NCBI GenBank assembly: GCA_028280105.1
Contig: JANQML010000210.1
Coordinates: 1 to 49,127, forward strand
DNA length: 49,127 bases
Source: Desulfobacula sp.
GTDB taxonomy: Bacteria; Desulfobacterota; Desulfobacteria; Desulfobacterales; Desulfobacteraceae
Direction: 5' to 3'
Below the pieces are notes generated by a model, which worked only from the letters and a program-made list of their open reading frames with translations, made no database searches and had not been told where the DNA came from. Shown piece by piece: positions 1 through 49,127 of this stretch. Positions within the stretch are counted from its first letter, which is position 1, and each line of letters begins with the position of its first letter. A program made the position numbers and the translations under genes.

Positions 1-768
1 AATCGAAGATAAAAGCGCCCGGGTATACGGATGCAATGCATGATTGTATAACTCCTGGGCACCGGCAGTTTCGACGATCTTTCCCATATACATGACGGCG
101 ATTCTATCGGAGATATGTTTCACCACACTCAAATCATGGGAAATGAACAGGTAGGCAAGTCCCATTTTTTGCTGTAGATCCAACAACAGGTTCAAAATTT
201 TAGACTGAACAGAGACATCCAGTGCAGATACCGGTTCATCACAGACAATCAGATCCGGTTCCAGGCTGATGGCGCGGGCGATCCCTATCCGCTGACGCTG
301 GCCGCCGGAAAATTCATGGGGAAACTTTGTCAATGCATCGGCCGGCAGCCCCACCTGATCTAAAAGGGCGTGGATCCGGCGACTTAAATCCTTTATGTCC
401 CGTTTATGAACGATGAATTTTTCTTCAAGGATCTGTTTGATTGTCTGCCGGGGGTCAAGAGATTCAAACGGATCCTGAAAGATCATCTGCAGGTTCAGGG
501 TAAGGCGCTTTCGTGCCCTGGCATCTGCTTTGGAAATATCACGACCGTTCACAGTGACCGATCCGCCGGTGGCGGGATACAACCCCATGACGCACCGCCC
601 AAGCGTGGTTTTGCCACAGCCGGACTCACCGACAATACCTAGTGTCTCCCCTTTTTCAAGAGAAAACGTTACATCGTCCAAAGCATAGACATAGCCTTTG
701 CGCCGTAAAAATATACCGCCGGTCACTGGAAAGTATTTTTTCAGATGGTTGACTTGAAGAAATGCCAT
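1..768 (-). CDS. Oligopeptide/dipeptide ABC transporter ATP-binding protein (OppF/DppF-like), partial
   Basis: The gene starts with ATG at 766-768 and runs off the left edge, so 256 codons are visible and the C-terminus is missing. The product is the cytoplasmic ATPase that powers peptide import through an inner-membrane permease pair. The visible part has the Walker A region (GESGCGKTT), the Q-loop, the signature and Walker B region, and the start of the oligopeptide-type C-terminal extension (HPYTRALLSS), which is diagnostic of the Opp/Dpp ATPase family. A short AGGGA ribosome site sits just upstream. It is the second ATPase of the transporter encoded at 1380-4246, but a cold-shock gene separates the two. 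The family is certain; the transported peptide is unknown. Confidence 0.93.
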   Translation of the reverse strand, partial: MAFLQVNHLKKYFPVTGGIFLRRKGYVYALDDVTFSLEKGETLGIVGESGCGKTTLGRCVMGLYPATGGSVTVNGRDISKADARARKRLTLNLQMIFQDPFESLDPRQTIKQILEEKFIVHKRDIKDLSRRIHALLDQVGLPADALTKFPHEFSGGQRQRIGIARAISLEPDLIVCDEPVSALDVSVQSKILNLLLDLQQKMGLAYLFISHDLSVVKHISDRIAVMYMGKIVETAGAQELYNHALHPYTRALLSSI

Positions 769-941
769 AGGGTCCCTGATGAATTTTTAGATTCTTAGAC
801 GGATATACCATGAACCCGTTACGAAGACAAAGCTTTCAAGCTTTTGAAATAAGAAAAAAACGATGTCGCAAACAACCCTGAAAAATAAATATACTACCTG
901 AATCCGCTTCTTAAGCGGTGAAACGTCCTTTAATCAGAAGC

Positions 942-977
942 AAAAACGGGGTTTCCTTTACGGATCTAAGGAAACCC
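942..977 (-). terminator. Rho-independent terminator of the cold-shock gene
   Basis: A perfect 10-bp stem (GGGTTTCCTT at 949-958 with AAGGAAACCC at 968-977) has a 9-nt loop. Read on the minus strand it is followed by a run of five T (942-946). It begins 15 bp after the csp stop codon, so the cold-shock transcript should end before the downstream ATPase gene. Confidence 0.85.
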
Positions 978-992
978 TTACGATCGAATCTT

Positions 993-1193
993 TTATTGTA
1001 CAGTTACATTGACTGCAGCCGGGCCTTTTTGTCCGTCTTCAACATCAAACGTAACTTTGTCTCCTTCGTTAAGCGATCTGAAACCGCTGCTGTTGATACC
1101 GGAATGATGGACAAATACATCTGGGCCGTCTTCTTGTTCAATAAAACCATACCCTTTAGAATCATTAAACCATTTTACAATCCCATTTGCCAT
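993..1193 (-). CDS. Cold-shock domain protein (CspA family)
   Basis: This 66-residue protein is a single OB-fold cold-shock domain, the usual length for the family. RNP-1 (KGYGFI) and RNP-2 (VFVHHS) are both intact, and the N-terminal MxxGxVKWFN pattern is typical. It binds single-stranded RNA or DNA and acts as an RNA chaperone. The start is well supported by AAGGAGA about 8 bases upstream. It lies between two ABC-transporter ATPase genes on the same strand but has a structured leader and its own terminator, so it is probably a separate transcription unit. Which Csp paralogue it is, and whether it is cold-inducible, cannot be read from the sequence. Confidence 0.97.
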
Positions 1194-1379
1194 TGTGACT
1201 GTCTCCTTATGTTAAATGAGTATTCAAGTTTCATACTTCAGGACGTGCCGCATTTGCAGATGGGGTCTCCCTCTAGAACGAAACTCCACAAGCCTTTCTC
1301 TCAGAAGCTTGTGTTTGACTTTTATTTATTTTCAAATAAAAAATCAAGAGATTTTTCACCTAAAATTTGTTTTTTTCAT
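1194..1379 (-). promoter_or_regulatory. Leader/promoter region of the cold-shock gene
   Basis: The 186-bp gap is AT-rich at its distal end and carries a hairpin at 1287-1313 (CACAAGC pairing with GCTTGTG, with an inner TTCT/AGAA helix). A possible sigma-70 promoter on the minus strand is TTGATT, 17 bases, TAAAAG, just upstream of the hairpin. Long structured 5' leaders are known for cspA-type genes, where they act as temperature-responsive RNA. That role is inferred here only from position. Confidence 0.4.
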
Positions 1380-2363
1380 TTAATTTGACTCGGCCAAATG
1401 GCACGCGGCTGTATGCCCTTCACCGATCCGTTTTTCCAGCGGCACCTTGATACGGCACACCGGTTCCACCCAGGGGCACCGCCCTGCAAACCGGCACCCC
1501 CGGGGCATATTCAGCAAAGACGGAACGCTGCCTTTTATTGTGGGCAGCCGGGTTTTCGGCTGCTTGGACAAAGAGGGAATGGATTTTAAAAGTCCTTGAG
1601 TATACGGGTGCCCGGGAGATTTGAACAGGGATCGGGCATTTGCTTTTTCCGCGACCCGCCCCGCATACATGACTACGACATCGTCGCAGTTTTCCGCGAT
1701 AACCCCCAAGTCGTGAGTAATCAGCAGCACCGACATACCAGACTCTTTCTGGAGGATACGGATTAAATCCAGGATCTGGGCCTGAACCGTCACATCAAGG
1801 GCAGTGGTCGGTTCATCTGCAATCAGAATCTGGGGTTCACATGCCAAAGCCATACCGATCATCACCCGCTGCCGCATCCCGCCGGACAATTGGTGGGGAT
1901 ATTTTTTAACCACCTTATCCGGATCGGAAATACCGACTTTTTCCAGCATTTCCACTGCCCGGGCCTGCATGTGCCGGTGGGATAATTCGCCGAAATGGAG
2001 CCGGTAGACTTCCGTCATCTGTTTTCCGATACGCTGTACCGGATTCAGTGCGGTCATGGGTTCCTGAAAAATCATGGAAATTTTTCGCCCCCGGATCCGG
2101 TGCATCTCTTCAACGGGCAAATCAAATACAGATTCACCGTTGAACCGGACGACTCCGTTGACGACTCTGGATACGGGTTTGGGAAGCAGGCGCATAATGC
2201 TCAGGGCTGTCACGCTTTTACCGCAACCGGATTCCCCGGCAATGCCAAGGATCCGGCCCTTTTGAAGGGAAAAGCTAACCTTGTCCACCGCCCTTACCAA
2301 CCCGGATTCGGTATCAAATTCAATAACCAGATCCGCCACTTCCAGAATGATTTCAGAATCCAC
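1380..2363 (-). CDS. Oligopeptide/dipeptide ABC transporter ATP-binding protein (OppD/DppD-like)
   Basis: This 327-residue protein has the normal full length for OppD/DppD ATPases. It has Walker A (GESGCGKS, about residues 42-49), the ABC signature (LSGGMRQR), Walker B (ILIADEPTTALD), the H-loop (THDLGV), and the C-terminal peptide-transporter extension with HPYTQGLL and a cysteine-containing CRFAGRCPW segment typical of the family. The start codon is GTG, with GGTGGAG upstream inside the end of the preceding gene. It follows the binding-protein gene by 8 bp, so the two are co-transcribed. The membrane permease genes that normally lie between binding protein and ATPases are absent here and may lie beyond the left edge. 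Confidence 0.95.
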   Translation of the reverse strand: MDSEIILEVADLVIEFDTESGLVRAVDKVSFSLQKGRILGIAGESGCGKSVTALSIMRLLPKPVSRVVNGVVRFNGESVFDLPVEEMHRIRGRKISMIFQEPMTALNPVQRIGKQMTEVYRLHFGELSHRHMQARAVEMLEKVGISDPDKVVKKYPHQLSGGMRQRVMIGMALACEPQILIADEPTTALDVTVQAQILDLIRILQKESGMSVLLITHDLGVIAENCDDVVVMYAGRVAEKANARSLFKSPGHPYTQGLLKSIPSLSKQPKTRLPTIKGSVPSLLNMPRGCRFAGRCPWVEPVCRIKVPLEKRIGEGHTAACHLAESN

Positions 2364-2371
2364 CTTAGATG

Positions 2372-4246
2372 TTACTCCACCTTATACGTATCATGGACAA
2401 CGGTCTCGGGCACAAAGGTCTGGCCGGATTGCATGGCCGACCGGGTCTGTTTTTTTACATCCGGATCGATCCAGAACAATCCGCCGGTCAGGGGTGAAAA
2501 CGGCTCGAACAGATCAGCCGACCGCCGGGTCCCGTAAAACTCCGGCAACTGGAGCCATCGCCAGTACCCCAGCCGCACATAGGGAACCATAAAGGTGGGA
2601 ACAAAGGAACCGTGGTCATGGATCATCCGCTGGATCTGTTTGGCCAGATCAATGCGGACCGCTTCGTCCAGGCTGGCCCGGTACTGGTCGATGAGGGCAT
2701 CCAGCTGCGGGTTGGCCGTATTGGTGATGTTGTTGGTCTGGGGCTTATTGGCATTGACCGAGTGCCAGGTTTCCCAATAAGCCGGCCGCATTTTGGTGCT
2801 CCAGGCCATCCAGGCCACATCGTGTTTCTTCTCAATTATTTTTTTATATGCGGCAGACGAATCCAGCCGTTCCAGTATCAGCTCAACCCCGGCTTTTGCC
2901 GCTTCTTCCTTTAAAACCACAAGACGCGGCATATGTTCTTCAAACGAATAGGTCACCTTTACCGAAAACCGAAGATCTTCTTTTACCCAGATACCGTCGT
3001 TTCCGCGGATCCATCCGGCATCGGCCATGAGCTGTTCGACCCGTTGGATATCATAGGTCCGGGGCTGAATCGAATGATCTGTATACGGGCCGTATCCGAA
3101 CGTGTTGTGAGGCAACCGGAAGTAATCCCCCCTCAGCACCTTTTTAATCACCCGTTCGATGTTCATGGCATAGGCAAAGGCATGGCGCACCCGCTTGTCC
3201 TTGAACACCGGTTTGGCCTCGTTGAGCCACATGCCCTGGGCGGATTGCTCCAGGTCATTGAAAAACCAGATCTTTTTAATATATCCCTTTTTAAATTCGT
3301 CCGTGTTTGATTTCTGATGCCAGTATTTGGGAAACGTCAAAGAAAAGGTGTCCAGTTCTCCCCTTCTGAAATGTTTCCACTGCAGGTTAAAATCCCGGAT
3401 GACGTCAAAAACCACATAATCCACATTAAACCGGTTTTTAAAATACCGCTTATCCTTTGCCCACCAGTCTTTTTTCCGTTTAAACCGGACAGATTTTCCC
3501 TTGTCGAAATCACTGATCTGGTAGGCGCCGGTGTTGGGGACGATCTTCCAGTTATACTGCTGGACAAAGGTGTCATCCAGAACACCGTAAAAATGCTGGG
3601 GTGTCGGTGAAATTCCAATTCTTATATGGAGGTCCGGAAGGGCCTTGGTGCTTTTCACCGCAATGGTGTAGTCATCGTATACAATGACGGCATCAATCAC
3701 CCTTGTATAATAGTCATTGTACCAGGGGGCGATGATTTTATCCGAGCGCATGAATTCAAGGGTATAGACGTAGTCCCACGCCGTGACCGGAACGCCGTCC
3801 GACCAGCGGGCATCTTTATCCAATTTGAAGTACATGGTTTTCTTGTCCGGATCAAAGGCCCAGTGAGTGGCCAGTTCGGGCAGGATGTTGTTGGTGTTGG
3901 GATGCATACTGATCAAGGACATCTGGTTGCTGTGAATCCGACTTGCAAAACTTGAATTCGAATCCGGGCCAACGGTTCTGAAGGTGGTGGGGAAAGAGAG
4001 GATCGCGGAATGAAATGTCCCGCCCTTGATTGCCTTTGGAGAAGAATACAACGGGTCTGAATCATTGGTCAGCCACTGGATCCCCTCCGGCAGCGGCTGG
4101 TACACTTTCTCAAATGCCGCCTCCGGGGCCGGTTCGCCTTGAGCGGATTGAGCCGTTGGTTCCGAATCTTCCGGATTGTTTGAACACCCCCAGACAATAC
4201 CCATCATCAGGCAGAGTATCCCCAAAAAGAAGCACGTGCGTTTCAT
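2372..4246 (-). CDS. Extracellular solute-binding protein family 5 (peptide-binding lipoprotein, YejA-like)
   Basis: The product is a 624-residue periplasmic binding protein for oligopeptide-type ligands. I chose the ATG at 4244-4246 because GGAG lies 8 bases upstream and the product then begins MKRTCFF with a hydrophobic signal and a lipobox ending VWGC, about 20 residues in. An in-frame start 28 codons upstream would bury this signal. The body shows family-5 features: TWAFDPDKKTMYFKLDKDARWSDG-type core with GVPVTAWDYVYTLEF near the N-terminal third, and a C-terminal WRWLQLPEF region that recalls YejA. It is the first gene of the minus-strand transporter unit, followed closely by the OppD-like ATPase. 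Lipid anchoring is predicted from the lipobox; the ligand is unknown. Confidence 0.9.
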   Translation of the reverse strand: MKRTCFFLGILCLMMGIVWGCSNNPEDSEPTAQSAQGEPAPEAAFEKVYQPLPEGIQWLTNDSDPLYSSPKAIKGGTFHSAILSFPTTFRTVGPDSNSSFASRIHSNQMSLISMHPNTNNILPELATHWAFDPDKKTMYFKLDKDARWSDGVPVTAWDYVYTLEFMRSDKIIAPWYNDYYTRVIDAVIVYDDYTIAVKSTKALPDLHIRIGISPTPQHFYGVLDDTFVQQYNWKIVPNTGAYQISDFDKGKSVRFKRKKDWWAKDKRYFKNRFNVDYVVFDVIRDFNLQWKHFRRGELDTFSLTFPKYWHQKSNTDEFKKGYIKKIWFFNDLEQSAQGMWLNEAKPVFKDKRVRHAFAYAMNIERVIKKVLRGDYFRLPHNTFGYGPYTDHSIQPRTYDIQRVEQLMADAGWIRGNDGIWVKEDLRFSVKVTYSFEEHMPRLVVLKEEAAKAGVELILERLDSSAAYKKIIEKKHDVAWMAWSTKMRPAYWETWHSVNANKPQTNNITNTANPQLDALIDQYRASLDEAVRIDLAKQIQRMIHDHGSFVPTFMVPYVRLGYWRWLQLPEFYGTRRSADLFEPFSPLTGGLFWIDPDVKKQTRSAMQSGQTFVPETVVHDTYKVE

Positions 4247-4553
4247 TTTAACTCCACTAAAAGTCCCGATAAAAAAAACAGGGGAATTCAGCCGAATCAT
4301 AATTCCCCAACCGTTTTCAAAGCATACCAAATCATTGGGTTCTTAATCAATCATTCTTTTACCCATCAAAAATGAACAAATCGCGGTTAAGACGGTCGCC
4401 CCCTGGTGTTTATCAGATTTTACGCCGTTTTTTTTAACAAGGGGCCAGGTATACACCTTGACCCGAAAAAGTTTATCATATAGCATGAGATTCATCATCT
4501 AAAGGATTGTCTTTAAGTCAATCAAAGGTTTATTAAGGAAATCAGAACGTCTT
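4247..4553. other. Divergent intergenic region between peptide-binding protein and motA
   Basis: This 307-bp gap must hold promoters for both divergent units. On the plus strand TTGACC (4458-4463) and TATAGC (4479-4484) are 15 bases apart, a weak sigma-70 candidate. AAGGAAA precedes the motA ATG. I found no convincing flagellar sigma-28 or sigma-54 element, no RNA gene and no small ORF with a good ribosome site. Confidence 0.35.
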
Positions 4554-5333
4554 ATGGATATTGCATCGTTTATTGGAATCATCTCCGGATTTTCATTGAT
4601 TATCAGTGCCATTTATCTGGGCGGTGATCTGCATAATTTTATCAACATACAGGGGCTGATGATCGTATTCGGGGGAACCATTGCCACCACCCTGATTACC
4701 TTTCAGTTCTCGGACGTCATTGCCGCCTTTAAAGCCGCCTATTTTGTCTTTTCCAAGGACAAGGAAGACCCCAACGATGCCGTGGCCACCATGATCAAGC
4801 TCAGCCATATCAGCCGGCGCCGGGGACTGCTGGAACTGAGTAAGGTCGAAACCGATTCGCTTTTTCTAAAAAAAGCCTGCGGGCTTCTTGCGGACGGATC
4901 CTCTGAAGAGGTCATCCGGGCGGCGCTCACCACTGAAATCCAGTCCCTTCAGATGCGCCATTTCATTGTCCAGGATGTCTTCCGGAAGATGGGAATTTAC
5001 GCACCGGCATTTGGTATGCTGGGAACCCTGATCGGCCTGGTTCAGATGTTAAGCCGACTCCAGGACCCGGCCCACATCGGACCGGCAATGGCAGTGGCAT
5101 TGTTAACCACCTTTTACGGTTCCCTTTTATCCACCCTGTTTTTTCTGCCCATTGCCGGTAAGCTGAGATCCAGGACCGTGGCGGAGATCATTAATCTTGA
5201 AATCAAAAGGGAAGGCGCCATTTCCATTATCAAAGACAATAACCCGGTTATCATATATGAGAAATTGTCCAGCTTTATCTCATCCCGGTTGCGAAAACCC
5301 ATGAAAAAGATGAATCTGAAAAAAGAGCCATGA
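4554..5333 (+). CDS. motA: Flagellar motor stator protein MotA
   Basis: This 259-residue integral membrane protein is the proton- or sodium-channel subunit of the flagellar stator. It has two N-terminal transmembrane helices (residues about 2-22 and 30-50), a large cytoplasmic loop that contacts the rotor, and two C-terminal helices around FGMLGTLIGLVQML and AVALLTTFYGSLLSTLFF, the latter containing conserved MotA/PomA pore motifs. Length and order are standard for the PomA-like branch. It overlaps motB by 4 bp (ATGA), which implies translational coupling and equal synthesis. Ion specificity cannot be decided from the sequence. Confidence 0.95.
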   Translation: MDIASFIGIISGFSLIISAIYLGGDLHNFINIQGLMIVFGGTIATTLITFQFSDVIAAFKAAYFVFSKDKEDPNDAVATMIKLSHISRRRGLLELSKVETDSLFLKKACGLLADGSSEEVIRAALTTEIQSLQMRHFIVQDVFRKMGIYAPAFGMLGTLIGLVQMLSRLQDPAHIGPAMAVALLTTFYGSLLSTLFFLPIAGKLRSRTVAEIINLEIKREGAISIIKDNNPVIIYEKLSSFISSRLRKPMKKMNLKKEP

Positions 5334-6064
5334 GAGACAACACCTATAATTCCGGTTTCATCACCTATGATGACGAGGCCACGTGGCTGGTCACCTATGC
5401 AGACCTGATGACCATCCTGCTGGTCTTTTTTATCCTCTTGTACACCCTGGCCTCTTTTGAAAAGATAAAATACAGACAGGCCGTGGATGAGATCCGGGTC
5501 CATGTGGAGCAGGGACAAAATCTGATCGGATTGATGGAGTTAATGGAAATACCGGAATCCGCCGATACCCGTATCACCATTGAAGATATTACGGGGCTGC
5601 GATCCAGGACGCAGGCCTTGATGGTAGATATGAGCCGGTTTGCCGAAACCGGCGATTACCGGGACGACATTTCAACCCGGATACTGGATGGAAAAGTCAT
5701 TGTCAGTATCCAGGGACAGGCCCTGTTTGCCTCCGGGTCAGCCGCCCTGAACCAGGCCTCACTGGACATATTTGACCGGATCATCCAGGTTCTTGCCGAT
5801 TATCCGGATTATAATATCAATATTAAAGGCCATACCGACAACATCCCCATTTCAACACCGGTCTTTCCGTCTAACTGGGAACTGTCCGCCGTCCGGGCCA
5901 CCACCGTGCTCAAGCACCTGATATCAAAGGGTGTTGACCCCAAAAGACTCACAGCCACCGGGTTTGGTGATGTCATGCCTTTGGTACCCAATACATCAGA
6001 AGAAAACCGCTCACAAAACAGGAGGGTTGAATTTGTTCTGGAAAAAAAAGAGACCGGTAACTGA
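5330..6064 (+). CDS. motB: Flagellar motor protein MotB (OmpA-like peptidoglycan-binding)
   Basis: This 244-residue stator subunit has one N-terminal transmembrane helix and a periplasmic OmpA-like domain that anchors the stator to peptidoglycan. The ion-binding aspartate is visible as D25 in TYADLMTILLVFF. The C-terminal half has the OmpA/MotB pattern (IKGHTDN, then SNWELSAVRATTV, then QNRRVEFVL). It starts inside the motA stop codon (ATGA) and its last 32 bases overlap the PilZ gene. The family assignment is firm, including the partner relation with MotA. Confidence 0.95.
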   Translation: MRDNTYNSGFITYDDEATWLVTYADLMTILLVFFILLYTLASFEKIKYRQAVDEIRVHVEQGQNLIGLMELMEIPESADTRITIEDITGLRSRTQALMVDMSRFAETGDYRDDISTRILDGKVIVSIQGQALFASGSAALNQASLDIFDRIIQVLADYPDYNINIKGHTDNIPISTPVFPSNWELSAVRATTVLKHLISKGVDPKRLTATGFGDVMPLVPNTSEENRSQNRRVEFVLEKKETGN

Positions 6065-6416
6065 TAAGATTATCCACGAGTCCGAAGACAAACGAAACAC
6101 CTATCGATATGAATTTAAAGACGGCCAAGGGATTCAGATTGAGTTTCTGGGAAAGAGAGTGACGGTCATCAATATCAGCTCCGGCGGTATGGCATTTAAG
6201 AACAGGGGATTTAAAAAGTATGATTTTGACTTTATTAAATTCAAGCTCGACATCCCTAACTTCAAAGGAAAAAGCACCTTTTTTGCCGGATTGCGGGTCT
6301 TGGCAATCAGTCAGAAAGAGACCTGCCACTGCATTTTTGAACACTGTTCCCTAGATCAGCACGAACTGATTCACAGGTACGTTCTTGAGATGCAAAAGTA
6401 TGATCTTGCACATTGA
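6033..6416 (+). CDS. PilZ domain protein (predicted c-di-GMP receptor) downstream of motAB
   Basis: This protein of about 127 residues shows the two PilZ signature pieces in order: RNTYR (RxxxR) near residue 20 and NISSGG (NxSxxG) near residue 48, which together bind cyclic di-GMP in this family. I chose TTG at 6033 because AGGAGG stands 7 bases upstream; this makes the gene overlap the last 32 bases of motB. Earlier in-frame ATGs lie far inside motB and lack such a site. Overlap on both sides (motB, dinB) shows tight co-transcription. A role in adjusting the stator in response to c-di-GMP, as for YcgR-type proteins, is inference from context. The protein has no YcgR N-terminal domain. Confidence 0.82.
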   Translation: MFWKKKRPVTDKIIHESEDKRNTYRYEFKDGQGIQIEFLGKRVTVINISSGGMAFKNRGFKKYDFDFIKFKLDIPNFKGKSTFFAGLRVLAISQKETCHCIFEHCSLDQHELIHRYVLEMQKYDLAH

Positions 6417-7587
6417 CATGGATGCCTTTTTTGCCGCCATTGAACAACGGGATAACCCGCACCTCAAGGGCAAACCGGTCATCATTTCGGCGGATCACAG
6501 CCGCGGGGTTGTCTCTACGGCAAGTTACGAAGCCAGGCGATTCGGCATCCGGTCGGCCATGCCCGTATTCCAGGCCAAACAACGGTGTGATCACCTTAAA
6601 ATCATACCGGGCAACATGAAAAAATACCAGACAGCGTCCAGGCAGATCATGGCCATTCTCGCCTCCTTCTCCCCGTCCCTGGAACCGGTCTCCATTGATG
6701 AGGCGTATGTGGATATAAACGGGTGTGAGCGGTTGTTCGGTTCACCCGAACAGATCGGCATGGCCATTAAAAACCAGATTTATGACCGCCTGTCTTTGAC
6801 CTGTTCCGTGGGTATCGCCCCGGTTAAATTTTTATCCAAAATCGCCTCGGATATGAATAAACCCGACGGCCTGACCATCATCGACCGGCTTCAAATGGAC
6901 CGGTTCATCCGTGACCTGCCCATAGAAAAGGTTCCGGGTGTGGGCAAACAGGCCATGAAGCAGATGACACTGCTGAAAATAAAAACATTGGGCGATATCC
7001 ATCATTTCGCCCTGCCGATTTTGACAAAAAAGTTCGGCAGTATGGGCCAACGGCTGATGGAATTGTCCCGGGGCATTGATGCCACCCATCTTTCTGAAAA
7101 TACGGTCCGAAAGTCCATCTCCAGCGAAACCACCCTGTCAGCCGATATCAAGGACTTTGAAACGGTCAAACAGGTATTGCTGGACCACAGTCAGACTGTC
7201 GGACGCCAGCTCCGGAAAAAAGGATGGGTTTGCACCGTTGTTTTTATTAAGCTTAAATTCTCTGATTTTTCCCGGATAACCCGCCAAAAAAAACTGGATG
7301 ATCCCATCTGTTCCTCTGCAGCCATATTTGACGAAGCCCTTGCCCTTTACCGGAAGATACAGTTGAGTAAAAAAATCCGGCTGGTGGGTGTGGGTGTGGG
7401 CGGATTAAAAGATAAAGACGCCCCCTTTCAAATGTCGTTGATCACCCGGGAGAGCCGGCAGAAAAAACAATGGGAATCCGTGGATGAAGCCGTTGATACC
7501 ATTGCTGAAAAATTTGGAACCAACGTGATCAAAAAAGCATCCTTAAACCGATCCATACAGGAGAAAAAAAATGGAAAACAAAACTGA
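6400..7587 (+). CDS. dinB: DNA polymerase IV (Y-family translesion polymerase)
   Basis: This protein of about 395 residues is an error-prone, lesion-bypass DNA polymerase. The start at ATG 6400 gives the family-typical MILHIDMDAFFAAIEQ; a TTG five codons upstream is the alternative. Catalytic acidic residues are seen in HIDMDAF near the N-terminus and in SIDEAYVD near residue 103. The thumb helix-hairpin-helix (VPGVGKQ) and the little-finger domain follow, so the protein is full length. The C-terminus lacks an obvious QLxLF-type beta-clamp motif at the very end; its last residues are lysine-rich. It overlaps the PilZ gene and acyP by 17 bp each. Confidence 0.95.
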   Translation: MILHIDMDAFFAAIEQRDNPHLKGKPVIISADHSRGVVSTASYEARRFGIRSAMPVFQAKQRCDHLKIIPGNMKKYQTASRQIMAILASFSPSLEPVSIDEAYVDINGCERLFGSPEQIGMAIKNQIYDRLSLTCSVGIAPVKFLSKIASDMNKPDGLTIIDRLQMDRFIRDLPIEKVPGVGKQAMKQMTLLKIKTLGDIHHFALPILTKKFGSMGQRLMELSRGIDATHLSENTVRKSISSETTLSADIKDFETVKQVLLDHSQTVGRQLRKKGWVCTVVFIKLKFSDFSRITRQKKLDDPICSSAAIFDEALALYRKIQLSKKIRLVGVGVGGLKDKDAPFQMSLITRESRQKKQWESVDEAVDTIAEKFGTNVIKKASLNRSIQEKKNGKQN

Positions 7588-7852
7588 AGTCAAAGTCACG
7601 ATCTCCGGCAGGGTTCAGGGCGTCTTTTACCGGGCCTCCACCCGGGATAAAGCAGACGAACTGGGGGTAACCGGGTATGTAAAAAACCTTGCCAACGGAG
7701 ATGTTGAAGCGGTGTTCCGGGCGGATCCGGATACCGTGGAACAGATGGTCCAATGGTGTTATAAAGGGTCCCCCTCCTCGGCGGTCCAAAGTGTGATCAC
7801 ACAAAAATCAGAATCTCCCGAAGCGTTTCATTCTTTTGAAATCAGGTATTGA
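7571..7852 (+). CDS. acyP: Acylphosphatase
   Basis: This 93-residue enzyme hydrolyses acyl phosphates. The phosphate-binding loop GRVQGVFYR with its catalytic arginine (about residue 22) and the catalytic asparagine in VKNLANGDVEA (about residue 40) are both present. Length is normal. The ATG follows AGGAG by 7 bases and lies inside the 3' end of dinB, so translation is probably coupled. Its physiological role is unclear, as for most bacterial acylphosphatases. Confidence 0.95.
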   Translation: MENKTEVKVTISGRVQGVFYRASTRDKADELGVTGYVKNLANGDVEAVFRADPDTVEQMVQWCYKGSPSSAVQSVITQKSESPEAFHSFEIRY

Positions 7853-7869
7853 ACCGGGGGAGGTGAACA

Positions 7870-8679
7870 TTGGATACGCTTTTTTTCTATTCCTCCAAAA
7901 TAGTTTGGATGCTTATCTCACCCGATCTTATCCTGGTTTTACTGCTGGCATCTGGCCTGGTATTGCTGTGGTGCAAGGCCTATACAAAGGCAAAAGCATT
8001 CCTTTCCATGGGGATCGGCTTTATCCTGTTCATTACAATCCTCCCCATTGGAGACTGGATTTACCTTCCCTTGGAAAAACGGTTCCCTCCGCAGGAATCC
8101 CACTCCCTCAAAAACCACACCATTGACGGCATCATTATGCTGGGGGGGGCCGAAGCCTTGCTGTCTTCAAAGCGGTGGCACCGGTTCGGTCTGAACGATG
8201 CATCAGAAAGGTATATTGAATTTATTCACTTGATTCAAACATATCCGGATGCAACCCGTCTGTTTTCAGGCGGCAGCCATATCAAGTACAACGATGAGGC
8301 GGTGAATTACTGGGTTGCCAAACAGGTTTTCAGCAAACTGAATATTGATACACGCCGGATTCTGTTCGAAAATCAGTCAAGAAACACCTATGAAAACAGC
8401 ATATTTTCTCACCAGATGGTGAAGCCCAACCCGGGTGAAAGATGGATACTGGTTACTTCGGCAGCCCACATGCCCAGGGCCGTGGGTGTGTTTCGCAAAG
8501 CAGGATGGGATGTGATCCCCTATCCTGTGGATTACAAAACAATACTCAAAGACAGTTTGAGCGTAAATTTAAACTTTTCCGGCAACTTAGCCCGATTTAC
8601 ATTGGCGGTCAAAGAATGGACCGGCCTTCTGGCCTATTACCTGACCGGAAAAACCAACCACCTCTTTCCGGGCCCTTAA
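7870..8679 (+). CDS. YdcF/ElyC-like DUF218 membrane protein
   Basis: This 269-residue protein has two N-terminal transmembrane helices (about residues 15-32 and 42-62) followed by a periplasmic DUF218 domain. Family marks include DGIIMLGGAEA, the FSGGSH loop, ENQSRNTYEN and LVTSAAHMPRA in the usual order. ElyC of E. coli, a member of the family, affects envelope and peptidoglycan assembly; the exact chemistry is not established. The start is TTG at 7870, supported by GGGGGAGG 7 bases upstream. It ends the run that begins at motA and faces a convergent gene. Confidence 0.88.
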   Translation: MDTLFFYSSKIVWMLISPDLILVLLLASGLVLLWCKAYTKAKAFLSMGIGFILFITILPIGDWIYLPLEKRFPPQESHSLKNHTIDGIIMLGGAEALLSSKRWHRFGLNDASERYIEFIHLIQTYPDATRLFSGGSHIKYNDEAVNYWVAKQVFSKLNIDTRRILFENQSRNTYENSIFSHQMVKPNPGERWILVTSAAHMPRAVGVFRKAGWDVIPYPVDYKTILKDSLSVNLNFSGNLARFTLAVKEWTGLLAYYLTGKTNHLFPGP

Positions 8680-8758
8680 AAACAAAAATGAGCGATCCGG
8701 GACCCCCCTGGGTAGCCCGATCACCCCCTATTCAGGCCAAACCGTTTTTCAGAGCCGA

Positions 8759-9382
8759 TTATTTTTGTTTTTTCAATCCGGTTTTGAGTGCGGCGGAGTG
8801 AATATCCGCAGCCACATGAACCGAACTTTTTCCCCACAACGGATCCCACGCTGCCGGGTTGGCGGTGCAACAGAATTGGACTTCAAGTCCGAAACGGGTC
8901 ATGGCGTCTTCAACCGGCATCTCTTTTATTTTTTGTGCCGCATGCCAGGTCGCCCCGCAAGGCGCCCCCTTGATCACTTCAATATGCGAAATTTTATCCC
9001 CGTCTGTTGCAACCTTTATTTCAGGGGTTCCGAACAGGTTGCCGTAATCCCCTAAATGACTGTATTTGGCCAGTGTGCAGCAGGTGGGCGGACAGATGGC
9101 ATTGCCTGTGGTTATTTTTTTCCCCGAAGCGATTACCGGGATTCCCAAGCGGTCGCAAAGAAGGCTTAAATCGTCTGACAGGTCCCGGTGTTTTAAATAG
9201 TCCAATACCAGGTCCGCATCCAGCGTATCCGGAATATACCGGCTGGTATCGTCAATGAATTCCGGAAGGGTTTCGTCGATATCCACTGTCTCGATTCTAA
9301 ACTGCCTGTCACCGAATCGGTTCATCCCGTCGACTTTGGTCCGGCCGGTCCCGTTTTGTTGAAATACCACTATTTTCTGCAT
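8759..9382 (-). CDS. DUF166 family protein
   Basis: This 207-residue soluble protein resembles DUF166, a family I associate mainly with methanogens and sulfate reducers. It has a conserved cysteine cluster CPPTCC near residue 97, a further cysteine in GAPCGATW, and a CC pair in VQFCCTANP, which suggests metal or Fe-S binding or redox chemistry. No characterised function is known to me. It starts 3 bp after the LUD gene, so the two form an operon and may act together. The family call rests on motif memory, not on a search. Confidence 0.72.
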   Translation of the reverse strand: MQKIVVFQQNGTGRTKVDGMNRFGDRQFRIETVDIDETLPEFIDDTSRYIPDTLDADLVLDYLKHRDLSDDLSLLCDRLGIPVIASGKKITTGNAICPPTCCTLAKYSHLGDYGNLFGTPEIKVATDGDKISHIEVIKGAPCGATWHAAQKIKEMPVEDAMTRFGLEVQFCCTANPAAWDPLWGKSSVHVAADIHSAALKTGLKKQK

Positions 9383-9385
9383 GAT

Positions 9386-10039
9386 TTAAAATCCCAGATC
9401 CTGGTTGACCAGGATGACTTTTATTCGTTTTTTCTGAAAACATTTTTCAGTAATGGTCCAATAGTTACAGATCCTGTCCGGACTGCTGCAGTCATGGCAG
9501 ACCCCTGTTTTCAGGCAGGGTGTCTTTTTTTCAAGCCGCATGATATTTACCGGGGCGGCAAAATTTTTCACCCGAACCATGGCATCTTCCAGATCATTGC
9601 AGATCTTATTGCGTCCGACAAATAAAATCACATGTTTGGGACCGTACATAATGGCTGCAACCCGGTTACCGACCATATCCAGGTTAACCAGATGGCCGGA
9701 TTCGGTTACCGCGTTTGTTCCCGTGATATAGAGATCCACCATAAGGGATTGGCGGCGCAGATCCATCATCTCTTCCGGGCTCAGGCTTTTGTCAAAGGTG
9801 TTGAGAACTTCAAGATCTTCCCTGTCTTTGAGTTCGTGAAAAAGACCGGTCTCAACAAAGGACATGGACCCGCCCCATGAAACACTTTTTATATCCAGCG
9901 CGGGAATGATCTCTTCCAAGGCAATGGTTTTCGCCGTTTTTGCATCCGGTGCCACAAAGACGTCAAAGTTATTCTGCTCAAGGTTGTGTTTTACCGCCTC
10001 CAATTTCAAAGTCCAGAATTGATCAATGGGATTTTTCAT
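9386..10039 (-). CDS. LUD domain protein (LutC/YkgG-like, DUF162)
   Basis: The product is about 217 residues from the chosen ATG at 10037-10039, which gives MKNPIDQFW and has AAAGGG about 9 bases upstream. An ATG six codons earlier (10057) is possible. The LUD fold is indicated by VSWGGSMSFVE, DLYITGTNAVTESGHLVNLD and YGPKHVILFVGRNKI. The C-terminal part adds four cysteines (CLKTGVCHDC...C), more than a plain LutC protein has. LUD proteins include LutB/LutC of lactate oxidation, but many members have no known role. It is co-transcribed with the DUF166 gene. Confidence 0.85.
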   Translation of the reverse strand: MKNPIDQFWTLKLEAVKHNLEQNNFDVFVAPDAKTAKTIALEEIIPALDIKSVSWGGSMSFVETGLFHELKDREDLEVLNTFDKSLSPEEMMDLRRQSLMVDLYITGTNAVTESGHLVNLDMVGNRVAAIMYGPKHVILFVGRNKICNDLEDAMVRVKNFAAPVNIMRLEKKTPCLKTGVCHDCSSPDRICNYWTITEKCFQKKRIKVILVNQDLGF

Positions 10040-10163
10040 TTCCATGTGCCCTTTCATCCGTTATTTGTTTTCAGTCCTGTCTGCTTATATACCGGTAAAA
10101 CAGAACGGGTTGCAATAAAAAATAATCTTGAATTTTAGATGAGGTTCAGGCATTACTTATTCC

Positions 10164-11030
10164 ATGTCAACAGATCCTCCCCTTTTAGGGGCCCATTTTT
10201 CCATTGCAGGCGGATTGGAAAATGCCGTTCTTTCGGCTGAACATCTGAAATGCAATGTGGTCCAAATGTTTACGAAAAATGCCAGAACCTGGAAAGAGCC
10301 GGTTCTGGATGAATCAAAGGTACGAACCTTTATCAGGCAAAGAAAGCACAGCCGCATCAGATATCTCCTTTCCCATGCATCCTACCTGATTAATATTGCC
10401 TCTGACGATCCCGGAAAGAGGGAACAATCCGTTCGATCCCTTGCATCGGAGCTGTGCCGGTCGTCCAGGCTGGGCATTGAGTACCTGGTATTGCATCCCG
10501 GTGCTTTCCTGTCGTCTGATGCGGCATCGGGTATGGAACGGGCTGCCCGCAGCCTGAAGCAGGCCTTTGAAGAGGCAAATGTCACCTCTCCCCGGTTGTT
10601 AATCGAAACAACGGCAGGCCAGGGCACCTGCCTGGGCCATACATTTGAGCAGATTGCAACCATCCTGGAAAAAACTGGCAATCCCGGTCAGACCGGTGTC
10701 TGCATGGATACCTGCCACATGTATGCCGCCGGTTTGGACATCAGCCGGCCGGCAACCTACCAGGCCGTTATGGATGAATTTGACACCCTTATCGGATTAG
10801 ATCGCCTTTTTGCCGTTCATCTCAATGACAGCAAGGCTTCGCTGGGTTCCAAAAAAGACCGCCATGAACACATCGGGGAAGGACGAATCGGGATCACCGG
10901 ATTTAAATTAATCATGAATGACCGCCGTTTAAAATCGGTCCCAAAGGTCCTGGAAACCCCCAAAGAAAAAAACGGAAAGCCCATGGATCCGGTCAATATC
11001 AAGCGTCTTTTGGATGTGATTTCCCGATGA
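10164..11030 (+). CDS. nfo: Endonuclease IV (AP endonuclease)
   Basis: This 288-residue TIM-barrel enzyme cuts DNA at abasic sites during base excision repair. It starts GAHFSIAGGLENAV, the typical GAHVSxxGG start, and carries the Zn ligands in the expected segments: LSHASYL, LVLHPGAF, LLIETTAGQG, CMDTCHMYAAG, FAVHLNDSK and RHEHIGEG. Length is normal, and the C-terminus (KVLETPKE) is present. No strong ribosome site precedes the ATG, but the N-terminal match fixes the start. It is divergent from the LUD-DUF166 pair. Confidence 0.96.
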   Translation: MSTDPPLLGAHFSIAGGLENAVLSAEHLKCNVVQMFTKNARTWKEPVLDESKVRTFIRQRKHSRIRYLLSHASYLINIASDDPGKREQSVRSLASELCRSSRLGIEYLVLHPGAFLSSDAASGMERAARSLKQAFEEANVTSPRLLIETTAGQGTCLGHTFEQIATILEKTGNPGQTGVCMDTCHMYAAGLDISRPATYQAVMDEFDTLIGLDRLFAVHLNDSKASLGSKKDRHEHIGEGRIGITGFKLIMNDRRLKSVPKVLETPKEKNGKPMDPVNIKRLLDVISR

Positions 11031-11063
11031 CCCCGAAGGTTTGAAACCAACGGAAACCCATGC

Positions 11064-14000
11064 CTATTTCAATATAAATTTGACTTGGCTGGTCCCGGTG
11101 TCATCTGTCTCTTTTTCCATGGGTTCAAGAATAAATATCCGCTCTTTTTCCACCTCTGATTTCGAAATCATATGGGATTTTATATTTTCCGCACGATTCA
11201 TGGACAAAAGCCGCAGCTGGTTTTCATCGACCGGAATATGGCTCATGAGAAGCGTTTGCTTTTCCGCAGCATCAATTATTTTTTCATTGCCCGCTGCATC
11301 CCGCGGTTTAGGGAACAGCGCCTTTGAATAGGCAAGATCGATATAGACGGGCAGTTCGTCGTCGGTCACAATCACCTCATCCAGGGTTTTAGCGGATTCC
11401 GGACTTCCGGCAACCTGTTTGAGTTTCTCTGCCTTTATCAGATTCATAAACCCTTTATAGCGAAGGGCTTCAGATTCTTTTTCCACATTGAAAAGCCCTT
11501 GGATCTCCAGTATTAAATCCGGTTTGGTTTCAAGGATTTCAGCCAATTGATCGATCTTTTCAGCATTGATCCCGCTGATACCGGGTTCTCCGGGTTGAAA
11601 ATCAAGGAACTCCAGGTCTTCTCCCCCGGAAAACAGAGAACCGATGATTGAAAACGGTGAAGCAGCTGCTTTTAAAATCAGGTTCCCGATCATTTTAAAA
11701 AGAATCCCGGCGATACTGAAGTCAGGGTCGTTCAGCTCTCCTTTAACCGGCAGATCCAGATTGATCCGGCCCTCTTTATTTTTTAACAGGGAAACAGCAA
11801 GGCCGATGGGCAAAGATACGGCATCTTCACTCTCCACCCGGTCACCCAGTGCAAAGTTATCAAACCGGATCCGGTTTTCAGATTCAAGCCGGTTTCCACT
11901 GATCCGGTATTCAAGATCCAGCACCAGTTTCCCCTTTTCAATCTTATATCCCAGATATTTGGCAGCATAGGGGGTAAACCGGATCAGTTCAATATTGTTA
12001 AAAGTGATGCCCAGATCCGCAAACCGGTTTTGGGCCAGCGGATTAACGGTTCCGAAAATCTCAAGGGGGGAAGATTGGCCGTGAAGCCCTTTCAGAATGA
12101 GATTCGCCCGGGCCGACTCGTCCGAAGACAGACCGGTGACAGATCCTGCCACAGATTTCATACCGGCCGTAAAATTGGGTTGAGTAAAATAATCGGAAAA
12201 TTGGATCTCTCCCCCCTGCAAAGTAACCGTGTCGATCCGGATATCCGGCACGGAACCGCTTTGTTCTCTTTTTGCAGGGGGTGTTGTTTCAACCGGTCCC
12301 GTCGGACCGGATCGGGAAACAGGCGCCCCGGTTTCATCCCGCCCGGTCTGAAACACGGATCTCAAATTCAACTCACCGGTTTCATCAATCATTATTTCAG
12401 AATAAAAATCGGTTAAGGCAATTTGACCGGCTGTCACCTCCACCGGGAATACGGACAGATCCAATCCGGAGATAAAAAAAGATTGGGCTTTAAAGAATTC
12501 CGCAGCAGACGACTTATCCAGGCAGACAAACTCGGTGACAGATGTTTGACCGGTAAACCGGACCATGGGATCGTTCGTTGATTTATTAAAATTCAGACCC
12601 AGGTTTCCGTCGGCATGGATATCTCCGGAGGTCACCATGACGTTAACGGCATCGGTAAAATAAGGCTGGATGGATCGGATATCCAGCTCTTCAATATGAA
12701 GACCAAGATCCGCGCTGGATGCGGATGGGGTTGCCTTTCCGCGGACCGCTAATTTTCCCTTTTGGTTCCAGTCCATGGCAATGGACAGATCTGCCGGTGT
12801 ATTCCCGTGCGAGGTTAAACCGTTCGCCCTTACAGAGAGGTTTGACAGGTGAATGGCCACCGGATCCGTGGGGGCGGCATCGTCAAAATCGATTTGAAAT
12901 CCGGCCAGATCCAGCGTCGACAATTCGACCTGCCAGGGCTCTGATTCAGCCGGTTCCCCCCCGGTTTTCACCTTGCGGGATGCCGGAGGATTATCCGGTT
13001 CTGATTGAAAGGCTTTCACCCAGTTTAATTGACCGTCTTTAAATCGCTTTATCCATATATTTCCGTTTTCCGTTTCAATGGATCCGATATCGATTTTTCG
13101 TTCCGACAGATCCACCCGACTGTTTCGCACATGGAACAGCGGCAGGGCTAACAGATCCCGGCCGGATTGCCGGTCCGTTAAAGAAAAAGACCGGCATGAG
13201 GTATCCGTGATCCGGATCTCTCCCCCGGTGTTATCCGCAGACCGGTGAATATCAAATTCCGTGGCAACGGACAGTTTTCCTTTGACAACATCTATCCGGT
13301 TTACATCCATATTCACATGGGAATCAAAGTATGGACGGTATTTTTCTATCTCCAGATCCGTCACCCGGGCCTTTCCCGTCAGAGTTTCAAATGAGTCGCC
13401 GAACACGCCTTCTGCTTCCAGCTTTTCCTTGTCCGGGGTTTCAAGTGAGACAAAAAATGCACCGTCTATGGTGTCTGAGACGGCAACCTTTTCCAGCCGC
13501 ACGGTCAGCGGAGATATCTGTGTTGAAAACAGACGGGAGCCGGAGTGATCCGTAAAGTCGACGACGCCGTTGGAAACCTCCAGCAAATCCAGTTGGAGCG
13601 CCATCTGAAGCGGTTCATTGTTGCTGCCGTCCGGGTCTTTTTCTCCATTCGAATCCGGAAGGGAAGCCGGTGGCGGGTTGTCTTCGGCAGGGAATGAAAA
13701 GAGTTTTTGAAGGTCGATCCCCCCCTCTTTATCCCGAATCATAGTAAACCGGGGGGCGTCAAGCCCAACCGTTCCCAGGTTGAACCGGCGGGCCGGGATA
13801 TCAGCCTGGCGGATCTCCAGTGAGAGCCGGTCAAATCCGGCAATCGAAGACCCGCCCGGATGGACCAGATTAAAATCCAGCAGATTGACCATTCCCTGGA
13901 TTTCAAGAGAGTCACCGTTTTCTTTTTTCCGGTATTGGGTTTCAATCTCCGTATTGACTCCCAGACTTTCTATTTTAAATCGATCCGGAAGCTTGGCGTA

Positions 14001-14738
14001 GGACAAAAACGGAACAGCGTTGATCTCCCCGGTTCTTATCCGTATCCGGGCCGCCGGCTCCCGGGCAAACGGGGTGATCCGGGCATGGATGTCAAGGGCG
14101 GCCCTATTCAATAAAAACCCGATCTCCATAACGGCCGCCTCATCCTGATTTTCCGTTTGACTGCTCAACAGGGGCAGATCGATCGCCAGGTCTTCGATTG
14201 AATGGGACAAAGCGGTCACCTGATCTTCAAATAGAATTTTTCCCTGCGTCAAACCGACATTTTTCAAAATAAACCCGGGAATAGAGGTGCCTTTGCTCTC
14301 CGGCGTTGATTCATCATCGGGATTATCCGCCGGTGTTGACTGTTCCGGCGAAGCAGTCATGATATCTGAAACATTATAACTCCCGTCTGTTTTCCGGACC
14401 AGGTTCAGAACCGGTTTTTCAAGCCGGATATCCGTGATGACCGGGTCCCAGTGTAACAGGGATGTGAGGCTGATTCCGGCATGGAAGTGAGCCAAGTTGA
14501 AAAACGGCTCATTGTTCTTCTCCCTGATATCCAGGCCGTGTATGTCCACTGACAATAAAAACGGATTAAAAGAAGCCTTTTCTATTGTTACCGGTCTGTC
14601 GATCGACGCTGATATCTGTTCGGGCAGATAGGTTTTGAGCAGCAGGGGAACCCCGAAAAATCCGGTTGCCGCATAGAACAGAAGAAAAAAAAAGACCGTG
14701 GCCGCTGTCTTTTTGAGAACTGATTTTTCAAATGGCAT
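11064..14738 (-). CDS. AsmA-like DUF748 family giant envelope protein
   Basis: This 1224-residue protein has one N-terminal transmembrane anchor (residues about 10-32) and a long periplasmic part rich in beta-strands with recurring ITDIRLEKPVLNLVR-like and LDLLEVSNGVVDFTDH-like segments, as in the AsmA/DUF748 group. Low-complexity linkers rich in P, S, E and D separate blocks (about residues 130-155, 350-375, 585-600). The C-terminal region (VYIDLAYSKALFPKPRDAAG, RILEPM-like end) is typical DUF748. AsmA-like relatives such as YhdP and TamB are thought to bridge the periplasm and carry phospholipids to the outer membrane; the same role here is inference. AGGAGG precedes the start. It follows the UbiD-like gene by 30 bp. 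Confidence 0.85.
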   Translation of the reverse strand: MPFEKSVLKKTAATVFFFLLFYAATGFFGVPLLLKTYLPEQISASIDRPVTIEKASFNPFLLSVDIHGLDIREKNNEPFFNLAHFHAGISLTSLLHWDPVITDIRLEKPVLNLVRKTDGSYNVSDIMTASPEQSTPADNPDDESTPESKGTSIPGFILKNVGLTQGKILFEDQVTALSHSIEDLAIDLPLLSSQTENQDEAAVMEIGFLLNRAALDIHARITPFAREPAARIRIRTGEINAVPFLSYAKLPDRFKIESLGVNTEIETQYRKKENGDSLEIQGMVNLLDFNLVHPGGSSIAGFDRLSLEIRQADIPARRFNLGTVGLDAPRFTMIRDKEGGIDLQKLFSFPAEDNPPPASLPDSNGEKDPDGSNNEPLQMALQLDLLEVSNGVVDFTDHSGSRLFSTQISPLTVRLEKVAVSDTIDGAFFVSLETPDKEKLEAEGVFGDSFETLTGKARVTDLEIEKYRPYFDSHVNMDVNRIDVVKGKLSVATEFDIHRSADNTGGEIRITDTSCRSFSLTDRQSGRDLLALPLFHVRNSRVDLSERKIDIGSIETENGNIWIKRFKDGQLNWVKAFQSEPDNPPASRKVKTGGEPAESEPWQVELSTLDLAGFQIDFDDAAPTDPVAIHLSNLSVRANGLTSHGNTPADLSIAMDWNQKGKLAVRGKATPSASSADLGLHIEELDIRSIQPYFTDAVNVMVTSGDIHADGNLGLNFNKSTNDPMVRFTGQTSVTEFVCLDKSSAAEFFKAQSFFISGLDLSVFPVEVTAGQIALTDFYSEIMIDETGELNLRSVFQTGRDETGAPVSRSGPTGPVETTPPAKREQSGSVPDIRIDTVTLQGGEIQFSDYFTQPNFTAGMKSVAGSVTGLSSDESARANLILKGLHGQSSPLEIFGTVNPLAQNRFADLGITFNNIELIRFTPYAAKYLGYKIEKGKLVLDLEYRISGNRLESENRIRFDNFALGDRVESEDAVSLPIGLAVSLLKNKEGRINLDLPVKGELNDPDFSIAGILFKMIGNLILKAAASPFSIIGSLFSGGEDLEFLDFQPGEPGISGINAEKIDQLAEILETKPDLILEIQGLFNVEKESEALRYKGFMNLIKAEKLKQVAGSPESAKTLDEVIVTDDELPVYIDLAYSKALFPKPRDAAGNEKIIDAAEKQTLLMSHIPVDENQLRLLSMNRAENIKSHMISKSEVEKERIFILEPMEKETDDTGTSQVKFILK

Positions 14739-14768
14739 ACCATGCCTCCTGATTGATTAGATACCGGA

Positions 14769-16601
14769 TTAAATAATTCCGTGAAGCGGTCCCTGTCTTA
14801 ATCCCATCTCCTTGACCTTTTGCTCAACAGCCTTGTCCGGTACCAGCGCATCAGAGTGAAAGGGTTTGATCCGGGCGTCTATAATCAAGGGTGCCCGGCA
14901 TCCCCAATGCTTGAATACAAAGGATTCATCCGCCCCGTATACGTCATGGGACGGATTGGAACGTGAAAATGTCACCCATAAAAAGTTTGAAAACGACCGG
15001 GATGCAAACCCGGTATCGTCCACCACCACAAAGAGGGGAAGACTCTCAAGCCCGGAAATCGATTCAATGTGATGCTTGAATTGATCCAGCTCGATTTTGG
15101 CCCGGCTGTAGCCGGTAAAAGCCGGCCCTTTTATCACCACCATGCCGGGGGCGGCCAGTTCCGGATATTCAAACCCGTCCGGCAGGCTGAACCCCTCGGG
15201 AAACCGGGTGGCCAGGGTTCGCTTGATATCTCCGGCCGCCGCCATGATCAGCTTTGACCCGTCATGGATCTCTGGTGTGGAATAATCAAGCGTATCCATG
15301 GTGGTCCGGGTAAAAAAGTGAAGATCCCTTGAAAAATCGATCCGTTCAAGCAGGTGGATGAAAAAGGCTTTCTCGTCATTGATATCCAGCCCGGGTGCGT
15401 CTTCCCGGGCACTGATCAGCAGATATTTTGCCAGAGACAGCTGTCCCGTTCCCAGGATCACACTGGCATGGGTGAGCAATTCCCTGGGGGCCCGTTCCTG
15501 ATAGGGCAGGTAGCGCTCACAGGCCGTGGCCAACAACAGGGGGTGGACACCGGCGGCATCCACGGCATTGACGGCGGTCACCCCGGGAATGGCCTGCTTG
15601 ACCGCCGACCGGGTGATTTCATGGATCAGCCGTCCGAAATAACTGTCCTCCTGGGGCGGGCGTCCCACAACCGTGAACGGAAAAACAGCATCCTTTCTGT
15701 GGTAGACCTTTTCCACCCGGAGGTAGGGAAATTCATGGATCAGTGAATAGTATCCGAGATGATCGCCGAACGGCCCTTCCGGTTTTGTCTTTCCCGGCAC
15801 CACGGTTCCGGTGATACAAAAATCGGCATCCCCGGAGATCATGTAACCGTCTTTTCTGGCATACCTGAAATTCCTCCCGGCCAGTGCACCGGCAAAACTG
15901 ATCTCCGGCATTCCCTCGGGCAGCGGCATGACCGCTGCCAGGGTATGGGCCGGCGGGCCGCCGATAAAGATGCTGACCTTAAACGGCTCCTGCCTTTGCA
16001 TGGCCTTTTGATGATGGTTGCCGATTCCCCGGTGCAATTGATAGTGGAGCCCGATCTCCTCTTCCGGTGTATATTGGTTTCCCGACATCTGGATCCGGTA
16101 CATCCCCAGGTTGGATTTAAAAAGAGACCGGGTATCCGGATCATCTGAAAAGACCTGGGGCAGCAGGATAAATCCGCCCCCGTCTTCAGGCCAGCACCGG
16201 ATCATGGGCAAATCCGAAATACGGCACTGCCCTGCGGTAACTTTGGGACGGGCGGTGCGGACCGGAAGTGCATGCACCCCGGCCGGAACAGCCTTTATGG
16301 CTTTGCCCATTGATTTGAAAACCGATCCCGGGTCCGATGCAGTATCCACAAGGGCTGTCACGGCCGCCAGTTGAGGTTCGAATATTTTCAGCGTTCTTTC
16401 CCAGGTTCCCATCAGGTTGGATACGGCCGGGAACCGGCTGTTTTTTACCTTCTCAAAAAAGACGGCCGGTCCACCGGCCTGGAACACCTGCCGGGTGACT
16501 TCAGCCATTTCAAGATCCGGATCAACCTGATCCCGGATCCGAACCAATTCCCCCTGTTTTTCCAAAAACACAATTGTATCTGCCAGGCTTGAAAACTTCA
16601 T
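14769..16601 (-). CDS. UbiD family decarboxylase (long menaquinone-type)
   Basis: This 610-residue enzyme belongs to the prenylated-FMN-dependent UbiD decarboxylases. The N-terminal GGPAVFFEKVKN, the central EGPFGDHLGYY with the catalytic glutamate region, and VYHRKDAVFPFTVVGRPPQED are family hallmarks. The length exceeds E. coli UbiD (about 500) and resembles the long subgroup often labelled menaquinone-biosynthesis decarboxylase, which would suit a menaquinone-using anaerobe; the substrate is not provable here. No UbiX flavin prenyltransferase gene is in the window. The start overlaps the preceding stop codon (ATGA), so it is coupled to the YhbP-like gene. Confidence 0.9.
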   Translation of the reverse strand: MKFSSLADTIVFLEKQGELVRIRDQVDPDLEMAEVTRQVFQAGGPAVFFEKVKNSRFPAVSNLMGTWERTLKIFEPQLAAVTALVDTASDPGSVFKSMGKAIKAVPAGVHALPVRTARPKVTAGQCRISDLPMIRCWPEDGGGFILLPQVFSDDPDTRSLFKSNLGMYRIQMSGNQYTPEEEIGLHYQLHRGIGNHHQKAMQRQEPFKVSIFIGGPPAHTLAAVMPLPEGMPEISFAGALAGRNFRYARKDGYMISGDADFCITGTVVPGKTKPEGPFGDHLGYYSLIHEFPYLRVEKVYHRKDAVFPFTVVGRPPQEDSYFGRLIHEITRSAVKQAIPGVTAVNAVDAAGVHPLLLATACERYLPYQERAPRELLTHASVILGTGQLSLAKYLLISAREDAPGLDINDEKAFFIHLLERIDFSRDLHFFTRTTMDTLDYSTPEIHDGSKLIMAAAGDIKRTLATRFPEGFSLPDGFEYPELAAPGMVVIKGPAFTGYSRAKIELDQFKHHIESISGLESLPLFVVVDDTGFASRSFSNFLWVTFSRSNPSHDVYGADESFVFKHWGCRAPLIIDARIKPFHSDALVPDKAVEQKVKEMGLRQGPLHGII

Positions 16602-17086
16602 AGCTTTACCTCTTGCCGGTTCCCCAGCCCCTTTGAATTGTCAATAAAAAAGACCCGGTCCGGTACAAAACAGTATAAAGATGCATGAAATACGGATTGA
16701 ATCACATCCAGCGGATCGGGCCCTTTTATATTGAGGCCGAATTTACGGATGTAAGCGATAGTTGTCTGTAATGCCCGGGGATGGCCGGTGCCGGATTTGA
16801 TTGTCCCGGACATCTGGACACCTTGAATCTTTTCAAACCCGGCCGCGGATGAATCCGGAGAATCATGAAAAATAGAAACAGCAGATTTTCTTTCTTCCCC
16901 GGCTTCCTTGATGTGGCGGCTGTTACGGCTGGAAAAAAAAAAGAAATGATGATCTGCATAATAATAGTAGACCGGTGTTGACCAGGCCCCTCTTTCAGAT
17001 GCCGTGGCAAGGGTCATAACATGATGAGAACGAATCAGTGCGTTGCAGCGCCGGCTTGAATGATCCGTATCCACCTTATTTTGCAT
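16598..17086 (-). CDS. Pyridoxamine 5'-phosphate oxidase-like flavin-binding protein (YhbP/UPF0306-like)
   Basis: This 162-residue protein has the split-barrel flavin-binding fold of the PNPOx superfamily: MTLATASERGAWSTPVYYYYAD, FFFSSRNSRHIKEA and IQGVQMSGT are the classic core strands. The C-terminal segment (VFFIDNSKGLGNRQ) recalls E. coli YhbP. It overlaps the M48 gene by 11 bp and the UbiD gene by 4 bp, so all three are one transcript. The cofactor and reaction are unknown; a link between a flavin-binding protein and a prFMN enzyme is suggestive but unproven. Confidence 0.82.
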   Translation of the reverse strand: MQNKVDTDHSSRRCNALIRSHHVMTLATASERGAWSTPVYYYYADHHFFFFSSRNSRHIKEAGEERKSAVSIFHDSPDSSAAGFEKIQGVQMSGTIKSGTGHPRALQTTIAYIRKFGLNIKGPDPLDVIQSVFHASLYCFVPDRVFFIDNSKGLGNRQEVKL

Positions 17087-18422
17087 ATCCCCATTGTTTC
17101 AACCGGTTATAGGCATGCTGGGAATATTTATTCGGCTGGTAATTGATCATCTTCAGATAACTCATATAGTTTTCGGCCGCCGGTTTTTGGTCACCGTTCC
17201 GATCCAGGGCATACCCTTTGAAAAACGTCATCTGGGGGTTGCCTGGCAGCAATTTGTTAGATTTATTAAAATTCTGGTAGGCCTTTGTATATTGCTTTAG
17301 CTCTAAATTGGCAATTCCGGCAATATAGTACCCCTGGGTTTGGGCGGGATATAGTTGCTTTGCCCGATCAGCATAGCGGACGGCCTGATCCGGTTTTTTT
17401 CTGAGCATCTGGCATTTGGCCATGATGACGTGGGCGGTGTAATCCCGGCTTAACGGTTTCAGCGCCTGCTTAATGGTTTTTTCAGCCGTGTCATACTCTT
17501 TTTTGGCCATGTATTTTTCACCCTGCTGCAGCAGTTCAATGCCGTTTCTCTTGGCTCTCAAAGAGGCGATGTTGTCCATGTACCGTTCCCGGTTATCCCT
17601 GGCGTTGGCAGAGGATGCATATATTCCGCCGGCCCGGGTGCGGGCGGCTGAAAGCCGTTCCGAGCTCATGGGGTGCGTGGAGAAAAGAACTTGGGCTGCA
17701 TTTGGTTTTTGCTTGTTCAGGGACTCCAGCATCTCCATCAGCCCCACAAACCCCGTTGCAGGATAGCCGACCTTTACCATGTACTCGTTGCCCAGTGAGT
17801 CAGCCTCTCTTTCATTATCCCGGCTGTATTTGGACAGAAGCAGCCCCTGGCTCAGGGCGCCCAACTGCTGTGTCAGTTCGCCCAGGCCGCTGCTCTGGGA
17901 ACCGGCGGCGGCTGAAAGACCGGTTACCAGGATTGAGGATAACTGGCCTTTGGACATCTGTTCCGCAGAGTGTCTGGCATTGACATGCCCCAGTTCATGG
18001 CCCAGCAGAGCGGCCAGTTCGGCTTCGTTTTCAAGTTTCAGCAGTATTCCCCGGGTGACGGCAATGGTGCCGCCGGGAAAGGCATAGGCATTGATATAGG
18101 TTGCATTCACACAGTGAAAATTATACGGCATGTCCCTGCGATGAACCGTGGGCAGCAGGTATTTGCCCATTGAATCCACATATCTTTCTATTTTTTTATC
18201 CTGGGTGACCCCGTAATCCGATGCAAACTGAAACGGAGACTGTTGCCTGTCAATACCGATCTCCTGCTCCTGAGAAACCAGCATCAATTGTTTTTTACCG
18301 GTTACCGGATCCACGGCACAGCCGGAAAATATCGGCGGAACCGCCAGCAAGGCAGAAGCTGCCGCACACTTTTTCAAAAACGTTCTTCTCGATAGCGGAT
18401 CGGATGGGTTTATTGCTTTCAT
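17076..18422 (-). CDS. M48 family metalloprotease lipoprotein with TPR tail (BepA-like)
   Basis: This 448-residue periplasmic zinc protease has the active site HELGH (about residues 142-146) and the third-ligand motif NEREAD (about residue 204). The C-terminal 150 residues form TPR repeats (EKYMAKKEYDTAEKTI, MLRKKPDQAVRYAD, LELKQYTKAYQNF). The N-terminus combines a twin-arginine-like SRRTFLKK with a lipobox ending FSGC, so it may be a Tat-exported lipoprotein. BepA of E. coli degrades or helps assemble outer-membrane LptD; a similar quality-control role is likely. AGGA precedes the ATG. It heads the operon through YhbP-like, UbiD-like and AsmA-like genes. Confidence 0.93.
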   Translation of the reverse strand: MKAINPSDPLSRRTFLKKCAAASALLAVPPIFSGCAVDPVTGKKQLMLVSQEQEIGIDRQQSPFQFASDYGVTQDKKIERYVDSMGKYLLPTVHRRDMPYNFHCVNATYINAYAFPGGTIAVTRGILLKLENEAELAALLGHELGHVNARHSAEQMSKGQLSSILVTGLSAAAGSQSSGLGELTQQLGALSQGLLLSKYSRDNEREADSLGNEYMVKVGYPATGFVGLMEMLESLNKQKPNAAQVLFSTHPMSSERLSAARTRAGGIYASSANARDNRERYMDNIASLRAKRNGIELLQQGEKYMAKKEYDTAEKTIKQALKPLSRDYTAHVIMAKCQMLRKKPDQAVRYADRAKQLYPAQTQGYYIAGIANLELKQYTKAYQNFNKSNKLLPGNPQMTFFKGYALDRNGDQKPAAENYMSYLKMINYQPNKYSQHAYNRLKQWGYAK

Positions 18423-18540
18423 CTAATCTTGTCCTTCATCTCTTTCAGGTTTGAATTCGGTTTAATTTATAATAAGGTTCTGTTTTTCTTTGGGTTTCAT
18501 AAATCTTTAATACGGGGAGTGGAACCGGTTTTTCGTCTTT

Positions 18541-18819
18541 TCAGTGATTCTTAATAAACAGGCTGATTAGCAGGGAAATGACCCCTATCCCGAGCAACAG
18601 ACCAAACATGGGCAGCTCGTAAAAAAGAAAATCCAGACCCGTCTGTATGGCAGCCGTATCAAACCAGGTGATAAGGGACTCGGTTCTTTCTTCACCAAAC
18701 AATTTGGACAGGGTCAGATCCACCCAAAAATTTTCAGCCTGCATAAACCGGGAAATTCCGCTGAAAATCCCTATGAAAAACCCGGCCAAAAGTGCAGATA
18801 TACCAATTTTGCTCATCAT
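18541..18819 (-). CDS. Small two-helix membrane protein, unknown function
   Basis: I do not recognise this 92-residue protein. It has a hydrophobic segment at residues about 4-22 and a second at about 66-88 (ELPMFGLLLGIGVISLLISLF), with an acidic, aromatic middle (FWVDLTLSKLFGEERTESL). AAGGAAA lies 11 bases before the ATG, which supports translation, and a second ATG follows at once. It lies 118 bp upstream of the M48 gene on the same strand, so it may share its promoter. Nothing in the sequence indicates an activity. Confidence 0.65.
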   Translation of the reverse strand: MMSKIGISALLAGFFIGIFSGISRFMQAENFWVDLTLSKLFGEERTESLITWFDTAAIQTGLDFLFYELPMFGLLLGIGVISLLISLFIKNH

Positions 18820-19066
18820 TTGTCTTTTTCCTTGAGTCCCTTGAAACCATATTACGCCATTAAAATCCTGGCCTTTAATGGCTCACTATATTCTGCAAAC
18901 TTTGTCCAAGTCAAACATTTTTCCCCTGAACCCTTCATGGCAATCGGGGTAAACGGCCCGGTTTTTCCTTTGCGGTTGTAATGCCGCAGGGGCCGGGGCC
19001 GGTATTTTTATCGTCCCCCCTTTTATTTGGCCAATTGTTGTGATACACCCAATCAAAGTTCATAAC

Positions 19067-19085
19067 GAACCGGTTCAACCGGTTC
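19067..19085. promoter_or_regulatory. 19-bp inverted repeat upstream of murJ
   Basis: GAACCGGTT, one base, AACCGGTTC forms a perfect 9-1-9 palindrome 34 bp before the murJ start. It may be an operator. The rest of the 300-bp divergent gap (18820-19119) shows no RNA gene or clear sigma-70 promoter. CCGG-containing words are very common in this genome, which lowers the weight of this palindrome. Confidence 0.35.
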
Positions 19086-19119
19086 ATATATCTTTTAAGC
19101 CACCGGATTCCATGTAAAC

Positions 19120-20688
19120 ATGACCGCGGATACCACCCTTAAAAAAGTCGGATTTGCATCCCTGATCATGATGCCAGCGGTGTTTGCCAGCCGGATCATC
19201 GGCGTTTTCAGGGAGATGGCCATTGCCGGTATCGGCGGTGTCCATGCCCGGGTGGACGCCTATCAGATCGCATTTGTGATTCCGGAAATCTTAAATCATA
19301 TCGTGGCCTCCGGTTTTTTATCCATCACATTTATTCCGATTTTTACCCATTACCTGGTCAGGGGGCAAACAGAAGACGGATACCGGATCTTTTCCATCAT
19401 CATGAACACATTCGGCCTTTTTTTACTGGGCCTTATCCTGGTCTCCATGGTCTATACGCCCCTGATTGTCGGTTTCCTTGCCCCGGGAATCAGCGATACC
19501 GCCACCTTTGAACTGGCCGTCAAGATGACACGAATCATCATTCCGGCCCAGTTCTTCTTTTTTACCGGCGGACTTTTCATGGCCGTACAGTTTGCCAATG
19601 AACGGTTCTTCATACCTGCCCTGGCCCCGCTTATTTATAATTTGTTCATTATCCTGGGAGGCGTTGTTCTGGGCCCGCACATGGGAATGGAAGGGTTTGC
19701 CTGGGGCGTTTTAGCAGGCGCCTTTCTGGGCAATTTTGCCCTGCAGATCCTGGGGGCGAAAAAAGAGGGAGCCCGTTATTTTTTTCTTCTCTCTTTGACC
19801 CATCCGGATCTGGTGACATATATCAAACTGACCCTGCCCCTGATGCTGGGGCTGACCATGACGTTTTCCGTTGAGATCCTGCTGAAATATTTTGGTTCGT
19901 TTCTGGATCCGGGCAGCATTGCCGCCATGAATTATGCCGTGCGGATCATGTTCGTCCTTGTGGGCCTGTTCGGCCAGGCCGTGGGAACGGCATCGTATCC
20001 GTATATGGCCAAACTTGCAAAAGAAAAAGACTTGCTGCCGTTAAATCAATTGCTCAACAGGACCTTAAAATTTATTTTTCTTGTCATACCCATATCTGTT
20101 CTTTTCATGGTGCTCAGTTATGAAATTGTCGTCCTCTTGTTCCAACGGGGGCGTTTTGATACCACCGCAACCATTCTCACCTCCGGAGTCTTGCCGTTCT
20201 TCATGGCAGGGGCTTTTGCATTTTCAGCCCAGAATATTGTATCCCGGGGATTCTATGCCCTTAAAAACACGCTATTCCCCGTTGTATTCACAACATGTTG
20301 TGTCATTTTAAGTCTTCCCGTCATCTGGATGGGGATGCACCATTTCGGAGCAAAAGGCCTGGCACTGGGATTATCGATTGCTACGGCTCTTCAATGCCTG
20401 GGCCTGTATGAATGCTGGAACCGGAAGAGCGGAAACACGGATAAAAAACAGGTCTATCTTTTCCTGGTAAAAATGATTCTGCTGAGCCTGGTGTTCGGTC
20501 TCCTGCTCAACCTATCGGCGGACGGTCTCCGGTTGTTCATAGACCAAACCCGTTTTATCGGCAGCGCTGTCATTGCGACTGTTATCGGAATCGAGTTTTG
20601 TATTCTGTTTATTCTCTCAGGCCCGCTTTTCAAAATTCAGGAAATAACCGATTTTAAAACCCGCCTGGTCCGTAAATTTCAAAGATAA
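19120..20688 (+). CDS. murJ: Lipid II flippase MurJ (MviN)
   Basis: This 522-residue polytopic membrane protein of the MOP exporter superfamily flips the peptidoglycan precursor lipid II across the inner membrane. The N-terminal ASRIIGVFREMAIAGIGG contains the conserved SRxxGxxRE pattern with the essential arginines, and QIAFVIPEILNHIVASGFLSITFIPIF is characteristic. About 13-14 hydrophobic segments can be counted, as expected. It is a single gene facing away from the protease operon. The name is secure at family level; MurJ paralogues that move other lipid-linked sugars exist, but nothing here points to one. Confidence 0.93.
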   Translation: MTADTTLKKVGFASLIMMPAVFASRIIGVFREMAIAGIGGVHARVDAYQIAFVIPEILNHIVASGFLSITFIPIFTHYLVRGQTEDGYRIFSIIMNTFGLFLLGLILVSMVYTPLIVGFLAPGISDTATFELAVKMTRIIIPAQFFFFTGGLFMAVQFANERFFIPALAPLIYNLFIILGGVVLGPHMGMEGFAWGVLAGAFLGNFALQILGAKKEGARYFFLLSLTHPDLVTYIKLTLPLMLGLTMTFSVEILLKYFGSFLDPGSIAAMNYAVRIMFVLVGLFGQAVGTASYPYMAKLAKEKDLLPLNQLLNRTLKFIFLVIPISVLFMVLSYEIVVLLFQRGRFDTTATILTSGVLPFFMAGAFAFSAQNIVSRGFYALKNTLFPVVFTTCCVILSLPVIWMGMHHFGAKGLALGLSIATALQCLGLYECWNRKSGNTDKKQVYLFLVKMILLSLVFGLLLNLSADGLRLFIDQTRFIGSAVIATVIGIEFCILFILSGPLFKIQEITDFKTRLVRKFQR

Positions 20689-20926
20689 GAAACGATCTTT
20701 TGTGAAGCGTTTGTCCATTTTTTGTAACCGTATCACCTGTATGAATAAAGCGAAAAAAACCAGCCGTGAAAGATTGGGTCATCCCGGGATTTTTCTGCCG
20801 CATGCAGGGGGTATGACCATGGTCAGAAGATTTTTTTCCTCTGTATCTTTTTTATTATCCTGTAATATGATACAAGTTTAAAAATTAGACATCCGAAACT
20901 GTCCTTTAAATCCTAAATCGGTTATC

Positions 20927-23326
20927 ATGTTCTCTTTAAAAAACCTGCCCATAAAAATTAAACTGTTTATGGCCTATGCCCTCGTCTATGTGACAATCTT
21001 TTTGCTCAGTTTCTCTCTGCTCTTTTTCCAGGTTCGAAAAAACCTGATCCATCGGATTAAAGAAGAGTTGAGCCGATCCAACCAGACCATTACCGATATG
21101 GTTGAAACCGCTGCTACGATTTCAATAAAAAATCATTTACGGGCCATTTCAGAAAAGAACCGGGAGATTCTGGAGCACCTCTATCTCTCGTTTCAAAAAA
21201 AAGAAATAACCGAAGCCGAGGCAAAAGAGCAGGCCACAAAAATTTTGCTCAGCCAGAGCGTGGGAGATACGGGGTATATTTATTGTATCAACAGCAATGG
21301 AATTGCCGTTGTTCATCCGAGAAAAAGGGTTCTTGGAAATGATTTTTCTCAACGAAAATTCATTCAGGCGCAGGTTAAAAGCAAAACCGGCTATCTGGAA
21401 TATGACTGGAAAAATCCGGAAGAAACCCAATTAAGACCCAAAGCCCTTTACATGGATTACTTTGAACCCTGGGACTGGATTATATCTGTTTCATCCTACA
21501 AATCAGAATTTACCGGATTGATCGGTATTGATGATTTTCAGGACAGAATCGTGGGATTAAGATTCGGTGAAACCGGCTACTCTTTTATCATTGATATTCA
21601 CGGTAATATCGTTATTCATCCTGAACTCAGCGGACAGATCCTGGATACCCGGGATGCAAACGGCCGGCCGATTGTAGAGGAGATGATCCGGAAAAAAAGC
21701 GGGTTCATGACCTATGACTGGAAAAATCCATCGGATAAAGGGGCCAGGCAAAAATTTATTGCCTTTGATTTTATACCTGTTTTTAACTGGATTATCGCCT
21801 CGTCATCATATACCCGGGAGGTATTTTCACCCCTGGATAAAATGCAGCACACCTTTATATTTACCCTGATTGCCGCGCTGATCATTACAGGGATTGTGAC
21901 TTTGATCCTGAGTTCATCCATCACCCGGCCGCTGGTCCGTATCATTCTCTATCTTGAAAAAGGTGCCCGGGGAGACCTGACCGTCCGGATGGATGAAGAA
22001 CGAAAAGATGAAATCGGTAAATTATCAGCCGGTTTCAACTTGTTTATGAACCGGCTTGAGACCTATCGTCAGGAATTAATCACCCAGATCGATTCAAATA
22101 AAGAGACGCAAAAAGAACTCAGCCGCCTTAGAAATTACCTTGAAAATATCATCAATTCCATGCCTTCTGCGCTCATAGGGGTTGACTCGGATCTGAATGT
22201 GACACAATGGAATAAAAAGGTTGAAGAGCTGACAGGGGTACCCATGACCCGGGCATTGAAAAAAAGGCTGTCCTCCGTCTTTCCGCGCATGGTTCCGCTG
22301 GAAAAAAATATTCGGGAAAGTATGAAAGAAAAAGGGATCAGGCAGGTTTTAAAAGCCCCGCTGGATTTAAATGGCACCACCCGGTATGAAGATATCACGA
22401 TTTACCCCCTGACAGCCGATGGGATACAGGGCGCTGTCATCCGAATTGATGACGTCACGGATAAAGTCAAAATGGAAGAGGCCCTGATTCAAAATGAGAA
22501 AATGAATTCCGTGGGCGGGCTTGCAGCCGGTATGGCCCATGAAATCAACAATCCGCTGGCAGGGGTGATTCAAAACGCACAAGTCCTTTCCAACCGGTTA
22601 ACCAAGGATGATATCCCCGGCAATATCAAAGCGGCAAAGGCAGCGGGTTTATCCATGGCATCCCTTCACCAGTATATGAATGACAGAAAAATCCCGCAAA
22701 TGATCCGGACAATCCTGGATTCCGGCGCCCGTATGACCGGCATTGTAGAAAACATGCTCGGCTTTGCAAGGAAAAGAGATACCGCATCATCCCACCATCC
22801 GGCAGACCTCATGGATAAAAGCCTGGAGCTGGCAGCCACGGATTTTAATCTCAACAAACGGTATGATTTCAAATCGATCCGAATTAAAAAAGAGTATCAG
22901 GACGATTTACCGTTGATCGTTTGTGAACAAAGCAAAATCCAGCAGGTCCTGTTCAATATACTGAACAACGGGGCTCATGCCATGACCGAAAATACCCAGC
23001 GCAGCAACCGACCCCCCGAATTCATCCTGAGAATCGGCAGGGATAAAACAAGTGGTATGGTTCGGATTGAAATCGAAGATAACGGCCCCGGAATGGATAA
23101 AGCCGTGTCCAAACGAATTTTTGAACCGTTTTTCACGACTAAGTCAGTGGGCAGCGGTACCGGTCTGGGGCTGTCGATCGCCTATTTCATTATCACGGAT
23201 ACTCATAACGGCACTTTGGAAATCGAGTCCACACCCGGCAAAGGAAGCAAATTTATCATCTGCCTGCCGGTTACCCAGAAGAATCAACGGACCGCCATGA
23301 CAAAAGATTCTGATGGTTTTGCTTGA
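20927..23326 (+). CDS. Membrane sensor histidine kinase with double Cache, HAMP and PAS domains
   Basis: This 799-residue kinase has transmembrane helices at about 10-33 and 306-328. Between them lies a periplasmic double Cache sensor with two related half-repeats (GDTGYIYCINSNGIAVVHP near 113 and GETGYSFIIDIHGNIVIHP near 207, each followed by a YDWKNP segment). Then come HAMP (about 329-382), PAS (about 400-510), a dimerisation domain with phospho-accepting H538 in MAHEINNPL, and a HATPase domain with N, G1 (DNGPGMD) and G2 (GTGLGL) boxes. It lacks a receiver, and no response-regulator gene is adjacent, so it is an orphan kinase whose partner is elsewhere. Cache domains usually bind small organic ligands. 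Confidence 0.93.
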   Translation: MFSLKNLPIKIKLFMAYALVYVTIFLLSFSLLFFQVRKNLIHRIKEELSRSNQTITDMVETAATISIKNHLRAISEKNREILEHLYLSFQKKEITEAEAKEQATKILLSQSVGDTGYIYCINSNGIAVVHPRKRVLGNDFSQRKFIQAQVKSKTGYLEYDWKNPEETQLRPKALYMDYFEPWDWIISVSSYKSEFTGLIGIDDFQDRIVGLRFGETGYSFIIDIHGNIVIHPELSGQILDTRDANGRPIVEEMIRKKSGFMTYDWKNPSDKGARQKFIAFDFIPVFNWIIASSSYTREVFSPLDKMQHTFIFTLIAALIITGIVTLILSSSITRPLVRIILYLEKGARGDLTVRMDEERKDEIGKLSAGFNLFMNRLETYRQELITQIDSNKETQKELSRLRNYLENIINSMPSALIGVDSDLNVTQWNKKVEELTGVPMTRALKKRLSSVFPRMVPLEKNIRESMKEKGIRQVLKAPLDLNGTTRYEDITIYPLTADGIQGAVIRIDDVTDKVKMEEALIQNEKMNSVGGLAAGMAHEINNPLAGVIQNAQVLSNRLTKDDIPGNIKAAKAAGLSMASLHQYMNDRKIPQMIRTILDSGARMTGIVENMLGFARKRDTASSHHPADLMDKSLELAATDFNLNKRYDFKSIRIKKEYQDDLPLIVCEQSKIQQVLFNILNNGAHAMTENTQRSNRPPEFILRIGRDKTSGMVRIEIEDNGPGMDKAVSKRIFEPFFTTKSVGSGTGLGLSIAYFIITDTHNGTLEIESTPGKGSKFIICLPVTQKNQRTAMTKDSDGFA

Positions 23327-23536
23327 TTTTTAAACGTCTTTCCCATAAACTAAACTTATATTTTTCTTGGACCATACTTAATAATCGTTCCATAAATACC
23401 GGATGGCATGTGTATCGCGACGATTTTGATTCGTTCAAATAGGATCTTCAGGTACGCAACAACATCGTATTTAACCTGGATTCTGGATAATGATTTCTGC
23501 AAAATTCATCATCCCATTTATAAATAAGGAAAAGCC

Positions 23537-25465
23537 ATGAAAATATATGATTCGCCAATAAAAGATATACTGGAACCGATTCCCGTCATGATTTCCTTTC
23601 ATGGCCTTGATTATGACGTTCACTGGGCAAACAAGGCGCACCGGAGATTTACCGGATTATCCATTAATTCAATCAAGAATAAAAAATGTTATACGGTTTG
23701 GCGACTTGGCAAGCCATGTCATGGTTGTCCGGTTAAACAGGTGATTCAAACCGGGCGGACGGCAGAGCTCAAAATACCGGATCCGGGACAGGCCCACTGG
23801 CCGGATACACAGGGACAATGGTTATTAAACTTTATCCCGATCACCGACGAAACCGGACGGGTGACCGGTGTGGTTGAAACAGCTGTGGAGATCACCCCTC
23901 AAAAAGAGGCGCAACTGGCACTGCGAGAAAGCGAATTTCGCCTTCAGCGTGCCCAGCATCTGGCCCACATCGGCCATTGGGAGCTGAATATCAAAACCAA
24001 TCAACTGATATGGTCGGATGAAATTTTCAGTATTTTTGAGATTGAACCCCTGGAATTCGGGGCCTCTTACGAAGCTTTTTTAAATGCCACACACCCGGAC
24101 GACCGGGAAATGGTTCATCAGGCGTATACGGAATCGATCATCAACCAGACCCCCTATGTCATCGAGCACCGACTGCTTTTCCCGGATGACCGTATCAAAT
24201 ACGTTCAGGAACGATGCCGGCACTATTATGACAACAAAGGCGAACCCATCCGATCCATGGGTACGGTTCAGGACATTACGGAAAATAAGCTGATTGAAGA
24301 AGAGAATAAAAAACTGCAGGCCAAATTTGTACAGGCCCAAAAAATGGAATCCGTGGGCCGCCTGGCCGGCGGGGTTGCCCATGATTTTAACAATATGCTC
24401 TGCGTTATTCTGGGGCATCTGGATATTGCCCTTGATGAAATCGATGCCACCAAGCCGCTGCACGGCACCCTCCTGGAAGTCCAGAATGCGGCCCAGCGAT
24501 CCGCCAGCCTGACCCGCCAGCTGCTGGCGTTTGCACGCCAACAGCCCATTGCGCCAAAGGTTATAGATTTAAACCGGATTATCAGCCGCATGTTGAAAAT
24601 GTTGTCCCGGTTGATTGGTGAAGACATTGAACTGGCATGGATTCCCAGCTCTGATCTGGGATGGATTAAGATTGATCCAAGCCAGGTGGACCAAATTCTG
24701 GCCAATCTCTGTGTCAATGCACGGGATGCCATTGAAGGGGTGGGAAAAATTACCATAGAGACGAAAAATGCCAGTTTTGACGATACCTACTGTGCCGATC
24801 ACCCCGGTTTTCTTCCCGGCGCATACATCATGCTGGCGGTTAGTGACAATGGATGCGGCATGGATCAAAAGGTGCTTTCCAAACTCTTTGATCCCTTTTT
24901 CACCACCAAGGAACTGGGCAAGGGAACCGGTCTCGGACTTGCCACAATTTACGGCATCGTCAAGCAGAACAATGGATTTATAAATGTATACAGCGAACCC
25001 GGCAAAGGGACCACATTCAGGATCTATCTGTCCCGGTATGACGGCGATGTCAAAGAAGACCACAGCGAAGATGTCAAACATGAATTTGAAGGAGGAACGG
25101 AAACCGTCCTGCTTGTTGAAGACGAAATCATGATTTTGAATTTCTGCAGCAAGATGCTTAAAAAATTCGGATATCAGGTATTGGCGGCCAACACGCCCAC
25201 CGAAGCGCTCGAACTGGCGGAGACACACAAAGGAACCATTGATCTGCTCATTACGGATGTGGTCATGATGGAGATGAGCGGCAGCGATCTGGCCGCACAG
25301 CTCGAAACAAAATTTCCCGGGATCAAAACCCTCTATATGTCGGGTTATACCGCCAATGTCATCGCCCATCACGGTTTGCTGAACGAGGGAATTGTTTTTC
25401 TGCAGAAACCGTTCTCAGGCAATGAACTGGCCATTAAAATCCGTAAGGCGCTTAACCGGAAATAA
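23537..25465 (+). CDS. Soluble hybrid histidine kinase: PAS-PAS-kinase-receiver
   Basis: This 642-residue cytoplasmic protein has no membrane helix. PAS 1 (about 10-118) contains a cysteine motif, CYTVWRLGKPCHGCP (three cysteines), followed by PAS 2 with a PAC segment (about 130-255), a dimerisation domain with H282 in VAHDFNNM, a HATPase domain (DNGCGMD, GTGLGLAT), and a C-terminal receiver with phospho-accepting D574 in LITDVVM and the conserved K in LQKPF. The layout resembles hybrid kinases that phosphorylate their own receiver. The cysteine motif suggests metal or redox sensing. A possible sigma-54-like GG-N10-GC element at 23405-23418 precedes it, with low confidence. Confidence 0.93.
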   Translation: MKIYDSPIKDILEPIPVMISFHGLDYDVHWANKAHRRFTGLSINSIKNKKCYTVWRLGKPCHGCPVKQVIQTGRTAELKIPDPGQAHWPDTQGQWLLNFIPITDETGRVTGVVETAVEITPQKEAQLALRESEFRLQRAQHLAHIGHWELNIKTNQLIWSDEIFSIFEIEPLEFGASYEAFLNATHPDDREMVHQAYTESIINQTPYVIEHRLLFPDDRIKYVQERCRHYYDNKGEPIRSMGTVQDITENKLIEEENKKLQAKFVQAQKMESVGRLAGGVAHDFNNMLCVILGHLDIALDEIDATKPLHGTLLEVQNAAQRSASLTRQLLAFARQQPIAPKVIDLNRIISRMLKMLSRLIGEDIELAWIPSSDLGWIKIDPSQVDQILANLCVNARDAIEGVGKITIETKNASFDDTYCADHPGFLPGAYIMLAVSDNGCGMDQKVLSKLFDPFFTTKELGKGTGLGLATIYGIVKQNNGFINVYSEPGKGTTFRIYLSRYDGDVKEDHSEDVKHEFEGGTETVLLVEDEIMILNFCSKMLKKFGYQVLAANTPTEALELAETHKGTIDLLITDVVMMEMSGSDLAAQLETKFPGIKTLYMSGYTANVIAHHGLLNEGIVFLQKPFSGNELAIKIRKALNRK

Positions 25466-25523
25466 TGACATCCCCGATATTGCCGTGATCTCCTATTGCC
25501 GATTGGGTTTATCGTCGGTCCCG

Positions 25524-26960
25524 TTACAAATGGTTCCACACGGGATTGGCTTTAAGGTCATCGGGAATCGTATCGGCCATTGGGAAATTATAGGGGCTGT
25601 ATGCTGTTGGAATTCCCCATGCCGTGTCTTTTTCCTCCCGTTCAATCTCAAGCGCCAGCATATGTTCAAACGGGTTGAGCCGTTCATAGGGAAGAGACGG
25701 CAATTCCGGCATATTGTTCAGAATATCCAGAAAAGATAGATCACGGGAAATAACACCGCCGGAGTAAATATCCGCCCCGGGTGAAGCCGTAAGACCGGCT
25801 GTGGGAAATGCACCGTGATGGATGGGGGTACATCCCCCGTTCGGTGTGATAAACATCTTATACCTGGCCTGTTTATGGGGATGGCACATTCCCCGGCGAT
25901 GGGTCCAGTAAAGATTTTTTCCAAACAGTGACTTGGCGCAATAGATCCCGATGGTTTCCGGCTGATACTCTTTTTTCAGTTTATCAACGGTTTCCTGGAT
26001 AGCTGCATCGGTCTCCTCCCGGTAGGGCGAAAAATAATTGGGTTTAAAATCAATGTAATCCACCCCCAGCTGAAAGGCCAGCCGGACAAATGCCTCCATA
26101 TCCCGGTGGTTTTCTTCTAACACGATTGAATTGATACCGATTTTTGTATTCGGATAATCCCGGTTTCGCTCTTTTACCAGAGATGCGATATTGGATAACA
26201 ATGATTTTAAAGTATACCTTGCACGGCGTTTCGTATCCGGCCCAAACATGACTTCGCCGAACCGGTTTTCATCAATAATGCTCAGACTGATACGAACGTC
26301 TCCGGCTTTCAGCACCTGGGTCCGGTTGGCCTTGCTGTTCAGGAGCAGCCCGTTTGTGAACAATTTTACAGGGATTGACTGATCCTTTGCAGCCCGGACA
26401 ATGGTGGACATGGTCTGGGTGTCGGTCAAAGGTTCCAATCCGCCGGATATTTTGACCAAAACAAAATTACCCTCGTCCCGAATCTGCCGAATATCCTGAA
26501 AAATCTTTCGGATCATCCCGGGGGAAAGACATCCGTCCTTTGATACCGGATATCGTGCGATATCCCGGGTACCATCAGAATTGATATTAACATTCGGGCA
26601 GAATACACACCGGCTCGGGCAGGAAAGCCCCACAAAAAAAACAACCACATACATCTGTGTATTAAAATAATGATTGACGATATTCAGATAATCCCCATTA
26701 TGAGATGCTTTTATAAGATCTGCCACCGGTTTCGTTCTCTGGATCAGTTTATAGGCAAGTTTGATCTGCGATGGGTCCATACCGGTCTTCACGGCAATAT
26801 CCCTTGCAAGGGAATGCGGTGCATCGATCAGATGATCCGCAATGGAAAGGACCTTGCCCACAAAAGGGACGGTTTTACTTTTCGCAAGGGGTGGCAACCC
26901 TATTGTTTCTTTTAACCGGCCTAACTCAAGCGCAAGGGCATCGGGTAATATTGAACGCAT
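25524..26960 (-). CDS. Radical SAM protein of unknown function
   Basis: This 478-residue protein carries the radical SAM CxxxCxxC site in GLSCPSRCVFCPN near residue 113-120, SAM-binding GG in KISGGLEPL, and later barrel strands (VRISLSII, KIGINSIV, YIDFKPNYF). An unassigned helical N-terminal domain of about 100 residues precedes the cluster site. Towards the C-terminus, GMCHPH and GGCTPIHH offer extra cysteines and histidines that could hold an auxiliary cluster, but no full SPASM pattern is seen. AGGAG precedes the start. An LsrG-like monooxygenase gene lies 56 bp upstream on the same strand, probably in the same transcript. The substrate is unknown. Confidence 0.87.
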   Translation of the reverse strand: MRSILPDALALELGRLKETIGLPPLAKSKTVPFVGKVLSIADHLIDAPHSLARDIAVKTGMDPSQIKLAYKLIQRTKPVADLIKASHNGDYLNIVNHYFNTQMYVVVFFVGLSCPSRCVFCPNVNINSDGTRDIARYPVSKDGCLSPGMIRKIFQDIRQIRDEGNFVLVKISGGLEPLTDTQTMSTIVRAAKDQSIPVKLFTNGLLLNSKANRTQVLKAGDVRISLSIIDENRFGEVMFGPDTKRRARYTLKSLLSNIASLVKERNRDYPNTKIGINSIVLEENHRDMEAFVRLAFQLGVDYIDFKPNYFSPYREETDAAIQETVDKLKKEYQPETIGIYCAKSLFGKNLYWTHRRGMCHPHKQARYKMFITPNGGCTPIHHGAFPTAGLTASPGADIYSGGVISRDLSFLDILNNMPELPSLPYERLNPFEHMLALEIEREEKDTAWGIPTAYSPYNFPMADTIPDDLKANPVWNHL

Positions 26961-27016
26961 GGTCTGATCTCCTTTTTGGGAATGGTATTCATCCCGGTTC
27001 TAAATTGGGATTTGGA

Positions 27017-27334
27017 TCAGGGATATCGATACATCCGGCTTTCCAGCGGGGCAACCGGTTTGTAAGGGGTTCCCTGGCGGGGTTCGGCCATCCATTTTTC
27101 AACCGTATCCCGCCATGTCAGGTAGGAATCCGCCTGCCGGTGAAATTCAATATCTGCTTCGGATTCATAAGCTTCGTAAAATAAAAACCGGGTCGGATCT
27201 TTCCGGCTCTGGAGAAAGTCAAATCTTAAATTTCCTTTCTCTTTCAGGGTATTGGCATGATGTTTTAACGTCGCCGCAATAAAATCATCCACAAAACCTT
27301 CTTTGACATGGGCGGTAACCGCAGAAATTTTCAT
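27017..27334 (-). CDS. Antibiotic biosynthesis monooxygenase (ABM) domain protein, LsrG-like
   Basis: This 105-residue protein is a dimeric alpha-beta barrel of the ABM family. MKISAVTAHVKEGFVDDFI, RFLFYEAYESEADIEFHRQAD and the tail KWMAEPR fit the LsrG/quinol-monooxygenase branch. The start at 27332-27334 is set by GGAGGAGAT directly upstream; a longer frame begins 27 codons earlier but has no ribosome site. Members oxidise or isomerise small quinones or signal molecules, without cofactor in many cases. Proximity to the radical SAM gene suggests a shared pathway; this is inference. Confidence 0.87.
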   Translation of the reverse strand: MKISAVTAHVKEGFVDDFIAATLKHHANTLKEKGNLRFDFLQSRKDPTRFLFYEAYESEADIEFHRQADSYLTWRDTVEKWMAEPRQGTPYKPVAPLESRMYRYP

Positions 27335-28009
27335 ATCTCCTCCGAAAATAATCCGGCAAGGAAAACCGGTAAATAGAAAAAATAAAAGGTAAAAAACCAT
27401 ATTGAGCACAGACAACAGATGAACGCAACATTATAACAATGGTGTTTGAATGACGAAATATGAATTACGAATTATAGTACTATGGGTTATTTTTACCACC
27501 GGGTCAAGGATTTTATCACAGGACAAACACCTATGTAGAACCGGCACGTATTTTGATCATCTATAATATTAAGCTATTAGCTCTTGTTAAAAATTTATCT
27601 GCGGTTGCCTTCATCATGTAACTATCTGAAATCATTTATACTGAATTTTACATGCGATGCCCCTGATTTTTATCGAAGCAAACCAGGTCCGGAATAAATA
27701 CAATTCTTTTCGCCATTCATACCCCACATTTTTTCAGTCTCCGTTCATCTTTAATATTGCAGTGAAAAAAAACTTGATCCGGTTCTTGCCATTCCTGTAG
27801 AATAGATAATTATTCGTACATTCATTTCGATAATGGCCGGCTTTGTATACGATTTCCCGGATCATACGGATGAGCCGTTAAGCCGATTTTAAACTCAGAT
27901 GTTATAAACGATTCATTATCCGGGAATCCGGTCCGGTTTCAAAATGTTACGCAGGTATTTCAATTCCCTGCAGATAGATACTGATAGGCAAAACGTTCAG
28001 GAGGAATAG
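27335..28009. other. 675-bp AT-rich intergenic region
   Basis: This is the longest gap in the window, between divergent genes. A sigma-70-like promoter on the plus strand, TTGATC (27774-27779), 18 bases, TAGAAT (27798-27803), could drive the hybrid kinase that follows. Its ribosome site AGGAGGAA lies just before the ATG at 28010. I found no tRNA, no long hairpin with a T tract, and no coding frame with a ribosome site. Confidence 0.4.
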
Positions 28010-29596
28010 ATGACACTAAATGAAGTGGATCATGATCTGGTTGAAAGGGTAAATGTGATTCTCAGGGAATATTATTCCCTCCAGAAAATCGTACTGGCCA
28101 TAGACGGCAGCGAAGGGTCGGAAGGAACCATCCTTTTTGCCAATGTCATGGCATACCGGGTATTTGGCTATGATGCGAGTATTTACGAGTTGCTGGGCAG
28201 AAACATTACCGATTTAATGTACAGACAAAAAGACCGGGTGGAGCATACCAGTTTTCTAAAAAAATACCGGGAAGGAAAAAAACCGCCCATGGTCTTGTCC
28301 GTTGGAAGAGATGTGGATGCACGCAGCAAAGACGGCACCTGGATTCCGGTCAATCTGGCGGTCCGTGAAGAGCGATCCATTAAAGGAAAAATTGTGTTTG
28401 TCGCCTTTATGACAGACCTCTCTTCTCTGCAGCGGGCAAAGGATCAAGCAGAAGATGCAGCCAGACAAAAGGCAACGTTTATGGCCAATATGAGCCATGA
28501 AATCAGGACCCCCATGAATTCCATTATCGGCCGGGCTGATTTATTAAAAAAAGAAAAAAAACTGCCCGAAGATGTCATGGAAAATATCGATACCATCCAT
28601 GTTGCCAGCCAGACGTTATTGGGAATTATCAATGACATTCTTGATTTTTCCAAAATCGAAGCAAATAAGCTTGAATTGGAAAAAACCTGTTTCAGCCCAA
28701 GGAAACTGCTGGAGGATGTGCTCAAAATGATAGAGACCAATGCGGTCGCCAAAGGATTGTCTCTATCTCTGGAAGTAGATTCCAAGGTTCCGGAAGTGGT
28801 CATTGGAGACCCGACCCGACTGCATCAGGTCCTGGTTAATTTATTGAGCAATGCCATCAAATTTACCCGGAAAGGCGGAATTGTTGTCGGAGCCAAACTA
28901 ATCGATTCTTCGGGTTTTAACGCAGAATTACAATTTTCGGTTAAAGATTCTGGGATTGGGATTGACCCTGAAAAACAAAAACTCATCTTCGAACCCTTTT
29001 CCCAGGAAGATGATTCCACCACACGAAAATTCGGCGGCACCGGCCTGGGGCTCTCAATCAGTAAAAAGTTTGTGACATTAATGAAGGGAAAAATCTGGGT
29101 GGAGAGCAAAAAAAAACGAGGCAGCATTTTCTATTTTACCGCCGTATTCGGTATAGCGGATGAGTGTTTTCTTGAAGATGAAGAAGAGATCCTTCCGGAG
29201 GATATCGGAAAAATAAAAATTTTGCTGGTGGATGACAATATCTCCAATATCGCATTGATGAAGATGTATCTGAAAAAAACGGCGTGCACGATTGTAACGG
29301 CGGATAATGGTAAAGATGCGCTGGAAAAATACAAAAAGGATGCCTACGACCTCGTTCTGATGGATGTTGAAATGCCGGTCATGGACGGCTGGACCGCGAC
29401 CCAAGAGATCCGGAAATGGGAGAGAAAAAAGGCAACAAAGGAAACGCCCATCGTCATGTTGACCGCCCATGCCCTAAGCGAACACAAGGAGAAAGCAGAC
29501 CAAATCGGATCAACCGATTTCATGACAAAACCGTTAAAACAGACCTATTTATTTCAAACCATTGCAAAGCATACGGCTGCTCAAAAGCCCAAATAA
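28010..29596 (+). CDS. Soluble hybrid histidine kinase: PAS-kinase-receiver
   Basis: This 528-residue cytoplasmic hybrid kinase has an N-terminal PAS domain (about 20-140), a coiled linker ([17 protein letters not shown]), a dimerisation domain with H163 in MSHEIRTPM, a HATPase domain ([16 protein letters not shown]) and a C-terminal receiver with D452 in LVLMDVEMP. The pattern [10 protein letters not shown] marks the BarA/ArcB-like class of hybrid kinases that usually need a separate Hpt protein. No Hpt domain is in the protein or nearby. The strong AGGAGGAA ribosome site fixes the start. The signal is unknown. Confidence 0.93.
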
Positions 29597-29679
29597 ACGA
29601 AACCGCCCCGATATGTGGGGCCATTGCCCAAATCCATCATCAAATTTTTAGCATTTGGGCCATGGGTTGCACCGCCTCC

Positions 29680-29790
29680 CCGGCCTTCAGCAAAGTGCCG
29701 GATGCAAGGCGGCAAGGCGTGACGACTGAGGCGTATCAGCCATACGCCTCAGGGAGGAACGACCGCAGGCAACGCAGCAGGCGGGACTGT
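29680..29790. repeat. REP-like palindromic intergenic element
   Basis: Between convergent genes lies an 11-bp perfect stem (CTGAGGCGTAT at 29726-29736, ATACGCCTCAG at 29742-29752) with a 5-base loop. It is flanked by GCAAGGCGGCAAGGCG on one side and CGCAGGCAACGCAGC on the other. No T run follows, so it is not a standard terminator. It resembles GC-rich palindromic intergenic repeats that I recall from related genomes. Only one copy is in this window. A weaker inverted repeat (GCCCAAAT at 29626 and ATTTGGGC at 29653) lies just before it. Confidence 0.5.
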
Positions 29791-29823
29791 ATGGTGGATC
29801 AGGGTTATCCGGTCATATCCCCG

Positions 29824-31167
29824 CTACCGGATCAGCATAATCCTGACATCCATGACATTGGTGTTGGTGGCCCCGGTTTTAACCAGATCGTTCAGTCCGT
29901 CAAAAAACGGATATGCGTTATTCTCCTTTAAATGCCGCTCCGGATTTAACCCGCCGGAAACGGCACGCTGAATGGTTGTATGGTCTGCCACGGCCCCGGC
30001 GGCATCGGTGGGCCCGTCAGAACCGTCGGTGCCCCCGCTGAGGATGACAATCCGTTTTTTTCCGTCGATGTGAAACGCCGATGCCAGGGCAAATTCCTGA
30101 TTTCGGCCGCCCTTGCCCTTCCCTTTTATGGTAACCGTGGTCTCCCCGCCCGACAGGATACAGGCCGGTGTCCGGACCGGGTGACCCGACATCAGGACCT
30201 GCCGGGCAATGGCCGCATGCATCCCGGCAATATCTGTGGTTTCTCCTTCGATCAGAGATGAAAGAATGAGGGTGTTATACCCCAGTTTTTCCGCACACTC
30301 TTCTGCGGTCTTCAGCGCATCAAAATTATTTGCAACAATCGTATGATGAACGGACTCCAGTGCACGGTCCCCGGGTTTGGGGGTTTCCGGGATCAGCCCC
30401 TGGGCGCCGCGTTTCAGATGGGAGATCACCGCACCGGGCAATCGGTCTTCAATCCCGTAGCTCCGGATAATCTTCATACAGGATTCAAAGGTTCCCGGAT
30501 CAGCCACTGCCGGCCCGGATGAAATAACATCCAGATCATCCCCGACCACATCCGACAGAATCAGGCAGACCATGGTTGCCGGATAAACCGCACCGGCAAG
30601 CCGCCCCCCTTTAATTCCGGACAGGTGCTTGCGGATGGTATTCATTTCATGGATGGTGGCACCGCAGGAGAGCAGCACCCGTGTGGTTTCCTGTTTATCT
30701 TCCAGGGTCAGTCCGTCGGCCGGTGACACCATCAGGGCGGATCCCCCGCCTGAGACCAGACAGATGACCAGGGTGGTTTCATCTGCCGATCGGGCCATAT
30801 CCAGCAACTGCTTTGAACCGGCCACCCCGTTTTCATCCGGCACCGGGTGGGCGGCTTCAACAATCTTTATGGTCTTCAGGGGTTCAAGGTGATCGTACTT
30901 AACAATCACCAGCCCCTGGGATATCCGGTTTCCCAGCAGCTGTTCAACGGCATAGGCCATGGATGCGGCGGCTTTTCCCGCACCGATCACCCGTATCTGA
31001 TCATATGCGTCCAGATCAAAGCTGTGGTCATTGATATGCAACCGGTTCTCTTCAAGCCGGCAGCATCGGTAAATACAGGCTTTGGGATCAACTGCAATCA
31101 GGCTTTGATTAAATATATGCAGGGCGTCCTGTCTCATTTTTTCAAGCAGGGAATTTGAGTTGTTCAT
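29824..31167 (-). CDS. Glycerate 2-kinase (MOFRL family, GckA/TtuD-like)
   Basis: This 447-residue enzyme phosphorylates D-glycerate, usually to 2-phosphoglycerate. Both parts of the class III family are present: the N-terminal domain with VIGAGKAAASMA, CLVSGGGSALM and SDVVGDDLDVISSGP, and the C-terminal MOFRL domain with LSGGETTVT, GGRNQEFAL and LSGGTDGSDGPTDAAG. Its ATG overlaps the stop of the hydroxyacid dehydrogenase gene (ATGA). The pair forms a two-step route from hydroxypyruvate or glyoxylate-derived tartronate semialdehyde through glycerate to glycolysis. Family confidence is high; stereochemistry and product position are from the family. Confidence 0.93.
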   Translation of the reverse strand: MNNSNSLLEKMRQDALHIFNQSLIAVDPKACIYRCCRLEENRLHINDHSFDLDAYDQIRVIGAGKAAASMAYAVEQLLGNRISQGLVIVKYDHLEPLKTIKIVEAAHPVPDENGVAGSKQLLDMARSADETTLVICLVSGGGSALMVSPADGLTLEDKQETTRVLLSCGATIHEMNTIRKHLSGIKGGRLAGAVYPATMVCLILSDVVGDDLDVISSGPAVADPGTFESCMKIIRSYGIEDRLPGAVISHLKRGAQGLIPETPKPGDRALESVHHTIVANNFDALKTAEECAEKLGYNTLILSSLIEGETTDIAGMHAAIARQVLMSGHPVRTPACILSGGETTVTIKGKGKGGRNQEFALASAFHIDGKKRIVILSGGTDGSDGPTDAAGAVADHTTIQRAVSGGLNPERHLKENNAYPFFDGLNDLVKTGATNTNVMDVRIMLIR

Positions 31168-32147
31168 TTTTTAATGACCTCTGGGTTGACAATATGGGGG
31201 ATGGTTCCGTTTTTATAAAACTCGATCAGGTTGGTGGCCGCGAGCACGGACATGGCACTTCGAGCCTCCACGGTTGCAGACCCCACATGGGGAAGCACAC
31301 ACACCGTCTCCATATCGAGCAGGGGATTATCCGCAGACATGGGCTCCGGGTCCGTGACATCAAGCCCGGCCCCCCAGATCAACCCCTGTTCAAGCGCCTG
31401 GATCAGATCTGTTTCCCGGTGGATTCCGCCCCGGGCCGTGTTAATAAAAATAGCCGTGGGTTTCATCTTTTTAAAGGCTTTCAAATCAAACACGCCCTCT
31501 GTTTGGGGGGAGAGCACACAGTGAACCGAGACAATATCACTTTTTGCCAGCAGGGTATCGAAATCCACCGGTTTTGCGTCCAAAAGGGCTTCTGCATCCG
31601 GATTCCCGGTGCGGTTGCAATAGATAACATCCATGTCATAAGCTTTTTTACACAGCAGTGCCGTTTCAATCCCGATCCGGCCCAAACCGAACACCCCCAG
31701 TCTTTTGCCTTTCAACTCCACTCCCAGATGTCCCGTGGGATTAAACGATCCCCATTCCCCCCTGAGAATGGTTTTATGATTAAAAATCATCTTTCTTGCC
31801 ACGGCAATCATCAGGCCGAATGCCAGATCGGCCGTGGCCCGGGTCAGGACACCCGGTGTGTGTCCCACGGGAATGCCAAGTTGCGTAGCATGCTTGACAT
31901 CGATATTGTCAAACCCCACGGCAAACTGGGAAATCATCTCCAGATGGCGGCATTGATCCAAAAACCGGGCATCAATCCGGTCCGTCAGCGTGCATAAAAT
32001 CGCATCATGATCCAGGGAGGCCCGAATCAGCTCATCCTGCGTCATAGACCGGGATTTGTCCCAGATGGTCAAGACATGGTTTTCTTTTTCAAGAAGCCGG
32101 ATCCCGGCCGGCGGATATTGACGGGTCACCAGAATTTTTTTTTTCAT
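31164..32147 (-). CDS. D-isomer-specific 2-hydroxyacid dehydrogenase (glyoxylate/hydroxypyruvate reductase-like)
   Basis: The product is 327 residues from ATG 32145-32147, which has AAGGAG about 10 bases upstream. An upstream in-frame start 17 codons earlier would add a lysine-rich tail without a better site. The NAD-binding fold is seen in GVFGLGRIG; catalytic R in NTARGG, E in DVTDPEP and H in LPHVGS are in place. The substrate-side pattern (SQFAVGFDNIDV, NTPGVLT-like HTPGVLTRATAD) is that of hydroxypyruvate/glyoxylate reductases. It is coupled to glycerate 2-kinase downstream, which supports D-glycerate as product. Confidence 0.92.
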   Translation of the reverse strand: MKKKILVTRQYPPAGIRLLEKENHVLTIWDKSRSMTQDELIRASLDHDAILCTLTDRIDARFLDQCRHLEMISQFAVGFDNIDVKHATQLGIPVGHTPGVLTRATADLAFGLMIAVARKMIFNHKTILRGEWGSFNPTGHLGVELKGKRLGVFGLGRIGIETALLCKKAYDMDVIYCNRTGNPDAEALLDAKPVDFDTLLAKSDIVSVHCVLSPQTEGVFDLKAFKKMKPTAIFINTARGGIHRETDLIQALEQGLIWGAGLDVTDPEPMSADNPLLDMETVCVLPHVGSATVEARSAMSVLAATNLIEFYKNGTIPHIVNPEVIKK

Positions 32148-32473
32148 CAGAACAAACTCCTTTTTTAACGAAGTGTTCTTTTTTTTTGCCATATTCAATT
32201 CCGGATTGACAACCCTAAATTTTTAGTAAGTTCCAAAAAAACGTCCGTATGCCGCACTTCATCGGGTTATACCTCAACGATGTGGGGTATACATATCAAT
32301 AATCTCCATTTTAAGGCTTCTAACGTCCATACCGGTTCAGGAATAAAATTGCCCGGCAGGCGGAACAAATAAAAGAAGGGGTTTTTATTTTTTCTGGACT
32401 TGGCTTGATTTTCATGGCATATCCATGAGTGAGACTTTATTTAAAAAAACACAATTTGTTGAAAAAAAGCCGT
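32148..32473. other. Divergent intergenic region, dehydrogenase to AOR leader
   Basis: This gap holds promoters for the dehydrogenase-kinase pair (minus) and the AOR unit (plus). An inverted repeat TATACC (32268-32273)/GGTATA (32286-32291) and a small palindrome CATGG/CCATG near 32413 could be operator sites. I saw no clear sigma-70 pair and no coding sequence. Confidence 0.35.
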
Positions 32474-32684
32474 GCAAGGCCTGTCAATTATTATAATAAT
32501 TGCCAGGAAGGTGCCTGCTTTTTTTATATGTCTGATAAAAAAAGGAACGGGACTGTGCTTGTTAACCATTCTTTATTTATCAGCACAGGACATAACCATG
32601 GGTGAGCCCATTCACTCAAGTAACAAATTGTTACTGAGAAGGCTTTGCTTATTCGGCTTTTATTTATCAGGTCTTGCCTGGTAA
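32474..32684 (+). promoter_or_regulatory. Structured 5' leader of AOR with terminator-like hairpin
   Basis: The leader contains several hairpins in a row. First, GCAAGGCCTG pairs with CAG and GCCTGC around the perfect palindrome CAATTATTATAATAATTG (32485-32502), followed at once by seven T (32519-32525), as in an intrinsic terminator. Then come TGTGCT/AGCACA, ATGGG/CCCAT, CTC-AGTAACA/TGTTACT-GAG (32615-32638), and TTATCAGG/CCTGGTAA (32664-32684) directly before the ribosome site GGGAGGA. No plus-strand gene precedes the terminator-like hairpin, so attenuation of AOR is plausible. The CAAT...ATTGCCA and GGAAGGTG words faintly recall the molybdenum-cofactor riboswitch, but I could not build its outer helices. 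Confidence 0.45.
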
Positions 32685-32704
32685 CCAATTGAGGGAGGAA
32701 AAAG

Positions 32705-34432
32705 ATGGGAAAATTTTTAAGAATTAATACCAGCGATAATTCATTTACGTTTGAAGAAACACCGGAAACATATGCCGGACTGGGGGGGCGGGCCTTGACA
32801 TCTAAAATGATTTTAGATGAAGTTCCCGCCACCTGCCATCCCCTCGGAAAACAGAATAAATTGATTTTTGCCCCCGGTATTCTGTCCGGATCCCCGGCAG
32901 CCGACTCCGGACGGATGTCGGCCGGTGCCAAATCACCATTAACCGGCGGCATAAAAGAAAGCAACGCCGGCGGACTGGTCTCCCAGAAACTGGCCAGACT
33001 GGGAATTACTGCCCTTGTTCTTGAAGGAAAACCCACCACGGACGAATACAGCATGATCGTTATCAACAAAGACGGTGTCAGTATCCTCCCGGCCAAAGAG
33101 CTGGCAGGAAAAGGCAACTACGACGTCATGGAAGCGCTGTGGGACCAATACGGAAAAAATGTCGGCGTATTGAGCATTGGCCAGGCCGGCGAGCAATGCC
33201 TGAAAGGGGCCAGTATCAACCAGGCAGATATGAACGGCCGGCCGGGCCGGGCCCACGGGCGGGGCGGACTGGGCGCCGTTATGGGATCCAAAAAGATAAA
33301 AGCCATTGTTGTGGATGACAAAGGGGCCGGCCGTCTTAAAATGAAAGACCCGGAGGCATTTAAAGCCGCAAATAAACGATGGGTGGAAATGCTCAGAAAA
33401 CATCCGGTCACCGGAGAAGGCCTCCCGGCACTGGGAACCGCCGTGCTGGTCAATGTCATTAACGAATCCGGTACACTGCCCACCCAGAATTTCAGATCCG
33501 GCCGCTTTGATAATGCCCAGGATATCAGCGGAGAAACCATGGCAGACACCATTGAAAGCAGGGGCGGTATTCCTTCGGAAGCCTGTCATCCCGGCTGTGT
33601 GATCAAATGCTCCAATGTCTATCATGATAAAGAGGGGAAATACCTGACCTCGGGATTTGAATATGAAACCATCTGGGCATTTGGTGCCCATACCATGATT
33701 AAAAAACTGGATGATATCGCCATGCTCGACCGCCTGTGCGATGACTTTGGCCTGGATACCATTGAAATGGGTGTCACCATCGGAGTTGCCATGGAAGGCG
33801 GGATGATCCCATGGGGAGACGGAAAAGCCGCGGTTGAGCTGTTGTCCAAGATCGGTACCTATGAAAACGAGGGAAAAATTATTGGAAACGGTGCCGCATT
33901 CACCGGTGATGCATTGGGTGTAGACCGTATTCCGGTGGTTAAAAAACAGGCCCTTCCGGCCTATGACCCCCGCTCCTGCAAAGGGGTTGGCGTCACCTAC
34001 GCCACCACACCGATGGGTGCCGACCACACGGCCGGTTACGGTGTAACAGCCAATATCCTCGGAGTTGGCGGTACGGTGGACCCGCTTAAAAAAGAAGGCA
34101 ATATCGAACTGTCCCAGGGCCTGCAGATTGCCACGGCAGCCATTGATGCGGCCGGACTCTGTCTCTTTGTCGCCTTTGCCGTGCTGGACAATGAAGACGG
34201 TCTGCCCACCATTGTTGAGATGCTCAATGCCCAGCACGGCCTGGAGCTGACACCGGATGACGTCCTCGAACTGGGTAAATCGATCCTGAACAATGAGCTT
34301 GAGTTTAATAAAAAAGCCGGATTTACAAAAGTGGATGACCAGTTGCCGGAAATGTTTACCGAGGAATTTCCTCCCCATAATACCAAATGGGATTTTTCGA
34401 CTGAAGAGCTTTCTAAAACACTCAGCTTCTAA
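32705..34432 (+). CDS. Aldehyde:ferredoxin oxidoreductase family protein (tungsten/molybdenum bis-pterin)
   Basis: This 575-residue protein belongs to the AOR family, enzymes that oxidise aldehydes to acids, or run in reverse, with a tungsto- or molybdopterin and one [4Fe-4S] cluster. The N-terminal beta-sheet domain (LGGRALTSKMI, FAPGILSGSPAADSGR, SPLTGGIKESNAGG) binds the pterin. Cluster cysteines are C294, C298 and C302 in CHPGCVIKC plus C486 in AAGLCLFVAF. The CxPGCxxxCSN form recalls the YdhV-like branch rather than the CxxCxxxC of Pyrococcus AOR. A strong GAGGGAGGA ribosome site precedes the ATG. A MoaD-like gene follows, and ThiF and MoaD genes lie beyond it, a typical AOR neighbourhood. 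The substrate and metal are undetermined. Confidence 0.94.
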   Translation: MGKFLRINTSDNSFTFEETPETYAGLGGRALTSKMILDEVPATCHPLGKQNKLIFAPGILSGSPAADSGRMSAGAKSPLTGGIKESNAGGLVSQKLARLGITALVLEGKPTTDEYSMIVINKDGVSILPAKELAGKGNYDVMEALWDQYGKNVGVLSIGQAGEQCLKGASINQADMNGRPGRAHGRGGLGAVMGSKKIKAIVVDDKGAGRLKMKDPEAFKAANKRWVEMLRKHPVTGEGLPALGTAVLVNVINESGTLPTQNFRSGRFDNAQDISGETMADTIESRGGIPSEACHPGCVIKCSNVYHDKEGKYLTSGFEYETIWAFGAHTMIKKLDDIAMLDRLCDDFGLDTIEMGVTIGVAMEGGMIPWGDGKAAVELLSKIGTYENEGKIIGNGAAFTGDALGVDRIPVVKKQALPAYDPRSCKGVGVTYATTPMGADHTAGYGVTANILGVGGTVDPLKKEGNIELSQGLQIATAAIDAAGLCLFVAFAVLDNEDGLPTIVEMLNAQHGLELTPDDVLELGKSILNNELEFNKKAGFTKVDDQLPEMFTEEFPPHNTKWDFSTEELSKTLSF

Positions 34433-34468
34433 GGCATCTTTAACGCTTTAGACCCGTCATCATAATTG

Positions 34469-34497
34469 GATTAGGGGCGGATTTTCCGCCCCTAATC
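34469..34497 (+). promoter_or_regulatory. 13-bp perfect hairpin between AOR and MoaD-like gene
   Basis: GATTAGGGGCGGA, loop TTT, TCCGCCCCTAATC forms a perfect 13-bp stem 37 bp after the AOR stop. It is not followed by a T tract, so it is better suited to stabilising the AOR message or causing partial read-through than to simple termination. The MoaD-like gene starts 32 bp after it. Confidence 0.7.
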
Positions 34498-34528
34498 TAT
34501 ATCATGCGAAATCAAAAAAGGCCGGATC

Positions 34529-34819
34529 ATGCCTGTCATCACCTTCAATGCATTCTCTTTTCTGCAAAAAAAACTCAAGAAAAAATCGATCCCTTTTTCC
34601 AATGTTCAAATGAAGATCTCTTCCGGAACAACGGCAAAAGACGTTATCGATACGGTTGAACTGAGTCCGGATGAGGTTGAAGCCGTTTTTATTAACGGCA
34701 AAGTTGGCCCTTTTGAAACCGTTCTGAATGACGGCGACAGGCTTGCCCTTGTCCCGCCGGGAACCCCCGGACCGTATAGGGTATTGCTCGGGTTTAAGAA
34801 TAAAAAGAAACCGGTTTAA
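34529..34819 (+). CDS. MoaD-like ubiquitin-fold protein with a C-terminal tail in place of Gly-Gly
   Basis: This 96-residue protein has the beta-grasp pattern of MoaD/ThiS (VFINGKVGPFETVLNDGDRLALVPPGTPGPYR). Normal MoaD ends in Gly-Gly right after the PP segment; here the chain continues for about 15 residues (RVLLGFKNKKKPV), so it cannot carry sulfur as a C-terminal thiocarboxylate without processing. AOR-linked MoaD-like proteins of this form exist and may act as an AOR partner or chaperone; this is inference. It follows AOR by 96 bp on the same strand, behind a strong hairpin. Confidence 0.8.
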   Translation: MPVITFNAFSFLQKKLKKKSIPFSNVQMKISSGTTAKDVIDTVELSPDEVEAVFINGKVGPFETVLNDGDRLALVPPGTPGPYRVLLGFKNKKKPV

Positions 34820-34873
34820 AGCGACCCGCCTCTATGGCCTGCTATATCAATCACGGCCGATGCAATGGCGGGC

Positions 34874-35581
34874 TTAACACAGATCAACCACATCAAATGT
34901 ATTGGTCCACAATTCTGCGATCAATAATTTATCACGAAGCAGCTCCCCCCGGTTCAACAGGATCTTAACACATTCCGATGCCTGGAATGCCGAAACCATC
35001 AGGGCGCAGTAAGAGATATTGCCGGTCTGGGTTTCAACCCCGTGAGAGCGGGCATGGTCGCTGGGGCCATATATCAATTCATATCCATCGTCTGTGGGAA
35101 AAATTGTCGTAACCTGCCCGGTCACCCCGGCGATTGCACCGGATACAATGGGCACACCAACGGTCCGGGCAGCCGCCTGAAGATCAAACCGGGCATCAAT
35201 ACTATCCAGGCAGTCCATGACCACATCGGCGCCGTTTATCTGTTTAATCATCCCCTCCCGGTCAAGGGTTTCGATCCGGTGCTCCGTAACAATCTCCGAA
35301 TTGACAGCAGCCAACCGGTCCTTGGCCGCCACCGCCTTGGGCACCCCGATCAGGTCTTCGGTGCTCAGCAGTTGGCGGTTCAGATTGCTGGGATCAAAGA
35401 GATCTCCGTCAATCAGCTTTAACCGGCCCACACCGGTACGGGCCAACATCTCACAGACACCACCACCCAAACCGCCCAGTCCGATAACAACCACCCGGGC
35501 GGCACGCAGTTGTTCCTGTTCCTCTGTGGAAAAGGTGCCCAGGTTTCTGTCGTACCGGTCTTTGAAAGATTTTTTTTTCAT
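34874..35581 (-). CDS. ThiF/MoeB/HesA family adenylyltransferase
   Basis: This 235-residue E1-like enzyme should adenylate the C-terminus of a ubiquitin-like sulfur carrier. It shows the nucleotide-binding VVVIGLGGLGG (about 31-41), the DGDLFDPSNLNRQ segment with the catalytic arginine, and MDCLDSIDARF. The paired CxxC zinc site of MoeB is absent, as in the HesA-like subgroup; one cysteine (NISYCAL) and a C-terminal cysteine remain. A MoaD with a Gly-Gly end is encoded 3 bp upstream on the same strand, so the two are a pair. Its role in tungsten/molybdenum cofactor assembly for the nearby AOR is inferred from context. Confidence 0.9.
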   Translation of the reverse strand: MKKKSFKDRYDRNLGTFSTEEQEQLRAARVVVIGLGGLGGGVCEMLARTGVGRLKLIDGDLFDPSNLNRQLLSTEDLIGVPKAVAAKDRLAAVNSEIVTEHRIETLDREGMIKQINGADVVMDCLDSIDARFDLQAAARTVGVPIVSGAIAGVTGQVTTIFPTDDGYELIYGPSDHARSHGVETQTGNISYCALMVSAFQASECVKILLNRGELLRDKLLIAELWTNTFDVVDLC

Positions 35582-35584
35582 GGA

Positions 35585-35815
35585 TTATCCCCCTCCCACC
35601 GGGGGAAATAATCCCACCCTGTCACCATCCTGAAGCACATAGGTGCGGTCCTGTTTTTTCCCATTCACAAAGATAAGCTTGACAAGACCTTGGGGAATTC
35701 CCAGGTTTTGGATCAGATCGTCAATGGTTTGTCCCTCGTTGATTTCATGGTTACAGGCATTCTCCGGCAGATATCCGGCGAGGGTGACAAAGAGTTTTAA
35801 TTCGATTTGTACCAT
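35585..35815 (-). CDS. MoaD/ThiS-like sulfur carrier protein
   Basis: This 76-residue ubiquitin-fold protein ends in PPVGGG, the Gly-Gly terminus that is adenylated and thiocarboxylated during molybdopterin or thiamin synthesis. The core IFVNGKKQDRTYVLQDGDRVGLFPP is typical of MoaD. It is co-transcribed with the ThiF-like gene 3 bp downstream. Together with the convergent AOR-MoaD-like pair it makes a compact cofactor-supply module. The ribosome site is weak (AGAAG). Confidence 0.88.
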   Translation of the reverse strand: MVQIELKLFVTLAGYLPENACNHEINEGQTIDDLIQNLGIPQGLVKLIFVNGKKQDRTYVLQDGDRVGLFPPVGGG

Positions 35816-35977
35816 TGTGTGACTTCTTTTTTTTACGGATTAATTCAACTCTTCCATTTATGACATAGTCAAATGAGATTGTATACTCATTATGAACTCA
35901 TACCCAAAAGCGACCCCCTAAAAAATATCCATAAGGGTAATAAAAACGCTGAATCGAATTAAACTCTAAATTTAGGG

Positions 35978-36005
35978 TAAAGATTCATCTCCCCCCTGCC
36001 GATCA
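35978..36005 (+). promoter_or_regulatory. Predicted sigma-28 (FliA) promoter for the repeat protein
   Basis: TAAAGATT (35978-35985), 12 bases, GCCGATCA (35998-36005) matches the FliA consensus (TAAAGTTT, 11 bases, GCCGATAA) at 7 of 8 positions in each half. It lies 36 bp before the start codon of the repeat protein, with AAGGAT as ribosome site between. The spacer is one base longer than in E. coli. No comparable match was found at other genes in the window, motA included. Confidence 0.6.
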
Positions 36006-36041
36006 TTTTTACATCTGTATCTAAATTCAAAAGGATCAGCC

Positions 36042-38267
36042 ATGTCTCTAAATATTCCATCCAATCTTTCTTTTCCCGCCAGGGTGAATACGGCGTATCA
36101 AGAGGCCGTACATCAACCCCGAAAAGAAGAACCCGTAAATCCCGGCACAGATGCCTATGTCAATAAGATAGACAAAGCCGCCGTTGCAAAATTAATGGAT
36201 AATCTGACCGATGCGCCGTTTTCCGACGCTGAGCTTGAGCAGCTGATTTCCGTCTCTGCCGTGTTGGAATCGGATCATCCCCTGTGGAAGGATATCGCCG
36301 CATTGCTCAGCGAGTTCAACGGGAAAGACCGTGCCAATTTTCTGTCCGTCCTCTCAAAAGCCGGTAGCAATTTGGAAGCGTTTGTCAATCAGGTCAAAGG
36401 CCTTGAGGGAAAAAATCAATCCGTTTATCTCACAACAGCGGTACGAACCGAGACCGAAACAACCCTGGGGAACCTGATTACTGCCGTCAAAAACCTTTCA
36501 GACGAACATCTCACCGGTTTTTTAAACATGACGGATGTGCTGGGACGGTCTTTTAAAAGTATCGAGGCAGAAGAGTTTCAGAATTTTATTGCCGCTGCAG
36601 CCGCATCGCCCCTATCTATCGATAAACTGACCCAGACAACCGAGGGCCTGTTTAAAGAGGACCGGGCCGCCTTCCTAAAAGCGGCAGCCGGTTCAGGCCG
36701 CGAATTGAACCGGTTGATAAAAAAGGCGGATACACTCTCCGATTCAACGCTCACATTATTTCTGACATCTGCTGCAGAAGCGGGAGAGGGGATGAAAAAC
36801 CTGCTGGATCTTACCGAAAAAAATATGACCGGTGAAAAGAGGCAAAATCTGTTAAACTTTACATCACGGCTTTTGGATAAAAACACGGAGAATTTTCTCC
36901 TGGCTTCCCAGGGCCTTGTCACAAAGGTTTCCAGGCTCATGGAAACCGCCCAATCCTTTACCGGAGATGAAAAGAGCATGTTTCTGAGCCTGGTTTCATC
37001 AGACCAGACAACCGACGACCGCTTGATGACGATCCTCAGCAACATGGATTCCGGAACCGGTGAACGTTCCGACTTTTTATCCTCGGCTCTCAGGGCCAAA
37101 GGCGGATTGACCAGCGTCCTGGAACTTGCGGAAACGACCCATGGCAGTGAACGGGCCGAACTCTTTTCTTTTACGGCAGATTTGTCCCTGGCAGACCAGA
37201 CAAACTTTTTTTCAGCCGTACAGGGTGATCCGGTTCAGGCACGGGAGCTGGCAGCAAACGCCGAACAACTGGACGGAAAGAACAAAAGTTATCTGATCTA
37301 TGCCGCATCTCTTTCTCCTGAAAATATCTCTGAGCTGATCACCATATCCCGGAAACTGACCGGAGCCGAGCAGGACGATTTTCTGTTCATCTCTGCAAAC
37401 ATAGACCCGGAAACAGACGGGGCAATGGATCGGTTTCTCTCCACCGTTGGAAAGCTGGAAGGCGCGGAAAGAATGGATTTCCTCACCCGGGAACGGGCGG
37501 ATCAAGCTTCATCAGGTGAAAGTATACTGGCCGGTCAGTATGTCTACCTGAAATCAGTTTTTGATGAGCACACCTTTCAAGGCCTTATCAATGCCGGAGA
37601 ACGGGTGGATCTCCTGATCAATGATTTTGAAAATCTGGATGATTTCCAGCAGACAGCGTTTCTCTCCGTTGCTTCCGGTGCCGAAAAAGAGGTGATGTCG
37701 GATCTGCTGTCTGTCACGGCCCGTTTAGATGAAACCGGAAGCAAGGATTTTACGGAATTTGCCGGCACCATGAACAAAACCAGCCTATCAGATCTGATCC
37801 GGGTTGCCGACCGGGTTCTGGACGGTTCCGACAATGGGTCTAAAAAATTATCACAGATATTTGAAATTTCAAAAAACCTGGACAACGGGCTGGATGAAAA
37901 ATTCCTGAGTGCCGCTGCCGGAAAGCAAACCGACATTGACAGGCTGATATATTTAACCGATCAACTGGGGGGAGTCCAGCAGGTCAATTTTCTGGTTGCA
38001 GCAGACTATGTCACCCGCCGGGGAGACGATGGAAAATACACGGAGAACTTTTTCCGGGGCACCGAACTCCATTTAAACGCATTTAAAAAAGGGGTCATGG
38101 CATCCAATGACACATCCGAGGGAATCCGGCCCAGCCAGTTCACCACCGACACAGGCGTCAAAGGTTTTTCCAGCGCAAGCCTTGGTTTCTACCTTGAATC
38201 AGCGGCTTATATCCGATCAGGAGGCATCCGTGATGAGCTTCGCAAGGATTGGTATCGCACCTGGTAG
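36042..38267 (+). CDS. Large helical-repeat protein, unknown function
   Basis: I do not recognise this 741-residue protein. It has no signal peptide and no membrane helix. From about residue 85 to 655 it is built of repeats with a period of 29-31 residues, each with an FL-type anchor: F100, Y129, F160, F182, F211, F240, F285, F314, F345, F389, L418, F447, F480, F540, F621, F650. The consensus is roughly LxGxxRxxFLxxAxxxxxxLxxLIxxA, suggesting two short helices per unit and an alpha-solenoid of about 18 units. The repeats are too short for TPR, HEAT or armadillo. N-terminal 50 and C-terminal 85 residues differ (ends RKDWYRTW). The sigma-28-like promoter suggests a link to motility; this is inference. 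Confidence 0.85.
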   Translation: MSLNIPSNLSFPARVNTAYQEAVHQPRKEEPVNPGTDAYVNKIDKAAVAKLMDNLTDAPFSDAELEQLISVSAVLESDHPLWKDIAALLSEFNGKDRANFLSVLSKAGSNLEAFVNQVKGLEGKNQSVYLTTAVRTETETTLGNLITAVKNLSDEHLTGFLNMTDVLGRSFKSIEAEEFQNFIAAAAASPLSIDKLTQTTEGLFKEDRAAFLKAAAGSGRELNRLIKKADTLSDSTLTLFLTSAAEAGEGMKNLLDLTEKNMTGEKRQNLLNFTSRLLDKNTENFLLASQGLVTKVSRLMETAQSFTGDEKSMFLSLVSSDQTTDDRLMTILSNMDSGTGERSDFLSSALRAKGGLTSVLELAETTHGSERAELFSFTADLSLADQTNFFSAVQGDPVQARELAANAEQLDGKNKSYLIYAASLSPENISELITISRKLTGAEQDDFLFISANIDPETDGAMDRFLSTVGKLEGAERMDFLTRERADQASSGESILAGQYVYLKSVFDEHTFQGLINAGERVDLLINDFENLDDFQQTAFLSVASGAEKEVMSDLLSVTARLDETGSKDFTEFAGTMNKTSLSDLIRVADRVLDGSDNGSKKLSQIFEISKNLDNGLDEKFLSAAAGKQTDIDRLIYLTDQLGGVQQVNFLVAADYVTRRGDDGKYTENFFRGTELHLNAFKKGVMASNDTSEGIRPSQFTTDTGVKGFSSASLGFYLESAAYIRSGGIRDELRKDWYRTW

Positions 38268-38425
38268 AGCACTTACATAAATAAAGAGATAAAAAAATTC
38301 CTTATTGTTGCAAAATTCATGGCGATTTTATATTCAAGACATCAGGTCGGCAATCTTACGTATCTGCCGAACCGACCGGATAAATAACAAAAAGAACCGC
38401 TTCGAATGTACCAAAAAGCCATGAA

Positions 38426-39202
38426 ATGAGGATGATGGGCAGGCTGAATTTAGATAAAGACAGAACCCTTTATTATGAAACGATTCCGGGCAATCCGGCC
38501 CTGCCCGTTTTGATCTTTCTCCACGAAGGCCTGGGCTGCACCGCCATGTGGGATGGGTTTGCAAAGCAGTTATGTGAGAAGACCCGCTGCCCCGGGCTGA
38601 TCTATGACCGCCAGGGATACGGCCGGTCATCCGCCCTGACAACCCCTCGGACCATCCGCTATCTTCACGACTATGCCAATGACGAATTGCCTCAAGTCAT
38701 TGATATGGAAATCGGCGATCACCCGTATCTGTTGATCGGACATTCCGACGGCGGTTCCATCGCCCTGATTCACGGTGCCCGAAAACCGCCCCAGCTTGCG
38801 GGTATCATTACCGAAGCCGCCCATGTTTTTGTCGAACCCGTCACCCTTGAAGGAATCAGACGCGCCACGCATGCCTTTGCCAGGGGGAAGCTGAAAGGGC
38901 TGTACAAATTTCACGGGGATAAGACCGAACAGATCTTTTATGCCTGGTCTGATACCTGGCTGTCGCCTGAATTTAAATTCTGGAACATAGAGGATCTGCT
39001 CCCGGATATTGAAACCCCGTTACTGGTTATCCAGGGAGAAGACGATCAATACGGCACCATTAAGCAGGTGGATGCCATCTGCTCTCAGGTGTCCGGGAAT
39101 GCTGCCTCTGCCATGATCGAGACCTGCGGCCACACCCCGCATTCAGATCAACCGGAGAAAGTCATCGCGGCCATGACAACATTTATTCAATCCGTATCGT
39201 AA
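38426..39202 (+). CDS. Alpha/beta-hydrolase fold protein
   Basis: This 258-residue protein has the alpha/beta-hydrolase order: oxyanion region FLHEGLGC, nucleophile elbow GHSDGG (serine near residue 106), acid in QGEDDQYG (near residue 212), and histidine in CGHTPHSDQPE (near residue 233). All three triad members are present, so it should be active as an esterase, lipase or C-C hydrolase; the substrate cannot be told. Three ATGs cluster at 38426-38437, so the exact start is uncertain. It is monocistronic in appearance, 158 bp after the repeat protein. Confidence 0.9.
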   Translation: MRMMGRLNLDKDRTLYYETIPGNPALPVLIFLHEGLGCTAMWDGFAKQLCEKTRCPGLIYDRQGYGRSSALTTPRTIRYLHDYANDELPQVIDMEIGDHPYLLIGHSDGGSIALIHGARKPPQLAGIITEAAHVFVEPVTLEGIRRATHAFARGKLKGLYKFHGDKTEQIFYAWSDTWLSPEFKFWNIEDLLPDIETPLLVIQGEDDQYGTIKQVDAICSQVSGNAASAMIETCGHTPHSDQPEKVIAAMTTFIQSVS

Positions 39203-39245
39203 CGCGGGAACAGTATCTCTCAGTTTCAGCCCCGCAGGGGAGACC

Positions 39246-40286
39246 TCATGAGTTGACCAGCTTAACCTTTGCCGGCTGATCCTTTTTTCCGCATTTTCGA
39301 TAGCAGATGGCGGGCTGATGCTCTTTCCACAATGCGTTCAGCCGGTGAAAAAAATCAGATTCCAGGGCGGTCTCCAGATCGGTCTGCCTTAAATCAAAAA
39401 CCGTGTTGCCGTCAAATTCATAAAACAAAGGGGAGAACCCGTCCCGGGTCGCCCGCCCCAGGTATATATTCCGGGCAAACCGGGCGGTCCAGCAGCAGGG
39501 ATAGAGAATGGCCTCGCACGAAATATAAATCTCTTTTTTTTCAAGGGATAAACAGGTGATCTCCTGGTTCTGCTCTGAACGGGACGAAACCGGCATACGG
39601 TTTTGGGCCAGGTCTGGTTTATAATCAACGGTCGGGGCTTCAAGGATACACGGTTTTCCTGCCCGGTCAGTAAAGGGAATGGCCGGCTTTTTTTCAGAAA
39701 AAAGCCGATTGCTCTTTTTAACAGTGAATCGTTCAAACCCCAGTTCCTTCGACATCTCCCGGGCCGCCTCAATCTGGTGCTGGTTATGCCTGAACGGAAT
39801 AAATTCCCAGTTTGCCCGGCCGCCTGCCTCAATAAAGGATACGGCATTTTCAACGATTCGGTCGAACCGGGTTCCCCGGCGGTAATAGGCGTTGGTATCT
39901 GCCAGACCGTCAATGTGAAAATCCACTCTGGAATCCGGGTTTCTCTTCAGTGTCTTTCCCAGATCGGCCCACCACCGTAACGACCGGACCCCGCCATTGG
40001 TGCTCAGGGAGACGGCACAGCCGGGAGACGAGAGATAATCGGCAATCTCACCACATTGCGACGCCATAATGGGGTCGCCGTAATTACCGCACAGATGGAC
40101 ACTGGCCAACCGGTTTTTAATCCTTTCCGGGAAAAACCGGTGAATATCGCCCAGAGACAATTCATTGGCCTGAATATACGGCTGGGCCGACAGGCCGTTG
40201 GGATTAGTTCTCAGGCACAACGGACAACGGGCATTGCATTTTTCAGTCAGTTCCAGGTGCACCCGTCTGATCCGGGATGCCGTCAT
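39246..40286 (-). CDS. Radical SAM protein with SPASM-like C-terminus
   Basis: The product is about 346 residues. The radical SAM site CNARCPLC lies near the N-terminus, followed by GNYGDP and the DFHIDGL strand. The C-terminal region holds more cysteines (ISCEAILYPCCW, then CYRKCG), consistent with an auxiliary Fe-S cluster of SPASM/twitch type. I chose ATG 40286 with AAGGA upstream; a GTG at 40304 preceded by GGAG is equally possible. It lies 75-93 bp after the helicase-exonuclease gene on the same strand. The family is sure; the substrate (peptide or small molecule) is unknown. Confidence 0.87.
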   Translation of the reverse strand: MTASRIRRVHLELTEKCNARCPLCLRTNPNGLSAQPYIQANELSLGDIHRFFPERIKNRLASVHLCGNYGDPIMASQCGEIADYLSSPGCAVSLSTNGGVRSLRWWADLGKTLKRNPDSRVDFHIDGLADTNAYYRRGTRFDRIVENAVSFIEAGGRANWEFIPFRHNQHQIEAAREMSKELGFERFTVKKSNRLFSEKKPAIPFTDRAGKPCILEAPTVDYKPDLAQNRMPVSSRSEQNQEITCLSLEKKEIYISCEAILYPCCWTARFARNIYLGRATRDGFSPLFYEFDGNTVFDLRQTDLETALESDFFHRLNALWKEHQPAICYRKCGKKDQPAKVKLVNS

Positions 40287-40378
40287 GATTTGCCTATCCT
40301 TCACTCTTCTCCGGTATGTTTTTTTAAAGCGTTGTTCAACATGACTGATTCCTTGGACCGGATGGTTATTCCCCTGTG

Positions 40379-43294
40379 TTAAAAGTTCACCGGGACCCTG
40401 ACCTTGTGACCGGCCTTGTTCCTGAACACCAGAAATCCCTTCTCCTTGCCGTACTCGTAAAGATCTCTGGTCACCCGCACATCCTGTTTGCAGTATTCGG
40501 CTATTTTTTCCATTTCACCCTGTTTATACCATTCAAGGGCCATAAGCCCGTCCGCACTTTTTTGAGCCCCCAGGGTCTGGGTGGCCAGGGCATCCAGGGA
40601 GAGCCGGTATCCCAGGCGTTCATGAACCGCCATGAGAATATCCAGGGTGGGAAGGGTATGGAACGGAAAATCACTTAATCCGGACAGGACCTTATAATCA
40701 AACCGGATAATATTAAAGCCGATAACCAGATCGGTTTTCTTCAAATCTTCCACCAGCCGGTCCATGTCTGTCTGAAGGTACTCGTGGTATTTTTTTGTCC
40801 CCGAATCATACCGGACTGCCACAGACACTCCCATCCGCTCAGCCCGGTTCCAGCCGCCGACCTCTTTGGCCGACCGCCTGGTTTCAATATCAAGGACGGA
40901 AAATGAACGGATTTCCCGTTTTGTTGTCATAGATTTCAAGGGCGGCTCAACCGGTACCTCTTCGATGGATTGCACCGGCCAGTCATCCCCGGTACGGCCG
41001 GCTTCGGGAAAGCGGTCCGATAAAATCAATTCACAAATTTTAGATGCACTGAATTTATCAATGGGCCGGTTCCCGGACCCGCATTTGGGGGAGTGGACAC
41101 AGGCCGGACACCCGTTCTCACACGGGCATTCCCGTATCGTGTCAAAGGTTGCCGTCAACAATGTTTCCGCCTTTTCAAACGCCTGCTTGCTCAATCCCAG
41201 GCCGCCGGGAACCCCATCGTAAATAAATACGGCCGCCATACCCAGCTGGGAATGAAATGGAATGGAGATCCCGCCCAGATCGTTCCGATCCGTCATCACC
41301 ATCAGGGGCATGATACCGATGGCCGCATGTTCCACGGCATGAATACCGCCCATGAAGTGCATCCGATTCACCTCTATGGTTTCCCTGACAGAGTCGGGGA
41401 TTTCTATCCACAGCCCCGTGGTTTCAAATTCCAGTTTGGGCAGATCCAGAGGGACAACACCAATGGATTTTTGATTGGCCACCAGCCGCCGGTCATATCC
41501 AGTGACCTGCTCCACAATTCTCAGCAGACCGAATCCCACCCGTGTTCCCTTCACCCGGACAGAGTCCATCTGTTTTATAATGGTGGTATGTTTATTGGAT
41601 CGGGCCCTGGTAAAATAGGGCAGATCCTCTCTTCTGGCTTCCACGATCCCCTTTTCATGGTCAAACCGGGAGACGACATAGGTCTTTCCCCGGTGCAGAT
41701 AAACCGCCCCTTCATGGGTTTCAAAAAAAGAGCGGTGCCGGTCAATCTCTCCCAGGCTCTGCTTGGTCTGTTCAATAAAAATCGGCAGACTATTGCCGGT
41801 TCCGCGCAGACTGACCTCCCGGTGGGGGGATTTTCTGGCCGCAAACCAGAGATCTCCCCTAAAACTTTTTAATAATTTCCCTGAATGTTCCAGGGTGGTC
41901 ATTGCCTGCCGTATGCCGGGCTCATCCAGAAACGATTCATCTTTTTCAATGCTGAGTTCCGCTGCCGCACAAACCAGGTGTTTTTCACGGATCACCGGGT
42001 TCCCCGGATTGATCATGGCGGTTTCCGGCGGCATGTTGAAAAAGACATCCGGATGATTGATAAAATACTGATCCAGGGCATCTTCGTGGGCAATCAGAAT
42101 CAGGGCGGAGTCCTTGCCGTCCCGCCCCACCCGCCCGGCCCGCTGCCAGGTGGACATGATGGTTCCCGGATATCCGACCAGGATACAGATGTCCAGGTTT
42201 CCAATATCAATACCCAGTTCCAGGGCACTGGTGGAGACAACCGCCAACAACTCTCCGGAGGATAATTTTTTTTCAATGTCCCGGCGTTCCTCGGGCAGAA
42301 ATCCGGCCCGGTAGGCTGAAATTTTGTCCTTAAAGCCTTTGGCCCGCTGGGATGCCCAAATGGCAATCAACTCAGTGATTTTCCGTGACTGGGTATAAAC
42401 AATGGTTCTCAGGTTTCGATGAATTGCTGAGTGGATCAGGGTGATGGCGGTCTGCGCGGCGCCCTCCAATCCCCGCATTAAAAGCACATCCTTTTTACCC
42501 GACGGAGCACCGGTTTGGTTGACCACGGAGACATCAAGCCCGGTGAGTCTGCCGGCCAGCTCCCCGGGGTTGGCAATGGTTGCGGAGCAGAAGATGAAGA
42601 CAGGATCGGCACCGTAGAGTTGGCAGATCCGCATCAGGCGCCTGAACACCCAGGCCATGTTGGACCCCATCACCCCGCGGTAGGTGTGTACCTCATCCAC
42701 CACCACGTATCTGAGGTGTTTAAAATAATCCTCCCACAGTTTGTGATGGGCCAGCATGGCCAGATGCAGCATCTCCGGGTTGGATAATAGAATATGGGGC
42801 GGAGATTTCCGGATCTTTGATTTTTGGTAAGAACTAATATCCCCGTCATAGACGGCGGCGGTCAACTGCACAAGATCCGGCCGGTTGGACCCGGCCTTTC
42901 GCAGCAGATGCTGAACCGTCTCCAGCTGGTCCCGGGCCAGGGCCTTGAGCGGAAAGAGATAAAGCGCACGGGACTCCGGTTGTTTGAGCAGCTCGTCAAT
43001 CACCGGCAGATTGTATATCAGGCTTTTCCCGCTGGCCGTTGGGGTGGCGACAACCGTGTGTTTCCCCTGTTTAATCAGGTTAACGGCTGTTTTCTGATGG
43101 GAGTAGAGCCGGGAGATCCCTATTTCGGCTAACAGCTGGGACAGGTCATTTTCAAGGCCAGATTCAAGTCCAAGCTCAAATTCGGGGCCGGGTTCGGCAA
43201 AAACCGCCTTTACCGGTTGGATGGTCCGGTGGCAGACAATATCCCCTGCCAATCCTTTATAGTTTTTCAGGGCATCAATATATTCAGCTAACAT
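40379..43294 (-). CDS. DEAD/H helicase with Zn-binding DUF1998 domain fused to DnaQ-like exonuclease (MrfA-MrfB fusion)
   Basis: This 971-residue protein joins two activities. Residues about 60-420 are a superfamily 2 helicase with ATPTASGKS (Walker A), DEVH (motif II), SAT (motif III) and QRAGRVGRD (motif VI). Residues about 650-760 form the DUF1998/MrfA C-terminal domain with a four-cysteine zinc site, CPCENGCPACVHSPKC. From about 815 follows a DEDD-type 3'-5' exonuclease: D-E in VLDIETR, D in FNIIRFDYKV, and YCKQD. In Bacillus subtilis the helicase MrfA (YprA) and exonuclease MrfB (YprB) are separate and act in excision repair of mitomycin damage. A similar repair role is inferred. Confidence 0.93.
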   Translation of the reverse strand: MLAEYIDALKNYKGLAGDIVCHRTIQPVKAVFAEPGPEFELGLESGLENDLSQLLAEIGISRLYSHQKTAVNLIKQGKHTVVATPTASGKSLIYNLPVIDELLKQPESRALYLFPLKALARDQLETVQHLLRKAGSNRPDLVQLTAAVYDGDISSYQKSKIRKSPPHILLSNPEMLHLAMLAHHKLWEDYFKHLRYVVVDEVHTYRGVMGSNMAWVFRRLMRICQLYGADPVFIFCSATIANPGELAGRLTGLDVSVVNQTGAPSGKKDVLLMRGLEGAAQTAITLIHSAIHRNLRTIVYTQSRKITELIAIWASQRAKGFKDKISAYRAGFLPEERRDIEKKLSSGELLAVVSTSALELGIDIGNLDICILVGYPGTIMSTWQRAGRVGRDGKDSALILIAHEDALDQYFINHPDVFFNMPPETAMINPGNPVIREKHLVCAAAELSIEKDESFLDEPGIRQAMTTLEHSGKLLKSFRGDLWFAARKSPHREVSLRGTGNSLPIFIEQTKQSLGEIDRHRSFFETHEGAVYLHRGKTYVVSRFDHEKGIVEARREDLPYFTRARSNKHTTIIKQMDSVRVKGTRVGFGLLRIVEQVTGYDRRLVANQKSIGVVPLDLPKLEFETTGLWIEIPDSVRETIEVNRMHFMGGIHAVEHAAIGIMPLMVMTDRNDLGGISIPFHSQLGMAAVFIYDGVPGGLGLSKQAFEKAETLLTATFDTIRECPCENGCPACVHSPKCGSGNRPIDKFSASKICELILSDRFPEAGRTGDDWPVQSIEEVPVEPPLKSMTTKREIRSFSVLDIETRRSAKEVGGWNRAERMGVSVAVRYDSGTKKYHEYLQTDMDRLVEDLKKTDLVIGFNIIRFDYKVLSGLSDFPFHTLPTLDILMAVHERLGYRLSLDALATQTLGAQKSADGLMALEWYKQGEMEKIAEYCKQDVRVTRDLYEYGKEKGFLVFRNKAGHKVRVPVNF

Positions 43295-43308
43295 ATGGAA
43301 GCCGGTAT

Positions 43309-44226
43309 TTAAAGGATGCTCTTTCCCAGGGCGGACAAGGTGAGTTCAACCGCCAGCTTTGCCGTTTTATTGGCCTCGTCCAGGATCGGATTGATTTCAA
43401 CCAGATCCATGGAGGCCAGCTTGCCAGAATCTGCCAGGGTTTCCATGAGCAGGTGGGCTTCCCGGTAAGTGATACCGCCCGGAACCGGCGTTCCCACACC
43501 CGGTGCTTCCACCGGATCCAGCGCATCCATGTCCAGGGTGAGATGAATCCGCTTTAAATGGACAAATTTCATCAGGGTTTTATTGGCAATCGCACTGATG
43601 CCCTGCTCATCAATATCACGCATGGTAAAGACGGTCATGCCGTGCTGTTTCAGGCGGGCTCTTTCTTCGGGATCGATATCCCGCTGGCCGATGAGCACCA
43701 CATTTTCAGGCAGAATCTTGGCACCGGGGCGTCCGATATTGACCAGGGACTCGTGCCCCTCACCAATCAGGCCGGCAAGGGGCATGCCGTGAATATTGCC
43801 CGAAGGGGAGGTGTCCGGCGTATTAAAGTCTGCATGGGCATCGATCCATATCAGCCCGGAAGGAGCGGGATCGGTGACTGCGGACACCGTTCCCACGGCA
43901 ATGGAGTGATCCCCGCCGATAAAGAGGGGGAACTGGTTCTTGTTGATGGCTTTTTTCCCCACCGTATAAATCGACTCGCAGACCCGGGTAATTTCATTGA
44001 CATATCTGTGCTTATCCGGCGTCAGTATCCGGCCGTCACTGCAGATATCGGCTTCACAGTCACGAACCGGAATCCGGATGTCACCCAAATCCTCAACCGT
44101 GTGTCCAAGTGTGCGAAGCTTAGGCACAAGACCGGTATATCTGACAGCAGCCGGTCCCATATCCACACCGCGCAGCAATTGCCCAAAATCCATGGGAACA
44201 CCGATGATCGCTATCTTTTTCCGCAT
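43309..44226 (-). CDS. Arginase
   Basis: This 305-residue ureohydrolase binds two manganese ions. The ligand motifs are in order: GGDHS (near residue 100), DAHADFNTP (near 126), and LDMDALDP (near 234), with E in VEINPILD. The N-terminal IIGVPMDFGQLLRGVDMGPAAVR is that of true arginases (RocF) rather than agmatinase, as is NIHGMPLA. It should convert arginine to ornithine and urea. No urease or ornithine pathway gene is adjacent. It lies 14 bp from the helicase-exonuclease gene on the same strand, probably upstream in one transcript. Confidence 0.93.
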   Translation of the reverse strand: MRKKIAIIGVPMDFGQLLRGVDMGPAAVRYTGLVPKLRTLGHTVEDLGDIRIPVRDCEADICSDGRILTPDKHRYVNEITRVCESIYTVGKKAINKNQFPLFIGGDHSIAVGTVSAVTDPAPSGLIWIDAHADFNTPDTSPSGNIHGMPLAGLIGEGHESLVNIGRPGAKILPENVVLIGQRDIDPEERARLKQHGMTVFTMRDIDEQGISAIANKTLMKFVHLKRIHLTLDMDALDPVEAPGVGTPVPGGITYREAHLLMETLADSGKLASMDLVEINPILDEANKTAKLAVELTLSALGKSIL

Positions 44227-44455
44227 TCATGCCATCCTTAAAATCTGTTCTGAACTTGACTATTCCTATACCATAGAGTATGAAATCTATTCAACCCAAA
44301 GCACAACGAACCCCGTAACGAAACGGACCAAAGATGAATAGTAAATTTGACCCGGATTGACTCTTTCGCCTTATCTATACTGTCCCGGGTTTTATACGCC
44401 CATGGTATCCGGATCAAAATAAAGAGAGTGCAAATGATACAGGAGTCCGCCATAT

Positions 44456-45139
44456 ATGAAACGACATCATGACCTTCGAGCTGAACAGACCCTGACCACA
44501 TTAAACCAGTTACTGGACAGAGGGGTTGAAAAAATCAGCCTGATTATCCGGCATTCGGAACGCTTTTTTTCCGAGGATGCCCAAATGGAGCCGTTTATGG
44601 GGCTGACCCCGGAAGGAAAAGCCTATGCCGCACAACTGGGAGCGGCACTTCGGCCCGGACCGTCCCTGCAACTGCATTCCAGTTTTTTCGGCCGCTGCAT
44701 TGAAACCGCCTATTTGATTGACAAGGGGTATACCCGGGCCAACAATCATCTCCTGGATCACAACTGTACCCAGCAGATGCTTGCACCTTTCTACATCAAA
44801 GATATTGAGACGGCCATCCATATGGTCGAAGACCAGGGCAGTAAACAATTTTTGCGCAACTGGTTTGACAACCGAATTGATGACACGGTCATGGAACATC
44901 CGGAAAAAACAGCTGACCGGCTTTGTGAATTCATGGTGGACCGGATTCAATCCATGGACGGCACCGGTGTGAGTCTCTGTGTCTCCCATGACTGGAATAT
45001 ATTTCCCATCAAAGAGTTTAAAATGAAGATGCCCCATGAAACAGGCGGAGACGTCGGATACCTGGACGGGTTAGCCTTTTACCGGGAAAACGATCAATTC
45101 TGGCTGACCAGCCACCAGTGTGATCCCGTTGCACTTTAA
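44456..45139 (+). CDS. Histidine phosphatase superfamily protein
   Basis: This 227-residue protein shows the phosphohistidine motif in LIIRHSERF (H near residue 33), the second arginine region SSFFGRCIETAYL, and the distal catalytic histidine in CVSHDWNIFPI. These fit the phosphoglycerate-mutase-like phosphatase fold. RHSER differs from the common RHGE/T. AGGAG lies 10 bases before the ATG. It is followed 9 bp later by the PAS-GGDEF gene and then the signal peptidase gene, so the three probably share one transcript. The substrate is unknown. Confidence 0.82.
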   Translation: MKRHHDLRAEQTLTTLNQLLDRGVEKISLIIRHSERFFSEDAQMEPFMGLTPEGKAYAAQLGAALRPGPSLQLHSSFFGRCIETAYLIDKGYTRANNHLLDHNCTQQMLAPFYIKDIETAIHMVEDQGSKQFLRNWFDNRIDDTVMEHPEKTADRLCEFMVDRIQSMDGTGVSLCVSHDWNIFPIKEFKMKMPHETGGDVGYLDGLAFYRENDQFWLTSHQCDPVAL

Positions 45140-45148
45140 AAAGGTGTT

Positions 45149-46102
45149 ATGACAACAATGACTCCCATAATAGACGATACCGGCGCCACATTGTCGGCAT
45201 TACAGGCCTTGGGCAGCCTGCAAACGGATATATTGGATCATCTGTATGACGGCGTGTACTGTGTGGCCCTGTCCCAAAAAATTATCTTGTGGAACAAAAG
45301 TGCGGAAACCATTACCGGTTATAAAAAAGAAGAGGTGGTCGGACGGCGCTGTTCCGACAACATCCTCTGTCACGTCAACGAAAATGGTGACGAGTTGTGC
45401 ATTAAAGGGTGCCCCCTTTCCCAGACGCTGAAAGACGGAAAAATCAGGGATGCCGATGTCTACCTGCACCACTGGAGCGGCCACCGGGTCCCGGTTTCCA
45501 TCCGGGTGTCACCGATATACAACGATGAAAAACAGATCGTGGGTGCAATGGAAGTTTTCACCGGCAACTCGCAGAATATCGATATGTTAACCGAGTTTGA
45601 ATCCTTTAAAAACGAAACATTTACAGATGGACTCACCCGTGTGGGAAACCGCAGATATGCCGAATTCGGATTAAAAAAACGGTTTGATGATTTAAAGGCG
45701 TTCCGGATCGAATTTGGTGTCCTTCTTTTTGATATTGACCGGATAAAGGCGATTGTCGACACCCATGGACCAGTTGTGGGAGACAAGGTCCGCCAAATGG
45801 TTGCCAAGACCGTTTACAACATGATCCGGCCATTGGATTCGATCTGTCGATGGGACGCAGACCGGTTTATTCTCATTCTCCCCAATGTGGACGGCACCAC
45901 CCTTACCGCGGTTGGTGAAAAGATACGGTTGTTTGTTGAAAAAACCTGGCTTCAGGCCGGCCGGGAGATGATCCGCATAACGATATCACCGAAGGGAACC
46001 ATGGCGGATGAGAACGACACAATCGAATCACTGGTCCAAAGAGCAGATGGCCTGGCGGGTCAAACCGGGCAGAACAGAGCGAATACCACCACCATCGGAT
46101 AA
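45149..46102 (+). CDS. PAS domain protein with degenerate GGDEF domain
   Basis: This 317-residue soluble protein has a PAS domain (about 20-140) with a cysteine set (RCSDNILCHVNENG, then ELCIKGCP), followed by a diguanylate-cyclase-fold domain (about 160-300; TDGLTRVGNRRYAE is the usual entry). The active site that should read GGDEF reads DADRF (residues 236-240 in CRWDADRF), so both glycines and the catalytic glutamate are lost. Synthesis of c-di-GMP is therefore not expected; a GTP- or partner-binding sensory role is more likely. AAGGTG precedes the start. Confidence 0.88.
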   Translation: MTTMTPIIDDTGATLSALQALGSLQTDILDHLYDGVYCVALSQKIILWNKSAETITGYKKEEVVGRRCSDNILCHVNENGDELCIKGCPLSQTLKDGKIRDADVYLHHWSGHRVPVSIRVSPIYNDEKQIVGAMEVFTGNSQNIDMLTEFESFKNETFTDGLTRVGNRRYAEFGLKKRFDDLKAFRIEFGVLLFDIDRIKAIVDTHGPVVGDKVRQMVAKTVYNMIRPLDSICRWDADRFILILPNVDGTTLTAVGEKIRLFVEKTWLQAGREMIRITISPKGTMADENDTIESLVQRADGLAGQTGQNRANTTTIG

Positions 46103-46105
46103 TCC

Positions 46106-46965
46106 GTGCAAATGAAAAATAAGCCGAGAAACCCATGGATTGCCGGTGTGTTAACGCTTCTTACAATTGGGTTGGGGCATATGTATTCGGGCAGAATACA
46201 AAAGGGCATCCGCCTGTATCTGGGGCTTTATATACTCCTTCCGGTCTGCATGATCTTTCTGTTTCTTTACCCTTCACTTGCCGTTATCCTGGTATCCCTG
46301 GCAGTTGGTTTTGCTTATGTTGTGTATGCCATAACCGATTCCGTGCAAACAGCTAAAAGGGGACGTTCTTTTTACCAACTGAAAAATTACAATCGATGGT
46401 ATTTTTACATCGCTGTTTTACTGGCCGGCACCTTTGTCATTCAGCCGGTCCTATCCAATTTTGTAAAAAAGCAAATTATTCAAGCGTATAAAATACCGGC
46501 CGGATCGTTAAAGCCTGCTTTATTAATTGGAGATCAGATACTTGCAAAGACAGGATTTGCAATAAAGAACGGTGTCCAGAAGGGAGATGTGATTATTTTT
46601 TCCCATCCCCGGGATCCGTCAAAAGATTTTATAAAGCGTGTCGTGGCGGTTGGGGGTGAAACAGTTGAAATAAAAGAGAAAGAAATATATATTAACCATG
46701 AGAAAATTAATGAGCCCTATGTTATCCACAGCGATTCCAGGATCATTCCGGCAAACCTTTCGCCAAGAGATAACATGCCTGCCGTAAAAGTCCCTGATGA
46801 TTCGCTCTTTGTAATGGGGGACAACAGGGACAACAGCCATGACAGCCGATTCTGGGGGTTGTTGAAACATCCGCTGTCAAGGGGAAGGCGTCTGTCATAT
46901 ATTGGTCATGGGATCGGGGAAATTTCAAAATTCGCTGGGACAGGGTTGGCAAACCTGTCAATTAA
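46106..46965 (+). CDS. lepB: Signal peptidase I (S26), frameshifted near the 3' end
   Basis: The N-terminal third is a multi-helix membrane domain (about residues 12-120), then the S26 peptidase with catalytic S134 in IPAGSLKP, general base K177 in FIKRVVAVGG, and box E MGDNRDNSHDSRFWG. After FWG the reading frame leaves the family: within a run of five G (46854-46858) one base appears to be missing. In the frame starting at 46858 the expected C-terminus is intact (KGKASVIYWSWDR, then IRWDRVGK) and ends at TAA 46963-46965, giving about 286 residues. As given, translation would instead run on to 47218 with about 120 unrelated residues. Catalytic residues are upstream of the break. Real mutation, slippage or sequencing error are all possible. 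Confidence 0.85.
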
Positions 46966-46983
46966 CCTCATCGTTGCAAAAAG

Positions 46984-47076
46984 CGTGAAGGTTCCAGCTT
47001 CAAGGCACCAAGTTTGCCGCTGTAGTACTCTACCGCAAAACCTTGGGAACGAAGAAGATGGGATCTTCACGTTTTT
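46984..47076. other. Nested hairpin element (structured RNA or bidirectional terminator candidate)
   Basis: A series of nested pairs spans about 88 bases: CGTGAAG (46984-46990)/CTTCACG (47065-47071), GTTCC/GGAAC (47046-47050), AAGG/CCTT (47041-47044), TTTGC/GCAAA (47035-47039), GTAG/CTAC (47030-47033) with a TACT loop. On the plus strand five T follow (47072-47076); on the minus strand CTTTTT follows as well. This may be a small RNA or an elaborate bidirectional terminator. I could not match it to 5S, 6S, 4.5S or tRNA. Apart from it, 46966-47250 shows no convincing gene. Confidence 0.5.
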
Positions 47077-47250
47077 CCCGGAAGGTAAAAATTTTTATGC
47101 AACGTTGAGGTTTATTTATCGTCTGCAAAAAAAGATCGAAACTTTTTTTCATTCTCCAGATGAGTATTCAAGATATCGAAGCGTTTTCTTTGGTTTTCTG
47201 ATTTTTTTAGGAGGATGATGAAAATTTGTCTGCCAGAGCTGTTGAAGCTG

Positions 47251-47311
47251 TTAGCTGACAGCTAATCACTGACAACTTGACAAAAAATCGATATGTAATT
47301 ACAATAATTAC
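47251..47311 (+). promoter_or_regulatory. mazEF promoter and operator palindromes
   Basis: A near-consensus sigma-70 promoter is present: TTGACA (47277-47282), 17 bases, TACAAT (47300-47305). The perfect inverted repeat GTAATTA-CAA-TAATTAC (47295-47311) covers the -10 box, as expected for autorepression by the antitoxin. A second palindrome TTAGCTG-A-CAGCTAA (47251-47265) lies upstream of the -35 box. Confidence 0.8.
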
Positions 47312-47346
47312 CAAATTGAGGCACAAAAATATCCGGGAGATTTCAC

Positions 47347-47619
47347 ATGCAAAGGCAAATAAGAGCAAGAACGGTAAAAATAGTCCCTATCGGTAATTCA
47401 AAAGGCATTCGTATTCCCAAAACACTCATTCAGAAATATGGCCTTAAAAATTCAGTTTTGATGGAAGAAACAGAAAAAGGACTGCTCCTCAGGAATACGG
47501 ATGAAAACAAGCTTTCCTGGGAAGATACTTTCAAAGCCATGGCCGATGAAAAAGAATTATGGGACGATTTTGATATAACGCTTCTTGACGGCCTGGAGAA
47601 TGAAAGTTTTGAATATTAA
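47347..47619 (+). CDS. mazE: MazE-like antitoxin (AbrB/SpoVT fold)
   Basis: This 90-residue antitoxin has the swapped-hairpin DNA-binding domain at its N-terminus (VKIVPIGNSKGIRIPKTLIQKYGL is the usual MazE pattern) and an acidic C-terminal tail (DEKELWDDFD) that wraps around the toxin in MazEF complexes. GGGAG lies 8 bases before the ATG. A strong promoter overlapped by a palindrome lies upstream. Its end overlaps the toxin gene by 20 bp. The assignment as a toxin-antitoxin pair is firm. Confidence 0.92.
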   Translation: MQRQIRARTVKIVPIGNSKGIRIPKTLIQKYGLKNSVLMEETEKGLLLRNTDENKLSWEDTFKAMADEKELWDDFDITLLDGLENESFEY

Positions 47620-47935
47620 CCGGTATGAAATCTATTTTGCTGATCTCAATCCAACCATTGGCGGTGAAATACAAAAAATCCGACCCGTTGTAATCATCAG
47701 CCGGGATGAAATGAACAAATACCTGGACACAATTGTTATCTGTCCATTGACATCAAAACTGCACCCGAAATGGAGAACACGCCTTCAAATCAAATGTGCT
47801 GATAAAGACGCTGAGATTGCGGTGGATCAAATTCGTACTATCAGCAAACAACGACTGAAAAATAGAATCGACAAACTGTCTGCAAACAAGGCTGCTCAGT
47901 TGCGCAAACTGATAACGGACATGTACGGGGAATAA
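47600..47935 (+). CDS. mazF: MazF-like endoribonuclease toxin
   Basis: This toxin of about 111 residues belongs to the MazF/PemK family of mRNA interferases. RYEIYFADLNPTIGGEIQKIRPVVIIS contains the conserved RPVVI strand with the catalytic arginine region, CPLTSKL the second loop, and VDQIRTISKQRL the usual C-terminal helix. The start is uncertain: ATG 47600 follows GGAGA closely, a second candidate ATG lies at 47585, and TTG codons lie after. Overlap with mazE implies translational coupling. Cleavage specificity cannot be predicted. Confidence 0.92.
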   Translation: MKVLNINRYEIYFADLNPTIGGEIQKIRPVVIISRDEMNKYLDTIVICPLTSKLHPKWRTRLQIKCADKDAEIAVDQIRTISKQRLKNRIDKLSANKAAQLRKLITDMYGE

Positions 47936-47984
47936 CTGTCATACGACACCAGCCGACATTTTTGGGTGTATAATAAACAAGTTT

Positions 47985-48052
47985 AAAAAAAACCCCTGCC
48001 GGAACCTTCGGTCCCGCGTCTCCGGCTCCTGGCCTACCAGTACCGGCAGGGG
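47985..48052 (-). terminator. Terminator of the DGR transcript (long-loop hairpin)
   Basis: CCCCTGCCGG (47993-48002) pairs perfectly with CCGGCAGGGG (48043-48052), and on the minus strand eight T follow (47985-47992). The 40-base loop contains further small stems (GGGACC/GGTTCC with a wobble pair, CTGG/CCAG). It closes the minus-strand unit of reverse transcriptase and template repeat. The elaborate loop could also be part of the template RNA structure. Confidence 0.8.
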
Positions 48053-48149
48053 TCCTGCACATGTTTGCCGGGAAGATCTTTCTCTACTTCCCGGACAGGA
48101 ACCTGCCCTGGTCAACAGGCGGCAGATCCGTGCCGCGCGGTGAGCTGAG

Positions 48150-48290
48150 GGCAGCAAGAGGCGGAACCCCAGGTTGTTGTTGCGGTTGTCCGGCGAGTTC
48201 CTGTTACGATTCGCGGCCCGGACGTTCCTCGGGTTGTTGTTCCACGACCCGCCGCGTTTAACCCGGTTCGAGCCCTTGGGCAGATCCCTA
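48150..48290 (-). repeat. DGR template repeat (TR), adenine-rich, in the same orientation as the reverse transcriptase
   Basis: Read on the minus strand, this stretch has the sense pattern SNRVKRGGSWNNNP, then NRNRNSPDNRNNN and LGFRL. The core from the R of RGGSW to FRL covers 48158-48256 (33 codons). It holds eleven asparagine codons, ten AAC and one AAT, which is the hallmark of DGR templates where adenines are copied with errors into a variable repeat. GC-rich sequence (CTGGGGTTCCGCCTC) follows the A-rich block, as expected for an initiation region. There is no start codon or gene around it: a stop (TAA) lies 41 bp upstream of the core in the same frame. It could instead be an orphaned variable repeat, but its place next to the reverse transcriptase favours TR. 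Exact limits are unknown without the matching variable repeat. Confidence 0.88.
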
Positions 48291-48312
48291 TAAAGTTATC
48301 AGTTGTCAGTGT

Positions 48313-49127
48313 TCAGTTCCGGCAACCGATAGTTTTTTTCCTGAAAGATGTCGCATCTGCGATACGTGTAAAATCAATGAGCGGTTCAACATGGGAAATT
48401 AACTCTGCCCGTGTCCATATGCCGCTCCTGTATTTTTCTTCGTATTTATGCAGTTTACGGGAGAATCTGCTCCTGCTCCGGTGCGAGAGCCGGATTTGTC
48501 CGGGAAAAATCCGGAATCCGAGAAAAGTGAATCCGTGACTGGTGCGGTTAAGCTTAATGCCTTGTTTCAGTTCAAGTTTCAAGCTGTCCCTCAGCCGCTC
48601 TTTAAGATATAACAGCTCTTTTTTCAATAAAGCTTTGTCATTGGAAAAAAGGAGAAAATCATCCATGTACCGCAGATAGTGCCGAACCTTCAGTTCTTCT
48701 TTGATCCACCGGTCCAGGGGGCTTAAGTAAAAATTGGCCAGGTGCTGGGAAACAAGGTTGCCGATGGGCAAGCCTTTGCCAGGAGTTTTATGATAAGTAG
48801 ATAAAAGCTTGCCGAATAAATCCATCAGTTCCGGGTCTTTGAAACGTCTTCTCAGCAGGGACAAAAGGATTTCATGATCAATGGAGTCGAAATATCTGTG
48901 AATGTCAAGCTGAAGGTAAAATGCATTCTTTCCTGCAAAATTTTTAGCCCGTGCAATGGCTTTGCGGTTGCCTTTGCCCTTCCGGCAGGCATAGGAGTCA
49001 AAAATAGCGCAACGATCCAGTATCGGTTCGCACAGATTCATGACCGCATGGTGAAGGACGCGCTCCGGAAAAGAGGCTGCGCAGATTTCCCTCTGCTTGG
49101 GGTCATACACAGTAAAAAAGCGGTAAT
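48313..49127 (-). CDS. DGR-type reverse transcriptase, N-terminus beyond window
   Basis: At least 271 codons are visible; the frame is open to the right edge and the first visible residues (YRFFTVYDPKQREI) match the internal start of RT domains, so roughly 80-100 N-terminal residues are missing. Motifs in order: VLHHAVMN, SYACRKGKGN, catalytic LDIHRYFDSIDH (motif A), LPIGNLVSQHLANFYLSPLDRW (motif B), YMDD at 48661-48672 (motif C), and FLGFRIFP. The SQ in motif B is the mark of DGR reverse transcriptases, unlike QGxxxSP of group II introns and retrons. No maturase or endonuclease domain follows. The template repeat lies just after its stop codon. Avd and the variable target gene are not visible and may be to the right. 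Confidence 0.93.
   Translation of the reverse strand, partial: YRFFTVYDPKQREICAASFPERVLHHAVMNLCEPILDRCAIFDSYACRKGKGNRKAIARAKNFAGKNAFYLQLDIHRYFDSIDHEILLSLLRRRFKDPELMDLFGKLLSTYHKTPGKGLPIGNLVSQHLANFYLSPLDRWIKEELKVRHYLRYMDDFLLFSNDKALLKKELLYLKERLRDSLKLELKQGIKLNRTSHGFTFLGFRIFPGQIRLSHRSRSRFSRKLHKYEEKYRSGIWTRAELISHVEPLIDFTRIADATSFRKKTIGCRN

Follow-up and report, generated by a model that had tools for sequence, protein, structure and literature searches.

The right end of a bacterial contig carries a reverse transcriptase (RT) frame followed by an A-rich stretch, and the question is whether the two belong to a diversity-generating retroelement (DGR) and, if they do, what lies behind the template and where the target is. 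DGRs are bacterial systems in which a template is copied with deliberate errors into a target gene. The window analyzed here is the entire contig C318 (49127 bases), which comes from a genome of 5.93 Mb in 413 contigs that is 98% complete with 6.5% contamination. The contig has no sequence to the right of 49127, and its end at this position falls within the RT frame. Because the contig stops inside the RT, the target, its variable repeat (VR), and the accessory gene are out of sight. The features of the element are as follows.

48313..49125, minus strand: DGR-type RT with its 5' end missing at the contig edge (open frame, RVT_1, motifs, RT tree)
about 48147..48275, core 48158-48253, minus strand: template repeat (TR), A-rich with an FGE-like reading, its limits set by analogy with relatives
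47995..48146, minus strand: whole RNA domain P1-P2-P3, spacer-like (model R2, trained without the window: 61.8 bits, E 8.5e-14)
48119..48136, minus strand: hairpin P1, 6 pairs, loop CGGATC
48068..48094, minus strand: hairpin P2, then CAAA (hand-anchored alignment of relatives)
47995..48051, minus strand: hairpin P3 with internal loop UGGUA / GAA (model R1: 36.3 bits, E 1.7e-6; covariation in 18 other rows)
47985..47992, minus strand: eight T in a row behind P3, where the transcript probably ends (sequence; fold of 47980-48070, z -2.81)

The RT is of the DGR type. Its frame is open for 270 codons from the contig edge to the stop at 48313, it matches Pfam RVT_1 (E 1.2e-17), and about 61 N-terminal residues are absent as gauged against the relative L039. 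The motifs IGNLVSQ and YMDD are both present. A quick RT tree of 72 rows, with L077, L097, L100, and L104 removed before it was built, places the window in a 59-row clade with BPP-1 Brt, and 13 group-II-like rows stand apart with an SH-aLRT of 100. The nearest rows are L039, a Desulfobacteraceae MAG (61% identity), and L110 (57%). It is extremely improbable that the frame is instead a group II intron, retron, or defence RT that happens to lie next to the tail of an FGE pseudogene. Low-scoring matches to many families of this kind do come up in NCBIfam and PADLOC, and the TR does read as an FGE tail, but all nine NCBIfam scores, Drt models included, are far under their cut-offs. The group II model TIGR04416 gives 104.4 bits against a cut-off of 300, and the retron St85 model gives 60.5 bits against 235. 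The window RT also has IGNLVSQ in place of the group II motif QGG..SP, and the identical RT-TR-RNA order occurs in relatives that have a VR. These readings of the RT were rejected on the sub-cut-off scores, the motif, and the tree. The sequence-only reading had described an RT with these two motifs and had proposed a tree to separate DGRs from group II introns and retrons; both the frame and its place in the DGR clade agree with that description.

A genome of the same genus that consists of a single contig (G007) has 30 matches to the RT query, many of them sharing one 446-aa frame. These represent a burst of group-II-intron-like RTs, and one copy (L023) has QGG..SP.

The A-rich stretch directly past the RT stop has the features of a template. 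On the same strand it translates as RVKRGGSWNNNPRNVRAANRNRNSPDNRNNNLGFRL, and the same-strand reading of the stretch after the stop, made by eye, is RGGSWNNNPRNVRAANRNRNSPDNRNNNLGFRL. When the whole genome was searched with the FGE-sulfatase profile, the TR matched positions 207-254 of this 255-position profile at E 4.7e-6, a likeness beyond chance. Its 3' junction reads CAGCTCA, as expected of a TR and not of a VR from the TR-VR pairs of relatives, and its position and reading agree with the TRs of relatives, whose VRs differ at adenines. An FGE pseudogene tail was rejected on the RT tree, the almost adenine-only differences in relatives, and the RNA domain behind the TR. The A-rich copy proposed from the letters alone is confirmed by its reading and by the profile match, and its identity as a DGR template is backed by the tree, the complete relatives, and the RNA domain. 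The proposed extent of the element stands for the RT and template, but its lower limit was too high, as the functional RNA extends to about 47985.

Complete elements are found in relatives. TR-VR pairs were sought as repeats with differences on adenines, with few non-A differences tolerated. Such pairs are present in eight of ten relative stretches from other genomes, and clear pairs are present in 28 of the 39 loci L039-L077 (L077, which is partly masked and doubtful, is left out of the 28/39 count). In 31 pairs from 25 loci, a subset of all pairs found, 583 of 1065 TR adenines differ after trimming of ragged ends, compared with 8 of 2864 other bases; this ratio is partly selected because the scan favors few non-A differences. 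The 3' junction has C in the TR and T or G in the VR in 20 of the 31 pairs. Among the 28 loci with a clear pair, the RT precedes the TR in 21, while the TR comes before the RT in 7. The order in the window is therefore ordinary. It does differ from that of the Bordetella element, as had been remarked, yet it is the usual one among the relatives.

The accessory genes of relatives are of two kinds. G021 and L039 have an HRDC accessory placed between target and RT (Pfam HRDC E 3.7e-19 and 1.5e-16, respectively), and G020 has bAvd instead of HRDC (E 8.7e-21). The window stops before the accessory and target region seen in L039 and G021. These two and the element of Treponema denticola, as described in the available text of PMC4891356, are chromosomal DGRs with FGE targets and HRDC, and they share the DGR RT and the FGE-type TR with the window. 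In T. denticola the TR comes first and is separated from the RT by the accessory, whereas in the window the RT comes first (PMC4891356, same portion). From the RT, the TR, the RNA domain described below, and their relatives, we estimate a probability of about 0.88 that the right end of the window carries the 3' half of a chromosomal DGR in which RT, TR, and a folded domain are on one transcript and an FGE target with a VR lies in the gap.

A conserved RNA domain follows the TR. It was first suggested by comparison of the window with L039, and neither of these sits in any training alignment. MAFFT with RNAalifold on 23 regions gave no structure, and the fold appeared only once the alignment was anchored on motifs. 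Words common to the stretches behind TRs are AGCTCA, a hairpin with a GGAT loop (P1), GAACCGG, P2 followed by C[AG]AA, and P3 with UGGUAG and CGAA inside it, often followed by T. The anchors of P3 and P2 were hand-picked, while P1 is the best-pairing GGA[TG] hairpin of each row, chosen by script. In 22 hand-anchored rows, including the window, 196 of 220 P3 cells are paired, compared with a mean of 116.1 and a maximum of 143 in 5000 shuffles. P1 has 48 of 54 cells paired against a shuffle mean of 27.2 (18 of the 22 rows; the other four have no GGA[TG] loop), and P2 has 69 of 84 against 53.2 (21 of the 22 rows, with L046 left out). In 18 rows without the window, P3 is paired in 94.4% of cells versus 55.4% in shuffles, and its covariation score is 0.995 versus 0.219, with 0 of 500 shuffles as high. 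Shifting the P3 partner by 1-3 columns reduces pairing to 30-42%. The UGGUA or UAGUA opposite GAA in P3 presumably resembles the loop-E/sarcin-ricin module.

P3 and its T-run could be taken for a mere intrinsic terminator, with the other hairpins incidental, but this is unlikely. The hairpin is GC-rich and is followed by eight T in the window, and T-runs come after the hairpin in several relatives. However, the conserved internal loop is superfluous for a terminator, and P1, P2, and the unpaired words are conserved as well. In addition, the domain lies between TR and RT in L047, L068, and L115, where a terminator would cut off the RT. The plain terminator reading was rejected on conservation and on the TR-RNA-RT order in these three loci. 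P3 with T8 probably ends the transcript here as well, and a simple terminator scan did not report P3/T8.

Adjoining the 3' end of the DGR is a toxin-antitoxin pair at 47347-47935 on the plus strand. It is PemK/MazF-like (E 4.4e-27), and the antitoxin is MazE-like with a Pfam score of 23.4 bits, just below the cut-off of 24.7.

Two covariance models were used to follow the domain. R1 is a P3-only model trained on 18 of the 22 rows (the window, L039, L028, and L044 were left out), and R2 is a three-hairpin model of 11 rows with the window excluded. The 11 rows of alignment A5 were chosen from 400 random subsets as the set that agreed best with the structure of L051, so that counts on A5 are biased to that structure. 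In the window, P3 is the sole R1 match at E<=10, and R2 matches the whole of 47995-48146 on the minus strand with the score given above. In the window's own genome, 150 of 347 first-look candidates were scored, and P3 is the sole R1 match at E<=1 among these.

The domain recurs in other genomes. Over 79 other, non-training sources, R2 has 23 matches at E<=0.1, which represent 22 places, as L113 and L122 coincide, in 21 genomes or records, as L036 contributes two. The best matches outside the window are L110, L039, and L112, at about 67 bits. By name, the matches outside training are from Thermodesulfobacteriota, Bacteroidota, Lentisphaerota, and Spirochaetota, and Verrucomicrobiota, Hydrogenedentota, Planctomycetota, and Omnitrophota are added by the training rows, whose match is built into the model. 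Algoriphagus alkaliphilus DSM 22703 (L048) is a cultured carrier of the domain. R2 has no match at E<=0.1 in the group-II-like loci L078, L079, L081, L082, and L086, in the viral loci L089-L107, in the loci with DGR-type RTs of other clades (L067, L069-L077), or in L058. It finds nothing at E<=10 in L029, L034, L053, or the Treponema loci L063-L066, and it gives only 12.4-14.5 bits in L047, L111, and L114. L027 and L043 stop too soon past the RT or TR for the domain to be sought.

At genome scale R1 is insensitive. Across 395 genomes of the phylum, with 15 candidates per genome scored, it matched two at E<=0.01, while 16 of the 395 have a related RT at E<=1e-25. Both matches, in the window's own genome and in G189, lie behind a DGR RT and TR. 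In 23 chosen RT-bearing genomes, with up to 150 candidates scored in each, seven were matched at E<=1. Six of these matches are within 0.8 kb downstream of an RT on the same strand, and the seventh (G360:C49, E 0.49) is away from the RT. R1 also scores 18.5 bits in both L100 and L034 and 17.8 bits in L079, and these matches are taken as chance.

The domain does not correspond to a described family in the sources searched. Rfam 15 has no match in the whole window at the gathering score or in 47900-48330 at E up to 1. A literature search, which did not take in a 2025 Nature article on the RNA of BPP-1, found no description of the RNA domain. The general idea is already known, and the specific conserved fold and its spread may be new. 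The Nodularia DGR1 ncRNA, which according to the available text of PMC3610870 is transcribed from a strong start site that lies past a DGR RT, downstream of it, in an element with an FGE target, is likened to the window element by description only (DGR RT, FGE target). That text gives 70 near-identical genomic copies for it, versus one P3 here among the candidates scored.

In L036 (G056:C64), extra copies of the P3 region lie away from the TR at 521-581, 4500-4560, and about 1495-1785 (minus strand), the last found by reading. These copies are on one small contig and are perhaps dispersed like the Nodularia DGR ncRNA.

The RNA domain travels with the template. It trails the TR in both gene orders and with both HRDC and bAvd accessories. 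The order in L047 is target, accessory, TR, P3, RT, and in L068 it is an A-rich GGSWNN stretch, the RNA domain, another frame, and the RT. L115 has an A-rich TR-like stretch, the RNA domain, and the RT, which is the arrangement of BPP-1, and in the RT tree its row is sister to that of BPP-1 (support 82). In L028, L030, L031, and L032, which have two or three VRs each, the domain is behind the TR only.

These arrangements invite comparison with phage BPP-1. In the available text of PMC12875486, the BPP-1 spacer 3' of the TR folds and recruits the RT-Avd complex, and an internal adenine of the spacer primes cDNA at the TR 3' junction. The window resembles BPP-1 in its RT family, its TR, and an RNA spacer 3' of the TR, and the mechanism is proposed by analogy. 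It differs in that BPP-1 has the order avd-TR-spacer-brt and a target of the tail-fibre type. The best place for R2 in BPP-1 is 2753-2874 on the minus strand, inside the TR-brt spacer, and the match of the spacer to this RNA class is weak (5.6 bits, E 0.031 in 451 bases with filters off). R1 finds nothing convincing in BPP-1. The position, TR linkage, and conservation of P1-P2-P3 suggest that it is the natural equivalent of the BPP-1 spacer, and by this analogy it is probably the domain that recruits the RT and primes cDNA. We lean slightly toward a broader view as well, in which one homologous domain (P1-P2-P3 with the loop-E-like UGGUA/GAA), absent from Rfam, is an ancestral scaffold for RT recruitment and cDNA priming behind the DGR templates of some eight named phyla, whichever the gene order and whether the accessory is HRDC or bAvd; the spacer of BPP-1 would then be a diverged version of it.

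As a DGR, the element adds one more chromosomal member of the FGE type; its main value lies in the RNA domain. The work on priming and RT recruitment used a phage element with its spacer between template and RT, and the literature search found no evident spacer equivalent for elements in which the TR follows the RT. The covariance model supplies a candidate equivalent and allows template RNAs to be found without an assembled VR, as here. The stems and internal loop of the domain are open to direct tests.

The proposed mechanism is as follows. A transcript running from high to low window coordinates would carry the RT, the TR, and the folded 3' domain. The RT and an accessory protein, expected to be of the HRDC type, would bind the TR RNA via P1-P2-P3. 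cDNA would be started at the TR 3' junction, and TR adenines would be misread. The cDNA would then take the place of the VR in an FGE-domain target gene, at its 3' end; that gene would lie in the unassembled gap, upstream of the RT, and is likely to be the secreted caspase-FGE gene cut at the end of contig C368.

The missing half does not appear elsewhere in the assembly. A DNA search of the 413 contigs found no VR, and a pattern search of the genome with template adenines free and up to 3 mismatches matched only the TR itself. Among FGE loci checked for a VR, the best (L003) agrees at 43 of 80 non-A positions, compared with 80 of 80 for the TR itself. The sequence-only reading had proposed a search for near copies of the template in the genome and had counted the lack of a second copy against a DGR, and a second copy is indeed lacking from the assembly. 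We infer an assembly gap, since searches of the other contigs for the RT N-terminus and for a dedicated accessory gene also found neither; the only HRDC matches are weak, at E 0.001 (inside an 864-aa frame) and 0.04. Their absence from other contigs would be expected if all of these parts lie in one gap. The earlier placement of the target to the right of 49127 agrees with the contig break, but the contig has nothing past that point and a target there is putative.

Alternatively, the element could be a decayed or orphan DGR, with RT and TR left, the target and VR lost, and diversification ceased. The assembly has no VR and has three complete FGE genes without one, as this would predict. It is nevertheless quite unlikely, as the RT frame is open to the contig edge, the RNA domain is intact, and the contig stops exactly where relatives have the accessory and target.

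The best candidate for the target is on C368. There are five FGE places in the genome: the TR, three complete genes without likeness to a VR, and one gene truncated at the right end of C368. This last gene has a caspase domain (E 1.5e-43) followed by FGE positions 4-111 of 255 and then the contig end. It is ranked first because of its orientation and its architecture, as two DGR targets with VRs in G021 are also caspase-FGE. The secreted caspase-FGE gene is thus a putative target, and C368 and C318 are without physical linkage in the assembly. The tetranucleotide likeness of C368 to the window (0.936) means only that it fits the same genome, and it is not above that of other contigs of this genome (0.943 for C212 and 0.923 for C260).

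Targets of this kind have precedents. The available portions of two papers describe caspase-like domains in DGR variable proteins of cyanobacteria (PMC7517822) and DGR-diversified conflict systems in multicellular bacteria (PMC10907252). The likeness to these systems lies in the caspase-FGE architecture of the C368 candidate and the two G021 targets and in the NACHT-FGE protein of L039; unlike the published targets, the C368 gene is a candidate, presumed to be tied to the window DGR. Earlier papers thus already describe caspase-like variable proteins (PMC7517822), HRDC accessories (PMC4891356), and DGR-diversified conflict systems (PMC10907252).

Two relatives show the variety of targets. In L028 (G021:C496) a single TR is surrounded by three FGE targets with VRs, and the two that were scanned are caspase-FGE. 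The target of the nearest relative, at 2-2656 in L039, is a NACHT-FGE protein of the conflict-system sort.

The window and C368 also share an interspersed repeat of 130 bp that is 93.8% identical, at 46965-47094 in the window and 8088-8217 in C368 (L010). In the window it lies at the 3' end of a signal-peptidase-like frame (46106-47218), and in C368 it is shortly upstream of the caspase-FGE gene. A 24-28 bp neighbor of this repeat is found again close to the ends of two further contigs, C183 and C212.
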